Assembly: GCF_003591175.1 (NCBI RefSeq)
Contig: NZ_QYYG01000013.1
Span: forward strand, 1 to 64,000
Source: Serratia inhibens
Lineage (GTDB): Bacteria; Pseudomonadota; Gammaproteobacteria; Enterobacterales; Enterobacteriaceae
Direction: 5' to 3'
DNA: 64,000 bases
Position numbers and translations under genes: made by a program. Each line of letters starts with the position of its first letter. Position 1 is the first letter of the stretch. Under the pieces are notes generated by a model. The model was given only the letters and a program-made list of their open reading frames with translations, was not told the origin of the DNA and did no database searches. This document shows positions 1 to 64,000 of the stretch, in pieces.

Positions 1-71
1 TCAACCTGCTCAACAACAGCAATTTTAAAAGACAAAGGATAGTCACGTTGTGTGCGTTTAAACTCAGCCAT
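1..71 (-). CDS. IS3-family transposase OrfA, N-terminal fragment (partial at window edge)
   Basis: The minus-strand frame starting at ATG 71 encodes MAEFKRTQRDYPLSFKIAVV followed by EQV, open to the window edge. The RDYPLSFK-AVV-QV segment is recognised from memory as the beginning of the helix-turn-helix OrfA of a group of IS3 transposases. GGAG lies at a normal distance upstream. Only 23 residues are visible, so the family call rests on this N-terminus plus the terminal repeat at 127. Confidence 0.55.
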   Translation of the reverse strand, partial: MAEFKRTQRDYPLSFKIAVVEQV

Positions 72-127
72 TATCACGTTCTCCGGATTTAAGTCGAAAA
101 CGTGTCAACGCTATTCAGGACGGGTCA
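1..127 (-). mobile_element. IS3-family insertion sequence, terminal part (runs off the left edge)
   Basis: Read on the minus strand, the element begins at 127 with TGACCCGTCCTGAATAGCG, a TG-initiated terminus of the kind found on IS3-family elements. A leader with GGAG about 8 bases before an ATG at 71 follows, then the start of a transposase OrfA-like frame. The metF terminator hairpin starts about 10 bases beyond the proposed boundary, so the element sits directly behind metF. The other end and any target duplication lie outside the window, so completeness cannot be judged. Confidence 0.6.
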
Positions 128-135
128 CGCCCAAC

Positions 136-164
136 AAAAAGGGCGCTGTTTTTACGCAGCGCCC
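136..164 (-). terminator. Intrinsic terminator of metF
   Basis: On the minus strand, GGGCGCTG and CAGCGCCC arms (141-164) enclose a short loop and are followed by a run of five T residues (136-140). It lies 19 bases beyond the metF stop. Confidence 0.85.
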
Positions 165-182
165 CTCCCGATAGCGAATGGA

Positions 183-1097
<915 letters not shown>

Positions 1098-1127
1098 TCA
1101 CTGTTTCGCATTTTGCTTTATTTTAAT

Positions 1128-1151
1128 AAGCGTCTATACGTTTAGACGTCT
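1128..1151 (-). promoter_or_regulatory. MetJ operator (three tandem met boxes) upstream of metF
   Basis: Three consecutive 8-mers, AAGCGTCT, ATACGTTT and AGACGTCT, match the met-box consensus AGACGTCT at 6, 6 and 8 of 8 positions. They lie about 50-75 bases upstream of the metF start. Tandem boxes without spacing are the expected arrangement for cooperative MetJ dimers. Confidence 0.8.
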
Positions 1152-1271
1152 AGATAGAAAATGCCGTATGTTGGCTAAAGAGTCAACAGGAAACTGGGGG
1201 GAATAAGATGATTAATCCTCACCCGCAAAGAGAAAGAATTTCATGTTTGGAACAAGAGGAATTATGGCAGG

Positions 1272-1301
1272 AAAAACGAAGGGCGCGGTGAACCCGCGCC
1301 C
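1272..1301 (-). terminator. Intrinsic terminator of metBL
   Basis: On the minus strand a GGGCGCGG stem pairs with CCGCGCCC (1281-1301) and is followed after three bases by five T residues (1272-1276). It lies 10 bases past the metL stop codon. Confidence 0.8.
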
Positions 1302-1310
1302 GAAAAACAA

Positions 1311-3746
1311 TTAAAGCAGTTGTGCCAAACGGTTAAGGTCTGATTGGATCGCCCCCGCGGTAACGTCGCGGCCGGCCCCCGGCCCGCGGATCACCAAGGG
1401 ATTATCACGGTACCAGCGGCTTTCGATAGCAAACACGTTGTCGCATGGCAACAGCGCCGCCAACGGGTGCTCAGGACGCACCGCTTCAACCCCGACACGC
1501 GCCTTGCCGTTGGCATCGAAGCGCGCCACATGCCGCAGCACCAGCCCCATTTCACTGGCAGCCTCAAAACGCTGCAGCATCTGTTGGTTCAGCGCATCGC
1601 CGTTCTCGAAGAACTGATCGATAGAGCCCTGCTCGGCGCCGGCAGGCACCAGCGACTCTACCCGCACCTGATTCGGTTCGATGTCATAGCCTGCTTCGCG
1701 CGCCAGAATGACCAGCTTGCGCATTACGTCCTGGCCGGAGAGATCGACCCGCGGGTCCGGTTCTGTCAGCCCCTGCTGCCAGGCCTGATCCACCAACTCG
1801 GTGAACGGCACCGTGCCGTCGAACTGCAGGAACAGCCAGGAAAGCGTACCGGAGAAAATACCGCTGATCGCCAGAATGCTGTCGCCGCTGTCGCGCAGAT
1901 CGCGCACCGTATGGTTGACCGGCAGGCCGGCACCGACGGTGGCGTTATACAGCCAGTGACGACCGGTTTTGGCGAAGGCATCGCGGATTTGACGATAGTT
2001 ATCACCGCACGACGCGCCCGCCAGCTTGTTGGCGCTAATCACATGGAAGCCGTAGCTGGCAAAGTCCAGATACTGCTCGGCCAGATTTTCACTGGCGGTA
2101 ACGTCAAGCACCACCAGATCGTCGAACGGGTGCGCACGCATCCACAGGAACAGAGACTCTTCGTCCAGCTCCTGCGCTTCGTCCTCGAAGAATGCCAGCG
2201 CACGGCTGGCGTCCAGCCCGTCGTAATTCAGCAGACTGCGGCGGCTATCCACCACCCCGGCCAGAGTGAATTCAAAACCGCTGCGGGCGGAAATATTTTT
2301 CTGCTCGCGGGCAAACAGTTCCAGCCAGCGAGCGCCAATATTGCCTTTGCCGAACAGCACCAGGCCAATGCGTTTTTCAGCACGGAACAATGACTGATGC
2401 AGACCCTGAATCAGCAAGGCAGTCGGCCCCTGACGCAGCACCGCCACCAGGCTGATGCCGTCTTCAGCCTGCCAGATAAACTCAACCGGCTGGTCCTTCA
2501 ACTGTTGGTAGAAACGATGGCTGTGCAACGGATTTTTGCACACCCCCGCCCCCACCAGCGCCACCAGCGCCAGCCCTTCGCGCAGTTTCAGCTCACCCGG
2601 CAACCCCGCGTCCTGCAGGGTACGCAGCACGCTGTTCACCACTTCCGAGGTGTAGCACAGCTGAACCAGATTGCGGTCCGGATGAATACCCACGGCCAGC
2701 GGTTTGATCTGCGCGCGCTTCAGCACCAGATCCAACTCTTTCTGCGCCAGCTTGAAGTCATGCTGGCTGGCGACGCGCAGCTCAATCAGGCACACGTCAT
2801 CATGGCTGGTGACAATCTTGGCGCCAGTACCGGAAGCCAGCACGCGCTCGATACGCGTTGATCCCTGTTCCGGCTGGTAGCTGCATCGCAGTTGGAGATC
2901 GATATCGCTGCCGGAAACCGGTTGCAAGGTGCGAGTATGCAGCACCGGTGCCGCCAGACGCGCCAGTTCGCTGGCCTCGTCCAGCCGCAGCAGCGGCAGC
3001 AGGCAGGCATCTTTCACTTTACGTGGGTCGGCACTGTACACACCGGCCACGTCGCTCCAGATGGTCACTCGCTCCACGCCGGCCAAAGCGCCGACCTGGG
3101 TAGCTGAATAGTCACTGCCGTTACGCCCCAACAGCACGGTTTCACCGGCGTCGTTGCGTGAAATAAAGCCGGTCACCACCAGGCGTTTGCCCGGGTGCTG
3201 AGTCAGCAACTGTTGCAGCAGCGGGTAAGAGCGGCCTTCATCAACCTGCGGCTGGGCAGAGCGTTCCGTACGCAGGAAATCGCGCGCATCCAGCCAGGCA
3301 GCCTGCATATCCAGCTTGTTCAGCACCGCCGCCATCAGCCGCGCCGACCAGATTTCGCCATGTCCGACGACCTCGGCATAGGTCACGTCGTCAATCTTGT
3401 CATCCAGCAATACCGCCAGACGCTCCAGATCCTGAATAAATTCGGCGATCAGCGGTTCGGCGGTTTCCGGTGGCAATAAACCGCCGATCAGTTCGCTGTG
3501 ATAACGGCGCAGCGCCTGCTGAACCTGATGCGCAGAAAGGCGATCGCTCTGACTGAGCTTCAGCCAGCTAATCAGTTGGTTGGTAGTGCTGCCGGCAGCC
3601 GACACCACCATCATATCGCCCGGCTGGCTGTATTCGGCCATGATCCCGGCCACCCGCAGATAACACTTCACGTCCGCCAGGCTGCTGCCGCCAAACTTGT
3701 GCAGTTGACGCCCGCTCACCGGCCCTGCTACCGCAATTGCATTCAT
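1311..3746 (-). CDS. metL: Bifunctional aspartokinase II / homoserine dehydrogenase II MetL
   Basis: This 811-residue fusion enzyme catalyses the first (aspartate phosphorylation) and third (homoserine formation) steps of the aspartate pathway towards methionine. The kinase half begins with KFGGSSLAD near residue 18, and the dehydrogenase half starts near residue 460 with a Rossmann segment (LVLFGKGNIGARWLE) and ends in the substrate-domain GPGAG motif. Length equals E. coli MetL (810). It follows metB with only two bases between stop and start, so the two form the metBL operon, presumably controlled by the met boxes at 4971-5002. Confidence 0.97.
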   Translation of the reverse strand: MNAIAVAGPVSGRQLHKFGGSSLADVKCYLRVAGIMAEYSQPGDMMVVSAAGSTTNQLISWLKLSQSDRLSAHQVQQALRRYHSELIGGLLPPETAEPLIAEFIQDLERLAVLLDDKIDDVTYAEVVGHGEIWSARLMAAVLNKLDMQAAWLDARDFLRTERSAQPQVDEGRSYPLLQQLLTQHPGKRLVVTGFISRNDAGETVLLGRNGSDYSATQVGALAGVERVTIWSDVAGVYSADPRKVKDACLLPLLRLDEASELARLAAPVLHTRTLQPVSGSDIDLQLRCSYQPEQGSTRIERVLASGTGAKIVTSHDDVCLIELRVASQHDFKLAQKELDLVLKRAQIKPLAVGIHPDRNLVQLCYTSEVVNSVLRTLQDAGLPGELKLREGLALVALVGAGVCKNPLHSHRFYQQLKDQPVEFIWQAEDGISLVAVLRQGPTALLIQGLHQSLFRAEKRIGLVLFGKGNIGARWLELFAREQKNISARSGFEFTLAGVVDSRRSLLNYDGLDASRALAFFEDEAQELDEESLFLWMRAHPFDDLVVLDVTASENLAEQYLDFASYGFHVISANKLAGASCGDNYRQIRDAFAKTGRHWLYNATVGAGLPVNHTVRDLRDSGDSILAISGIFSGTLSWLFLQFDGTVPFTELVDQAWQQGLTEPDPRVDLSGQDVMRKLVILAREAGYDIEPNQVRVESLVPAGAEQGSIDQFFENGDALNQQMLQRFEAASEMGLVLRHVARFDANGKARVGVEAVRPEHPLAALLPCDNVFAIESRWYRDNPLVIRGPGAGRDVTAGAIQSDLNRLAQLL

Positions 3747-3748
3747 GC

Positions 3749-4909
3749 TTACCTCGTTGCCGCCGCCTGGAAAGCACGTTCCAGATCGGCAATCAAATCT
3801 TCACTGTCTTCAATACCCACGGAAATACGCAGCAGGCTCTCGGAGATACCGGCCGCCGCACGTGCCTCCGCTGCCATACCGGCATGGGTCATGGTCGCTG
3901 CATGCGAAATCAGGCTTTCTACGCCCCCCAGGGATTCTGCCAGAGTAAACAGCTCAAGGGCAGAGAGGAAACGGCGAAGAAGCGCCTCATCACCATCCAG
4001 TTCAAAACTGAGCATCGCACCAAAACCGCGTTGCTGGCGGCGTGCAATCTCATGCCCTGGGTTCTGTGGCAGAGAAGGATGATACAGCTTTTTCACCAAG
4101 GGTTGCTGCTGTAAATAACTGACAATCGCTTCGGCGTTTTGTTGCGCCGCCTTGATGCGTGGCGACAGGGTGCGCATGCCACGCAGCAGTAAATAGCTGT
4201 CGAACGCGCCGCCGGTAACGCCGATATTATTGGCCCACCACGCCAGTTCCACCGCCAGATCTTTGTCTTTGGCGATCACCGCGCCGGCCACCACATCGGA
4301 ATGGCCGTTGAGATATTTGGTGCAGGAGTGAACCACCAGATCGGCGCCCAACCCAATCGGTTGCTGCAGCGCCGGGCTGAGGAAGGTGTTATCCACCACC
4401 GTCAGCGCGCCTGCCGCGTGTGCCGCATCGCAAATCGCCGCAATGTCCACCACGCGCAGCAACGGGTTGCTTGGACTTTCAATCAGCACCAGCTTTGGTT
4501 TTTGCGCCAACGCCTGCGCTAACGCTTCTTCATTACTCTGATCGACAAACAACACGCGGTAAGCGCCACGCTTGCTCAGGCTGTCGAAGAGACGGTAGCT
4601 GCCACCATAGCAATCGTGCGGTGCCACCAGTAGATCGCCGGGTTTCAGGAACACGGTGGTCACCAGATGGATCGCCGACATGCCGCTGCTGGTCATCACT
4701 GCGCCGGCGCCGCCTTCCAGTTCCGCCAGCGCACGTTGCACCACATCACGCGTCGGGTTGCCGCGCCGTGAGTAGTCATGGGCGCGAGGCTGGTTGAAAT
4801 CAGTGAAATTATAGGTACTGGAAAGATGGATCGGCGGGACAACGCAGCCGTACTGTTCGTCATCGTTCAGGCCGCTACGTACGGCAATCGTGGCTGGTTT
4901 ACGCGTCAT
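3749..4909 (-). CDS. metB: Cystathionine gamma-synthase MetB
   Basis: A 386-residue PLP enzyme of the Cys/Met metabolism family that joins O-succinylhomoserine and cysteine to cystathionine. The PLP lysine is K198 within HSCTKYLNGHSD, and the phosphate-binding SSGMSA motif lies near residue 74. The length equals E. coli MetB. It is the first gene of metBL and is divergent from metJ across a 317-base region that holds MetJ boxes. Confidence 0.97.
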   Translation of the reverse strand: MTRKPATIAVRSGLNDDEQYGCVVPPIHLSSTYNFTDFNQPRAHDYSRRGNPTRDVVQRALAELEGGAGAVMTSSGMSAIHLVTTVFLKPGDLLVAPHDCYGGSYRLFDSLSKRGAYRVLFVDQSNEEALAQALAQKPKLVLIESPSNPLLRVVDIAAICDAAHAAGALTVVDNTFLSPALQQPIGLGADLVVHSCTKYLNGHSDVVAGAVIAKDKDLAVELAWWANNIGVTGGAFDSYLLLRGMRTLSPRIKAAQQNAEAIVSYLQQQPLVKKLYHPSLPQNPGHEIARRQQRGFGAMLSFELDGDEALLRRFLSALELFTLAESLGGVESLISHAATMTHAGMAAEARAAAGISESLLRISVGIEDSEDLIADLERAFQAAATR

Positions 4910-4970
4910 AGGGTCGCTCGGCTCTCAGGATTCGGATGAATGAGGGCTAAAGATTAATCGCAGTAGAGAT

Positions 4971-5002
4971 GGACGTCAATACATCTGGACATCTAAACTT
5001 CT
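4971..5002 (-). promoter_or_regulatory. MetJ operator (four tandem met boxes) between metB and metJ
   Basis: Four consecutive 8-mers, GGACGTCA, ATACATCT, GGACATCT and AAACTTCT, each match 6 of 8 positions of AGACGTCT. They lie in the metB-metJ divergent region and can serve both metBL repression and metJ autoregulation. The remainder of 4910-5226 is AT-rich promoter sequence in which I see no other gene. Confidence 0.8.
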
Positions 5003-5226
5003 TTGCGTATAGATTGAGCAAAGCGATAATACCCGCTAAAATTATGCCAGTTTGATATGACGATACGATGTTAACGCGGAATGCATAGGCGACACCTATT
5101 GATCTTGAGCATACAGTGACCCTGGTCGCGTAAAATTGACATTTATTTAGTGAGAACAGTGAAGATCGGGCATAATCGGCCGGTTTTTAGAATTTTGTAA
5201 TTTTTCTGACAAATTTAAGGTGTCCC

Positions 5227-5544
5227 ATGGCTGAGTGGAACGGCGAGTATGTCAGCCCTTACGCTGAACACGGTAAAAAAAGCGAGCAAGTAAAAAAAAT
5301 CACGGTATCCATTCCGCTGAAGGTCCTGAAAATCCTCACCGATGAACGGACTCGTCGCCAGGTCAATAACCTGCGCCACGCCACCAACAGCGAATTGCTG
5401 TGCGAAGCATTCCTGCATGCTTTTACCGGCCAGCCGCTGCCGAACGATGAAGACCTGCGCAAAGAACGCAGCGATGAAATCCCGGAAGCCGCAAAAGTGC
5501 TGATGCGTGAATTGGGTGTGGATCCCGATACCTGGGAATACTGA
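5227..5544 (+). CDS. metJ: Methionine repressor MetJ
   Basis: A 105-residue ribbon-helix-helix repressor that binds met boxes as SAM-loaded dimers and shuts down methionine biosynthesis. The product begins [20 protein letters not shown] and carries the beta-strand segment [19 protein letters not shown], both diagnostic of MetJ, at the exact family length. It is divergent from metBL, with its target boxes in between. Transcription likely stops at the hairpin 5581-5598. Confidence 0.98.
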
Positions 5545-5576
5545 CTGGCGGCCTGCGAAAGCAGGCGGCAGAAACG

Positions 5577-5602
5577 AAAAAAGGCGCCGAAGGCGCCTTT
5601 TT
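5577..5602. terminator. Bidirectional terminator between metJ and rpmE
   Basis: AAGGCGCC, loop GAA and GGCGCCTT (about 5581-5598) are flanked by A residues on the left and T residues on the right. The hairpin can end both metJ (plus) and rpmE (minus), which converge here. Confidence 0.85.
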
Positions 5603-5621
5603 CATCTGACGATAAGAAATA

Positions 5622-5837
5622 TTATTTCTTGGCGCCTGGTACGCTGAAGCGCTTGTTGAAGCGGTCAACGCGGCCACCGGTAGCAACATCACGCTGCTTG
5701 CCAGTGTAGAACGGGTGGCATTGACCACAAACGTCCAGGTTCAGATCGTGACCCACGGTAGAGCGGATTTTGATCACGTTACCGCAAGAGCAGTTAGCAG
5801 TAACTTCTTCGTATTTTGGGTGGATACCTTGTTTCAT
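5622..5837 (-). CDS. rpmE: 50S ribosomal protein L31 (zinc-binding type)
   Basis: The 71-residue protein matches full-length L31, starting [12 protein letters not shown]. Cysteines at 16, 18, 37 and 40 form the zinc-binding set of the C+ type; the zinc-free paralogue (ykgM type) lacks them. It is convergent with metJ and divergent from priA, as in E. coli. Confidence 0.97.
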
Positions 5838-6002
5838 GGGAAACCTCAGTTAAGGCCGTGTCGCTATCCAGCCCTGTTTCGCCAGACACCACACGTGGTT
5901 GATAATATATTTTGGTATCGGATTATACCAAAGGCGGCAAACTATACAGAAATTCAACCTAGCGCGCAATTGGATCCGTACATTTTGCGGCCCGCGGTGT
6001 AA

Positions 6003-8234
<2,232 letters not shown>

Positions 8235-8334
8235 ACCCGGAAAAGTCTGATTCAGTTCAGGCAAGGCAAACGTTTACCCTTGAAATTGCGAGCGAACGCT
8301 AAAAAACCTTCCCAGGTCACATTTTTTATGCAAA

Positions 8335-8397
8335 TTAGGTAACAAAAGCAGGACACATTCTGTTTAGAATGTCTGCCAAGGCAATTTTGTCACCTAA
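8335..8397. repeat. Nested inverted repeat in the priA-cytR intergenic region
   Basis: The outer arms, TTAGGTAACAAAA (8335-8347) and TTTTGTCACCTAA (8385-8397), are complementary at 12 of 13 positions. They enclose an inner perfect stem, ACATTCT (8355-8361) with AGAATGT (8366-8372). A further AGAATGT copy lies at 8412-8418. No T run follows, so it is not a typical intrinsic terminator. It occupies the likely cytR promoter region and could be an operator cluster or a leader RNA structure. The rest of 8235-8523 shows no gene. Confidence 0.6.
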
Positions 8398-8523
8398 AGT
8401 AGCGCCGTGACAGAATGTTCGAATGCGGATGGCGCTAAATGATAACAACACCACCGTACGCCAGAATTTGTGAGCAAACTGCAGTAGTCGCGTTGGCATG
8501 GGGCTAACGCAAGGAGAAAGGCG

Positions 8524-9552
8524 TTGGAACACAAGAAAGAATTACCCATGGCAACCATGAAAGACGTTGCCGAGATGGCTGGCGTTTCAACGGCAACCGT
8601 GTCGCGCGCACTGATGAACCCGGAGAAGGTATCAACGCCGACGCGTCAGAAAGTGGAGCAGGCCGTTTTGGCCGTGGGCTACTCTCCCCATGCCCTCTCG
8701 CGCAATATCAAGCGTAATGAATCCCGTACCATTCTGGTTATCGTCCCCGACATTTGCGATCCGTTCTTCGCCGACGTGATCCAGGGGATCGAGCAGACCG
8801 CCGCACAGCAAGGTTATCTGGTGCTGATTGGCGACTGCGCTCAGCAAAACCAGCAGGAGCGCACTTTCGTCAATCTGATTATCACCAAGCAAATCGATGG
8901 CATGCTGCTGCTCGGTTCCAATCTGCCCTTTGACGCCAGCAAGGAGGAGCAGCGTAATCTGCCGCCGATGGTGATGGCCAACGAGTTTGCCCCGGAGCTG
9001 GAACTGCCGACGGTACACATCGATAACCTGACTGCCGCCTTCGAGGCCGTACATTATTTGCACCAGCTCGGACACAAGCAAATCGCCTGTGTCGCCGGGC
9101 CGGAACAGATGCCGCTCAGCCATTATCGGCTGCAAGGTTACATTCAGGCGCTACGTCGTAATGGCATTAACGTCGAAAGCAGCTATATTACCCGGGGTGA
9201 TTTCACTTACGAAGCCGGTGCACAGGCGCTGACAGCGCTGATGGCGCAACCAAAACCCCCGACGGCGATCTTCTGCCACAGTGACGTAATGGCGATCGGC
9301 GTGCTGTCGCAGGCGAAAAAAATGGGGCTGCGGATACCGCAGGACCTTTCCATCGTCGGCTTTGACGACATCAAGCTGACGCAGTATTGCGATCCGCCGT
9401 TAACCACGGTGGCTCAACCGCGCTATGAGATCGGCCGGCAAGCGATGCTGCTGTTGTTGGAACAACTGCACGGACAGGCAGTACCAAGTGGCTCCCGGCT
9501 ATTGGACAGTGAGTTAATTATCAGAGGCAGCACCGCTGCCCCTAAACGCTAG
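8524..9552 (+). CDS. cytR: LacI-family nucleoside-utilisation repressor CytR
   Basis: A 342-residue repressor of nucleoside uptake and catabolism genes that acts with CRP and is induced by cytidine. The LacI-type helix-turn-helix spans about residues 11-31 (TMKDVAEMAGVSTATVSRAL), followed by a periplasmic-binding-like effector domain. The proposed start is TTG at 8524, supported by AAGGAG at 8511-8516 seven bases upstream; an internal ATG at 8548 is an alternative. It sits between priA and ftsN as in E. coli. Confidence 0.93.
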   Translation: MEHKKELPMATMKDVAEMAGVSTATVSRALMNPEKVSTPTRQKVEQAVLAVGYSPHALSRNIKRNESRTILVIVPDICDPFFADVIQGIEQTAAQQGYLVLIGDCAQQNQQERTFVNLIITKQIDGMLLLGSNLPFDASKEEQRNLPPMVMANEFAPELELPTVHIDNLTAAFEAVHYLHQLGHKQIACVAGPEQMPLSHYRLQGYIQALRRNGINVESSYITRGDFTYEAGAQALTALMAQPKPPTAIFCHSDVMAIGVLSQAKKMGLRIPQDLSIVGFDDIKLTQYCDPPLTTVAQPRYEIGRQAMLLLLEQLHGQAVPSGSRLLDSELIIRGSTAAPKR

Positions 9553-9617
9553 TCAAATATTTTAGGGTTCAGTAACATGCAGGACTTATCTCCTCATCAG
9601 GACACAGCGGAATAATA

Positions 9618-10601
9618 GTGGCACAAAAAGACTATGTAGGCCGTGGGCGCACAGGAGCGCGGCGCAAAACCCCCAGCCGTAAAAAAAGCAGTTCTCCGAA
9701 AGTATCCAAAACCGTGCTGGCGTTAGCCGTCGCACTGGTGGTGATCTTTATCGGTGGCCTCTATTTCATTACGCACAACAAAGCGGACGATGTGCCGCTG
9801 TTGCCTGCACACAGCAATCGCCCCGGCAATGGCCTGCCGCCGAAGCCGGAAGAGCGCTGGCGCTATATCAAAGAGCTGGAGAACCGCCAGATTGGCGTGC
9901 AAACACCGACCGAGCCAACGGCCGGCGGCGAAGTCAACTCCAAGACTCAATTGACCACTGAACAGCGCCAACTGCTGGAACAGATGCAGGCGGACATGCA
10001 ACAGCGCCCAACGCAGCTGAATGAAGTGCCGTATAACGACCCTTCTCAAGCTGCGGCGCGCGGCAACAACAGCCGTCAGCAGCAGATGCAACAACAACAA
10101 ATGCAGCAGCAAGTTCAGCAACAAGTGCAGCAACCACAGGTTACCCAGCCGCGTAATCCGTTTAACAACGGTGCAACCACGGCGCCGGTGCAGCAGCACC
10201 AGCAGCAGGCTCAACCCAAACCCAAGCCGCAGCCGGTAACGCCGCCGCCAGTCCAGGTTAAGCAGCCTGAGCCTAAACCGCAGCCAAAACCTGAGGTAAA
10301 ACCTGAAGTAAAACCGGAAACCAAGCCGGAAGTGAAACAGGAAACGGCCAAGCAGGAAACCAAGCCTGAGCAGAAACAGAAGTGGATGGTGCAATGCGGT
10401 TCGTTCCGCGCCACCGATCAGGCTGAATCCGTCCGTGCGCGCCTGGCGTTTGAAGGTATAGAAAGCCGCATTACCGCCGGTGGCGGTTGGAATCGCGTGG
10501 TGCTCGGTCCCTACAGCAGCCGCGCGACGGCGGACAAAACCCTATCGCGCCTGAAGGGCGTTGGCATGTCAAGTTGCATTCCCCTCTCCGTTGGGGGTTG
10601 A
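9618..10601 (+). CDS. ftsN: Cell division protein FtsN
   Basis: A 327-residue bitopic inner-membrane protein that triggers septal peptidoglycan synthesis. A basic cytoplasmic N-terminus (1-30) precedes a single membrane span (about 32-52) and the essential periplasmic helix containing EERWRYIKELENRQ (78-91). A Gln-rich linker (about 153-200) and a Lys/Pro/Glu repeat (200-250) lead to the C-terminal SPOR domain (about 254-327), where C260 and C320 probably form the conserved disulfide. The start is GTG at 9618. The stop overlaps the -35 of the hslV heat-shock promoter. Confidence 0.95.
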   Translation: MAQKDYVGRGRTGARRKTPSRKKSSSPKVSKTVLALAVALVVIFIGGLYFITHNKADDVPLLPAHSNRPGNGLPPKPEERWRYIKELENRQIGVQTPTEPTAGGEVNSKTQLTTEQRQLLEQMQADMQQRPTQLNEVPYNDPSQAAARGNNSRQQQMQQQQMQQQVQQQVQQPQVTQPRNPFNNGATTAPVQQHQQQAQPKPKPQPVTPPPVQVKQPEPKPQPKPEVKPEVKPETKPEVKQETAKQETKPEQKQKWMVQCGSFRATDQAESVRARLAFEGIESRITAGGGWNRVVLGPYSSRATADKTLSRLKGVGMSSCIPLSVGG

Positions 10602-10625
10602 AAAGCGTCAATCCCCCCCCATCTA
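10597..10625 (+). promoter_or_regulatory. Sigma-32 heat-shock promoter of hslVU
   Basis: GTTGAAA (10597-10603) and CCCCATCTA (10617-10625) are separated by 13 bases. They match the sigma-32 elements CTTGAAA and CCCCATNTA at 6 of 7 and all positions. The -35 overlaps the ftsN stop codon. A heat-shock promoter for hslVU is established in E. coli. Confidence 0.85.
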
Positions 10626-10703
10626 TACTCTCAATATGCCTCGTAGTGTCTGCGCAAGCAGACGCTGCGAGGGCTTCTTTCCGTCTTCAACGAGGGTCTG
10701 CTC

Positions 10704-11234
10704 GTGACAACAATTGTAAGCGTACGCCGCAACGGCCAGGTAGTGATCGGTGGCGATGGCCAGGCCACCTTGGGCAATACGGTAATGAAGGGCAACGTCA
10801 AGAAAGTGCGTCGCCTGTATAACGACAAAGTGATTGCCGGTTTCGCCGGTGGTACCGCAGATGCCTTCACGCTGTTTGAGCTGTTCGAGCGCAAACTGGA
10901 AATGCACCAGGGCCATTTGGTTAAAGCGGCCGTTGAGTTGGCTAAAGACTGGCGTACCGACCGCATGCTGCGCAAGCTTGAAGCGCTGCTGGCCGTAGCG
11001 GATGAACACTCTTCGCTGATCATCACCGGCAATGGTGACGTGATCCAGCCTGAAAATGATTTGATTGCGATCGGTTCCGGCGGGCCATATGCCCAGGCTG
11101 CCGCTCGTGCGATGTTGGAAAATACCGAGCTGAGCGCCCGCGAAATCGTTGATAAATCTCTCAACATCGCCGGTGATATCTGTATTTACACCAACCATTT
11201 CCACACCATCGAAGAATTGCCTTCCAAAGCGTAA
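10704..11234 (+). CDS. hslV: ATP-dependent protease peptidase subunit HslV
   Basis: A 176-residue proteasome-beta-type threonine peptidase that forms the dodecameric core of HslVU (ClpQY). After removal of the initiator, the N-terminal TTIVSVRR presents the catalytic threonine. The start is GTG at 10704, preceded by GAGGG at a normal distance. It is the first gene of hslVU, driven by the sigma-32 promoter at 10597-10625, with 12 bases to hslU. Confidence 0.97.
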
Positions 11235-11246
11235 GGATCGAATACT

Positions 11247-12581
11247 ATGTCTGAAATGACCCCGCGCGAGATCGTCAGCGAGCTGGACAGCTACATTATC
11301 GGCCAGAACAAGGCCAAACGTGCCGTTGCCATCGCCCTGCGTAACCGCTGGCGCCGCATGCAGCTCGACGAGATGCTGCGTCATGAAGTCACGCCAAAAA
11401 ATATTCTGATGATCGGCCCGACCGGCGTCGGTAAAACTGAAATCGCCCGTCGTCTGGCGAAGCTGGCCAATGCGCCGTTCATTAAAGTAGAGGCCACCAA
11501 GTTCACCGAAGTGGGCTATGTCGGTAAAGAAGTGGATTCCATCATCCGCGATCTGACCGATGCGGCAATCAAAATGGTGCGCTTGCAGTCGATCGAGAAA
11601 AACCGCACTCGCGCCGAAGAAATGGCGGAAGAGCGCATTCTCGACGTACTGATCCCACCGGCCAAAAACAACTGGGGCCAGCCGGACGAGCATCAAGAGC
11701 CGTCGGCCGCGCGCCAGGCATTCCGCAAGAAATTGCGTGAAGGCCAGCTGGACGACAAAGAGATTGAAATCGATCTGGCTTCTGCGCCAATGGGCGTCGA
11801 AATCATGGCGCCTCCGGGCATGGAAGAGATGACCAATCAGTTGCAGTCGATGTTCCAGAACCTCGGCGGCCAGAAGCACAAACCGCGCAAGCTGAAGATC
11901 AAAGAAGCCTTCAAGCTGTTGATCGAAGAAGAAGCCGCCAAGCTGGTGAACCCGGAAGAGCTGAAAGAGCAGGCGATCGAAGCGGTTGAGCAACACGGCA
12001 TCGTGTTTATCGACGAGATCGACAAAATCTGTAAGCGCGGTGGCCAAAGCTCCGGCCCGGACGTATCCCGCGAAGGCGTGCAGCGCGACCTGCTGCCGCT
12101 GGTGGAAGGTTGTACCGTTTCCACCAAGCACGGCATGGTGAAAACCGATCACATTCTGTTTATCGCCTCCGGCGCGTTCCAGACCGCCAGCCCGTCGGAT
12201 TTGATCCCGGAACTGCAGGGTCGCCTGCCGATCCGCGTTGAGTTGCAGGCGCTGACCACCGAAGATTTCGAACGCATTCTGACCGAGCCAAGCGCCTCGC
12301 TGACCGAGCAGTACAAAGCGTTGATGGGCACCGAAGGCGTCAATATCGAGTTCACCGCCGAAGGTATCCGTCGTATAGCCGAAGCCGCGTGGCAGGTTAA
12401 CGAAAGCACCGAAAACATTGGTGCACGCCGTCTGCACACCGTGCTTGAGCGTCTGATGGAAGATATTTCCTACGATGCGAGTGAAATTAACGGCCAATCC
12501 ATTACAATTGATGCGGATTACGTGCGTAATCATCTGGATGAACTGGTAGCGGATGAAGATTTGAGTCGTTTTATCCTATAA
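11247..12581 (+). CDS. hslU: HslU ATPase (ClpY), unfoldase of HslVU
   Basis: A 444-residue AAA+ ring ATPase that unfolds substrates and feeds them to HslV. Walker A GPTGVGKT is at 57-64, the pore loop GYVG at 90-93 and Walker B IVFIDE at 252-257. The intermediate I-domain lies between about 110 and 240, and the C-terminal tail EDLSRFIL is the HslV-activating extension. Length matches E. coli (443). Confidence 0.98.
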
Positions 12582-12610
12582 TCGCTCAATCATGTCCTGT
12601 CGGTCATCTG

Positions 12611-12640
12611 TGTGGGAGGCATTGCCTCCCACAATTATTT
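12611..12640 (+). terminator. Terminator after hslU
   Basis: TGTGGGAGGC, loop ATT and GCCTCCCACA (12611-12633) form a perfect 10-bp stem followed by ATTATTTCT. The T tract is interrupted, so termination may be partial before menA. Confidence 0.65.
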
Positions 12641-12674
12641 CTAACGGACACAGCCACTTACTCTGAAGCGAAAA

Positions 12675-13592
12675 ATGAGCTCATCAACTTCCACCTCCCC
12701 GGCCAGAGCCTGGCTTGAAAGTTTACGACCACGCACCCTGCCGCTGGCCTTTGCCTCGATCGTCGTCGGTTCCGCCATTGCCGCCTGGCATGACAGCCTG
12801 AAACCCGGCGTGGCGCTGCTGGCGCTGCTGACTGCCGGCTTGCTGCAAATTCTCTCCAATCTGGCGAACGACTATGGCGATGCGGTAAAAGGCAGCGACA
12901 AGGAAGATCGCATTGGGCCGCTGCGCGGCATGCAGAAAGGTATGATCACCCAGGCGCAGATGAAACGCGCGCTGGTCGTGACGGTGGTGTTGATTGCTAT
13001 CGCGGGCAGTTCGCTGATCGCTGTCGGCTGTGAGCAGCCCAGTGATGTTGTGGGTTTCCTGGTGCTGGGTGGGCTTTCCATCGTCGCCGCCATTACCTAT
13101 ACCGTAGGCAATAAGCCCTACGGTTATCTGGGATTGGGCGATATTTCGGTGCTGGTATTCTTTGGCTGGCTAAGCGTGGCGGGCACCTACTATCTGCAAA
13201 CCCACGTTTTCGACAGCATCGTGATGTTACCGGCCACCGCCTGTGGCCTGCTGGCAACCGCAGTGCTCAATATCAATAACTTGCGTGATATCGAAAGCGA
13301 CCGCGCCAATGGCAAAAATACCCTGGCGGTACGGCTCGGGCCACAGAAGGCGCGCTATTACCACGCACTGCTGCTGATCGGCGCGGTGGTATGCTTTGCT
13401 CTGTTCACACTGCTTAATCTGCATAGCCTTTGGGGCTGGCTGTTTGTGCTGGCCATCCCGTTGTTGGTGCGTCATGGCCTGCGCGTACTGCGCGATCCGA
13501 CCCCGACCGGCATGCGGCCTATGCTGGAGCATATGGTCAAGGCGGCGCTGCTGGCCAACGTGCTGTTCGCCATTGGCGTGGCGCTCAGTTAA
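12675..13592 (+). CDS. menA: 1,4-dihydroxy-2-naphthoate polyprenyltransferase MenA
   Basis: A 305-residue integral-membrane UbiA-superfamily enzyme that attaches the octaprenyl chain to DHNA in menaquinone synthesis. The first Asp-rich motif lies in SNLANDYGDAVKGSD (about residues 55-70) and the second around NLRDIESDRANGK (about 198-210). Eight or nine hydrophobic segments are apparent. It is the expected gene between hslU and rraA. The upstream ribosome site is weak (GAAGCG). Confidence 0.95.
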   Translation: MSSSTSTSPARAWLESLRPRTLPLAFASIVVGSAIAAWHDSLKPGVALLALLTAGLLQILSNLANDYGDAVKGSDKEDRIGPLRGMQKGMITQAQMKRALVVTVVLIAIAGSSLIAVGCEQPSDVVGFLVLGGLSIVAAITYTVGNKPYGYLGLGDISVLVFFGWLSVAGTYYLQTHVFDSIVMLPATACGLLATAVLNINNLRDIESDRANGKNTLAVRLGPQKARYYHALLLIGAVVCFALFTLLNLHSLWGWLFVLAIPLLVRHGLRVLRDPTPTGMRPMLEHMVKAALLANVLFAIGVALS

Positions 13593-13661
13593 AAACTGAT
13601 GATTTTGCCAACAGGGCGAATAAAGGGATATACTGGTTATTCCAGCGGCAAACAGACGTAA

Positions 13662-14153
<492 letters not shown>

Positions 14154-14165
14154 CCCGCAGATATG

Positions 14166-14192
14166 AAAAAGGGCGCCTGAGGCGCCCTTTTC
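14166..14192. terminator. Bidirectional terminator between rraA and zapB
   Basis: AAAAGGGCGCC (14167-14177), loop TGA and GGCGCCCTTTT (14181-14191) give A-rich and T-rich flanks, so it works for both converging genes. Confidence 0.9.
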
Positions 14193-14210
14193 GATCCTGG
14201 CATCCGGGAA

Positions 14211-14450
14211 TCAGACTTCTTCCATTTTGCCCAACAGCGCGCGCAGGCGATCTTGCCATACGTGCTGCTCTTCTTTCAGTTGCTGGTTTTCACGCACCAA
14301 GGATTCGTGGTTGCCTGAGGCAGCCTGAACTTCGTGAGACAGCGTGTTGTTTTTGTCTTTCAGCTCTTCAATTTCCATCTGCAGCAGGGTGATGGTATCG
14401 ATCGCCTGCTGAACTTTTGCTTCCAATTTCTCAAATACTTCAAATGACAT
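14211..14450 (-). CDS. zapB: Cell division protein ZapB
   Basis: A 79-residue cytoplasmic protein that is almost entirely coiled coil (heptads from about residue 5 to 70). It bridges ZapA at the Z ring and MatP at the terminus. The start [20 protein letters not shown] matches the family. The order rraA-zapB-glpF matches E. coli. Confidence 0.96.
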
Positions 14451-14988
14451 TCTTCAGTCCCCTCATGATAGCAAGGCGTACATCTATAGCTAGCGGCCGC
14501 AACTCGGTTGCAACTGCTGCGAATATGCATCGCGCCAAGTGACACGCGTTTTTATTGAAAAAACGCGCCTGTCTCGATAAAACGTTTCTTTCGATAAAAA
14601 CGATTGTAAGTAGCCTGTCCCCGACTGTCTAGCAACATACCGGCTCATCGCGCAGTCTGTTGCAATTTTCCTGCCCCCGCCATCAGCAAAAACTGAAAAT
14701 GCCCGCCGGACAAAAAGCGGTTTGTTAACAATTGGCGGGTAAACCACTGGTCAGATCACACTTTCATGGCGCAGAAAGAACACCGAGTGACGCGAATTCG
14801 CTCAATTTTATGACGAAGCACACACATTTTGATTTCGCTATTTCTCGTTTATGTTCGTTAACGATAAATTTACATCACGTCCTCAATTGATAATTGGACG
14901 AGATGAAAAAAACTGTACCCATAGGCCGGGTGGATTAGCCCAGTGAGCCTATAAACCTATAACCGCCGTTTTGCAGGACAACAACATT
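14451..14988. other. zapB-glpF divergent regulatory region (538 bases without a gene)
   Basis: This region separates zapB and the glpFK operon. It contains a GlpR-type operator at 14850-14869 and AT-rich promoter-like sequence on both sides. A half CRP-like AGATCACA near 14752 is too weak to call. I see no coding region, and open frames here have no recognisable product. Confidence 0.6.
14850..14869 (+). promoter_or_regulatory. GlpR operator upstream of glpF
   Basis: TATGTTCGTTAACGATAAAT closely follows the GlpR operator pattern, in which TTCG and CGA half-sites flank an AT-rich centre. It is about 120 bases upstream of glpF. Repression by GlpR relieved by glycerol-3-phosphate is the established mode for glpFK. 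Confidence 0.65.
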
Positions 14989-15834
14989 ATGAGCCAAACC
15001 ACCAGTCCGACCCTAAAAGGCCAGTGTATCGCCGAGTTCCTCGGCACCGGTTTGTTGATCTTTTTTGGCGTAGGCTGCGTTGCCGCGCTGAAACTGGCAG
15101 GCGCCAGTTTCGGTCAGTGGGAAATCAGTATCATTTGGGGCCTGGGCGTTGCCATGGCCATCTATCTGACCGCTGCCATCTCCGGTGCGCACCTTAACCC
15201 GGCCGTCACTATCGCGCTGTGGTTGTTCGCCTGCTTTGACGGACGCAAAGTACTTCCTTACATTGTCGCGCAGATCGCCGGAGCCTTCTGCGCAGCAGCC
15301 TTGGTCTACGGGTTGTATTACAACCTGTTCTTCGATTTCGAAGCGGCCAATCACATGGTGCGCGGCAGCGACGAGAGCCTGGCTCTGGCCGGTATCTTCT
15401 CCACCTATCCTAACGCGCACATTTCCGTCGGCCAGGCTTTCCTGGTGGAAACGGTGATCACCGCGATTCTGATGTGCCTGATTCTGGCGCTGACCGACGA
15501 CGGTAACGGCATTCCTCGTGGCCCGCTGGCACCGCTGTTGATCGGTATTCTGATTGCCGTTATCGGCGCCTCCATGGGACCATTGACCGGCTTTGCATTG
15601 AACCCGGCGCGTGATTTCGGCCCGAAACTGTTCGCTTATCTGGCAGGCTGGGGCAAAGTGGCCTTTACCGGCGCGCGTGACATCCCGTACTTCCTGGTGC
15701 CAATCTTTGGCCCAATCCTCGGTGCCGGCCTGGGCGCCTTCGGCTACCGCGCACTGATTGGCCGCCATCTGCCGTGCGACGTCTGCGTAGAGGAAGAAGA
15801 ACCCGCTACCAAGACCCAGCAGCGCAAAGCGTGA
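14989..15834 (+). CDS. glpF: Glycerol uptake facilitator GlpF
   Basis: A 281-residue aquaglyceroporin with six membrane spans and two half-helices. The NPA motifs are at residues 70-72 and 205-207, with the selectivity-filter Arg at 208. I chose ATG 14989 (MSQTTSPTLKGQCIAEFLG) because it aligns with E. coli GlpF and has AGGAC about 10 bases upstream; a TTG at 14971 would add six residues. It is the first gene of glpFK, 43 bases before glpK. Confidence 0.96.
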   Translation: MSQTTSPTLKGQCIAEFLGTGLLIFFGVGCVAALKLAGASFGQWEISIIWGLGVAMAIYLTAAISGAHLNPAVTIALWLFACFDGRKVLPYIVAQIAGAFCAAALVYGLYYNLFFDFEAANHMVRGSDESLALAGIFSTYPNAHISVGQAFLVETVITAILMCLILALTDDGNGIPRGPLAPLLIGILIAVIGASMGPLTGFALNPARDFGPKLFAYLAGWGKVAFTGARDIPYFLVPIFGPILGAGLGAFGYRALIGRHLPCDVCVEEEEPATKTQQRKA

Positions 15835-15838
15835 TTGA

Positions 15839-17386
<1,548 letters not shown>

Positions 17387-17413
17387 TATCCTTTTGCGTT
17401 GTTGACCGAATCA

Positions 17414-17443
17414 CGCGCTGCCTCCGGGCGGCGCGTTTTTTTT
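17414..17443 (+). terminator. Terminator of glpFK
   Basis: CGCGCTGCC and GGCGGCGCG arms (17414-17435) around a short loop are followed by a run of eight T residues. Confidence 0.88.
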
Positions 17444-17516
17444 GCCCCGCCCCGCCACCGCTCTGCTGTGATAAACTTTGCCGATATTTTCTTCCTTTCT
17501 CACAACGGGTTTTGCC

Positions 17517-18527
17517 ATGAAACGTGAATTAGCCATCGAATTTTCCCGCGTTACCGAAGCCGCCGCGCTGGCGGGCTACAAATGGCTGGGGCGCGGCGAC
17601 AAGAATGCCGCCGACGGTGCCGCGGTCAACGCAATGCGCATTATGCTCAATAAAGTGGATATCGATGGCCGCATCGTGATCGGCGAAGGCGAAATTGATG
17701 AAGCGCCCATGCTGTATATCGGCGAACAAGTCGGCAGCGGCCAGGGCGATGCGGTGGATATCGCGGTCGATCCCATCGAAGGCACTCGCATGACCGCCAT
17801 GGGCCAACCCAACGCGCTGGCCGTGCTGGCGGTGGGCGATCGCGGTACCTTCCTGCACGCGCCGGACATGTATATGGAAAAGCTGGTGGTGGGCCCGGCA
17901 GCGCGCGGCGCTATCGATCTCAACCTGCCGCTGGCAGAAAATCTTATCCAGGTCGCAGCCCGGCTGAACAAGCCGCTGGCGCAGCTGACGGTAGTCATTC
18001 TGGCCAAACCGCGCCACGACGGCGTTATCGCGCAGCTGCAACAGCTCGGGGTACGGGTTTTCGCTATCCCTGACGGCGACGTAGCGGCCTCCATCCTGAC
18101 CTGCATGCCGGAAAGCGAAGTCGACGTGATGTACGGTATCGGCGGCGCACCTGAAGGGGTGATTTCCGCTGCGGTGATCCGTGCGCTGGATGGGGATATG
18201 CAGGCGCGACTGCTGCCGCGCCATCAGGTGAAAGGCGACAGCGCCGAGAACCGCCGCATCGGCGAAGAAGAACTGGTACGCTGCAAAGAGATGGGGATTG
18301 AGGCCGGCAAGGTGTTGGTATTGGACCAAATGGCGCGCAACGACAACGTCATTTTCTCCGCCACCGGCATCACCAAGGGCGATCTGCTGGAAGGCATTAG
18401 CCGCCAGGGCAATATGGCCACCACGGAAACCTTGCTGATCCGCGGCAAGTCCCGCACTATCCGCCGCATTCGCTCAACCCATTATCTGGACCGTAAAGAT
18501 CCGGCGCTGCACGAGTTTCTGCTGTAA
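17517..18527 (+). CDS. glpX: Class II fructose-1,6-bisphosphatase GlpX
   Basis: A 336-residue cytoplasmic metal-dependent phosphatase converting fructose-1,6-bisphosphate to fructose-6-phosphate in gluconeogenesis. Metal-ligand segments IGEGEIDEAPML (about 55-66) and DPIEGTRM (about 85-92) are visible. ATG 17517 gives MKRELAIEFSRVTEAAALAG, matching E. coli GlpX; an in-frame extension to 17478 is not supported. It follows glpK after a terminator, so it probably relies on read-through or its own promoter. Confidence 0.97.
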   Translation: MKRELAIEFSRVTEAAALAGYKWLGRGDKNAADGAAVNAMRIMLNKVDIDGRIVIGEGEIDEAPMLYIGEQVGSGQGDAVDIAVDPIEGTRMTAMGQPNALAVLAVGDRGTFLHAPDMYMEKLVVGPAARGAIDLNLPLAENLIQVAARLNKPLAQLTVVILAKPRHDGVIAQLQQLGVRVFAIPDGDVAASILTCMPESEVDVMYGIGGAPEGVISAAVIRALDGDMQARLLPRHQVKGDSAENRRIGEEELVRCKEMGIEAGKVLVLDQMARNDNVIFSATGITKGDLLEGISRQGNMATTETLLIRGKSRTIRRIRSTHYLDRKDPALHEFLL

Positions 18528-18530
18528 TTA

Positions 18531-18557
18531 AACAGGGGTGCCATTGGCACCCCTGTT
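18531..18557. terminator. Bidirectional hairpin between glpX and emrD
   Basis: AACAGGGGTGCC, loop ATT and GGCACCCCTGTT form a perfect 12-bp stem between converging genes. Confidence 0.8.
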
Positions 18558-18561
18558 GGTT

Positions 18562-19746
18562 TTATGCGGTATGTCCCTGATGCTGGAGACGATTTGACAA
18601 CGGCCACCAGCACAGCAAAATCAGCAGCGCCATCGCAAACATCAGCAAGCCGAGGCTAAACTGCCCGGTCTGCGGCAGCATGGCGGAGAGCCAGGTCGCC
18701 AAACCCGATCCCATATTCTGCATACCGCCCACCAAGGCGCCCGCCGCGCCCGCCAGATAGGGGAAAGGCTCCATCGCGCCGGTGGTAGCCAGCGGGAACA
18801 ACATCCCTGCACCGAAAAAGAACAGCGCCGCCGGCACGATTAGCGTCCAGATGTTCATCACGCCAAACCAACCCGGGATCCACATCATCAGACCTGCCAG
18901 CAGACAGCTGATGACCGAATGCCACATCAGGCTAGGGAAGGTTTTGCCGTCACGGCCGGCGTACCAGGCACCGAAAAACGCCGCAGGGATCGGCAGGATA
19001 AACAGGATACTGACGGTCAGCCCGCTCAGACCCAGCACGCCGCCCATCAGCACGCCGCAGCTGGCCTCAAACACCGCGATCCCCGCCAGTGCACCGATCA
19101 GCATCACCAGATAACAGCTGAAAGTGCCGTCCGCCAGCAGCTTGCCGAAGCTCGCCAGCATGCGCCGTTTTTCTGTCTGTTGCGGCCGGGTTTCCGGCAA
19201 CCAGCGGAACATGGCGAAGGCAACGCCGGCGCAAAGCGCCAACAGGAAGGCGTAACAAGCACGCCAACCAAATATCATCGCCAACGCTCCGCCGATGATC
19301 GGTGCCAACAGCGGGCTCACCAGAATGCCCATATTGAGCAGACTGTTGGCATAGCGCAGCGAGGTCCCGGCATACAGATCACGCGGCATGGTTCGCGCCA
19401 TCACCCCCGCCACGCCGGTGCCCATGCCCTGAATGGCGCTGGCGGCGACCAGCATCGTCAGGCTACTGGACAATAGCGCGCCCAGAGCGCCAACCAGGAA
19501 AATCATCATCCCGGCGAGGATCACCGGGCGGCGGCCAATACGGTCCGACAGAGGGCCGTAAATCAGCTGTGAAAAACCGTAGGTCATCAGATATGCCGCC
19601 ATCACGCGCTGCACCGCACCGGTGCGCACCGACAGATCTCGGGCTATGTCAGCAATGACAGGAACATAAATGGTTTGCGCCATCTGACCGACGGCCACCA
19701 ACAGGGTAAGCATCACCAGCAGGTGAAAATTGTCTATTTTTCTCAT
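18562..19746 (-). CDS. emrD: MFS multidrug efflux transporter EmrD
   Basis: A 394-residue inner-membrane antiporter with twelve predicted spans and the MFS loop motif GPLSDRIGRRPV near residues 64-75. The sequence resembles E. coli EmrD throughout. E. coli has emrD elsewhere, so its position between glpX and fpr is a local arrangement. A GTTAA-N4-TTAAC palindrome lies 8-21 bases upstream of the start (19754-19767) and may be an operator. Confidence 0.9.
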   Translation of the reverse strand: MRKIDNFHLLVMLTLLVAVGQMAQTIYVPVIADIARDLSVRTGAVQRVMAAYLMTYGFSQLIYGPLSDRIGRRPVILAGMMIFLVGALGALLSSSLTMLVAASAIQGMGTGVAGVMARTMPRDLYAGTSLRYANSLLNMGILVSPLLAPIIGGALAMIFGWRACYAFLLALCAGVAFAMFRWLPETRPQQTEKRRMLASFGKLLADGTFSCYLVMLIGALAGIAVFEASCGVLMGGVLGLSGLTVSILFILPIPAAFFGAWYAGRDGKTFPSLMWHSVISCLLAGLMMWIPGWFGVMNIWTLIVPAALFFFGAGMLFPLATTGAMEPFPYLAGAAGALVGGMQNMGSGLATWLSAMLPQTGQFSLGLLMFAMALLILLCWWPLSNRLQHQGHTA

Positions 19747-19999
19747 TATCTTCGTTAACGTATTAACTCGTCACAGCGTCTCGGTATGACTCCAGATTGA
19801 GCCAGAACGGCGAGCAGCCCTCTATGGCGGCATAAGCTAACAAATCTGATTTTTTTAGCGAGTTTCAGACAGATATTGATCCAGGTCACACTGGCAGCAA
19901 AGGCAACCAACCTCGTAAATTAAACTGTACGTATAACGCTTAAGGGGTAAAAATGGCGAACTCGCCGTAATTTGGCTTTAGCATTTAATCGATAATTAT

Positions 20000-20015
20000 T
20001 TTCATCATATTGAAA
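20000..20015 (+). promoter_or_regulatory. Candidate operator palindrome upstream of the fpr-linked regulator
   Basis: TTTCA-N6-TGAAA is a perfect inverted repeat in AT-rich sequence 27 bases before the ATG at 20043. Its position suits autoregulation, but the binding protein is unknown. The rest of 19747-20042 contains a half CRP-like TCACA near 19886 and no evident gene. Confidence 0.35.
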
Positions 20016-20042
20016 TAAAATAACACCATAGGGATTTGGTTC

Positions 20043-20666
20043 ATGAAAACACCAGAGCTGATTTTGTTGCAGTTGAAAACCTTGGGGCCGCATTCCGCCA
20101 AAATGCTGGCTGAGCGTCTGGACATCACCCCAATGGGTATCCGTCAGCATCTGCAATCCCTGGAAAGACGTGAGCTGGTTTGCTACGAAGAGGCGCGTAC
20201 CAAAGTGGGCCGCCCCACGCGTTACTGGTCGCTGACCCATCAGGGCCACGCCGAATTCGCCGATTGCCACGATACGCTTGCCACGGCATTGCTGGAGTCC
20301 GCCCATCCGCTGTTTGGCGACGAAGGGGTGGAACAGCTGATTAGCGAGCGTGAAGAAAAGCTTTATCAGCGCTATGCCGAAGAGCTGTCGGAAGAAACCA
20401 GCCATCAGGGCAGACTCGCCCGGTTGGTGCGCCTGCGGCAGCACGATGGTTACATGGCCGAGCTGTTCGAACATCCGCAGGGCATGCTGCTGGTGGAAAA
20501 CCACTGCCCGATCGGCGTGGCGGCCACCGCCTGCAGCAGCCTGTGCAATTCGGAACTGCGGCTGTTTCACCGCCTGTTTGGCCACGGCTACCGGATAGAA
20601 CGCGCGGCGCATGCCATTTCCGGCTCACGACATTGCGCTTATTTGATTCGACCATTGGAGCTTTAG
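20043..20666 (+). CDS. HTH regulator with a C-terminal cysteine cluster (SufR-like), linked to fpr
   Basis: This 207-residue protein has an N-terminal winged helix (about 1-65, TPMGIRQHLQSLERRELV). Its C-terminal domain contains C155, C164, C168 and C198, in the context ENHCPIGVAATACSSLC and SGSRHCAYLI. The CPI-to-C spacing (C155 to C168, twelve residues between) and the late Cys resemble SufR-family repressors, which bind an Fe-S cluster. It ends three bases before fpr, so the two are co-transcribed. I infer a redox- or Fe-S-sensing role in fpr control; whether a cluster is bound cannot be seen. Confidence 0.7.
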   Translation: MKTPELILLQLKTLGPHSAKMLAERLDITPMGIRQHLQSLERRELVCYEEARTKVGRPTRYWSLTHQGHAEFADCHDTLATALLESAHPLFGDEGVEQLISEREEKLYQRYAEELSEETSHQGRLARLVRLRQHDGYMAELFEHPQGMLLVENHCPIGVAATACSSLCNSELRLFHRLFGHGYRIERAAHAISGSRHCAYLIRPLEL

Positions 20667-20669
20667 AGT

Positions 20670-21416
20670 ATGGCTGACTGGGTTAATGGCAAGGTTACGC
20701 AGGTAGAGCAATGGACCGACGGGCTGTTCAGCATTACCGTCGATGCCCCTATTGATACCTTTACCGCCGGGCAATTTGCCAAACTGGCGCTGGAAGTTGA
20801 CGGTGAGCGCGTGCAGCGTGCCTATTCCTACGTCAACGCACCCAGCGATCCGAATCTGGAGTTTTACCTGGTTACCGTGCCGGAAGGCAAACTGAGCCCG
20901 CGGCTCAACCAGCTGCGGCCGGGATCGGAAGTGATGGTGACCAAAGAGGCCGCCGGTTTTTTCGTGCTGGAAGAAGTGCCGGAATGCGATACCTTGTGGA
21001 TGTTGGCGACCGGTACCGCCATCGGCCCTTACCTGTCCATCCTGCAGGAAGGCAAGGACCTGGAGCGCTTCAAAAATTTGGTGCTGGTGCATGCAGCCCG
21101 CTTTGCGCGCGATCTCAGCTACCTGCCGTTGATGCAGCAATTGCAGCAGCGCTATAACGGTAAACTGCGCATTCAGACCGTCGTCAGCCGTGAAGACGTC
21201 GCGGGTTCACTGACCGGACGCGTGCCTGCTCTTATCGAAGACGGCCGGCTGGAAGCCGCGGTGGGGCTGCCCCTTGATGCCGAAACCTGCCACGTCATGT
21301 TGTGCGGTAACCCGCAGATGGTGCGAGATACCCAGCAGACGTTGAAGGATCAGCGGCAAATGCGCAAACACCTGCGCCGCAAGCCGGGCCATATGACCAG
21401 CGAGCATTACTGGTAA
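20670..21416 (+). CDS. fpr: Ferredoxin/flavodoxin-NADP+ reductase Fpr
   Basis: A 248-residue FAD enzyme moving electrons between NADPH and ferredoxin or flavodoxin. The FAD-binding RAYS motif is at 50-53, the NADP domain begins near residue 105 (LATGTAIGPYLSIL), and the C-terminus HYW matches E. coli Fpr. In E. coli it belongs to the SoxRS regulon. Here it forms a tight two-gene unit with the upstream cysteine-rich regulator. Confidence 0.97.
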   Translation: MADWVNGKVTQVEQWTDGLFSITVDAPIDTFTAGQFAKLALEVDGERVQRAYSYVNAPSDPNLEFYLVTVPEGKLSPRLNQLRPGSEVMVTKEAAGFFVLEEVPECDTLWMLATGTAIGPYLSILQEGKDLERFKNLVLVHAARFARDLSYLPLMQQLQQRYNGKLRIQTVVSREDVAGSLTGRVPALIEDGRLEAAVGLPLDAETCHVMLCGNPQMVRDTQQTLKDQRQMRKHLRRKPGHMTSEHYW

Positions 21417-21426
21417 CCCTACAGGG

Positions 21427-21852
21427 TTATTTACTGCGGAACCTGACCGGCTCGGCCTCCGGGCCGAAACGGTTGTTCCCTGGGGTGCCGACAAAGGCGC
21501 CGAGATCAATCATCATCATTACGATAATCAGCGTCGGGATAAAACGCCCAACGCCCCACTGCCAGATTGGTGCCAGCATCTGCCAATTGCCCGCCGCCAA
21601 CATCCACGCCAGAATCAACAACAGCGCCCACCAACCGGCCTTGTTGCGATCGTGCAGCCGTTTAATCAGCACCGCCGCCGTTGGCCACAGCAACGCAACA
21701 ATGAAGAATGCGATCGACTGGATAGCCACCAGTTGGTAGTTCGCCAGAGTAAAAGCTGCGGCCATCAATACCAGCCAGGCCCCCATCCAGATCCAGAAGT
21801 CACGCCGCCCGATGCGGCCCTTAAAAGAAAAACACCACTGCTGTAACGTCAT
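21427..21852 (-). CDS. yiiR: DUF805 inner-membrane protein (YiiR)
   Basis: A 141-residue protein with a cytoplasmic FSFKGRIGRRDFW signature typical of DUF805 and about four hydrophobic helices. ATG 21852 is preferred because it aligns with the E. coli start and has AGGA five bases upstream; an extra nine residues are possible. It converges with fpr over ten bases, and a TAACCCT/AGGGTTA hairpin spans both stops. The function is unknown. Confidence 0.85.
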   Translation of the reverse strand: MTLQQWCFSFKGRIGRRDFWIWMGAWLVLMAAAFTLANYQLVAIQSIAFFIVALLWPTAAVLIKRLHDRNKAGWWALLLILAWMLAAGNWQMLAPIWQWGVGRFIPTLIIVMMMIDLGAFVGTPGNNRFGPEAEPVRFRSK

Positions 21853-22044
21853 CGATTCCTGTGCTCTTTGCCTGCCCATATTCTGTCGCGCAGTGTAACA
21901 TAGGCGCAGCTGGGCAGAGATTTACGCCCTGCTATTACGCGGAGTAACGCACAGCTTTCCTGTCAGCAAGCGATAATGGCGCGGGATCTTTGACAATCCC
22001 CCTTGGTTATCGCTTTAATCGGAGTCATCTTTGTTCTTGATGCC

Positions 22045-22644
22045 ATGTATGCCATGCTGAGAAAAACCACCGCCTTCGCCTGCCTGTTGCTAAGTATCGG
22101 CAACGCTTGGGCCGATCCGCCGGATGCCGCCGCCAGTGCTTCGCCCACCGCACCGTATCTGCTGGCCGGTGCACCGACGTTTGATCTGACGGTGGTAAAA
22201 TTCCGCGAAAAATACAACCGCGATAATCCAACGCTGCCGATCGGCGAGTTTCGCGCCATCGCAACCGCAGAAGATGACTCGCCACTGCTGACGCGCGCCG
22301 CCAGCAAGCTGAATGAAAACCTCTATGCCTCCACCGCGCTGGAAAAGGGCACCGGTAAAATCAAAACGCTGCAGATCACGCACCTGCCGCTGCAACAAAG
22401 CGGCGAAGAGAAGGCTGCTCGCAGCGTTGCCGTCAACTACATGGCTGCGCTGATGCGCCAATTTGAACCTGCGCTGACGGTGGAACAAAGCCTGGCAAAA
22501 GTGACCAGCCTGCTGGAAAAGGGTAAAGGCTCACGCTTCTACCAACAGCAGGTCGGCGCGATTCGCTACGTGGTGTCGGACAACGGCGATAAAGGGATAA
22601 CTTTCGCGGTTGAACCGGTTAAGCTGGCGTTATCCGAGCCTTAA
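22045..22644 (+). CDS. yiiQ: DUF1454 periplasmic protein YiiQ
   Basis: A protein of about 199 residues with a signal peptide (MYAMLRKTTAFACLLLSIGNAWA, cleavage before DPP). The rest is soluble and matches the YiiQ family by sequence and position between fpr and tpiA. I chose ATG 22045; ATG 22054 and an upstream TTG at 22003 are alternatives, and no strong ribosome site discriminates. The role is unknown. Confidence 0.8.
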   Translation: MYAMLRKTTAFACLLLSIGNAWADPPDAAASASPTAPYLLAGAPTFDLTVVKFREKYNRDNPTLPIGEFRAIATAEDDSPLLTRAASKLNENLYASTALEKGTGKIKTLQITHLPLQQSGEEKAARSVAVNYMAALMRQFEPALTVEQSLAKVTSLLEKGKGSRFYQQQVGAIRYVVSDNGDKGITFAVEPVKLALSEP

Positions 22645-22771
22645 CAGCACGGCATTTAATGACGAAAAGCAAAGCCTTCGCGCTTAATCATCTCTATACT
22701 GTTGGCCAGGTAAACTGCCGGTCCGGCAGTGGTTATTTAGACTCTCGCGTTCCCTTGTTGGAGGAAAAAAC

Positions 22772-23539
22772 ATGCGTCATCCATTAGTTATGGGTAACTG
22801 GAAGCTTAACGGCAGCACTCAGATGGTTAACGAACTCATTGCCGCTCTGCGCAATGAACTGAGCAGCGTTGACGGTTGTGGCGTCGCTATTGCACCGCCG
22901 GTAATGTACCTGGATCAGGCCAAGCACGCTCTGGCCGGCAGCCGCATTGCTCTGGGCGCTCAAAACGTAGACGTGAACCTGTCCGGTGCATTCACCGGCG
23001 AAGTTTCCGCTGACATGCTGAAAGATGTAGGCGCGCAATACATCATCATCGGCCACTCCGAACGTCGCACTTACCACAAAGAAACCGACGCGGCGATCGC
23101 CGAAAAATTTGCCGTGCTGAAAGCGGCCGGTCTGATCCCGGTGCTGTGCATCGGTGAAACCGATGCAGAGAACGAAGCGGGTAAAACCGAGGAAGTTTGC
23201 GCACGCCAGATCGACGCCGTGCTGAAAACTCAGGGTGCTGAAGCGTTCAAAGGCACCGTTATCGCTTATGAACCCGTGTGGGCCATCGGTACCGGCAAGT
23301 CCGCTACCCCTGCGCAGGCACAGGCAGTACACAAATTTATCCGCGATCACATCGCCAAGCAGGACGCTGCAGTCGCTGCAGAAGTGATCATCCAGTACGG
23401 CGGCTCCGTGAACGATAAAAATGCTGCCGAGCTGTTCACCCAGCCGGACATCGACGGCGCGCTGGTTGGCGGCGCATCACTGAAAGCTGACGCTTTCGCC
23501 GTGATCGTCAAAGCCGCTGCAGCCGCTAAAAAAGCCTGA
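22772..23539 (+). CDS. tpiA: Triosephosphate isomerase TpiA
   Basis: A 255-residue TIM-barrel enzyme interconverting dihydroxyacetone phosphate and glyceraldehyde-3-phosphate. Catalytic residues are K11 (GNWKLNG), H95 (IIGHSERR) and E167 ([11 protein letters not shown]). It starts at ATG 22772 after GGAGG. It is a single-gene unit closed by the hairpin at 23562-23590. Confidence 0.98.
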
Positions 23540-23560
23540 TTTCATTCGGCCTGAAATAAC

Positions 23561-23591
23561 AAAGTCCTGACCGTAAGGACAGGACTTTTAT
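23561..23591 (+). terminator. Terminator of tpiA
   Basis: AAGTCCTG (23562-23569) pairs with CAGGACTT (23580-23587), followed by T residues. It marks the left limit of the AT-rich islet that follows. Confidence 0.85.
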
Positions 23592-23853
23592 CTAATAAAA
23601 CCAGTGCAGTTAACAGGCTGGCCTCTACGCACAAAAACTCGCTCCTCAGCAACAACCCTTATCCAAGATATACCATCATTCATCCCTATTTCCCTTATTC
23701 TGTTAATTACGGGATTAACGTTATTGTTAACCCCATACCAATGGTAATCCCCGAACACCACTGCTATATAGAAGCGTTCCTTTTAAATGGTTGAAATGAG
23801 AATTATTATCGAATAGGATCAGGGAAAATGTACCGAATATCAGGGAGTGATTA
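23592..23853. other. AT-rich region before the microcin-like genes
   Basis: Between the tpiA terminator and the mceB-like gene the sequence becomes visibly AT-rich. It holds the Fur-type promoter at 23791-23819. No gene is evident in 23592-23790. Confidence 0.55.
23791..23819 (+). promoter_or_regulatory. Fur-box promoter upstream of the mceB-like gene
   Basis: TTGAAA (23791-23796) and TAGGAT (23814-23819), 17 bases apart, form a sigma-70-type promoter. Between them TGAGAATTATTATCG (23797-23811) matches the 7-1-7 Fur pattern TGATAATNATTATCA at 12 of its 14 defined positions. A Fur site overlapping -35/-10 would repress under iron sufficiency. Iron-regulated expression is known for siderophore-type microcins. 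Confidence 0.7.
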
Positions 23854-24123
23854 ATGTTCACATTTGCTTTTTCTCCACTTTTTTTCGCCATTATGGCCTG
23901 TATTATATATTTATATAAGAATGGTAAAAACAACTCCATTCACCTGGCCTATGTATTTGCGATCTCTTTTTTTACTGGTTTCCTATACCCCATCTCCAGA
24001 TCACTTGTTAATAACAGCAACGACATGGATGAGATTTTCTTTATTAAATCTTTACTCGTGTCGCTAACCGCCTTGGTTATAGACACAGTAATATTTACTA
24101 TATACAAAAGGATGAAACAATGA
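23854..24123 (+). CDS. mceB: Microcin E492-type immunity protein, MceB-like
   Basis: An 89-residue inner-membrane protein with about three hydrophobic helices. The N-terminal FAFSPLFFAIMACII and the internal FFTGFLYP closely resemble MceB, the E492 immunity protein of Klebsiella (compared from memory). GGGAG is six bases upstream of ATG 23854. Its stop overlaps the start of the precursor gene (ATGA), the same order as mceBA. Base composition is AT-rich compared with the flanks, consistent with acquisition. Immunity is inferred from homology and linkage. Confidence 0.75.
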   Translation: MFTFAFSPLFFAIMACIIYLYKNGKNNSIHLAYVFAISFFTGFLYPISRSLVNNSNDMDEIFFIKSLLVSLTALVIDTVIFTIYKRMKQ

Positions 24124-24433
24124 AGGAACTTAGTGACGCCATGCTGAACGCTATTTCAGGAGGAAAAGATCCAAATACACAATTGATGAATAATTTAGGC
24201 AATAATATGGCTTGGGGAGCAGGGCTTGCAGCTGCAAGTGGTGGGGGCATTGTTGGAGCCGGTGTTGGCGCTGTTGGTGGTGCAGTGCAGACGGTGGTTC
24301 AGGGGGCTATAATCATGGTCCCGTAAATGTCCCCATTCCTCAAGTCCCAATCGGGCCATCATGGAATGGCAGTGCTGGAGGCTCTCGCCCTTCGCCATCA
24401 GCTTCACTTTCTGGACCTAACTATTCCAACTAG
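24120..24433 (+). pseudogene. mceA: Microcin E492-like precursor (MceA-like), interrupted by a one-base frameshift
   Basis: The first frame (24120-24326, 68 aa) starts with a double-glycine leader, MKELSDAMLNAISGG. It continues KDPNTQLMNNLGNNMAWGAG and a Gly/Ala-rich hydrophobic stretch ending QTVVQGAI, then stops after IMVP. Reading one frame over from about 24311 gives NHGPVNVPIP, IGPSWNGS and a Ser/Pro/Gly-rich tail ending NYSN at TAG 24433. Microcin E492, from memory, has DPNTQL-DLGNNMAWGA, QTVGQG, DHGPVNVPIP and IGPSWNGS in the same order. Restoring one base around 24302-24312 gives a 104-residue precursor. AAGGA lies seven bases before the start. The break could be real decay, slippage at GGGGG, or a sequencing error. 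Confidence 0.82.
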
Positions 24434-24528
24434 CATTAAAAAATTGCAGCTATGGTCACAGGACGGTCAAGTGGTCGTTCACATGGCGGCATCAGCATAA
24501 GGACTAAGTCGGTTGACAGAATTATTTC

Positions 24529-24574
24529 AACTGCACCTTAATCTGTTGATATCCAACTTTTGGGGTGCAGTTCA
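24529..24574. repeat. Inverted repeat resembling an IS terminus
   Basis: AACTGCACC (24529-24537) and GGTGCAGTT (24564-24572) are perfect complements 26 bases apart. On the minus strand the right side reads TGAACTGCACCCCAAAAGTT, like terminal repeats of some IS3/IS150-group elements. No transposase accompanies it. It may be a relic of the event that brought the microcin-like genes. The rest of 24434-24605 holds only a 29-codon frame (24452-24541) that I do not recognise. Confidence 0.4.
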
Positions 24575-24605
24575 TGTTGATTTTTTTGTTGACGAAAATT
24601 GGCGA

Positions 24606-25595
24606 TCAGCGTTTGCTGATCTCATCGAACACGCCGCCGGTGGCGAAATGCACCTTCTGCGCTTCGGTCCAGCCGCCGAAGGTATCATCCACGGTGAACA
24701 GTTTCAGTTTCGGGAACTGATCGACAAACTTGGCCGCCACTGCCGCATCACGCGGGCGGTAGTAGTTTTTCGCCGCGATGGTCTGCCCTTCCGGCGTATA
24801 CAGATACTTCAGATAAGCATTGGCGACCTCGCGGGTACCGCGCTTATCGACCACTTTATCCACCACTGACACGGTAGGTTCAGCCAAGATCGATTCGCTC
24901 GGAGTGATAATCTCAAACTTGTCTTTACCCAGCTCTTTTTCCGCCAGCAGCGCTTCGTTTTCCCAGGCGATCAGCACATCGCCGATACCGCGTTCGACGA
25001 AGGTATTGGTTGAGCCACGCGCACCGGAATCCAGCACTTCAACGTTTTTATACAGGTTTTTCACGAACTCCTGCGCCTTGGCTTTATCGTTATTGTTATG
25101 GTGCAGCGCGTAACCCCAGGCAGCCAGATAGTTCCAGCGTGCGCCGCCGGAGGTTTTCGGGTTCGGTGTAATCACCGACACGCCCGGTTTAATCAAATCA
25201 GCCCAGTCGTGAATTTGTTTTGGGTTACCTTTGCGCACCAGGAACACAATGGTCGAGGTATAAGGCGCGGAGTTGTCCGGCAGACGTTTGATCCAGTCTT
25301 TGTTGATACGGCCACGTTCGGCGATAGCATCCACATCATAGGCCAGCGCCAGTGTGACCACGTCGGCCTCAATACCGTTAATCACCGAGGTAGCCTGCTT
25401 GCCGGAACCGCCATGCGACTGACGCACAGTCACTTTGTCGCCGGTCTGCTGCTGCCAGTATTTACCGAATGCGGTGTTGTATTCCTGATAGAACTCGCGC
25501 GTCGGGTCGTACGAAACGTTCAACAGTTGAATATCTTTCGCCATGGCGCCGGACGCCAGCAGCATTATTGTCAGACCTACACCCCATTTACGCAT
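24606..25595 (-). CDS. sbp: Periplasmic sulfate-binding protein Sbp
   Basis: A 329-residue ABC-transporter binding protein for sulfate (thiosulfate), delivering to CysTWA. The signal peptide is [19 protein letters not shown]. The mature part has the family features [13 protein letters not shown] and [12 protein letters not shown]. It lies next to pfkA as in E. coli, but cdh is absent and the microcin-like islet sits on its tpiA side. A GATCAGC/GCTGATC hairpin spans its stop codon. Confidence 0.95.
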
Positions 25596-25730
25596 CGACT
25601 CGCTCTCCCAGGAAAAATAATCGCAACCTCAGTCGGTTGATTTAGCATCAGAGCCTGCCAGAAACTCTCTCGCCAATTAAAGAATAAAAAATTTTGGGCT
25701 AGACGATTCTGGAATATAACCACAACAAAC

Positions 25731-25756
25731 AAAAAAAAGCCCCCGCACGCGGAGGC
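25731..25756 (-). terminator. Terminator of pfkA
   Basis: On the minus strand GCCTCCGC and GCGGGGGC arms (25739-25756, one mismatch) precede eight T residues (25731-25738). Confidence 0.88.
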
Positions 25757-25781
25757 TTGTTATTGCCGGACTGAAAGGAGA

Positions 25782-26744
25782 TCAGTACAGTTTTTTCGCC
25801 GTATCCAGCCAGTCGCCCTTAAACGGACGCTTCATGTTTTCGATCGCATCGATGATGTCGTGATGCACCATCTTCTCGTTCTGGATACCGACGCAACGGC
25901 CGCCGTAACCCTGCAACAACAGTTCGATGGCGTAAGCACCCATGCGGGAAGCCAGAATACGGTCGTAAGCCACCGGCGAACCGCCGCGCTGAATATGCCC
26001 CAGCACGGTAGCACGGGTTTCGCGCTTGGTTTCTTGTTCGATATGACGCGCCAGTTCATCGATATCGCAGATGTGCTCGGTGATCGCCACAATCGCGTGT
26101 TTTTTGCCTTTGGCGATACCGGCCTTGATTTCACAGACCAGGTCTTCGCGGTTGAATTCGGTTTCAGGCAACACGATAAATTCACAACCGCCGGCGATGG
26201 CCGCCGCCAGCGTCAGATCGCCACAATAACGCCCCATCACTTCAACGATGGAAATACGCTGATGTGAAGATGAAGTGTCACGCAGGCGGTCAATCGCTTC
26301 GACCACGGTTTCAAGCGCGGTGAAGAAGCCGATAGTGTAGTCAGTGCCGGCCACGTCATTATCGATGGTGCCCGGCAGGCCGATACAAGGGAAACCTTCT
26401 TCCGTCAGGCGCTTGGCACCCATATAGGAGCCGTCGCCCCCAATCACTACCAGCGCATCGATACCGCGGTTGTGCAGGTTTTCAATCGCCTTGGCGCGTA
26501 CGCTGTCGTCTCTGAACTCCGGGAAACGCGCTGAACCGAGAAAGGTACCGCCGCGGTTGATCATATCGGACACGCTATAACGGTCCAATTGTTCCATGCG
26601 ATCTTCGTACAAACCAAGGTAGCCATCGTAAATACCAAAAACTTCCAGACCTTCCGAAAGCGCGGCACGCACAACACCACGGATCGCAGCATTCATACCC
26701 GGCGAATCACCGCCACTCGTCAGTACACCGATTTTCTTGATCAT
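25782..26744 (-). CDS. pfkA: 6-phosphofructokinase I PfkA
   Basis: A 320-residue allosteric ATP-dependent enzyme of glycolysis that phosphorylates fructose-6-phosphate. ATP-binding GGDSPG is at 11-16, [10 protein letters not shown] near 101 and the catalytic TIDND segment at 126-130. The length equals E. coli PfkA. Its own terminator follows at 25731-25756. Confidence 0.98.
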
Positions 26745-26975
26745 GACTACCTCTGAACTGTAGATGCAATTTCTTAAGAATTCTGTATTCGCCGATTGCC
26801 TTGGAACCTCTCCGGTTGCAGAAAACCAGCGTTACGGCTTTATTGCTGGATATTATAACAAAAACACCCAGCTGAATTGATTCAAGTCACGCAATATTAC
26901 GGTAAAAAATCGGCATGGCACGCTGAGCTAACTCGCCATTCGCCCGCCGAACTTATCCTGACCGCCCTGCATTAA

Positions 26976-27878
26976 TTATAGCTCCCAACGCCCCTGTCGG
27001 CCCGTTGGCACCGCGGAACAAGGGTCTTGGTGGATGAGGACATCCGCCCCTGGAAAACGATGCAGCAGCGCCTGCTCCACCTGCTCGGCCAGAATATGCG
27101 CCTGTCTCAGCGGCAGCGCATCGTCCATCTCCAGATGCAACTGGATAAAACGCGTCGGACCGGACTGGCGAGTACGTAGATCGTGTGCGCCTTTCACCCC
27201 CGGCCAGGAAGAAATTACGTCGATAATCGCCTGACGCTCGTCATCCGGCAATGCCCTGTCCAGCAGCGATTGTACCGCTTCATAGCCCATCCGCAGCGCG
27301 CTATAGAGAATGTAGACGCCAATTCCCAATGCAAACAGCGCATCTGCACGCTGAAAACCGTACCAGCTTAGCCCAAGCGCAATAAGAATAGCACCATTCA
27401 TCATGACATCTGACTGATAATGAAGCATATCTGCGCGTACTGCCTGACTGCGAGTTTTTCTGACCACCCATCGCTGATATGTGACCAGGATCAGGGTACT
27501 GAACAGCGCAACGATCGTCACGGCAACACCGATGCCGGGAGCGCGCAAGGTTTCCGGCGAATACAGATGCTGAAAACCGGTCAGAAACAGAAAAAGCGCC
27601 GAGCCGGAAACAAACATGCTTTGCGCCAGCGCCGCCAGCGACTCCGCCTTGCCGTGCCCGAAAGTGTGTTCCTCATCGGCCGGTTGCAGCGAGTAGCGTA
27701 CCACCAGCAGATTAGTCAGCGATGCGGCAATGTCCATCAGGGAATCCACCAGTGCAGCCAGCAGGCTCACCGAGCCGGTGCGGTACCATGCGACAATCTT
27801 TATCAGTAACAGCGTGGAGGCCAACACGGTGACTGCTAACGCGGCAGACTTCACCAGACGCGCATATTGCGGTTCCAT
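26976..27878 (-). CDS. fieF: Cation diffusion facilitator FieF (YiiP), Zn/Fe efflux
   Basis: A 300-residue homodimeric inner-membrane Zn2+(Fe2+)/H+ antiporter with six spans and a C-terminal cytoplasmic metal-binding domain. D45 and D49 in LVDSLMDIA belong to the transport site; the second pair is visible as HYQSD. It occupies the usual place between pfkA and cpxP. Confidence 0.95.
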
Positions 27879-27928
27879 AACCTACCCTGGGTAAAACGTG
27901 AGAGGGCCAGTATAACGGAATGACAGGC

Positions 27929-27955
27929 AAAAAAAGCCCCGCCATCATGGCGGGG
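27929..27955 (-). terminator. Terminator of cpxP / CpxQ
   Basis: On the minus strand CCCCGCCA, loop TGA and TGGCGGGG (27937-27955) are followed by a C and a T run at 27930-27935. Confidence 0.9.
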
Positions 27956-27987
27956 AAGACAGGGATGGTGTCTATGGCAAGGAAAAA
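27930..27987 (-). ncRNA. cpxQ: CpxQ small RNA from the cpxP 3'UTR
   Basis: The minus-strand sequence downstream of the cpxP stop starts TTTTTCCTTGCCATAGACAC near 27987. It continues through CCATCCCTGTCTTCCCC to the terminator CCCCGCCA-TGGCGGGG with a T run. The segment up to the hairpin matches E. coli CpxQ as I remember it, with only the terminator stem differing. CpxQ is an RNase E-released, Hfq-bound RNA that represses envelope protein mRNAs during Cpx stress. The 5' end is inferred from E. coli. Confidence 0.8.
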
Positions 27988-27994
27988 CAGGGGA

Positions 27995-28489
27995 TTACTC
28001 AGTCATACTCAACTTCTGGGCAGAAGTTTGCTGCAAACCAGAAATTTGTTGCTCCATCTGCTGCATGCGCTGCTGATGCTTCTGGTCTAAAACATTTTTT
28101 TGCTCTGGCGTCAGCAGGTTATACATTTGATTACGCACCCGGGCCATTTCGACCTGGCGCTTAACCTGTTGCTGAGCCATCTTTTCCGCCTGGCTATACA
28201 CGGCGGATTCATCAAATTTGTCTGCGGTCACCAGTTTATGCATGGCTTCCATTTCAGCTACATTGACACCAGGCAGATCGTGGCGCGCCTGGCGCATTAA
28301 ATCGCGCATTTGCTGGCGCTGCTGTTCAGTCAGGCTGACACCGTCGAACATGTGGTGCTGGCCAGGGGTTCTGGTTATCGCATCATTTCCGGGAGTCGGT
28401 GCAGTTTCCGATGTAGTCTCGGCAGCAAACGCAGCGGTAGAACCTATTGCCAGCATTGATGCCATAACTAATGCGGTCACCTTACGCAT
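27995..28489 (-). CDS. cpxP: Periplasmic stress adaptor CpxP
   Basis: A 164-residue periplasmic protein of the CpxP/Spy family that binds the CpxA sensor and damps signalling. The signal peptide is [20 protein letters not shown] followed by FA. Two LTxxQ motifs are visible (LTEQQRQQM and LTPEQKNVL). It is divergent from cpxRA, with a CpxR box between, and its mRNA tail encodes CpxQ. Confidence 0.93.
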
Positions 28490-28569
28490 TTTAACTCCTC
28501 GTTCTTTCTCACTTTGCGAATCAACGAGGAGCAGTGTACTGCTGCACCTGCAAACATGCGTCAGTGCAT

Positions 28570-28584
28570 GTAAAACTACGTAAA
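28570..28584. promoter_or_regulatory. CpxR box between cpxP and cpxR
   Basis: GTAAA-ACTAC-GTAAA is an exact match to the CpxR recognition pattern GTAAA-N5-GTAAA. It lies midway between the divergent starts, so it can activate cpxP and autoregulate cpxRA. Confidence 0.88.
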
Positions 28585-28637
28585 GTCATGGAATGCCAAC
28601 AGTTGATGACGTATTTTGCGTCAGGAGGTAAAACATA

Positions 28638-29336
28638 ATGAACAAAATTCTGTTAGTTGACGACGACCGCGAGCTGACCTCGCTGTTAAAAGAACTGCTT
28701 GAAATGGAAGGTTTTACTATCGTCGTTGCTTACGATGGCGAACAGGCGTTGTCGCTGCTCGACAGCTCCATCGATCTGCTGCTGCTCGATATCATGATGC
28801 CGAAGAAAAACGGTATCGATACCTTGAAAGAGCTGCGCCAGCATCACCAGACGCCGGTCATTATGCTGACCGCACGCGGCAGCGAACTGGATCGCGTGCT
28901 GGGCCTGGAACTGGGCGCCGATGACTACCTGCCGAAACCCTTTAACGATCGCGAGCTGGTGGCGCGTATCCGCGCTATCCTGCGCCGCTCCAACTGGAGC
29001 GAACAGCAGCAGAATGTCGATACCGGCGCACCGACGCTGGACGTTGACGGCCTGCAGCTCAATCCGGGTCGCCAGGAAGCCAGCTTTGACGGCCAAACGC
29101 TGGATCTCACCGGCACCGAATTTACTCTGCTGTATCTGCTGGCGCAGCACCTCGGCCAGGTCGTGTCGCGTGAGCTGCTGAGTCAGGAAGTGCTGGGTAA
29201 ACGCCTGACGCCATTCGATCGCGCCATCGATATGCATATCTCCAATCTGCGGCGTAAACTGCCGAACCGCAAAGACGGCCATCCGTGGTTCAAGACCCTG
29301 CGCGGCCGGGGTTATTTAATGGTATCGGCAACATGA
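28638..29336 (+). CDS. cpxR: Envelope stress response regulator CpxR
   Basis: A 232-residue OmpR-type regulator. The receiver domain has the phosphoacceptor D51 in LLLLDIMMPKKNG and the acidic pocket DDD at 8-10. The C-terminal winged helix ends RGRGYLMVSA. Its stop overlaps the cpxA start (ATGA). Confidence 0.98.
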   Translation: MNKILLVDDDRELTSLLKELLEMEGFTIVVAYDGEQALSLLDSSIDLLLLDIMMPKKNGIDTLKELRQHHQTPVIMLTARGSELDRVLGLELGADDYLPKPFNDRELVARIRAILRRSNWSEQQQNVDTGAPTLDVDGLQLNPGRQEASFDGQTLDLTGTEFTLLYLLAQHLGQVVSRELLSQEVLGKRLTPFDRAIDMHISNLRRKLPNRKDGHPWFKTLRGRGYLMVSAT

Positions 29337-30706
29337 TCAACAGTTTGACGGCACGTATCTTCGCCATTTTTTGGTTCACATTAGCCCTGGTGCTGATGCT
29401 GGTGTTGATGGTGCCCAAGCTCGACTCCCGCCAAATGACCTCGCTGCTGGACAGCGAGCAGCGGCAGGGATTAATGGTAGAGCAGCACGTCGAGGCCGAG
29501 TTGCAAAACGATCCGGCCAACGACCTGATGTGGTGGCGGCGTTTATTCCGCGCCATCGAAAAATGGGCCCCGCCGGGGCAGCGCCTGCTTCTGGTCACCA
29601 GCGAAGGCCGCGTGATTGGTAACATGCAACGCAACGAAATGCAGTTGGTGCGTAACTTTATCGGCCAGTCTGATAATTCTGATCATCCGAAGAAGAAAAA
29701 ATACGGCCGCGTCGAACTGGTCGGTCCGTTCTCGGTACGCGACGGCGAGGACAATTATCAGCTGTATCTCATTCGTCCCGCCAATAGCCCGCAATCCGAT
29801 TTTATCAACCTGATGTTCGACCGGCCGCTGCTGCTGCTGATCGTCACCATGCTGATTAGCGCTCCCTTGCTGCTGTGGCTGGCCTGGAGCCTGGCAAAAC
29901 CGGCGCGCAAGTTGAAAAACGCCGCCGATGACGTCGCGCGCGGCAACCTGAAACAGCATCCGGAGCTGGAAGCCGGGCCACAAGAGTTTCTGGCCACCGG
30001 TGCCAGTTTCAACCAGATGGTTAGTGCGCTGGAGCGCATGATGACCGCCCAACAGCGGCTAATCTCGGACATCTCGCATGAGCTGCGCACACCGCTCACC
30101 CGCCTGCAACTGGCTACCGCGCTGATGCGCCGACGTCACGGTGAAGGGCATGAGTTGGCGCGCATCGAAACCGAGGCTCAACGTCTGGACTCGATGATCA
30201 ACGATCTGCTGGTGCTGTCGCGCGGGCAGCAAAAAAGCGAGTTGGCGCGTGAGCGGCTGCTGGCCAACGAGCTCTGGGCCGACGTGCTGGATAACGCCGG
30301 ATTCGAAGCCGAGCAAATGGGTAAACATCTGGAAGTCACCTCCCCTCCAGGGCCCTGGACACTGTTCGGCAACCCAGGCGCTTTAGACAGCGCGCTGGAA
30401 AACATCGTGCGTAATGCTCTGCGCTATTCGCACACGCGCATTGCCGTGGCATTCAGCGCCGACAATCAGGGCATCACTATTGTGGTCGACGACGACGGCC
30501 CTGGCGTCAGCGAGGAAGATCGCGAACAGATTTTCCGGCCGTTCTATCGCACCGACGAAGCCCGCGATCGCGCTTCGGGCGGCACCGGTTTGGGCCTGGC
30601 GATTGTAGAGGCGGCAGTCAATCAACATCGCGGCTGGGTGAAAGCGGAAGACAGCCCGCTTGGCGGCCTGCGGCTGGTGCTATGGCTCCCGCTGCACCAG
30701 CGTTGA
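29333..30706 (+). CDS. cpxA: Envelope stress sensor histidine kinase CpxA
   Basis: A 457-residue inner-membrane kinase/phosphatase. It has an N-terminal span (about 7-29), a periplasmic sensor domain (30-163), a second span (164-186), HAMP, and a dimerisation domain with H249 in DISHELRTPL. The ATPase domain carries DDDGPG and GTGLGL. ATG 29333 overlaps the cpxR stop and gives MINSLTARIFAIFW, as in E. coli; an upstream extension is unlikely. Confidence 0.97.
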   Translation: MINSLTARIFAIFWFTLALVLMLVLMVPKLDSRQMTSLLDSEQRQGLMVEQHVEAELQNDPANDLMWWRRLFRAIEKWAPPGQRLLLVTSEGRVIGNMQRNEMQLVRNFIGQSDNSDHPKKKKYGRVELVGPFSVRDGEDNYQLYLIRPANSPQSDFINLMFDRPLLLLIVTMLISAPLLLWLAWSLAKPARKLKNAADDVARGNLKQHPELEAGPQEFLATGASFNQMVSALERMMTAQQRLISDISHELRTPLTRLQLATALMRRRHGEGHELARIETEAQRLDSMINDLLVLSRGQQKSELARERLLANELWADVLDNAGFEAEQMGKHLEVTSPPGPWTLFGNPGALDSALENIVRNALRYSHTRIAVAFSADNQGITIVVDDDGPGVSEEDREQIFRPFYRTDEARDRASGGTGLGLAIVEAAVNQHRGWVKAEDSPLGGLRLVLWLPLHQR

Positions 30707-30744
30707 TCGCCTAAGACAGGTCAGCAAGATTTTGCTATTCTGCG

Positions 30745-30768
30745 CCCCTCTTCATGAGGGGCCTTTTA
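30745..30768 (+). terminator. Hairpin between cpxA and trmL
   Basis: CCCCTC, loop TTCAT and GAGGGG (30745-30761) are followed by CCTTTTA. The T run ends two bases before the trmL start, so the hairpin sits in the trmL ribosome-binding region and may also affect translation. Confidence 0.65.
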
Positions 30769-30769
30769 C

Positions 30770-31243
30770 ATGCTGAATATCGTTTTATTTGAACCTGAAA
30801 TTCCACCCAATACCGGCAATATTATCCGCCTGTGCGCCAATACCGGCTTTCAGTTGCATCTGATAGAGCCGATGGGCTTCCCATGGGATGACAAACGGCT
30901 GCGCCGCGCCGGCCTGGATTATCATGAATTCGCCAATATCCGGCGCCACGCCGATTACGCCGCTTTTATCGCCAGCGAAAACCCACAGCGGCTGTTTGCC
31001 CTGACCACCAAGGGGACTCCAACGCACAGCGCGGTCAGCTATCAGGCCGGCGACTACCTGCTGTTCGGACCAGAAACTCGCGGTTTGCCCGCCGAGATCC
31101 TCGAGGCCTTGCCTGCACAGCAGAAAATCCGCATTCCGATGCAGGCACAAAGCCGCAGCATGAACCTGTCGAATGCCGTCGCAGTGGTGGTATACGAAGC
31201 CTGGCGGCAGTTGGACTATGCCGGCGCACTGATTAAACCTTAA
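30770..31243 (+). CDS. trmL: tRNA (cytidine/uridine-34-2'-O)-methyltransferase TrmL
   Basis: A 157-residue SPOUT-class methyltransferase that modifies the wobble ribose of tRNA-Leu isoacceptors. It starts [20 protein letters not shown], and the knotted SAM-binding C-terminus contains [11 protein letters not shown] and [18 protein letters not shown]. The length equals E. coli TrmL. It is followed by a CHAD-domain gene. Confidence 0.96.
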
Positions 31244-31306
31244 GCGGTGACAATCGGCGCTACGGGGAGGATAATCTCAACGGGATCGCCTCTCCGGGGA
31301 CATCGC

Positions 31307-32056
31307 ATGGCTTTCACAGAGAGTATCATCGCCCAGTTCCGCAGGCTTGAAAACGCGCTGAGTCAGGCGCTGCTGCGTTTACAGGACCCGACGGACACCG
31401 AGGCTCTGCATGATGTACGCATCAACCTGCGGCGTATCAGAAGCCTGCTGAGGCCATTGCGTGGCATACCCGGCGTCGCACAGCTCGACAACGCTGCCGC
31501 CAGCCTGGGGAAACTCACCACGCCGATACGCGATTTGGAAGTGCTGATTGCCGAGCTGGCGCGACATCAACTAGAGTGGCAAACCAACGTCCGCAAAACC
31601 GAACTGCAAAGCCGCAACCTTGCCCTGGCGTCACATCCCTTGCTGTTCCGCTTTCCCAAATTGCTGCATGGCTGGCCGAAAAGCTTCCGGCGGGCCAAAC
31701 GCCGGCACGCAAAACGCCGCGTTGCTGATCGCCTGTCCCGGCAAGTTAAACAATTGCGTCTGGCGCTGGCCGATACGCACTACGATCGCCACCGGCTGCG
31801 CCTGCTGATCAAACGGGTGCGCTATGCTGCCGACACCTACCCCCAATTCGCACTTGTCACACCGGAAGCCGCCGCCTGCCTGAAAACGGCGCAAAGCGCA
31901 TTGGGCGACTGGCACGATCGTTTTGTCTGGTGCCGGCAAGCCGAAAATCAGCAAGATCTCTGGCCACTGCTGCCAGAATGGCAGGAAGCTCAGGAAACGA
32001 CGCTGGAGAGAGCTGAAGCTGAATTGTTTGCGCTTTCGCGAGCCCTCAACCTCTAA
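31307..32056 (+). CDS. CHAD-domain protein
   Basis: A 249-residue helical protein. Its N-terminal half contains ALHDVRINLRRIRSLLRPL and the C-terminal half YDRHRLRLLIKRVRYAADTY, the paired basic helices with histidines that define CHAD domains. CHAD proteins bind polyphosphate in the cases studied. ATG 31307 has GGGGA seven bases upstream; a GTG at 31247 would add 20 residues of poor quality. It follows trmL closely and may be co-transcribed. Confidence 0.8.
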   Translation: MAFTESIIAQFRRLENALSQALLRLQDPTDTEALHDVRINLRRIRSLLRPLRGIPGVAQLDNAAASLGKLTTPIRDLEVLIAELARHQLEWQTNVRKTELQSRNLALASHPLLFRFPKLLHGWPKSFRRAKRRHAKRRVADRLSRQVKQLRLALADTHYDRHRLRLLIKRVRYAADTYPQFALVTPEAAACLKTAQSALGDWHDRFVWCRQAENQQDLWPLLPEWQEAQETTLERAEAELFALSRALNL

Positions 32057-32187
32057 AACCCTCGACGCATCACGATCCTGACAAAGTATGTAAAGGCAGT
32101 GCACGTCTGGCCCCAAAACATTCGCTACAACAGAGGATAATGAGCTATGTTTTGTAAGGGTAATAGACATTCATCATAGGAAATCGT

Positions 32188-32859
32188 ATGAAAAAAAAAC
32201 GCTTGAGCGTTGCCATGGCAGTGCTGGCAACAGGCCTGTTGTTGGCGGGCTGTTCGTCTAAAGTAGCAAATAAGCAGCAGTATTCAGGTTTTCTGAGCGA
32301 TTACAGCAAGCTGCAGGAAACCGAATCGGCCACCGGCCATAAAACGCTGCGTTGGATCGATCCTACCTTTAAAGAATCCAATTACCGTGGCGTCTATTTT
32401 TCTCCTGTGACCTATTACCCGGCGGCCAAACCGACGGCACGCGTCAACCAGGATACGCTGAACAAAATCAAAGACTACGCCAATCTGCGAATCAACGCCG
32501 CACTGAGCGAGCGAATGACCGTGCTGCAAAGCCCGTCAGGACCGCGCGTGCTGCTCGCCAAGGTGGCGATCACCGCCGTGTCGGCTGAAAATGAAGATAT
32601 GAAGTTCTATGAAGTGACCCCGGTTACCGCAGTGATCGCCAGCACCATGGCCGTCAGCGGCCACCGCACGCAAAACACCACGCTGTTCCTCGAAGCGCAA
32701 CTGATCGATCAAGATACCGGCAAAACGGTGATGGAAGTGGTGCGCAAGGGCTATGGCAAGACCGTCAGCAATGACTCCGCGCCGGTGACGGCGAACGAGG
32801 TCAAAGCGGCAATCGATAACATGGTTACCGATATCGTAAAATTCCCGAAACAGGGTTAA
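32188..32859 (+). CDS. DUF3313 lipoprotein
   Basis: A 223-residue predicted outer-membrane or periplasm-facing lipoprotein. The signal sequence ends in the lipobox LLAG-C with C22 as the lipidated residue, followed by SS, a residue pair compatible with outer-membrane sorting. The remainder resembles the DUF3313 family. It is a single gene with its own upstream region and a strong shared terminator with cysE. The function is unknown. Confidence 0.8.
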   Translation: MKKKRLSVAMAVLATGLLLAGCSSKVANKQQYSGFLSDYSKLQETESATGHKTLRWIDPTFKESNYRGVYFSPVTYYPAAKPTARVNQDTLNKIKDYANLRINAALSERMTVLQSPSGPRVLLAKVAITAVSAENEDMKFYEVTPVTAVIASTMAVSGHRTQNTTLFLEAQLIDQDTGKTVMEVVRKGYGKTVSNDSAPVTANEVKAAIDNMVTDIVKFPKQG

Positions 32860-32872
32860 TTCTCTGGCGGAA

Positions 32873-32905
32873 AACATCGGGGGAGCAAAAAGCTCCCCCG
32901 ATGTT
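32873..32905. terminator. Bidirectional terminator between the DUF3313 gene and cysE
   Basis: AACATCGGGGGAGC and GCTCCCCCGATGTT form a perfect 14-bp stem around AAAAA between converging genes. Confidence 0.85.
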
Positions 32906-32924
32906 ATGCATCAGCAAACCGGTT

Positions 32925-33746
32925 TTAAATGCCGTCGCCGTATTCAAAACCCTGGTTAGTGCCGTTGAAGTACTGATCCATATCCATCGCAGGCGTATCG
33001 CTTTCCGGCCGGCCCACGATACGCGCCGGTACCCCGGCGGCAGTGGTATGCGGCGGTATCGATTGCAACACTACCGAGCCAGCACCGATTTTTGCACCTT
33101 TGCCCACCTCGATATTGCCGAGAATTTTAGCCCCGGCGCCAATCATTACGCCTTCGCGGATCTTCGGATGACGATCGCCGCTGGTTTTACCGGTACCGCC
33201 AAGGGTGACCGACTGCAGGATAGATACGTCGTTTTCTACTACTGCGGTTTCACCAATAACGATGCCGGTGGCATGGTCGAGCATAATGCCGCAGCCGATG
33301 GTAGCCGCTGGGTGGATATCCACGCCAAAGGCGACCGAAATCTGATTTTGCAGGTAAATCGCCAACGCCTGACGCCCCTGCAGCCACAACCAGTGGCCGA
33401 TACGGTAAGCCTGTAGCGCATGGAAACCTTTCAGATACAGCAGCGGCGTCGAGTATTTATCTACCGCCGGGTCGCGCAGGCGTACCGCCAGAATATCGCG
33501 CGCAGCCGAGACGATCATCTGCTTATCGGCAAGGTAGGCGTCTTCCACCACTTCACGCACCGCAATAGCCGGCATAATCGGGTTTGCCAGCTTGTTTGCC
33601 AGAATATAGCTGAGCGCACTGCCCAGGTTTTCATGCTTGAGCAACGTCGCATGGAAAAAGCTAGCCAGCATCGGTTCACACTCAGCCAGCTCTCTCGCTT
33701 CTGATTTGATGCTCTTCCAGACCTGCTCTAACTCTTCTGACGACAT
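32925..33746 (-). CDS. cysE: Serine O-acetyltransferase CysE
   Basis: A 273-residue hexameric enzyme that makes O-acetylserine, the cysteine precursor, and is feedback-inhibited by cysteine. An N-terminal helical domain (1-140) precedes the left-handed beta-helix of hexapeptide repeats (about 140-245, with DIHPAATIGCGIMLDHATG). The C-terminal tail mediates inhibition and synthase binding. ATG 33746 gives the exact E. coli length; 20 extra in-frame residues upstream are unlikely. It is the last gene after gpsA. Confidence 0.97.
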   Translation of the reverse strand: MSSEELEQVWKSIKSEARELAECEPMLASFFHATLLKHENLGSALSYILANKLANPIMPAIAVREVVEDAYLADKQMIVSAARDILAVRLRDPAVDKYSTPLLYLKGFHALQAYRIGHWLWLQGRQALAIYLQNQISVAFGVDIHPAATIGCGIMLDHATGIVIGETAVVENDVSILQSVTLGGTGKTSGDRHPKIREGVMIGAGAKILGNIEVGKGAKIGAGSVVLQSIPPHTTAAGVPARIVGRPESDTPAMDMDQYFNGTNQGFEYGDGI

Positions 33747-33861
33747 CAGGTTCCTCTCCACCTTGCAAAACAGGCTGCCCCACCGCATCACGGTCAGGCA
33801 GCCCAAATCAATCGCCGGGTCAGCATGCTGCCCTGCATATCGGTTTTATACTTGCCGCCTC

Positions 33862-33892
33862 TCAGGCCCAGCCGTTGTTGGCGGTGGCCTGA
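33862..33892. repeat. Inverted repeat between cysE and gpsA
   Basis: TCAGGCC (33862-33868) and GGCCTGA (33886-33892) can form a stem, with further pairing inside. It lacks a T run. It lies 20 bases past the gpsA stop and may attenuate or protect the mRNA ahead of cysE. Confidence 0.4.
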
Positions 33893-33911
33893 AATCCCCG
33901 GGGTATGGAGA

Positions 33912-34931
33912 TCAGACGCTGTACTTTTCGTCTTTTTTGGTACGCCCCAACAGGCTCAACGCAGCTTCCCGGGCATTTTTATGGCAGTACAGCACCTGAT
34001 AAATCTGCTCGGTAATCGGCATTTCCACACCGTGCCGTTGCGCCAGCGCCAACACCTCTTTGGTATTACGGTAGCCTTCGACTACCTGACCGATGCTGTC
34101 TTGCGCTTCTTGCACGCCTTTTCCCTGCCCCAGCATAATACCGAAGCGGCGGTTGCGCGATTGATTATCGGTGCAGGTCAGCACCAGATCGCCCAAACCG
34201 GCCATGCCCATGAAGGTAGACGGATCGGCGCCCAGCGCGGAACCGAGGCGGCTCATTTCCGCCAGGCCACGGGTAATCAATGCTGTACGCGCATTGGCGC
34301 CAAAGCCGATGCCGTCCGACATCCCGGCACCGATGGCAATCACGTTCTTCACCGCCCCACCCAACTGCACGCCGATAAAATCGGGGTTACTGTAAACGCG
34401 GAAGCTTTTGCCGCAGTGCAGCAGCTGTTGCAGATCTTCAGCGAACTGAGTATCGGTGGAAGCCAGCGCAATCGCGGTCGGCAGCCCAGCGGCCAGCTCT
34501 TTGGCGAACGTTGGCCCTGAGACCACCGCCAGCGGGATATCATCGCCCAGCACTTCTCGCGCCACGTCCTGCAGCAGCCGGCCGGTTTCCGCTTCCAGCC
34601 CTTTGGTCGCCCACACGATGCGGGCATCCGGGCGCAGATGCGGTTTCAACTGGTGCAATACGTCACCGAACACATGGCTTGGCACCACCACCAGCACATC
34701 GCGGCTGGCAGCCAGCGCACGTGCCAAATCGGCTTCGAGCAACAGCGTGTCGGGGAAGGCAACGTCGGGAAGAAACGCCTGGTTGCAGCGGTCGCGCTGC
34801 AATTTTTGAATTTGCTCGGGGTTATGCCCCCACAGCACCACGGGGTGGCCGTTACGCGCCAGCGTAATGGCTAATGCGGTGCCGTACGAGCCGGCACCGA
34901 TAACAGTCATTGAAGCATTGACGGTGTTCAT
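33912..34931 (-). CDS. gpsA: Glycerol-3-phosphate dehydrogenase [NAD(P)+] GpsA
   Basis: A 339-residue cytoplasmic enzyme supplying sn-glycerol-3-phosphate for phospholipid synthesis. The Rossmann motif [10 protein letters not shown] is at about 12-21 and the catalytic Lys lies in [13 protein letters not shown]. The length equals E. coli GpsA. Its ATG overlaps the secB TGA by one base, indicating coupled translation in yibN-grxC-secB-gpsA-cysE. Confidence 0.97.
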
Positions 34932-35401
34932 CAGGCATCCTGATGTGGTGCGGCACCTTCGCCTTCCGACTGCTGTTGCAGATAGTTCATGAACAACGCG
35001 TCGAAGTTAACCGGTGCCAGGTTCAACTGCGGGAATGTGCCGCGAGAAACCAGGCTGGTGATGCACTCACGCGCATACGGGAACAGAATGTTCGGGCAGT
35101 ATGCGCCCAGGCAATGCGCCAGCTGCGTACCGTCGATGCCTGCAACAGAGAAGATGCCCGCCTGCTGCACTTCACACAGGAACGCAGTTTCTTCGCCCAG
35201 AGACGCAGTCACGGTTACGCGCAGTACAACTTCATACACTTCGTCAGCCAGTTGGCTGGAAGCGGTATCTAGATCCAGTTTAACTTCTGGCTGCCATTCC
35301 TGCTGGAAAACCTGCGGAGCGTTTGGCGCTTCGAAGGAGATATCCTTGGTGTAAATGCGCTGAATCTGGAAAGCCATCTCTGTGCTGTTTTGTTCTGACA
35401 T
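34931..35401 (-). CDS. secB: Protein-export chaperone SecB
   Basis: A 156-residue tetrameric chaperone holding preproteins for SecA. The N-terminal region contains [19 protein letters not shown] and the SecA-interacting acidic surface region follows. It is translationally coupled to gpsA by a TGATG overlap. Confidence 0.98.
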
Positions 35402-35460
35402 GTGTGTAATACCCTTGGTTAAACGTCCTTATTGACACTCAGTAACCGGCAGCGGCCCGT

Positions 35461-35709
35461 TTAAAGCAACGGATCCAGACCACCACGAGCATCGAGTTCA
35501 TATAAATCATCGCAGCCGCCGATGTGTTGGCCATCGATGAAAATCTGAGGCACGGTGGTGCGCCCACTGCGCGCAATCATCGCTTCGCGTTTTTCATTAT
35601 CGCCATCAATGGCGATTTCGTTAAACGCAGCGCCCTTATCGTTCAGCAGCGCTTTGGCGCGATGGCAGAACGGGCAGGTCGCTTTGGTGTAGATATCAAT
35701 GTTAGCCAT
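35461..35709 (-). CDS. grxC: Glutaredoxin 3 GrxC
   Basis: An 82-residue glutathione-dependent disulfide reductase with the dithiol active site CPFC at residues 12-15, the TVPQIF cis-Pro loop and the GG-CDDL glutathione-binding segment. It lies between yibN and secB as in E. coli. Confidence 0.96.
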   Translation of the reverse strand: MANIDIYTKATCPFCHRAKALLNDKGAAFNEIAIDGDNEKREAMIARSGRTTVPQIFIDGQHIGGCDDLYELDARGGLDPLL

Positions 35710-35737
35710 GGATTACCACCTCAAATACGTTAAAGAA

Positions 35738-36172
35738 TTACTTACCGCGCACTAACGGCAGGTTTTCCCCGCTCCAGCCGGCAATACCGTCTTTCAGCAT
35801 GGCCACGTTTTCAAAACCGGCCTTGCTCAGGTTTTCCGCCGGCTCGCGGGACGCGGTGCCGTTGGCGCAAACCACGATGATCGGCTGAGCCTTGTGTTTT
35901 TCCAGTTCGCCCAGGCTGCCGCTTTTGATTTCACTCGCCGTCAGGTTGATGGCATTGGCCAGGTGGCCTTTACGGAAATCATCACGGCTGCGGGTATCAA
36001 CCACCACCGCATCTTCTTTATTAATCAGGCGGGTGGCTTCACCACGAGCGATCTCTTTCACCTTGGAGAAACGGCTTTTGAACGTCATGACGATCACGGC
36101 AACGAGCAAGCCAATCCAAGCCAGGCTCAGTATGGGATGCTTGCTAACGAATTGCATAATTTCTTGCAGCAT
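35738..36172 (-). CDS. yibN: Membrane-anchored rhodanese-like protein YibN
   Basis: A 144-residue protein with one N-terminal span (about 12-30) and a rhodanese domain. The active-site loop [12 protein letters not shown] retains a cysteine at the nucleophile position. ATG 36172 (MLQEIMQF) matches the E. coli start; a TTG at 36184 is possible but lacks a spaced ribosome site. It is the first gene of the grxC-secB-gpsA-cysE run and is divergent from gpmI. Confidence 0.92.
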
Positions 36173-36397
36173 GGGGTGTAACAACTCCCGTCAGTTAAGG
36201 GAAAAATAAGTCAAGGCTCCAGAGTATACCTGCCGAGTGCGGCAAATACAGCCAATAAGCAAACGCTATTGCAGAAACTGCGGGGTACGCTGAGAAATTG
36301 CCGGCGTCAGAGCATAAAAGCCGGCCTTGTTCGCCGCAACTTTGATCTCTCGGGGCTCTTTTTAATCGTACGCGTTGTAAAATCAGGCGGTTTTAGG

Positions 36398-36439
36398 GTG
36401 AATAGCCATCATTCCGGCTGTGGGCCGATGGCTATTCAC
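36398..36439 (+). repeat. Long stem-loop in the gpmI leader
   Basis: GTGAATAGCCATC (36398-36410) and GATGGCTATTCAC (36427-36439) are perfect 13-base complements around a 16-base loop, 30 bases before the gpmI start. No T run follows. It could be an operator or an mRNA 5' structure. The rest of 36185-36469 has no gene. Confidence 0.55.
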
Positions 36440-36469
36440 ATCTTAAAAGTTCATAACGAGGTTAATGTA

Positions 36470-38014
36470 ATGTCGAGTAACAAAAAGCCGATGGTGCTGG
36501 TGATTCTGGACGGCTACGGCCACCGGGAGGAGCAGCAGGACAATGCCATTCTGAATGCCAAAACGCCGGTGATGGATCGCCTGTGGCAACGGCAGCCCCA
36601 TACCCTGATTGCCGCTTCAGGTCTGGATGTTGGCTTGCCTGACGGCCAGATGGGCAACTCGGAGGTCGGCCACGTCAACCTGGGCGCCGGGCGCATCGTT
36701 TATCAGGATTTGACCCGACTGGACAAAGAAATCAAGGACGGCGACTTTTTCGCTAACCCAACGCTGACGGCGGCGGTCGACAAGGCAGTGCGGGCAGGCA
36801 AAGCGGTGCATATCATGGGCCTGCTGTCGCCGGGTGGCGTGCACAGCCACGAAGACCATATTTTGGCCATGATTGAACTGGCCGCTCAACGCGGCGCGAA
36901 AGCCGTGTACCTGCACGCCTTCCTGGACGGTCGCGACACCCCGCCACGTAGCGCAGAAAACTCGCTGCAGCGCTTTAGCCACGCCTTTGCCAAACTGGGC
37001 ACCGGACGCATAGCCTCACTGATTGGCCGCTATTACGCCATGGACCGCGACAACCGCTGGGACCGCGTCCAACTGGCTTATGATCTGCTGACTCAGGCTC
37101 AGGGCGACTACGTGACCGATAACGCCGTTGCCGCTCTGCAGGCCGCTTATGAGCGTGGCGAAAACGACGAGTTCGTGAAACCGACCGTGCTCCAGGCCGC
37201 CGGTGAAGCCTCGGCCGCTCTGCAAGATGGCGACGCGCTGATTTTCATGAACTTCCGCGCCGATCGCGCGCGCCAGATCGTTCGCGCCTTCGTGAATGCC
37301 GATTTCGACGGATTCCCTCGCGCCAAGATTGTGAGCTTCGGCGATTTCGTGATGCTGACCGAATACGCCGCCGACATCAAAACCCCTTGCGCCTACCCGC
37401 CGGCGTCGTTGAGCAACACCTTCGGCGAATGGCTGATGAAATACGACAAAACCCAGTTGCGCATCTCGGAAACCGAAAAATACGCGCACGTCACTTTCTT
37501 CTATAACGGCGGTGTGGAAGAGCCGTTCAAAGGCGAAGAACGCGTGTTGATCGACTCGCCTAAGGTCGCCACCTACGATCTGCAACCGGAAATGAGTTCG
37601 GCCGAGCTGACCGACAAACTGCTGAGTGCCATCAGCAGCGGCAAATACGACGCCATTATCTGCAACTACCCGAACGGCGACATGGTGGGCCATACCGGCG
37701 TCTATGACGCGGCGGTGAAAGCGGTCGAAACCCTCGATAGCTGCATCGCGCAGGTCGTGGAGGCCGTTAAGGCCGCCGACGGGCAACTGTTGATCACCGC
37801 CGATCACGGCAACGCCGAACAAATGCGCGATCCGGCCACCGGCCAGGCACATACCGCCCATACCAGCCTGCCGGTGCCGCTGATTTACATCGGTAAGCCT
37901 GCTCACGCGGTCAGCGGCGGCAAGCTTTCCGACATCGCGCCAACCATGCTGGCGCTGATGGGAATGGAAATCCCGAAAGAGATGACTGGTAAGCCGCTGT
38001 TCATCGTGGAATAA
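36470..38014 (+). CDS. gpmI: 2,3-bisphosphoglycerate-independent phosphoglycerate mutase GpmI
   Basis: A 514-residue Mn-dependent alkaline-phosphatase-superfamily enzyme interconverting 3- and 2-phosphoglycerate. The metal site begins [17 protein letters not shown], the nucleophilic serine lies in [14 protein letters not shown], and further ligands in [11 protein letters not shown] 36470 with GAGG upstream gives the E. coli length; the longer open frame is not coding. It heads gpmI-envC-yibQ. Confidence 0.97.
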
Positions 38015-38015
38015 T

Positions 38016-38044
38016 CCTTCTCCATGAGGGAGAAGGCGTTTTTT
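38016..38044 (+). terminator. Terminator between gpmI and envC
   Basis: CCTTCTCC (38016-38023) and GGAGAAGG (38029-38036) enclose ATGAG and are followed by CG and six T residues. The first in-frame ATG of envC is in the loop. Confidence 0.8.
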
Positions 38045-39358
38045 GCACTATCAAGGGTAACCCGAAGCGCAAACGCAGGCAGCCAGTCGCTGCCTGAACG
38101 CACCGCGCCAAGGAAGTTGACCGCCATGTGCGCCAGCGTATTTTGCGCTGGCGTCTTGCTGTTGCCGTTAGCCGGACAGGCGGCGGAAGACAACAAATCC
38201 CAGCTCAAAGATATCCAGCAAAGTATCGCCGAAAAAGAAAAGGCGGTTAAACAGCAGCAGCAACAACGCAGCTCATTGCAGGATCAGCTTAAGCAGCAGG
38301 AAAAAACCATCGCACAGGCCAGCCGCCTGCTGCGTGGCACCCAAGGCACGCTGAGCCAACTGGGGAAAGACATTTCCGGCCTGAATACCTCCATCGCCAA
38401 GCTGCAAAAGCAGCAGTCCACTCAGCAAGAGATCCTCGCCAAACAGCTCGACGCCGCTTTCCGTCAGGGGCAACACAGCGCAGTGCAACTGATCCTCAGC
38501 GGTGAGGAGAGCCAACGCAGCGAGCGTATTCTGGCTTACTTCGGCTATCTGAACGAGGCGCGTCAGCAAACCATCGAAGAGCTGAAGCAAACCCGCGCCG
38601 AGCTGGCAAAGCAAAAAACCACGCTGGTGGCCAAACAGGGTCAACAGAAATCGCTGCTGGGCGAACAGCAGACGCAACAGCAGAAGCTGGAGCTGGCACG
38701 TGGCGCACGTAAAAAAACCCTGACCGCACTGGAAGCCTCACTGGAAAAAGATCAGCAGCGGCTGGTGGAACTGCGTCAGAACGAAACCCGCATGCGCGAT
38801 AAAATTGCCCGTGCTGAACGCGAAGCCCGCGCCCGTGCCGAACGCGAAGCGCGTGAGGCCGCCAAGGTGCGTGAGCAAGTGCGCGCCAAAGAACAGCAGG
38901 CGAAGAAAACCGGCACCAGCTACAAACCCAGCGAAGCCGACCGCTCGCTGATGGCCCGTACCGGCGGCCTCGGCAGACCGGGCGGACAGGCGATATGGCC
39001 GGTTCGTGGCCGCACCTTGCACAGCTTCGGTGAACAATTGCAGGGTGAGTTACGCTGGAAAGGCATGGTGATCTCGGCCGCCGAAGGCAGTGAAGTAAAA
39101 GCCATTGCCGACGGTCGCGTATTGCTGGCCGACTGGCTGCAAGGCTACGGTCTGGTGGTGGTGGTCGAGCACGGTAAGGGCGACATGAGTCTGTATGGCT
39201 ATAACCAGAGCGCGTTGGTCAATGTCGGGGCGCAGGTCCGCGCCGGCCAGCCGATAGCCTTGGTCGGTACCAGCGGAGGTCAGGGAACGCCGTCGCTTTA
39301 TTTCGAAATCCGTCGTCAGGGTCAGGCGGTTAACCCACTACCGTGGTTGGGAAGATAG
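38024..39358 (+). CDS. envC: Murein hydrolase activator EnvC
   Basis: A periplasmic activator of amidases AmiA and AmiB at the septum. A signal region (GVLLLPLAGQAA) is followed by a long coiled coil (about 60-290, Gln/Lys/Glu-rich) and a degenerate LytM/M23 domain (about 325-444). The first ATG (38024, 444 aa) lies inside the preceding terminator loop. ATG 38126 has AAGGAAG nine bases upstream but would give a signal peptide without a basic N-region. TTG 38117 is another option. The C-terminus strongly matches E. coli EnvC. Confidence 0.93.
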   Translation: MREKAFFALSRVTRSANAGSQSLPERTAPRKLTAMCASVFCAGVLLLPLAGQAAEDNKSQLKDIQQSIAEKEKAVKQQQQQRSSLQDQLKQQEKTIAQASRLLRGTQGTLSQLGKDISGLNTSIAKLQKQQSTQQEILAKQLDAAFRQGQHSAVQLILSGEESQRSERILAYFGYLNEARQQTIEELKQTRAELAKQKTTLVAKQGQQKSLLGEQQTQQQKLELARGARKKTLTALEASLEKDQQRLVELRQNETRMRDKIARAEREARARAEREAREAAKVREQVRAKEQQAKKTGTSYKPSEADRSLMARTGGLGRPGGQAIWPVRGRTLHSFGEQLQGELRWKGMVISAAEGSEVKAIADGRVLLADWLQGYGLVVVVEHGKGDMSLYGYNQSALVNVGAQVRAGQPIALVGTSGGQGTPSLYFEIRRQGQAVNPLPWLGR

Positions 39359-39360
39359 AT

Positions 39361-40326
39361 TTGCGCTATATCAAAACCCGTACTGTCGTATTGATTGGCT
39401 GTCTGCTGCAGGTTTGCGCCGCGCAGGCGGGGAAGTTGTCCATCGTTATCGATGACGTGGGTTATCGGCCACATGAGGAAGACGCCGTGCTGCAAATGCC
39501 GACGGCGATCTCCGTTGCCGTGCTGCCCAACGCCCCCCACGCCCGTTTAATGGCCACCCGCGCCCACAGCCAGGGCCGCGAAGTACTAATCCATATGCCT
39601 ATGGCTCCGCTCAGCAAACAGCCGCTGGAGCGCGATACGCTGCAGCCCTCCATGAGCAGCGAAGAGATCCAGCGCATCATGCGCAATGCGGTGAATAACG
39701 TGCCTTACGCGGTGGGGATGAACAACCACATGGGCAGCGCCATGACCTCCAGCCTGCCGGGTATGCAGAAAGTCATGCAGGCGCTCGAAAGCTACCGTTT
39801 GTATTTTCTCGATAGCATGACCATCGGCAATAGCCAGGCCACCCGCGCCGCCGCAGGCACCGGAGTGAAGGTCATCAAACGCAAGGTATTCCTGGACGAC
39901 ACAGCCAACGAGGCCGATATTCGCCGCCAGTTCAATCGCGCGGTCGAGTTGGCACGGCGCAACGGCTCCGCCATCGCGATTGGCCACCCGCGCCCGGCAA
40001 CGGTGAAGGTGTTGCAGCAAATGCTGCCGACGCTGCCGGCCGATATCGTGCTGGTGAAACCCAGCTCGCTGCTGAATGAACCCCAGGGTAACAATGGTGG
40101 CGGCAGTTACGTTCCACCACCGGTCAAGCCGCAGAAACCACAGCCGAAGAACCCGTTCACCGGCGGTATCAAACAGTGCAAGGTCAAATTGCCGAAGGAA
40201 AAAGTCAACGCAGGCAAAGCGATAAGCGTGATCAGCGAAAGCGTGGCACAATCATCGGCGGCAGAGTTTATCAAGCGCCAGTGGCATCGCTGGACCGACT
40301 CAGCGCCAGACAAACCGAAAGCATAA
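39361..40326 (+). CDS. yibQ: Divergent polysaccharide deacetylase family protein YibQ
   Basis: A protein of about 321 residues with a signal peptide ending CAAQA. The deacetylase-like core starts KLSIVIDDVGYRP and includes HMPMAPLSKQPLE and NNHMGSAMTS. I prefer TTG 39361, with GGGAAG seven bases upstream and an E. coli-like N-terminus; GTG 39343 would overlap envC. The substrate is unknown; co-location with envC suggests a peptidoglycan or envelope role. Confidence 0.88.
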   Translation: MRYIKTRTVVLIGCLLQVCAAQAGKLSIVIDDVGYRPHEEDAVLQMPTAISVAVLPNAPHARLMATRAHSQGREVLIHMPMAPLSKQPLERDTLQPSMSSEEIQRIMRNAVNNVPYAVGMNNHMGSAMTSSLPGMQKVMQALESYRLYFLDSMTIGNSQATRAAAGTGVKVIKRKVFLDDTANEADIRRQFNRAVELARRNGSAIAIGHPRPATVKVLQQMLPTLPADIVLVKPSSLLNEPQGNNGGGSYVPPPVKPQKPQPKNPFTGGIKQCKVKLPKEKVNAGKAISVISESVAQSSAAEFIKRQWHRWTDSAPDKPKA

Positions 40327-40357
40327 AATCAGGGCCGGAAAATTCCGGCCCTTTTTA
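40327..40357. terminator. Bidirectional terminator between yibQ and tdh
   Basis: AGGGCCGGAA (40331-40340), AA and TTCCGGCCCT (40343-40352) are followed by a T run, with AAAA on the left, between converging genes. Confidence 0.9.
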
Positions 40358-40360
40358 TCG

Positions 40361-41386
40361 TCAGTCCCAGCTCAAAACCACTTTTCCGGACTGTCCGGAA
40401 CGCATGGCGTCAAAACCCTGCTGGAACTCATCGATCGAGAAACGGTGGGTGATGATAGGCGTCAGATCCAGACCAGACTGGATCAGCGCCGCCATCTTAT
40501 ACCAGGTCTCGAACATCTCACGGCCATAAATCCCTTTGATAAACAGCCCTTTGAAGATCACCTGATTCCAGTCGATCGACATATCCGACGGCGGAATGCC
40601 CAGCATGGCGATACGCCCGCCGTGGTTCATCGCATTCAGCAGCGTACGGAACGCCGGTGGTGCGCCGGACATTTCCAACCCCACGTCGAACCCTTCGGTC
40701 ATACCCAGTTCGGTCATCACGTCGTTCAGGTTTTCTTTGCTGACGTTCACCGCACGGGTCACGCCCATTTTACGCGCCAGTTCCAGTCGGTATTCGTTAA
40801 CGTCGGTGATCACTACGTGGCGGGCGCCAACGTGCTTGCACACCGCCGCGGCCATAATGCCTATCGGGCCGGCGCCGGAAACCAGCACGTCTTCACCAAC
40901 CAGATCGAACGACAGCGCCGTATGCACCGCATTGCCGAACGGGTCGAAGATTGATGCCAGCTCATCGGAAATATTGTCCGGGATCTTGAAAGCGTTAAAC
41001 GCCGGGATCACCAGGTATTCAGCAAACGAGCCCGGGCGGTTCACGCCCACGCCAATGGTGTTGCGGCACAGATGAGTGCGGCCGCCACGGCAGTTACGGC
41101 AGTGCCCGCAAGTGATGTGGCCTTCGCCGGAAACGCGGTCGCCGACGTTAAACCCTTTAACTTCCTGTCCCATGGCGACCACTTCACCCACGTACTCGTG
41201 GCCGACCACCATAGGTACCGGAATGGTTTTCTGCGACCATTCATCCCAGTTATAAATATGAACATCGGTGCCGCAGATTGCGGTTTTACGGATTTTAATC
41301 ATGATGTCGTTATGGCCCAGCTCCGGCTGAGGCACATCGGTCATCCAAATCCCTTCTTCCGCTTTCAGTTTTGACAATGCTTTCAT
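40361..41386 (-). CDS. tdh: L-threonine 3-dehydrogenase Tdh
   Basis: A 341-residue zinc-dependent medium-chain dehydrogenase oxidising threonine to 2-amino-3-ketobutyrate. The catalytic zinc region has [13 protein letters not shown] and GHEYVGEV. Structural zinc cysteines are in [15 protein letters not shown], and the NAD motif is GAGPIG. It is nine bases after kbl, in the kbl-tdh operon. Confidence 0.97.
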
Positions 41387-41395
41387 GGTTTTACC

Positions 41396-42592
41396 TTATG
41401 CAATAACGCCAAGATCCTTACCGATACGAATGAACGCCGCGACCGCACGTTCAATTTGCTCCGGGGTGTGGTCAGCAGACATCTGGGTACGGATGCGCGC
41501 CTGGCCTTTCGGCACCACCGGATAGAAGAAACCGGTCACATAAATGCCTTCCTTGAGCAGCGCGTTGGCGAACTCCTGCGCCAGCTTTGCTTCACCCAAC
41601 ATCACCGGGATGATGGCGTGATCGGCCCCGGCCAGCTCAAAGCCCGCCGCGGTCATTTTTTCGCGGAACAGGCTCGCATTGGCCCACAGGCGATCGCGCA
41701 GCGCATCGCCCTGCTCCAGCAGTTCCAGCACTTTGATCGAAGCGGCGACAATCGCCGGTGCCAGCGAGTTGGAGAACAAATAAGGCCGCGAACGCTGGCG
41801 CAACCACTCCACCACCTCTTTTTTCGCCGCGGTATAACCGCCGGAAGCGCCGCCCAGCGCTTTGCCCAGGGTGCCGGTAATGATGTCGACGCGGCCCATC
41901 ACTTCACAATACTCATGGGTGCCACGCCCATTGGCGCCAACGAAACCTACCGCATGAGAATCATCCACCATCACCAGCGCCTGATACTGGTCCGCCAGGT
42001 CGCATACCCCTTTCAGGTTGGCGATCACGCCGTCCATGGAGAACACGCCGTCGGTAGCGATCATGATGTGGCGCGCGCCATCGGCCTTGGCCTGTTTCAA
42101 CTGCGCAGCCAGTTCGTTCATGTCGTTATTGGCATAGCGGTAACGCTTCGCCTTGCACAAACGTACGCCATCGATGATCGACGCGTGGTTCAGCGCGTCG
42201 GAGATAATCGCGTCTTCCGGCCCAAGCAGCGTTTCGAACAGCCCGCCGTTGGCATCGAAGCAAGAGGAATACAGGATGGCGTCTTCCATACCGAGAAAAT
42301 CGGCCAATTTCCGCTCCAGCTGCTTATGGCTATCCTGGGTACCGCAAATAAAGCGTACCGACGCCATGCCGAAACCGTGGCTGTCCATACCGGCCTTGGC
42401 CGCCGCGATCATCGCCGGATGGTTAGCCAGGCCAAGGTAGTTGTTGGCGCAAAAATTGATCACATGGCGGCCGTCGGCAACGGCGATATCAGCCTGCTGA
42501 GCGGTGGTGATAATGCGCTCTTCCTTGAACAACCCTTCGCTACGGGCGGTTGCAAGCTGTTGTTCCAACTGCTGATAAAAAGACGCGGACAT
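41396..42592 (-). CDS. kbl: 2-amino-3-ketobutyrate CoA ligase (glycine C-acetyltransferase) Kbl
   Basis: A 398-residue PLP enzyme of the alpha-oxoamine synthase family that splits 2-amino-3-ketobutyrate with CoA to glycine and acetyl-CoA. The PLP lysine is K244 in [13 protein letters not shown] 42592 follows GGAGATAACCGA and gives the E. coli length. The longer open frame upstream overlaps the hldD control region and is not credible. Confidence 0.97.
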
Positions 42593-42673
42593 TCGGTTAT
42601 CTCCAGGATGGGTCTGTTTTCCACATATTTTACTGATTTGTAACCAAACTGACGACAATACACAGGAGAGAAT

Positions 42674-42763
42674 ATGAAAATTGCAGCAGATATCACGGCA
42701 AAGTGCTTTGATGCTCGACATCGCGGGATATTCAGAGCCCGTCCGATGTTTGCAGCGGCATGA
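42674..42763 (+). CDS. Possible 29-residue small protein
   Basis: ATG 42674 is preceded by AGGAG with a five-base spacer, an excellent ribosome site, and opens a 29-codon frame beginning [19 protein letters not shown] and ending FAAA. It is basic and without a membrane segment. It lies between divergent kbl and hldD, upstream of hldD. I recognise no family; it may be a leader peptide or chance. Confidence 0.25.
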
Positions 42764-42832
42764 AATGCTATTATAAGCGACATTGAGCGTGGGGCACCCT
42801 GTCCCACCGGGCAGAATAATAGGGGTAACCCA

Positions 42833-43762
42833 ATGATTATCGTTACTGGTGGCGCCGGCATGATCGGCAGCAATATCATTAAGGCGCTGAATGACACAGG
42901 GTATCGCGATATCCTGGTGGTAGATAACCTGAAAGACGGCACCAAATTCGCCAATCTGGTCGATCTGGATATCGCCGACTATATCGATAAAGAAGATTTT
43001 ATCGCCAACATCGTGGCCGGTGACGATCTGGGTGAAATCGACGCGGTGTTCCATGAAGGTGCCTGTTCATCTACCACCGAGTGGGATGGCAAGTACATGA
43101 TGGACAACAACTATCAGTACTCCAAAGACTTGCTGCATTATTGCCTGGATCGCGAAATCCCGTTCCTGTACGCCTCATCGGCAGCCACCTACGGCGGCCG
43201 TGAAGAATTTATCGAAGAGCGCCAGTTTGAAGAGCCGCTGAATGTGTACGGTTACTCAAAATTCCTGTTCGATCAGTACGTGCGTGAAATTCTGCCTGAG
43301 GCGGATTCACAGATCTGCGGCTTCCGTTACTTCAACGTTTATGGCCCGCGCGAAGGCCACAAAGGCAGCATGGCCAGCGTTGCATTCCACCTGAATAGCC
43401 AGATCAACCGCGGCGAGAACCCGAAACTGTTCGACGGCAGCCAGGACTTCAAGCGTGACTTTATCTACGTCGGCGACGTGGCGGCGGTAAACCTGTGGTT
43501 CTGGAAAAGCGGCGTGTCCGGCATCTTCAACTGCGGCACCGGCCGTGCAGAAACCTTCCAGGCGGTAGCCGACGCGGTAGTCGATTTCCACCAGAAAGGC
43601 GCGGTGGAAAATATCCCGTTCCCGGAAAAACTCAAAGGCCGCTACCAGGCGTTTACCCAGGCTGACCTGACCAAGCTGCGCGCTGCCGGCTATGATGCGC
43701 CGTTCAAAACGGTCGCCGAAGGCGTGAAAGAGTACATGGCCTGGTTGAACCGCACCGCTTAA
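42833..43762 (+). CDS. hldD: ADP-L-glycero-D-manno-heptose-6-epimerase HldD
   Basis: A 309-residue short-chain dehydrogenase/epimerase producing the heptose donor for LPS inner core. The NADP-binding GGAGMIGSN is at 6-14, and the catalytic Tyr-x3-Lys lies in [11 protein letters not shown]. It starts the hldD-waaF-waaC operon. Confidence 0.97.
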
Positions 43763-43784
43763 GCTGAAGGAAATCATTCAGGGT

Positions 43785-44831
43785 ATGAAAATACTGGTTA
43801 TCGGCCCTTCGTGGGTTGGCGATATGATGATGTCGCAAAGTCTCTACCGCACCCTGAAGGCCGAGCACCCGACAGCGGAAATAGACGTGATGGCACCCGC
43901 CTGGTGCCGTCCGTTGCTGGCGCGTATGCCGGAGGTCAATCAGGCTCTGTCGATGCCATTAGGCCACGGCGCGCTGGCGCTCGGTGAACGCCGCCGTCTG
44001 GGGCGCGCGCTGCGCGCCAACGGCTACGATCGCGCGTACGTGCTGCCCAACTCGTTCAAATCCGCGCTGGTGCCGTTCTTTGCTCAGGTGCCGCAGCGTA
44101 CCGGTTGGCGTGGCGAAATGCGCTACGGCCTGCTGAATGATCTCCGGGTGCTGGACAAGGCGGCCTTTCCTCTGATGGTACAGCGCTATGTGGCGCTGGC
44201 TTATGACAAGCAACGCATTCAGCGTGCCGAAGATCTGCCGCAGCCGTTGCTGTGGCCGCAGTTGAAGGTGAGCGATGAAGAAATTGCCGAAACCACCGCG
44301 GCCTTCAACCTGACCGATCACCGGCCGATTATCGGTTTCTGCCCGGGGGCCGAATTTGGCCCGGCCAAACGCTGGCCGCACTACCACTACGCCCGGCTGG
44401 CCCAGATGCTGATCGACCAGGGTTATCAAATCGCGCTGTTTGGCTCGGCCAAGGATCACGAAGCGGGCGAACAAATCCGCGCGGCGCTGGATGACGACGC
44501 CCGAGTATTTTGTATGAATCTGGCCGGAGAAACCCAGCTGGAACAGGCTGTGATCCTGCTGGCGTCCTGCCAGGCGGTGGTCAGCAACGACTCAGGCCTG
44601 ATGCACGTTGCCGCGGCTTTGAATAAGCCGCTGATAGCCTTGTACGGGCCAAGCAGCCCGGACTTCACGCCGCCGCTGTCCGATAAAGCCAAAGTTATCC
44701 GCTTAATCAGTGGTTACCATAAGATACGCAAAGGCGATGCCGATCAGGGTTACCATCAGAGCCTGATCGATATTCAGCCACAGCAGGTGTTGGACGCGCT
44801 GACGCCGTTACTTGCCGCCAGCGAGGAATAA
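43785..44831 (+). CDS. waaF: ADP-heptose--LPS heptosyltransferase II WaaF
   Basis: A 348-residue GT9 enzyme adding the second heptose to the inner core at the inner membrane. The N-terminus MKILVIGPSWVGDMMMSQSL and the C-terminal donor-binding SNDSGLMHVAAAL are family marks. It is 22 bases after hldD and six before waaC. Confidence 0.97.
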   Translation: MKILVIGPSWVGDMMMSQSLYRTLKAEHPTAEIDVMAPAWCRPLLARMPEVNQALSMPLGHGALALGERRRLGRALRANGYDRAYVLPNSFKSALVPFFAQVPQRTGWRGEMRYGLLNDLRVLDKAAFPLMVQRYVALAYDKQRIQRAEDLPQPLLWPQLKVSDEEIAETTAAFNLTDHRPIIGFCPGAEFGPAKRWPHYHYARLAQMLIDQGYQIALFGSAKDHEAGEQIRAALDDDARVFCMNLAGETQLEQAVILLASCQAVVSNDSGLMHVAAALNKPLIALYGPSSPDFTPPLSDKAKVIRLISGYHKIRKGDADQGYHQSLIDIQPQQVLDALTPLLAASEE

Positions 44832-44837
44832 GTAAGC

Positions 44838-45809
44838 ATGCAGGTGTTGATTGTAAAAACCTCCTCGATGGGAGACGTGCTCCATACGTTACCGGCGTTG
44901 ACCGACGCCATGCGGGCGATTCCCGGCATCCGCTTCGATTGGGTGGTGGAGGAAGGGTTCAGCCAGATCCCCACCTGGCACCCGGCAGTAGACCGCGTGA
45001 TCCCGGTGGCGATCCGCCGCTGGCGCAAAAACTGGTTTGGCAGCGAGACCCGTCAGGAGCGTTGCGATTTTAAACGTCTGGTGCAGGAGCGCACCTACGA
45101 CGTGGTGATCGACGCCCAGGGGTTAATCAAAAGCGCCGCATTGATCACCCGCATCGCCAAAGGCAGCAAGCACGGCCAGGATGCCAAGAGCGCCCGCGAA
45201 CCCTTTGCCAGCTGGTTCTACAACCACCGTCATGACATCGATAAACAGCAGCACGCCGTGGAGCGCACCCGTGAGCTGTTTGCCAAAAGCCTGGGTTATG
45301 ACAAGCCGGAAAGCTACGGCGATTACGCCATTGCGGCGCGCTTTCTCAGTCACCTGCCGGCCGACGCCGGGCAATACCTGGTGTTTTTGCACGCGACGAC
45401 CCGCGACGAGAAACATTGGCCTGAGTCGCACTGGCGTGAACTGATTGAACTGATGGCGCCAAGCGGGCTGAAGCTCAAATTGCCGTGGGGCGCGGAACAC
45501 GAACGCCTGCGCGCGCTGCGTTTGGCGGAAGGCTTCCCGCATGTTGAAGTGCTGCCAAAACTCAGTCTGCAACAGGTAGCCGAGGTGCTGGCAGGCGCGA
45601 AAGGCGTAGTCTCGGTCGACACCGGTCTCAGCCACCTGACCGCGGCGCTCGACAGGCCTAACATCACGCTGTTCGGCCCGACAGATCCGGGATTGATCGG
45701 CGGTTATGGGCAAAATCAATATGCCTGCCGACCAGAGTCTGGTAACAGTATGGCGGCGATCCCCGCGCAAAAAGTCGCGGCATTGATTCACGACAGGATG
45801 CCGGTGTAA
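44838..45809 (+). CDS. waaC: LPS heptosyltransferase I WaaC
   Basis: A 323-residue GT9 enzyme adding the first heptose to Kdo. It starts MQVLIVKTSSMGDVLHTLPA, with the catalytic Asp in SSMGDVLHT and the donor segment SVDTGLSHLTAAL. Its stop overlaps the next start by one base (TAATG), indicating coupling to the WaaZ-like gene. Confidence 0.97.
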   Translation: MQVLIVKTSSMGDVLHTLPALTDAMRAIPGIRFDWVVEEGFSQIPTWHPAVDRVIPVAIRRWRKNWFGSETRQERCDFKRLVQERTYDVVIDAQGLIKSAALITRIAKGSKHGQDAKSAREPFASWFYNHRHDIDKQQHAVERTRELFAKSLGYDKPESYGDYAIAARFLSHLPADAGQYLVFLHATTRDEKHWPESHWRELIELMAPSGLKLKLPWGAEHERLRALRLAEGFPHVEVLPKLSLQQVAEVLAGAKGVVSVDTGLSHLTAALDRPNITLFGPTDPGLIGGYGQNQYACRPESGNSMAAIPAQKVAALIHDRMPV

Positions 45810-46711
45810 TGGGAACCTTTTTCAAGCAAATATATCGTTATACGCATGCCAGGCCCTTTCGGCATAACGAAAATCTCTGGCCATACGTAAAGATTAAGCG
45901 CGCCGCCAGCGGGGAAATCGTCGCGCTGCATTACAAACGACAACGGGTGCCGATGGTGCAACTGGCTACGCTGCAGGGGCATTTTTCCGGTGATATCCTG
46001 TTGACGGCTACCGGCCCGTCAGTGAAAAACCTTTGCCTGGAAAAATTCCCCCCGATGCCGGCGATGGGAGTCAACGGTGCCTACTCCTTGCAAGACCGCG
46101 TCGACTTTAGATTCTATGTCATTGTGGATATGGGATTTATCGACCAGAAACCGGAAATCATCGGCCGTATTATCGCGGACGATCGGCTAACGTTGTTCAC
46201 CACGGTGCACGGCGTGGCGAAAATCATCGACAGATTCACCCTGGAGCAGGTGAAGTGCCGTTTCGCCGTAATCGAAGACGCCGCATTTAAAATTTATCGG
46301 CCCAGAATTAGCCATGATGAACTGTGGACGGCTTACCGCGATAATAGCGACGTCACTTTTGCCGATGACCGAAAAGACATCGCGTTTAATCATGATATTC
46401 GCAGCGGCATCTTTGATGCCGGCACCGTTATTTACTGGGCGCTGCAGATCCTCACCTTCCTCGGCTTCAAGCGATTGTTTATCATCGGCCTGGACATGAA
46501 TAATTTCCAACAACCGCGTTTTTATGAAGCCGCAGAGAATAAGCTTTCCACCGATTTGGAGAGCAAAGTTGACGACCTGGTAATACCGTCATTTCGCCAT
46601 GCCAGCTTTCAAATGAAAGCAAAAGATATCGCCATAAAAAACCTTTCTGTAACCAGCGCAATCAGCAATGATATTTTCGAGAAGGCCGATCCTGATGCAT
46701 TATTCAAGTAA
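45809..46711 (+). CDS. LPS core protein, WaaZ/RfaZ-like (probable Kdo transferase)
   Basis: A 300-residue protein without membrane spans. A segment GDILLTATGPSVKNL, then AMGVNGAYSL, FYVIVDMGFI, SGIFDAGTVIYWALQI and RLFIIGLDMNN-QPRFYE, parallels the order of motifs I recall in E. coli WaaZ (SGPTSQ, AVNGSAQYL, YVLTD, CHTIAFAAIQIA, SGLDL-RFYDE). WaaZ adds a third Kdo to the inner core. It overlaps waaC and waaL, so it belongs to hldD-waaL. A sialyltransferase-like or MptE-like fold protein is the alternative. Composition is somewhat more AT-rich than waaC. Confidence 0.6.
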   Translation: MGTFFKQIYRYTHARPFRHNENLWPYVKIKRAASGEIVALHYKRQRVPMVQLATLQGHFSGDILLTATGPSVKNLCLEKFPPMPAMGVNGAYSLQDRVDFRFYVIVDMGFIDQKPEIIGRIIADDRLTLFTTVHGVAKIIDRFTLEQVKCRFAVIEDAAFKIYRPRISHDELWTAYRDNSDVTFADDRKDIAFNHDIRSGIFDAGTVIYWALQILTFLGFKRLFIIGLDMNNFQQPRFYEAAENKLSTDLESKVDDLVIPSFRHASFQMKAKDIAIKNLSVTSAISNDIFEKADPDALFK

Positions 46712-47864
46712 TGCTTTTCATCCGAAAAAGCTATACGTCTTGTTTTTTCTACTTTTTTCTTTTTTCAGCGCCATATTCTGCGGCTTTACCAGAGTTAATA
46801 ATCTGTTCCACCTTTCGGCGATTCTATTCATTATCACGCTGTATCTCGATAAAGATCTGCGGATGTCGTTTTTCCGCCATAGGGAAACACGCTGGGGGCT
46901 GGCGCTCATTGGTGCGATGTTGCTCTACTTTGCCTGCAGTAATCTGTGGACAGACGACCCAGGAAATATCGAGTCGACCCTGACGCACAGTATTTATCTG
47001 TTGCTGTATTTGGGCATGCTGATCACCGTTCTGAGCGGGCCTCAGCGTAATCTGCTGTTGATCAGCATAGTAATGGGATTAACGATCCTGTGTCTGTACA
47101 CATTATGCTTTGACTACCAAGACATTCTGATTAACAGAGCGGTATCAAAAAACAATCCTGGCCCCGAGAATGTGATTGATCTGGCGGGATTGGCCGGGAT
47201 TGGCGTGATACTCAGCCTGATCGCTTTTCGCGAAAAAAAGAACGCAACGATCCTGATCGCCATCCCGATACTGTTCGGTACCATGCTGCTCACCCAAAGC
47301 CGTGGCCCGGTGCTTTCATTACTGATCGCGCTGCTGATAACGCTACCCTTCAAGCAACTGAAGCTGAAGCATCTGGCTTGTTTTGTGATTGCTCTGGCCA
47401 TCGTGGCTGCGGCAGTGCTGATCTCGCCCATCGGGCATTTGTTCCTCACCCGCTTTGAAGAAATGTATGTGCAGAGCTTCCTGCGTTTGAGTATCTGGCG
47501 ACACACCTTCGAACTGGTGAGCCAGGCACCGTATTTTGGTTACGGCTTCAATTATGAGTTGGATTTTACCAACTATTCTGGCGAACATATTCGCACCACG
47601 CACAGCCTTTACTGGGGCGCTTTGCTGAAGGGGGGAATCGTCGGGTTGGGCTTGCTGTTGGCTGTCTTGAGCTACTGCGGCTCCCTGGTCGTGCGCCACA
47701 TGCGCAGCGGTATGCGGCTTGAGGCTGCGTTGTTCATTTTCATGCTGCTGTTCTATTCCTCACAGGGCATGTTCATGATCGGTAACCCGGCAGAATTCTG
47801 GTACCTGTTCTGGTTCACGTTAGGCGTCGCCATAACGCCCAAACTGAAACTACAGACCTGTTGA
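46695..47864 (+). CDS. waaL: O-antigen ligase family protein WaaL
   Basis: A 389-residue inner-membrane protein with about ten to twelve spans and a long periplasmic loop (about residues 245-310) containing RLSIWRHTFELVSQAPYFGYGF and THSLYWGALLKGG. These are typical of WaaL, including the conserved histidine before the last spans. It joins O-antigen to lipid A-core. The start is ATG 46695, overlapping the previous gene by 17 bases. A terminator follows. Confidence 0.85.
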   Translation: MHYSSNAFHPKKLYVLFFLLFSFFSAIFCGFTRVNNLFHLSAILFIITLYLDKDLRMSFFRHRETRWGLALIGAMLLYFACSNLWTDDPGNIESTLTHSIYLLLYLGMLITVLSGPQRNLLLISIVMGLTILCLYTLCFDYQDILINRAVSKNNPGPENVIDLAGLAGIGVILSLIAFREKKNATILIAIPILFGTMLLTQSRGPVLSLLIALLITLPFKQLKLKHLACFVIALAIVAAAVLISPIGHLFLTRFEEMYVQSFLRLSIWRHTFELVSQAPYFGYGFNYELDFTNYSGEHIRTTHSLYWGALLKGGIVGLGLLLAVLSYCGSLVVRHMRSGMRLEAALFIFMLLFYSSQGMFMIGNPAEFWYLFWFTLGVAITPKLKLQTC

Positions 47865-47873
47865 CCGATCGTC

Positions 47874-47901
47874 AGTGCCACCTCTTCGGGTGGCACTTTT
47901 A
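47874..47901. terminator. Bidirectional terminator after waaL
   Basis: AGTGCCACC (47874-47882) and GGTGGCACT (47889-47897) with a T run separate waaL from the converging GT9 gene. Confidence 0.85.
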
Positions 47902-47905
47902 TGCC

Positions 47906-49003
47906 TTAGAGGGCCACTTCTCGCCGCGGAGAGCACTCATTTTCCATCAATGCAATCTGCTCACCAATCTGCTGATTGATAACCTCAACCGGCACATCGC
48001 TCACGTTTTCCTTTTCCGTCACGATCTGCACCGCATTGCCATAGTTGGGTGACCAGATAACATGACCTGGCAGGCCGGTATCTTTAAGTTTTCGCTGGTT
48101 ATAAATGGCAACCAGACGCTTGTTGAAAGCACAGGCCATATGCACGATCGACGTATCGGGTGAAATAATCAAATCCGCTCTTTTAACAATTTCTACGGCC
48201 GTGTTTACGGTGCTGCCGGGGATGTAAATGCAGTCAGCCATGTTAAGGGCGGCGACCTTGCTTTCCTGTCCAATAAGAACAATCAGCGAATTTTTAGCCC
48301 GCGATTTTATGAGGCTGATGATGTCCTGCGTTTGCTGGCGGGATAAATCCTTGTCCTCGGAGCCGGTGAAAGGATTGATGGCAATAAGAGCGTTGTAGTG
48401 CAATCCGGCCAGAGCAGCGCTGACTTTATCGACCGACGCCGATGTGGGCTCCAGATCATAGCAATATTCCGCGCAACCCACGCCCAGCAAACGCAGCACC
48501 CGTTTATGCCGTTCAGTGATGTGCGTATCAGCGTCCAGGAAATCAATTGAGGTGTCATACATTGGATAACCTTGTTTGTTAAAACCAATGGCATGTCTGG
48601 CACCAAGCTTATAAATTAATCGGCAGCGCTCATAAGTGGTGACGTCATCAAAATCAATCACCACATCAAAATGCTGTTTTTTCAGCGCCCTCAGCGACTC
48701 TCGTCGTTGATAAATATAAAATTTTGCAATGTGCTTTACGCCGGACAACATATTTTTGCAGGCCTCCCCGGAAAGGACAGAAACCTGATGGCCAGAGTCA
48801 GCGAGTTTCTTTATAACCCCGGTGGCAACCACCATATCGCCTATTTTATCATCCAGACGTAACAACAAGACTTTCTTTGCGCTTGCAGGTTCAAAGCTGC
48901 GGTTGCCCCTTTTCCTCATAAGGCACCAGGAAATGAGCAGCCGCAACTTTACCTTTCTCAGTAAAAGGTTTTTTACCCGAGTAACTTTGCCAAATAGCTT
49001 CAT
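47906..49003 (-). CDS. GT9 heptosyltransferase-like glycosyltransferase (third gene of the wabN unit)
   Basis: A 365-residue GT9 protein with a basic N-terminal extension (1-42), then KKVLLLRLDDKIGDMVVATG containing the catalytic-type Asp. A later donor-binding stretch, LIISPDTSIVHMACAF, follows. Its composition is more AT-rich than its neighbours. It is transcribed leftwards after the gene at 49070-50161 and is probably in one unit with wabN. A role in outer-core heptose addition is inferred; acceptor and linkage are unknown. Confidence 0.75.
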   Translation of the reverse strand: MKLFGKVTRVKNLLLRKVKLRLLISWCLMRKRGNRSFEPASAKKVLLLRLDDKIGDMVVATGVIKKLADSGHQVSVLSGEACKNMLSGVKHIAKFYIYQRRESLRALKKQHFDVVIDFDDVTTYERCRLIYKLGARHAIGFNKQGYPMYDTSIDFLDADTHITERHKRVLRLLGVGCAEYCYDLEPTSASVDKVSAALAGLHYNALIAINPFTGSEDKDLSRQQTQDIISLIKSRAKNSLIVLIGQESKVAALNMADCIYIPGSTVNTAVEIVKRADLIISPDTSIVHMACAFNKRLVAIYNQRKLKDTGLPGHVIWSPNYGNAVQIVTEKENVSDVPVEVINQQIGEQIALMENECSPRREVAL

Positions 49004-49069
49004 CGTTGATAACTCATTTTTTTGGCAGTCATGCCTTCCCTTGCATCGATCAATAAAACCGACGTTTTT

Positions 49070-50161
49070 TTATTCGACAACTATTCGCAACACTCTTTCC
49101 ATCACTTCTTCGCTGCTGATAATGCTCAAAGGCTGATGACGTTGTTCTTCACTGAGGTTCTGCGTATCTATCGGCACATACATTACCTGATGCAACTCGG
49201 TGTTCTGATAGGGCCCGGTTTGCTTCGGATTCGCCGTCACGAACAGGCTGACGGTTTTGGTTTTCAGCGCAATGGCCAGATGCAGCGGCCCGGTATCGCC
49301 GGTAACCAGCACCTCCATATTTTTCATCACCGCCAACAGTTGCGGCAACGTAGTTTTACCAATATGGCTGATAACCCGGGTTTGCTCTTCCGCCGTCAAC
49401 CCTGCCATAAACTCATGCTCAATCGCCTTTTCTTTCGGCGTGCCAATCAGGGCTATCTGGTAATCCGGCGAACGGGCCAACAGCTTTTTGGCCAATCCGA
49501 CAAACCGGCTGACCGGCCAACAACGCAAGGGTTCGGACGCGCCCATCTGGAACCCAATCACCACCTTGCCTGGCTGTTTTTCCTGCAACGGGAAATCTAC
49601 CGGGATAAACATTTCCCGGTTTTGCGTATCGCAACCCAACTGCCCCACCAGGTCCAACTTGCGCTGAATCAGATGGCCTTTTCCACGGGTGCTGGTGCCG
49701 GTGAGCCATTGCTCCATGCCGGTCAGATCGTTTTTATACGCATCTTTAAACAGATATTCGCAGCCGGAAAATATAGCGGTGATCACATCATAAGGGGCTT
49801 TGGAATGCAGAATCACCGCCAACTGCGGCCGATTTTTCTTTAGCCGGCAGATGACGCTGAGCATATCCTTGGCTTTATGATCCCAATAAATGACGTCGTC
49901 AAAATAGCGGCTGGTACCCACCAGGCCGCCGTTCTTATAGCTGGAGATCAGCGTGATTTTTGCTGCAGGGTAGCGTTCACGTATGGCGCGGATGGCAGGC
50001 GTATTGAACATCAAATCGCCCAACGCGGTAGTTGAGAAGATGGCGATACGGTCAAACTCGCGTTTTTTGTCGAACGTGTATTTATCTTTAAAATTACTGC
50101 CAAGGTTCGTATAAAGCCGCAGACAGGCATTCGCCAGCTTTACTTTCCATTGCTTCGACAT
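49070..50161 (-). CDS. GT9 heptosyltransferase-like glycosyltransferase (second gene of the wabN unit)
   Basis: A 363-residue protein with RIAIFSTTALGDLMFNTPAI near residue 38 (the GT9 N-terminal motif) and VLVTGDTGPLHLAIAL in the donor domain. It starts one base after the wabN stop, so the two are co-transcribed. It is related to but clearly distinct from waaF, waaC and waaQ. It probably adds a heptose or related sugar to the outer core. Confidence 0.75.
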   Translation of the reverse strand: MSKQWKVKLANACLRLYTNLGSNFKDKYTFDKKREFDRIAIFSTTALGDLMFNTPAIRAIRERYPAAKITLISSYKNGGLVGTSRYFDDVIYWDHKAKDMLSVICRLKKNRPQLAVILHSKAPYDVITAIFSGCEYLFKDAYKNDLTGMEQWLTGTSTRGKGHLIQRKLDLVGQLGCDTQNREMFIPVDFPLQEKQPGKVVIGFQMGASEPLRCWPVSRFVGLAKKLLARSPDYQIALIGTPKEKAIEHEFMAGLTAEEQTRVISHIGKTTLPQLLAVMKNMEVLVTGDTGPLHLAIALKTKTVSLFVTANPKQTGPYQNTELHQVMYVPIDTQNLSEEQRHQPLSIISSEEVMERVLRIVVE

Positions 50162-50162
50162 T

Positions 50163-51119
50163 TCAGTTCACTTTAAGTTGATAGTACTCGGCTAGCGTCA
50201 TACCCACCGTACGCTGTTGCAGCCAGGCGAACAGTTGCTCCAAATCGCGGTACAGCACTTCAATATCCTGCTCGGTTTTAAACGTCGGGCTGCCGCCGGG
50301 CATAAACTCGGAAGAGTGCAGCATAAATTCAACGTAGTCATGCCCCTGCGCCAAACAACGCTCAGCCACCCGCTGCATTTTTTCCAGATTGCCGCCGCTT
50401 GGCCGCAGCCAGTTTACCGACGGTGAACGCTGCTTGCCGCGCAACCGATCATAGCCCTGCTTGATCGTATTCATCAGCGCCGAATGCTTATACTGGATGC
50501 TCATCGGCACTTCCAGCAGCGTTGAAGCCCCCGTTTCGGCGATATTTTCCGGATCGATAAAATACGCCCGTGACGGGAAGTGCCGGTAGTCGGTGCCACC
50601 TTTCCCTTGCGGGTTGCCCGGTGAATATTGCCAGTTGACGCGTGGCGTGACCGAGCAATCTACCTGATAACCGTATTCCAGCAACAACGCCGCATAGTAC
50701 TCGTTAAACGCCCAGCGCCCGGCGCGGTGGCTGAGCATTTTGGTCTGGAAAGCATCTTCCAGCAGCTTGGTCATATGATCGACCTTGGCGCGAATTTGAT
50801 CGGCCGGGTATTCGATCAGATAAGGTTTGTGTCGCCAGTCATCGTCAGTCAACGGCGTCAGAGGCGGGCTGTTCCAGGCATGCAGGTGCATTCCTACTTC
50901 CCCGGTACCGCGCGCAATCACATCGCGGGCAAACTCGACATATTCGGCGTCTACCGCCATTTCATAGTTGGTGAGGTACACCGGCTTGAAGCCATATTTC
51001 TCACACAACGCCTGAAAGCGCGGCAAAAAGCGCGTGTTTTCGGTCGAGATGCGATCGTGGTTTTGCCACAGATTGTCGCCTTCGGTATCAATAGTGATGA
51101 GAAATGCCGGTTTAGTCAT
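50163..51119 (-). CDS. wabN: LPS core polysaccharide deacetylase WabN
   Basis: A 318-residue NodB-type deacetylase. The metal-binding Asp pair is in LITIDTEGDNLW, histidines are in EVGMHLHAWN, and SHRAGRWAFN matches the family Arg/Trp loop. In Klebsiella, WabN removes the acetyl group from core GlcNAc placed by WabH, giving GlcN. ATG 51119 (MTKPAFLITIDTEG) is preferred over seven extra residues. It is divergent from waaQ. Confidence 0.85.
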   Translation of the reverse strand: MTKPAFLITIDTEGDNLWQNHDRISTENTRFLPRFQALCEKYGFKPVYLTNYEMAVDAEYVEFARDVIARGTGEVGMHLHAWNSPPLTPLTDDDWRHKPYLIEYPADQIRAKVDHMTKLLEDAFQTKMLSHRAGRWAFNEYYAALLLEYGYQVDCSVTPRVNWQYSPGNPQGKGGTDYRHFPSRAYFIDPENIAETGASTLLEVPMSIQYKHSALMNTIKQGYDRLRGKQRSPSVNWLRPSGGNLEKMQRVAERCLAQGHDYVEFMLHSSEFMPGGSPTFKTEQDIEVLYRDLEQLFAWLQQRTVGMTLAEYYQLKVN

Positions 51120-51331
51120 AAATATCGGGCCTGATATCAACAGATATGCATTATGTTACGCAGGGCGTTTCGCCAGGGCAAACGACTTTACTGCCTGATT
51201 TGGACAACGTTGAAGGCCTTTTGTCTCTCCTCCACGCTATTTTTTCACTTCGCGGCAAGAAAACCGTGCAACAGTAGCCACATGCGATCGGGTCATTTAG
51301 AATCAAAGATTGGTTTCCCTGAAAGCGACTC

Positions 51332-52414
51332 ATGATGAACGACGCGCCAGCCCTAGCTCCTGATACCTCAATACAGCGTATTCTGATCGTTAAGCTTCGC
51401 CATCACGGCGACATGTTGCTGACCACGCCGGTGATCAATACCCTGCAGCAAAACTACCCGCAGGCGCAGATCGACGTGCTGCTGTATAAAGAAACCCAGG
51501 ATATGCTGGCCAGCCACCCGGCGCTGTCGAATATCTTCGTTATCGATCGCCAGTGGAAAAAACAGGGTACGAAAGCCCATTTGCGCCACGAGCTTAATCT
51601 GATCCGGCAACTCAAAGGCCAAGGCTACGATCTGGTGGTCAATCTGGCCGATCAGTGGCGTAGCGCCATTATCGCCCGCCTGACCGGAGCGCGTATTCGA
51701 CTGGGGTTCGATTTCCCCAAGCGGCGAGGCTTCTTATGGCGCCATTGCCACACGCATTTGGTGCCGGTAAGCGATCACGCGCGGCTGCATACCGTTGAGC
51801 AAAATCTGTCGCTGTTACAACCGCTCGGCCTGCCCGCCCTCAGCCAGCAGGTGACCATGAGTTATCCGCCGCAGGACTGGCAGACCTGCGAACAGTTGTT
51901 ACGGCAACAGGGCATTAGCGGCGATTATATCGTGGTACAACCCACCTCCCGCTGGTTTTTCAAATGCTGGAGCGAAGAAAAAATGGCCGCCACCGTCAGC
52001 GCGTTGCAGGCCGACGGCCACCGGTTGGTGATCACCTCGGGGCCGGACACAAAAGAGCGGGAAATGGTGGAGCGCATTCTGGCACTCTGTCCCCCGCAGG
52101 GCGTAGTTTCGCTGGCCGGCCAGTTAACGCTGCGTCAGCTTGCCGCCCTGATCGACCACGCTAAACTGTTTATCGGTGTAGATTCGGTGCCCATGCACAT
52201 GGCCGCTGCACTGCAGACACCCTGCATTGCACTGTTTGGTCCTTCCAAGCTGGTGTTTTGGCGCCCATGGCAGGTTAACGGCTGCGTGATATGGGCCGGC
52301 GACTTCGGCACCTTGCCCGATCCCGACGCCATCAATACCGGCACTGATGAACGTTACCTGGACCTTATACCTACAGACGCGGTGATTGCAGCCGCGCGGA
52401 GCCGGCTAGCATGA
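51332..52414 (+). CDS. waaQ: LPS heptosyltransferase III WaaQ
   Basis: A 360-residue GT9 enzyme that adds the branch heptose (HepIII) to HepII. The N-terminal motif is RILIVKLRHHGDMLLTTPVI, and the donor domain has FIGVDSVPMHMAAAL and LFGPSK. Two adjacent ATGs (51332, 51335) are possible starts, with no strong ribosome site. Its end overlaps wabG by four bases (ATGA). It heads waaQ-wabG-wabH. Confidence 0.92.
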   Translation: MMNDAPALAPDTSIQRILIVKLRHHGDMLLTTPVINTLQQNYPQAQIDVLLYKETQDMLASHPALSNIFVIDRQWKKQGTKAHLRHELNLIRQLKGQGYDLVVNLADQWRSAIIARLTGARIRLGFDFPKRRGFLWRHCHTHLVPVSDHARLHTVEQNLSLLQPLGLPALSQQVTMSYPPQDWQTCEQLLRQQGISGDYIVVQPTSRWFFKCWSEEKMAATVSALQADGHRLVITSGPDTKEREMVERILALCPPQGVVSLAGQLTLRQLAALIDHAKLFIGVDSVPMHMAAALQTPCIALFGPSKLVFWRPWQVNGCVIWAGDFGTLPDPDAINTGTDERYLDLIPTDAVIAAARSRLA

Positions 52415-53538
52415 AAGCATTTCGTTTGGCGATCGTTCGTCAGAAGTACCGCCCGGACGGTGGAGCGGAGCGTTTCGTCTCACGCGCCCTGGAAGCGCTG
52501 GAGCAGCAGGATCTCGATCTGAACGTTATCACCCGCGAATGGCAGGGTGACACCCATCCGAACTGGCATATTCATTTGTGCAATCCGCTAAAGCTTGGAC
52601 GCATCAGCCGTGAACGCGGCTTTGCCGAGGCCGCCAGAGCGCTATGGCAGAAAGAGAAATTCGATCTGGTGCAGAGCCACGAACGCATTCCCGGCTGCGA
52701 TATTTACCGCGCCGGTGATGGCGTGCACCGCCGCTGGTTGTTGCAGAGGGCGCGCTTGTTGCCCGAATGGCGCCGCAAATGGCTGTTTTCCAACCGCTAT
52801 CACCGTTACGTAATGTGTGCGGAACGTGCGATGTATGCCGCGCCGGAGCTGAAAGCGGTCATCTGCAACGCAGAAATGATTAAGCAGGAGATCATCGACG
52901 ACTTTGGGGTACCGGCCGATAAAATCACGGTGATCTACAACGCCATTGATAATCAAAAATTTCTGCCCGCCACGCCCGATCAGCGGCAGCAATTACGTCG
53001 GCAATACCAGATCCCTCAACAAGCGCATTGCCTGATTTTCGTTGGCTCCGGCTTTGAACGTAAAGGGCTGACCGCCGCCATCCGCGCCGTCGCGTCTACA
53101 GACAGCTATCTGCTGGTCGTCGGTAAAGACAAGGCTGAAAAACGCTATCAGACGCTGGCACAATCGCTGGGATGCGGCGATCGGGTGCGGTTTATGGGCG
53201 TGCAAAAACAGACGCTGCCGTTCTATCAGGTGGCTGATGCTCTGCTGCTGCCCACACTGTACGACCCGTTCCCCAATGTGATTCTGGAGGCGATGTCCTG
53301 CGGTCTGCCTGTCATCACCAGCACCACCTGCGGTGGCGCGGAATTTATCGCCCAGGGAGAAAACGGCTTCGTAACCGATGCGCTGGATGTTCCCGCCCTG
53401 GTCGCGGCGATCAAGGCACTGCCTCGTCAGGCATTGGGCTCGCCTATGGGCGAAGCCGCGAGGTTGCGTATTATGTCTGCCACCCCGGCGCACCTGTCGG
53501 AACAGTTGATCTCCCTCTATAACCGGCTGCTGGATTAA
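52411..53538 (+). CDS. wabG: LPS core galacturonosyltransferase WabG (GT4)
   Basis: A 375-residue GT-B fold enzyme. The N-terminal domain starts with RQKYRPDGGAERFVSRALEA, and the donor domain has FVGSGFERKGL, followed by the GT4 E-x7-E motif in PNVILEAMSCGLPVI. In Klebsiella, WabG transfers GalA to HepII O-3. It is coupled to waaQ and sits two bases before wabH. Confidence 0.85.
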   Translation: MKAFRLAIVRQKYRPDGGAERFVSRALEALEQQDLDLNVITREWQGDTHPNWHIHLCNPLKLGRISRERGFAEAARALWQKEKFDLVQSHERIPGCDIYRAGDGVHRRWLLQRARLLPEWRRKWLFSNRYHRYVMCAERAMYAAPELKAVICNAEMIKQEIIDDFGVPADKITVIYNAIDNQKFLPATPDQRQQLRRQYQIPQQAHCLIFVGSGFERKGLTAAIRAVASTDSYLLVVGKDKAEKRYQTLAQSLGCGDRVRFMGVQKQTLPFYQVADALLLPTLYDPFPNVILEAMSCGLPVITSTTCGGAEFIAQGENGFVTDALDVPALVAAIKALPRQALGSPMGEAARLRIMSATPAHLSEQLISLYNRLLD

Positions 53539-53540
53539 CG

Positions 53541-54638
53541 ATGCGTATTCTGATGATTATCGACGGCCTGCCCGGCGGCGGCGCAGAAAAAGTGGTGCTG
53601 ACGCTGTGCCAGGGCATGCAGCAAATGGGCAATGACGTCAGCCTGATTTCGCTTCGCGACGTCTGTAACTACCCTATCCCTCCTGGCGTTCATTATCAGG
53701 TGGTGGCGGATCGCAGCCGCTCACCCTGGCGCAAACTGACCGAACTGTCACGCCGCGCCGCCGCGCTGGATCGGGTGATTGCCGACAACGAACGCCGGCA
53801 GGGCGCCTATGATTTGGTGTTCTCGAACCTGCATAAAACCGATCGCATCGTCAGCCGCAGCAAGCTGCTCTCTTCGGATCGCCTGTGGTTTTGCATCCAC
53901 GGCATGCTATCGACCTCTTATCTCGGTCATCGCAAGGGCCTGGATCGTTGGTTGAAACAGCGGAAAATCGCCGGCGTTTACCAGGGCCAAAATATCGTTG
54001 CCGTCTCAAAAGCCGTCGGTGAAGATCTGCAACAAAACCTGCCTATCCACCCGAACCGATTGGCTGTAATCAACAATCCGTTTGATATTGCCGCCATCGA
54101 ACAACAGGCGGCGGAACCCTGTGAACTGGCGGGTCAGGAGTATCTGGTGCATGTCGGGCGCTTTCATCCGCACAAGCGGCACGATCGCCTGCTGAAAGCC
54201 TATGCGCAATCGGGCATCCAGGCGCCGTTGGCACTGATTGGCGCCGGCAGCGAAGCCAACGTAGGGGAAGTGAAACAGCTGGCAAGCCAACTGGGCATCG
54301 CCGACCGCGTACTGTTCCTCGGTTTCCAGGCCAACCCTTATCCGTTTATTCGGCACGCGTCGTTGTTGGTGCTCAGTTCCGACAGCGAAGGCTTTGGCAA
54401 TGTGCTGGTGGAAGCGTTGCTATGCGGTACGCCGGTGGTCAGTACAGGCTGCCCGGGTGGGCCTGCGGAAATTCTGGAAAATGCCGGAATGGGTAACGCA
54501 CTGGCGGAACTCAATGAAAAATCGCTGGCAGAAAAAATGGCGGAAATTTACGCCCAACCGCCTGAAATTAATCACCAACAGTTACTGAGCTACGGGCTTG
54601 AATCTATTTGCCAGAGCTATTTGGCACTTAAAAAATAA
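53541..54638 (+). CDS. wabH: LPS core N-acetylglucosaminyltransferase WabH (GT4)
   Basis: A 365-residue GT4 enzyme with GLPGGGAEKVVLTLCQGM at the N-terminus, HVGRFHPHKRHDRLLKAY in the donor domain, and the E-x7-E motif in EGFGNVLVEALLCGTPVV. In Klebsiella, WabH adds GlcNAc to core GalA, the substrate later deacetylated by WabN, which is also encoded here. It is the last gene of waaQ-wabG-wabH. Confidence 0.83.
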   Translation: MRILMIIDGLPGGGAEKVVLTLCQGMQQMGNDVSLISLRDVCNYPIPPGVHYQVVADRSRSPWRKLTELSRRAAALDRVIADNERRQGAYDLVFSNLHKTDRIVSRSKLLSSDRLWFCIHGMLSTSYLGHRKGLDRWLKQRKIAGVYQGQNIVAVSKAVGEDLQQNLPIHPNRLAVINNPFDIAAIEQQAAEPCELAGQEYLVHVGRFHPHKRHDRLLKAYAQSGIQAPLALIGAGSEANVGEVKQLASQLGIADRVLFLGFQANPYPFIRHASLLVLSSDSEGFGNVLVEALLCGTPVVSTGCPGGPAEILENAGMGNALAELNEKSLAEKMAEIYAQPPEINHQQLLSYGLESICQSYLALKK

Positions 54639-54640
54639 AT

Positions 54641-54667
54641 AAGGCAGGGAATTCCTGCCTTTATTTT
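54641..54667. terminator. Bidirectional terminator after wabH
   Basis: AAGGCAGG (54641-54648), loop GAATT and CCTGCCTT (54654-54661) with AT-rich flanks lie between the converging wabH and GT9 genes. Confidence 0.8.
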
Positions 54668-54669
54668 AA

Positions 54670-55683
54670 TTAATCGAACGTTTTTATTTTCTGCCAGACA
54701 TCATCAACAGTGACATCAATGCAATCACCCGACTCGGTTTGCAGAATGTGATAACGCCCAGTCCATGGATGCCAGGATTCTTTATTCGTATCGCCAAAGA
54801 ACACCACCATATCTTTATTCAACGCCGCGGCCAGATGCATCTGCCCGCCGTCGCTGCACAACACCCTGTCGCATAAATCAAAACCGGCGAGTAATTCCCG
54901 CACCGAGGCCGTAGGATAAAGCGCGATATGTTCATTCTGACACAGCGCCAACAGCTGTTCTGCACGTTTTTGGTCACCAATATCATCAGGCGTCAGCGTG
55001 CCTTGCGGGGACCAGAAGATCAGCACTGCGGTGTTTTGATCGGCGACTAAGCGATTGATAATTTCGGCATAGCGTTCTATCGGCCAGCGTCGTTTAGGGC
55101 TGCGACTGCTGATATGGACCGCGCAAACTCGCCCGACCGGCGGCAAGAGTTTTTGCATACGCTGCGCTGCCTGTTGGCGTTCTTCCGGGGTCAGGAACAC
55201 GCGGACCGGCGGGATCGGGATACGCTGTTCGGTAATCGCCGATAAGTAGCTGTAGGTATGTTCTACCTGATGCTTGCCGCTGAAATCTTGCTTGCGGAAA
55301 GGATGATGAATATCAGACGTGCCTAAATCTGCGCCAATAATATTGCTTACCCCCGCCATTTTCGCCAAACGCAGGCTGTACTTGCAAGGAACCGGATTGG
55401 CCAGAATCGCCGCGTCGAACTTTATTTTACGCAGCTTAAGAAAAATCATCAGACGTTCAAAATAAACCCCTAATGTGGTTTCATTTTTCGTCTTGTGCTT
55501 TGCCTTTTTATAGACAAAAACCTTTTCAAGGTGCGGGTTATTTTTAACGACATCCTGGCTGACTTTATTGATTAACAGATAAAGTTTGGCATCCGGATAG
55601 GCAATTTTCACCCCTTCAATCAGAGGAGTCGTACAAACAAGATCGCCAATATTGTCACGGCGAATAATTAAAATATTCTTCAT
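54670..55683 (-). CDS. GT9 heptosyltransferase-like glycosyltransferase between wabH and waaA
   Basis: A 337-residue GT9 protein starting MKNILIIRRDNIGDLVCTTP (catalytic-type Asp), with HISSRSPKRRWP and DRVLCSDGGQMHLAAAL in the donor half. ATG 55683 is the natural start; the frame extends 20 residues upstream without support. It is transcribed against waaQ-wabGH and divergently from waaA, so it has its own promoter in the AT-rich 55684-55808. It likely adds an outer-core heptose; the specificity is unknown. Confidence 0.75.
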   Translation of the reverse strand: MKNILIIRRDNIGDLVCTTPLIEGVKIAYPDAKLYLLINKVSQDVVKNNPHLEKVFVYKKAKHKTKNETTLGVYFERLMIFLKLRKIKFDAAILANPVPCKYSLRLAKMAGVSNIIGADLGTSDIHHPFRKQDFSGKHQVEHTYSYLSAITEQRIPIPPVRVFLTPEERQQAAQRMQKLLPPVGRVCAVHISSRSPKRRWPIERYAEIINRLVADQNTAVLIFWSPQGTLTPDDIGDQKRAEQLLALCQNEHIALYPTASVRELLAGFDLCDRVLCSDGGQMHLAAALNKDMVVFFGDTNKESWHPWTGRYHILQTESGDCIDVTVDDVWQKIKTFD

Positions 55684-55808
55684 TCCAAGCCTATCAGCGA
55701 AATCTCTCGCCTGTTGTCTGAAACTGACACCAAAGGTTACCAAATTAGCGCCTTTCCCTTCCGGTTATGGTACTATTCTGACTAACCCATATAAATGAAA
55801 TTGATAGA

Positions 55809-57086
55809 ATGTTGCTGCGTTTATATCAGGTACTACTCTACCTCATCCAACCCCTGATCTGGCTCCGCTTACTGCTGCGCAGCCGCAAAGCTCCAGCCTA
55901 CCGTAAACGCTGGGCAGAACGCTATGGCTTCTGCGCCGGAAAAGTGGTGCCGGGCGGCATCATGCTGCACTCCGTCTCCGTGGGGGAAACGCTGGCCGCC
56001 ATCCCGTTGGTCCGCGCACTGCGCCACCGCTATCCCTATTTACCGATTACTGTGACCACGATGACGCCAACAGGTTCAGAGCGCGTTCAGTCCGCTTTCG
56101 GTAAAGACGTTCATCATGTTTATCTGCCTTACGACCTGCCCGGTTCCATGCGCCGTTTCCTCGATCAGGTGAACCCCAAGCTGGTTATCATCATGGAAAC
56201 CGAGCTGTGGCCAAATCTGATTAACGCGCTGCACCAGCGTCAGATCCCGCTGGTGATCGCCAACGCACGCCTTTCTGCCCGCTCTGCGGCCGGTTATAAA
56301 AAAATCGGCGGTTTTGTCCGCGACATGCTGCGCCGCATTACGTTGATCGCAGCGCAAAATCAGGAAGATGGCGAACGCTTCATCGAACTTGGCCTGAAGC
56401 GCTCACAGCTGACCGTGACTGGCAGCCTGAAATTCGACATTTCCGTCACTCCCGAGCTGGCTGCACGCGCGATCACGTTACGCCGCCAGTGGGCACCGCG
56501 TCGCCCGGTGTGGATCGCGACCAGCACCCATGAAGGTGAAGAAACCATTCTGCTGGCGGCGCACCGCAAGTTACTGGAAAAGCACCCCGACCTGCTGCTG
56601 ATTCTGGTGCCGCGTCATCCTGAACGTTTCCCTACCGCCAAAGAACTGGTGCAGAAAGCCGGTTTCAGCTACACCCTGCGCAGCAGCGGTGAAATCCCCT
56701 CCGGCAGCACCCAGGTGGTGATTGGCGATACCATGGGCGAACTGATGCTGCTGTACGGCATTGCCGATCTGGCCTTTGTCGGCGGCAGCCTGGTAGAACG
56801 CGGCGGGCATAATCCGCTGGAGGCCGCCGCACACGCAATTCCGGTACTGATGGGGCCGCATATCTTCAACTTCAAGGATATCTGCGCCAAGCTGTCGCAG
56901 GCCGAAGGGCTGATCACCGTGACCGACGAAGACTCTCTGGTCAAGGAAGTCGCCACCCTGCTCACCGACGAAGACTATCGCCGCTATTACGGCCGCCACG
57001 CAGTGGAAGTGCTGTATCAGAATCAGGGAGCGCTGCAGCGCCTGCTGCAACTGCTGGAACCGCACCTGCCGCCACGGAGCCATTAA
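55809..57086 (+). CDS. waaA: Kdo transferase WaaA (KdtA)
   Basis: A 425-residue inner-membrane-anchored GT30 enzyme adding Kdo residues to lipid IVA. An N-terminal hydrophobic anchor (1-23) precedes HSVSVGETLAAIPLV with the catalytic-type Glu, then PRHPERF and GGSLVERGGHNPLEAAAH. The length equals E. coli KdtA. Its stop is adjacent to the waaE start. Confidence 0.97.
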   Translation: MLLRLYQVLLYLIQPLIWLRLLLRSRKAPAYRKRWAERYGFCAGKVVPGGIMLHSVSVGETLAAIPLVRALRHRYPYLPITVTTMTPTGSERVQSAFGKDVHHVYLPYDLPGSMRRFLDQVNPKLVIIMETELWPNLINALHQRQIPLVIANARLSARSAAGYKKIGGFVRDMLRRITLIAAQNQEDGERFIELGLKRSQLTVTGSLKFDISVTPELAARAITLRRQWAPRRPVWIATSTHEGEETILLAAHRKLLEKHPDLLLILVPRHPERFPTAKELVQKAGFSYTLRSSGEIPSGSTQVVIGDTMGELMLLYGIADLAFVGGSLVERGGHNPLEAAAHAIPVLMGPHIFNFKDICAKLSQAEGLITVTDEDSLVKEVATLLTDEDYRRYYGRHAVEVLYQNQGALQRLLQLLEPHLPPRSH

Positions 57087-57860
57087 ATGAGCGACCGCAA
57101 AAGCCTGTCGGTGGTGATCATCGCCAAGAACGAAGCCGGGCTGCTGCCGGATTGTCTGCACTCTGTGGCCTGGGCGGACGAAGTGGTCATTCTCGATTCA
57201 GGCAGCCAGGATGACAGCATCGCCATTGCCGAAAGCCTCGGCGCCAAAGTGTTCGTCCATACCGACTGGCAGGGCTTCGGCAAACAGCGCCAACGGGCCC
57301 AAAGCTACGCCAGCCACGACTATATTCTGATGCTCGACGCCGATGAGCGCGTCACGCCTGAACTGCGCCAGTCAATTGAACAGACGTTGGCCGCACCCGA
57401 CGACAATCAGGTCTACAGCTGTGCGCGTCGCAACCTGTTCCTTGGGCGTTTTATGCGTCACAGCGGCTGGTATCCGGATCGCGTCAACCGGCTGTACGCC
57501 AACCGACGCTTTCGCTATAACGACGACCTGGTGCATGAATCGCTCAATATAGGCACCGCGAAAGTGGTCCCCCTCAGCGGCGATCTGCTGCACCTGACTT
57601 GTCGTGACTTTTTCGCCTTCCAACGCAAACAGCTGCGTTATGCCGAAGAATGGGCCAATCAGCGTCATCAGGCCGGCAAGCGCTGCGGTTATTCCTCAAT
57701 ACTGACCCATACTCTCGGCGCCTTTTGCAAAACCTGGCTGCTGCGCGCCGGCTTCCTCGACGGTAAACAGGGGTTGCTGTTAGCCGTGGTCAACGCGCAA
57801 TATACCTTCAATAAATATGCCGCATTGTGGGCATTGGGCCGCAACTCTTCAGAGAAGTGA
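57087..57860 (+). CDS. waaE: LPS core beta-1,4-glucosyltransferase WaaE (KdtX, GT2)
   Basis: A 257-residue GT2 enzyme with [18 protein letters not shown] and the metal-binding DAD motif in [14 protein letters not shown]. In Klebsiella and Serratia it places glucose on HepI O-4. It begins immediately after the waaA stop and three bases before coaD, so waaA-waaE-coaD is a unit. Confidence 0.95.
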
Positions 57861-58349
<489 letters not shown>

Positions 58350-59159
58350 TCAGCGTTGGCAGCGCCGGCAGAAGAAAGTGCTGCGCTGCCCGTGTTTAGC
58401 GGATTCAATCGGCGTGCCGCACGCGCGGCAAGGCTCACCCGCACGACCATACACCTGCAATTCTTGCGCGAAATAGCCTGGTTTACCGTCCGACTGCAGG
58501 AAATCGCGCAGCGTGGTGCCACCTTGCTCAATCGAGCGTAGCAATACCGCTTTGATGGTTTCCACCAGCAGCTCAGCTTCCGCTTTACTCAGCGAACCGG
58601 CCGGACGATCGGGCAGGATCCCAGCGGTAAACAGGGATTCGCTGGCGTAGATATTGCCAACCCCCACGACCAGCTTGTTATCCATCAGCCAGGGTTTGAT
58701 CAACGTACGCTTGTTGCGTGATTTTTCGTACAGGTAGGCGCCAGTGAAGGCTTCACTCAGCGGTTCCGGCCCAAGATGCGCCAGCACGTTGCTGGTTGCC
58801 AGGTCTTCACACCACAGCCAGGCGCCAAAACGGCGGGGATCGGTATAACGCAGCGTCATGCCGTTACTGATCACCAGATCAACGTGGTCGTGCTTACCGG
58901 CTTCGGTTTCCTCGGCCAGCATACGCAGGCTGCCGGACATCCCCAAATGGACGATAATCCAACCCTGGTCCAGTTCAATCAGCAGATACTTGGCGCGGCG
59001 TTGCACGCTGCGTACCGGCCGGTCGCTCAGCGCCAGAATTTGCTCGGAAACAGGCCAGCGCAGCCGCGCATTGCGCACCACAGCATATTGAATGCTATGG
59101 CCAACAAGATAAGGTTCAATCCCACGTCGGCTGGTCTCAACTTCTGGTAATTCAGGCAT
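58350..59159 (-). CDS. mutM: Formamidopyrimidine-DNA glycosylase MutM
   Basis: A 269-residue base-excision repair enzyme for 8-oxoguanine and Fapy lesions. The processed N-terminus [12 protein letters not shown] carries the catalytic proline and Glu. The C-terminal zinc finger has CRACGTPI and CRRCQR. ATG 59159 gives the family start; the upstream frame is not coding. It follows rpmBG on the same strand after a terminator. Confidence 0.97.
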
Positions 59160-59194
59160 CTGGCACTCTCCCGTCGGTTTCCTACCCTTATAAA

Positions 59195-59225
59195 ACAAAA
59201 AACCCGGCCTAAGCCGGGTTTTTAT
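59195..59225. terminator. Terminator between rpmG and mutM
   Basis: AACCCGGC (59201-59208), loop CTAA and GCCGGGTT (59213-59220) have A and T runs on both sides. It ends rpmBG (minus) 14 bases past the rpmG stop. Confidence 0.85.
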
Positions 59226-59238
59226 TAATCCACTAAAA

Positions 59239-59675
<437 letters not shown>

Positions 59676-59723
59676 TCAGCTCGAGCTTCGTATAGGGTAT
59701 GGCCGCCTCGTCAGGCTTTTAGA

Positions 59724-59809
59724 GCCCATCTCAGCAAACTCCATACTGAGGAGACTCCCGTCATCAGGTCAGAAACCACACATCAGGTTAGAAACCTGCT
59801 GAGATAGGC
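59724..59809 (-). repeat. Inverted and direct repeats in the rpmB leader
   Basis: GCCCATCTCAGCA (59724-59736) and TGCTGAGATAGGC (59797-59809) pair at 12 of 13 positions. Inside, a 16-base unit CATCAGGTYAGAAACC occurs twice (59762-59777, 59781-59796) with one difference. The structure lies between the rpmB promoter and its start, so it is transcribed. Confidence 0.55.
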
Positions 59810-59844
59810 CCTTACGCCAAACCCAAGATTCTCAAAGGTGGCGT

Positions 59845-59873
59845 AGTATACGCTCTGAGGCGTAAGTGCTCAA
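59845..59873 (-). promoter_or_regulatory. Sigma-70 promoter of rpmBG
   Basis: On the minus strand TTGAGC (59873-59868), a 17-base spacer and TATACT (59850-59845) form a near-consensus promoter. Transcription would start near 59838, giving a leader of about 180 bases. Confidence 0.75.
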
Positions 59874-59917
59874 GTCCCGAACAGCTAAAGATCCCTCAAG
59901 GATCGCGAAAAAATCGC

Positions 59918-60601
59918 TTAAAGCCATCCGCGCTCGGCAAAAGAGACGCACTCACCCCGACCTATCACCAAATGATCGAGCACTCGGATCTCCAATAACA
60001 GGCAGGCATTAACCACATGCTCTGTTATCAAACGGTCAGCGTGACTGGGCTCAGCCTTACCCGAAGGGTGATTATGCGCCAGAATAATGGCGGCCGCATT
60101 AGCCTTCAACGCTTCACGCACAATTTCTCTCGGGTGCACGACGACGCTGCTGATGGTACCAGCAAACATCTCCTGATGGCGAATAACGCGGTGCTGATTG
60201 TCTAAAAATAATACCAGAAACACCTCCCGCTCACGGTGCGCCAGCAGGCTTTGCAAATAATGCTGGGTTATTTTTGGGTTGAGCATGGCGTTTTCCTGTG
60301 TCAGGTGACTGGAAAAGAAGCGAAACGCCAATTCTGAAATCGCCTGCAACTGCGCATAACTCGAATTGCCCAACCCTTTGTGGCTGCAGAAAACCTGATG
60401 GTCCGCCGACATCAGGTGGTACAGCGAGCCAAACTGCTCCAACAGCTGCTCCGCCAGTTGCATGACATGCAGACCGGGGAACCCGGTGCGCAGAAAAATG
60501 GCCAGCAACTCCACATCGGACAGCGCCGCCGCACCGTAACGCAGCAATTTTTCCCGGGGCGCCAGCGCTCCCGGCCACAAAGTTATTACCTGACTGCTCA
60601 T
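59918..60601 (-). CDS. radC: RadC-family JAMM domain protein (YicR)
   Basis: A 227-residue protein with N-terminal helix-hairpin-helix-like segment ([15 protein letters not shown]) and a C-terminal JAMM metalloprotein-like domain with HNHPSG and a following Asp (about 170-185). The true function is unsettled. A GGGGGG tract upstream favours the third of three consecutive ATGs (60601). It is divergent from coaBC, as in E. coli. Confidence 0.9.
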
Positions 60602-60782
60602 CATCATCCCCCCGAAAGCGTCAAAGCATGCCACGCAGCGCGAAGGGTAACGACAGGTGTTTGATAACATTGCGAAGTACTGCGCAAAGCGCAATGTAAC
60701 GGGCTGCAGAAGCAGCGGAATCACTCACCTGCCGGGCGGTTATGCTAAAATGGCGCATCTTTCGGTTTTCAATCGGACAATC

Positions 60783-62000
60783 ATGATGACGGGACTTTCC
60801 GGCAAACATATTGTGCTTGGCATCAGTGGCGGCATCGCCGCGTACAAATGCCCAGAGCTGGTGCGCCGCCTGCGTGACAGAGGCGCGGAAGTACGTGTGG
60901 TAATGACCAGCGCGGCGAAAGCGTTTATCACGCCGCTGACGCTGCAGGCAGTTTCAGGCTATCCGGTCTCCGACGATCTGCTGGATCCTGCCGCCGAAGC
61001 CGCGATGGGCCACATAGAGCTCGGCAAGTGGGCGGATTTAGTGATTTTGGCCCCGGCCACCGCCGATTTGCTGGCACGCGTCGCCGCCGGCATGGCCAAC
61101 GATCTGCTGACAACCCTTTGCCTGGCGACCGACGCGCCGATAGCCGCAGCGCCCGCCATGAACCAGCAGATGTATCGCGCCGCCGCCACCCAGGCCAATC
61201 TGCAAACGCTGCAGGCACGCGGCATATTGCTGTGGGGCCCGGACAGCGGCAGCCAGGCTTGTGGTGATGTTGGCCCTGGCCGCATGCTCGATCCGTTGGA
61301 CATCGTCGATCTGGCGAACGGTCATTTCTCCGCTTCGCAAGATCTGCAACATTTAAAGATTATGATCACCGCGGGTCCAACGCGTGAAGCGCTGGACCCG
61401 GTGCGTTTCATCAGCAACCACAGTTCGGGTAAAATGGGCTTCTCTATCGCCCGGGCCGCCGCCGCACGAGGTGCGCAAGTCACGTTAGTGACCGGGCCGG
61501 TCAACCAGCCGACGCCGCCGTGGGTAACCCGGGTAGACGTCATCAGCGCGCTGGAAATGGAGCAGGCGGTGCAGCAGCGCGTCGCTCAGCAGGATATTTT
61601 CATTTCCTGTGCCGCCGTAGCCGATTACCGTGCCGGGCAGATCGCCGGTGAAAAAATAAAAAAACAGGGTGATGAAATCATCCTCAAAATGGTAAAAAAC
61701 CCCGACATCGTTGCCGGCGTCGCCGCAATGACTAAAAATCGACCCTTTGTCGTGGGGTTTGCCGCCGAAACCCAGAATGTGGAAGAATACGCGCGACAAA
61801 AACTGGCGCGTAAGAAACTGGATTTAATTTGCGCTAATGATGTATCGCTTGCAGAGCATGGGTTTAACAGTGACACCAATGCCTTGCACCTTTTTTGGCA
61901 GGATGGAGAAAAGCGCCTGGCGCTGAGCGATAAGGCACTCCTTGGCCAACGTTTAATAGACGAGATAGTCAGCCGTTATGATGAAAAAAATCGACGTTAA
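60783..62000 (+). CDS. coaBC: Bifunctional phosphopantothenoylcysteine decarboxylase/synthetase CoaBC (Dfp)
   Basis: A 405-residue fusion. The N-terminal flavoprotein decarboxylase (CoaC, 1-190) has [10 protein letters not shown], the catalytic-type His in [10 protein letters not shown], and PAMNQQM. The C-terminal synthetase (CoaB) has [20 protein letters not shown] and MVKNPDI. ATG 60783 or 60786 gives the E. coli length. Its end overlaps dut by 23 bases. Confidence 0.96.
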
Positions 62001-62436
62001 AATCCTCGACCCGCGTATCGGACAGGATTTCCCTTTACCGACCTACGCCACCCCAGGTTCAGCCGGCCTCGATCTGCGCGCCTGTCTGGACAGCGCGGTT
62101 GAACTGGCTCCAGGTGAAACCACGCTGCTGCCTACCGGTCTGGCTATTCACATTGCCGATACCGATCTGGCTGCGGTGATCTTGCCACGCTCAGGTTTGG
62201 GCCATAAGCACGGCGTGGTGTTGGGCAACCTGGTTGGCCTGATCGACTCAGACTACCAGGGTCAGTTGATGGTTTCCGTCTGGAACCGCGGCCAAAAATC
62301 CTTCACCATTGAACCCGGCGAACGTATCGCGCAAATGGTCTTTGTGCCTGTTGTGCAAGCTGAGTTCAATCTGGTAGAAGAGTTCGACAGCAGCGAACGT
62401 GGCGCTGGTGGCTTTGGCCACTCTGGCCGCCACTAA
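61978..62436 (+). CDS. dut: Deoxyuridine 5'-triphosphate nucleotidohydrolase Dut
   Basis: A 152-residue trimeric dUTPase that removes dUTP and supplies dUMP. The five family motifs are seen: [37 protein letters not shown] and [11 protein letters not shown]. Its start overlaps the end of coaBC in another frame, indicating coupled expression, as in E. coli. Confidence 0.97.
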
Positions 62437-62509
62437 GCGCAGCCCAAGGCTTGATGGCCGGCAGGGAAATGTCGTCCGAAACCTTGCCGCCCAGAGAGAA
62501 GGATATCTC

Positions 62510-62662
62510 TATACCCAAAATGATTGGAGTTGCATCACAACAAAGCCGTGGCTTTGTTGAACAGCGCTTGCGCTGGCCCCTACGGGGTGAGCTTACTGTG
62601 GTAAGTGATTCAGATGAGTAGGTGCAGCCAACACAGATGCAGCTTCAAGTATGACGGGTATA
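62510..62662. repeat. ERIC-type repeat with an inserted hairpin cluster (dut-slmA)
   Basis: The element is bounded by TATACCC (62510) and GGGTATA (62662). It contains the ERIC-like core GAGCTTAC-N6-GTAAGTGATTC and the right part GCAGCCAACACAGATGCAG with TTCAAGTATGACGGG. The usual left arm is replaced after GGAGTTGCA by about 50 bases with three hairpins: CAACAAAGCC/GGCTTTGTTG (62538-62559), CAGCGC/GCGCTG, and CCCC/GGGG. The rest of the 411-base region 62437-62847 shows no gene. Confidence 0.7.
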
Positions 62663-62847
62663 TTGGCAAGGTTTGTCCGGCAACGATTACAGCGCACACC
62701 AGGTCGCGCGGAGAACACAGGTCGTTAAGGCCGCTGACCCCAGCATCGTAAAAAAGCTATCACATAAGCCGCACAGAGATCTCTCTGCAATGGCCGGTGC
62801 GCGGGTTTCCGAAAGTCTAAGCAGTTTTAGCAAGGGTCTAATCAGAC

Positions 62848-63444
62848 ATGGCAGAAAAAGAAAATACCAAAAGGAACCGGCGCGAGGAAATACTGCAGGC
62901 GTTAGCCCAGATGCTGGAATCCAGCGACGGCAGCCAGCGTATCACCACCGCGAAGTTGGCCGCTAACGTCGGTGTCTCCGAAGCTGCGTTGTATCGGCAT
63001 TTTCCCAGCAAAACACGGATGTTCGACAGTCTGATCGAATTTATTGAAGACAGCCTGATAACGCGCATCAACCTGATCCTGCAGGACGAAAAAGAAACCT
63101 TTAACCGCCTGCGCCTGATTCTGTTGCTGATTTTGGGGTTTGCCGAACGTAACCCTGGCCTGACCCGCATCATGACCGGCCATGCGTTGATGTTTGAGCA
63201 GGATCGCTTGCAGGGCAGGATCAGCCAGCTGTTTGAACGTATAGAGGCGCAACTGCGGCAGGTGCTGAAAGAGCGCAAACTGCGGGAAGGCAAAGGCTTT
63301 ATCGTGGATGAAACGCTGCTTGCCAGCCAACTGCTGGCATTCTGCGAAGGCATGCTGTCACGCTACGTGCGTTCCGAGTTCCGTTATCGTCCTACGCAAG
63401 ACTTCGACGGCCGCTGGCCGCTGCTGGCGGCACAGCTGCAATAA
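62848..63444 (+). CDS. slmA: Nucleoid occlusion factor SlmA
   Basis: A 198-residue TetR-family protein that binds SBS sites and blocks FtsZ assembly over the nucleoid. The helix-turn-helix is [21 protein letters not shown] (about 32-52). Length and sequence match E. coli SlmA, and it lies between dut and pyrE as expected. Confidence 0.97.
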
Positions 63445-63447
63445 GCC

Positions 63448-63480
63448 CTTTGCCGGGCGCGTTTAACGCGCCCGGCAAAG
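63448..63480. terminator. Hairpin between slmA and pyrE
   Basis: CTTTGCCGGGCGCG and CGCGCCCGGCAAAG form a perfect 14-bp stem with loop TTTAA. The T run is lacking, but the position between converging genes suggests a shared terminator. Confidence 0.7.
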
Positions 63481-63491
63481 TGAATCGCGCA

Positions 63492-64000
63492 TTAAACCCC
63501 GTACTGTTCACGATAGGCGCGCACCGCCGCCAGACTCGCCGCCATTTCCGGTTTCTCTTCCAGATAAGCAATCAGATCCTTCAGCGTCACGATAGAAATC
63601 ACCTTACAGTGATAGTCGCGTTCAACTTCCTGAATAGCCGAAATCTCCGCACGCCCGCGCTCCTGACGATCAAGGGAGATCAATACCCCGGCCAGCGTCG
63701 CACCGCTGGCGCCGATGATTTCCATCGACTCGCGGATTGCGGTGCCGGCGGTGATCACATCGTCCACCAGCATCACTCGGCCCTGCAGCGGGCTGCCCAC
63801 CAAAGTGCCGCCTTCGCCGTGGGTTTTGGCTTCTTTACGATTAAAGCAGTAAGGCACGTCACGCTCATGGTGTTCCGCCAGCGCTACCGCCGTGGTGGTG
63901 GCGATCGGGATACCTTTGTATGCCGGGCCAAACAGCAGATCAAAATCGATGCCGGAGTCCATCAGCGCTTCGGCGTAGAAGCGCCCTAACAGCGCGAGAT
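63492..64000 (-). CDS. pyrE: Orotate phosphoribosyltransferase PyrE (5' end beyond the window)
   Basis: The visible C-terminal part, about 169 residues, runs from [20 protein letters not shown] to EQYGV. It contains [11 protein letters not shown] and the PRPP-binding [16 protein letters not shown]. The enzyme converts orotate to OMP in pyrimidine synthesis. The frame is open at 64000, so the start lies outside; the Met at 63962 is internal. Confidence 0.97.

Follow-up and report, generated by a model that had tools for sequence, protein, structure and literature searches.

We identified a two-gene unit in which a SufR-like winged-helix regulator, here called REG, directly precedes fpr, the gene for ferredoxin/flavodoxin-NADP+ reductase, in the window (the whole 64,000-nucleotide stretch of Serratia inhibens DNA that we analysed). 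We put the chances at about even that REG is a SufR-family Fe-S one-component regulator that is co-transcribed with fpr and autoregulates its own operon. This reading draws on homology to SufR, the close spacing to fpr, invariant cysteines, a single clade of fpr-linked proteins, and inverted repeats with a six-base spacer (N6 dyads) ahead of the genes of relatives. A preliminary description had proposed a dedicated Fe-S- or redox-sensing switch on fpr. The SufR relationship, the invariant cysteines and the conserved two-gene unit speak for that proposal, and on sequence grounds its Fe-S component appears to be the best supported; the word "dedicated" and the assignment of a palindrome as operator are weaker.

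The arrangement itself was as first described, with a winged-helix protein encoded 3 bp ahead of fpr and a TTTCA-N6-TGAAA palindrome just upstream of it (Table 1). The divergent emrD gene lies upstream of REG, across a gap of 296 bp, and the convergent yiiR follows fpr, with yiiQ and tpiA beyond it (named by position and from an E. coli record). REG therefore has emrD, fpr and yiiR as its neighbours, and suf is not beside it. The nearest named record is from S. plymuthica (L087), with 97% identity over REG. The statement that E. coli fpr has no such partner also held, since fpr directly follows glpX in the one E. coli record used; at the DNA level, a blastn search with REG found no match in a collection of 5,426 E. 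coli genomes.

Table 1. Features of the REG-fpr locus (window coordinates)
Feature	Coordinates	Strand	Basis
REG, SufR-like winged-helix regulator, 207 aa	20043..20666	+	ORF, profile match, homologue alignment
fpr, ferredoxin/flavodoxin-NADP+ reductase, 248 aa	20670..21416	+	NF008178, 504 bits (cut-off 390)
TTTCA-N6-TGAAA dyad TTTCATCATATTGAAA, candidate REG operator	20000..20015		Motif search; N6 geometry as in relatives
TAAAAT, candidate -10	20016..20021	+	Same in all 26 Serratia promoters; 17-bp spacing gives no good -35
GCATTTAATCGATAAT box	19981..19996		Near-identical before fpr in REG-less L120 and L121; variant in L124
Fur-like 19-mer, 15/19	19991..20009	-	Best in 64-kb window; consensus match only
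Conserved promoter block	19975..20032		51/58 columns identical in 26 Serratia-genus sequences

REG is present in 26 of 30 genomes of the genus Serratia, the four without it measuring 1.5-3.6 Mb, and fpr starts 3 bp after REG in all 26. Among 246 genomes sampled from the family, REG was found at ≥60% identity in 12 genomes from 8 genera (truncated in one of them, G346), and fpr adjoins it in 11 of these 12. In a sample of 295 genomes from the order, coordinates place REG beside fpr in three, namely the window's own genome and two from another family (L003 and L007). Of 54 loci with both genes, 53 have a gap of 2-10 bp between them and one has a gap of 104 bp. Phylogenetic analysis (42 rows) placed the fpr-linked REG proteins in a single clade with support of 100/96, spanning Serratia, Hafnia, other genera and one further family; a second SufR-like paralogue in the window's genome (L002, G000:C1:1509310) falls in a separate clade. 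We conclude that the conservation of REG and fpr as a unit, together with the invariant set of cysteines, goes beyond what chance would give. We found no description of this unit in the open-licence literature as judged by titles and abstracts, including for COG2345 with fpr.

The association has exceptions. One genome in the fpr-linked clade, G456 (locus L061), encodes REG with all four C-terminal cysteines and has no fpr between REG and yiiR, nor did we detect fpr anywhere in its assembly (130 contigs, given as 99% complete) at an E value of 1e-20. In two other loci, L105 (Serratia sp. AKBS12) and L133 (G346), REG has suffered an internal loss of most of its cysteine domain and fpr is kept; the truncated protein of L105 is 92 aa long, and that locus retains the dyad as well as fpr. 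That the switch is dedicated to fpr is called into question by G456, where REG occurs and fpr was not detected, and by the loss of a fifth family cysteine in the enterobacterial proteins of the fpr clade; further arguments against it are the promoter elements that REG-less relatives also have and the REG genes lacking the cysteine domain in L105 and G346.

REG consists of a helix-turn-helix (HTH) region (residues about 1-73) and a cysteine domain (about 119-207). It matches the SufR model (TIGR02702, SufR_cyano) along its full length, residues 4-202 aligning to model positions 3-208 of 208, which supports the SufR-like C-terminal context proposed earlier; the score of 111.9 bits is below the curated equivalog cut-off of 178.8. 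All 45 homologues scanned match the same model. Pfam returned HTH matches only, all below cut-off, and none for the cysteine domain. Compared with the PDB, the whole predicted structure matches chiefly winged-helix domains, over residues 1-73, and the predicted fold of the cysteine domain alone (pLDDT 82.5) has no match at an E value of 0.001 or better. With a significant SufR_cyano match and a C-X12-C...C core, REG falls within the broad SufR-like superfamily. It resembles SufR of cyanobacteria, Rv1460 of M. tuberculosis and SufR of S. avermitilis in its full-length homology, N-terminal HTH, C-terminal cysteine domain and C-X12-C...C motif, and its relatives share the N6 dyad geometry. It differs in scoring below the equivalog cut-off, in lying beside fpr instead of suf, in having its last cysteine 30 rather than 28 residues on (compared with Rv1460) and an extra cysteine, C164, and in the absence of CAAC-N6-GTTG, the best candidate within 160 bp of L001 having three mismatches. 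We rejected an assignment as SufR in the strict sense, on cut-off, neighbours and operator alike; by the curated test applied to its sequence, REG is SufR-like and not SufR.

We scanned upstream regions of relatives for dyads with spacers of 0-12 bases, and the arms that emerged were six bases apart, the same spacing as in the SufR operator CAAC-N6-GTTG given in PMC8593673 and another review. TAAAG-N6-CTTTA precedes non-enterobacterial REG genes exactly in 14 of 29 cases and with at most one mismatch in 25 of 29 (0.1% and 1.1% in shuffles), and CAAG-N6-CTTG precedes 22 of 23 paralogue genes (L002 and 22 orthologous loci; 0.3% in shuffles). With control spacers of 3-5 and 7-9, exact dyads were absent and near matches numbered one at most. 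These N6 dyads support autoregulation, which looks like a habit of the REG family as far as upstream sequences can tell. The paralogue L002 matches the same model and has the same four cysteines as REG; it differs in having five cysteines, a different recognition helix, the candidate operator CAAG-N6-CTTG and no fpr within the fetched locus.

An exact search of 18 genomes for TAAAGN6CTTTAYAAA yielded 12 matches in 9 genomes, ten of them ahead of REG genes (one site counted on both strands); G010 contributes its REG-fpr unit to these ten. The two remaining matches, one inside an open reading frame and the other in G189, about 0.1 kb ahead of iscR-iscS, could both be due to chance, since a reversed control gave five matches. 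The site near iscR-iscS (L170, 1501-1520; G189:C5:2813), where the identity of IscR was confirmed, shares bases with a longer AT-rich inverted repeat, and G189 is the only genome in which we saw it; a link to Fe-S assembly is possible, as is chance. A relative on plasmid C of the cyanobacterium Trichormus variabilis (L177) has the five-cysteine motif and two exact TAAAG-N6-CTTTA dyads upstream; the same N6-dyad check found none at the plasmid relatives L178, L179 and L180. We also considered unlinked fpr genes as targets and rejected them on shuffle p values: among 20 such genes from other families, the best upstream match to TAAAG-N6-CTTTA gave p = 0.03 for one and at least 0.2 for 19. All 12 enterobacterial REG promoters scanned have at least two mismatches to the TAAAG dyad, despite nearly identical recognition helices.

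In Serratia, the palindrome overlaps the Fur-like match and lies in a promoter block of which part is also present in REG-less relatives; ten-base blocks upstream of the promoter block average 0.74-0.99. The exact TTTCA-N6-TGAAA sequence occurs once in the 64 kb, and one in the emrD-REG gap arose in 4 of 5,000 mononucleotide shuffles of that gap. At up to one mismatch there are five sites in the 64 kb, compared with 2.2 ± 1.7 in shuffled sequence, and 10 of at least 100 shuffles reach five. Among 26 REG promoters of the genus Serratia, 25 have the palindrome, and it has one mismatch in L060 and L043, but it was not found within 160 bp of REG in other REG-fpr genera (3-4 mismatches in L062, L063, L065, L066, L067, L061, L003 and L007). 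As a clade-wide operator it is unsupported beyond Serratia and close relatives; we regard it as a candidate REG operator in Serratia. In G456, an exact copy lies 420 bp upstream of REG (12 of 5,000 shuffles of the 735-bp gap); we did not count it as support. A Serratia regulon could not be derived from TTTCATCANNTTGAAA, which has 89 sites at up to two mismatches in the window's own genome and 12 in a reversed control, a result that we judged unusable. One site is exact, that of Table 1, and nine have one mismatch, with L110 and L111 lying between open frames; none of the one-mismatch sites is beside a gene that we recognised as Fe-S related when reading the frames by eye. Separately, TCGTAAATTAAACTGTACG at 19914-19932 is conserved in the genus Serratia, has a similar counterpart in the REG-less L121, and is perhaps an emrD promoter element.

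An alternative, to which we give a rather low probability, is that the promoter is run by global regulators, namely a repressor of the Fur type, an activator of the AraC type, or both; fpr would merely share the REG transcript, the palindrome would be promoter sequence, and REG would act elsewhere or only weakly here. Both a ACATTTAATCGATAAT box and TAAAAT persist ahead of fpr in REG-less relatives; for the GCATTTAATCGATAAT box, the comparison covered nine enterobacterial REG-less loci, in which two were near-identical and one varied. This alternative would also accommodate G456, and the presence of the adjacent pair in only three of the 295 order-sample genomes. Scored as 19-mers against the consensus in PMC11353095, seven Serratia-type promoters have Fur-like matches of 14-16/19 (shuffle p 0-0.007); however, five other enterobacterial REG promoters score 10-13/19, with p of 0.15 or more. 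Moreover, the candidate N6 operator of relatives precedes REG itself, and its exact copies elsewhere are rare (two more in 18 genomes).

The window's genome encodes eight SoxS-like AraC proteins, the best with 57% identity, and the GCATTTAATCGATAAT box may correspond to the SoxS site at fpr in Salmonella, GCTCTAACTAACAAA (PMC10268841); at roughly the same place in E. coli, the opposite strand carries GCTCAATCGATCAAA. Against this, the box scores 4.4 with the SoxS matrix, below the 6.8 that marks the 5th percentile of known sites, and the best site in 150 bp scores 5.7 (shuffle p 0.5), so that the REG-fpr promoter has no mar/sox box at the score of known sites. Nor did we find SoxR in the window's genome at an E value of 1e-10; the same query recovered SoxR from 97 of the 246 family-sample genomes at 1e-25. 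SoxR occurs in 1 of 12 REG genomes (G316; the truncated-REG genome G346 is counted) and in 96 of 234 others, a difference (Fisher p 0.031, uncorrected for kinship and reduced genomes) that is suggestive only of SoxR being rarer where REG is present. REG may therefore stand in for SoxRS at fpr. The Serratia locus is like that of E. coli and Salmonella (PMC10268841) in its enzyme gene and in a box at a comparable promoter position, but differs in the poor SoxS score, the lack of a detected SoxR, and the regulator gene that precedes fpr. Control of fprB by IscR in Pseudomonas aeruginosa (PMC4521836) likewise has an Fe-S-cluster regulator acting on a ferredoxin-NADP reductase gene; IscR is an Rrf2-family activator on the fprB promoter, whereas REG is SufR-like and in one unit with fpr.

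REG has cysteines at positions 47, 75, 155, 164, 168 and 198. The last four had been correctly placed before, with the N-terminal C47 and C75 left unnamed. We aligned 105 loci, leaving out the truncated L105; the 104 full-length proteins represent 89 distinct sequences, and C155, C164, C168 and C198 are present in all 89. Position 158 is glycine in 37 of 37 enterobacterial fpr-clade proteins and cysteine in the other 52 homologues, including both fpr-linked proteins from the other family; on the simplest reading of the alignment, Cys158 would have been lost after the linkage to fpr arose. C155, C168 and C198 fit the SufR ligand pattern, with C155-X12-C168 and C198 30 residues further on, two more than in Rv1460; the paralogue L002 (C156/C169/C197) has exactly the Rv1460 spacing. 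In the predicted structure C155 is in a loop and C198 in a strand, and a helix carries C164 and C168 in its first turns. PMC8593673 gives the SufR cysteines as C-X12-C-X13-C-X14-C, and another review gives the ligands as C164/C171/C206, which is incompatible with C-X12-C, so that reviews differ on numbering. According to PMC6034842, each of C203, C216 and C244 of Rv1460 is needed in M. tuberculosis, serine changes behaving like empty vector, and all cysteine variants still repress a reporter in M. smegmatis. That REG senses redox or metals through thiols (disulfide, Zn) and not a cluster, a change that Cys158 loss would mark, is improbable: the four rather than five cysteines of all 37 enterobacterial fpr-clade proteins and the invariance of C164, no ligand in the SufR pattern, would fit it, but the SufR-type triad is intact in 89 of 89 and position 158 lies outside that pattern.

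Under the SufR-family autoregulator reading, REG would be a dimer in which C155, C168 and C198 of each subunit ligate a [4Fe-4S] cluster; by analogy with SufR, the holo dimer would repress REG-fpr by binding to an N6 dyad in the promoter of REG. In Serratia the dyad bound would most likely be the palindrome at 20000-20015, which abuts the -10 element. Once the cluster is lost, damaged or reduced (by superoxide, NO or iron shortage), repression would be relieved and Fpr would rise, supplying flavodoxin or ferredoxin with electrons. The promoter is probably also subject to other regulators. We counted against this reading the sub-cut-off score, the mismatched TAAAG dyad in enterobacteria, the 3-4 mismatches to the Serratia dyad in other genera, G456 without fpr, G346 and L105 without the cysteine domain, and the Rv1460 variants that still repress. 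A more specific scenario has a single recruitment of a SufR-type [4Fe-4S] autorepressor to fpr, after which it became a local Fe-S damage sensor replacing SoxRS in SoxR-less enterobacteria, with Cys158 changed to Gly and a rewired N6 operator; we offer it tentatively, as holding perhaps one time in three.

A SufR-like relative on a plasmid of Sulfitobacter faviae (L179; SufR_cyano 109.7 bits) sits between annotated fdxA, superoxide dismutase and flavin reductase genes and a truncated hemoglobin gene, neighbours with which an oxidative or nitrosative signal would fit. Other plasmid relatives of REG have efflux or unrelated genes as neighbours.

If the SufR-family reading is correct, it would carry SufR-type regulation beyond the cyanobacterial and actinobacterial suf loci, to an enterobacterial electron-supply gene, and would provide a testable alternative to SoxRS at fpr. 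It would also supply candidate motifs for the operators of two SufR-like groups; the literature we found does not name their targets. Judged from their genomes, Serratia and some relatives may tune ferredoxin/flavodoxin reductase by the state of an Fe-S cluster.
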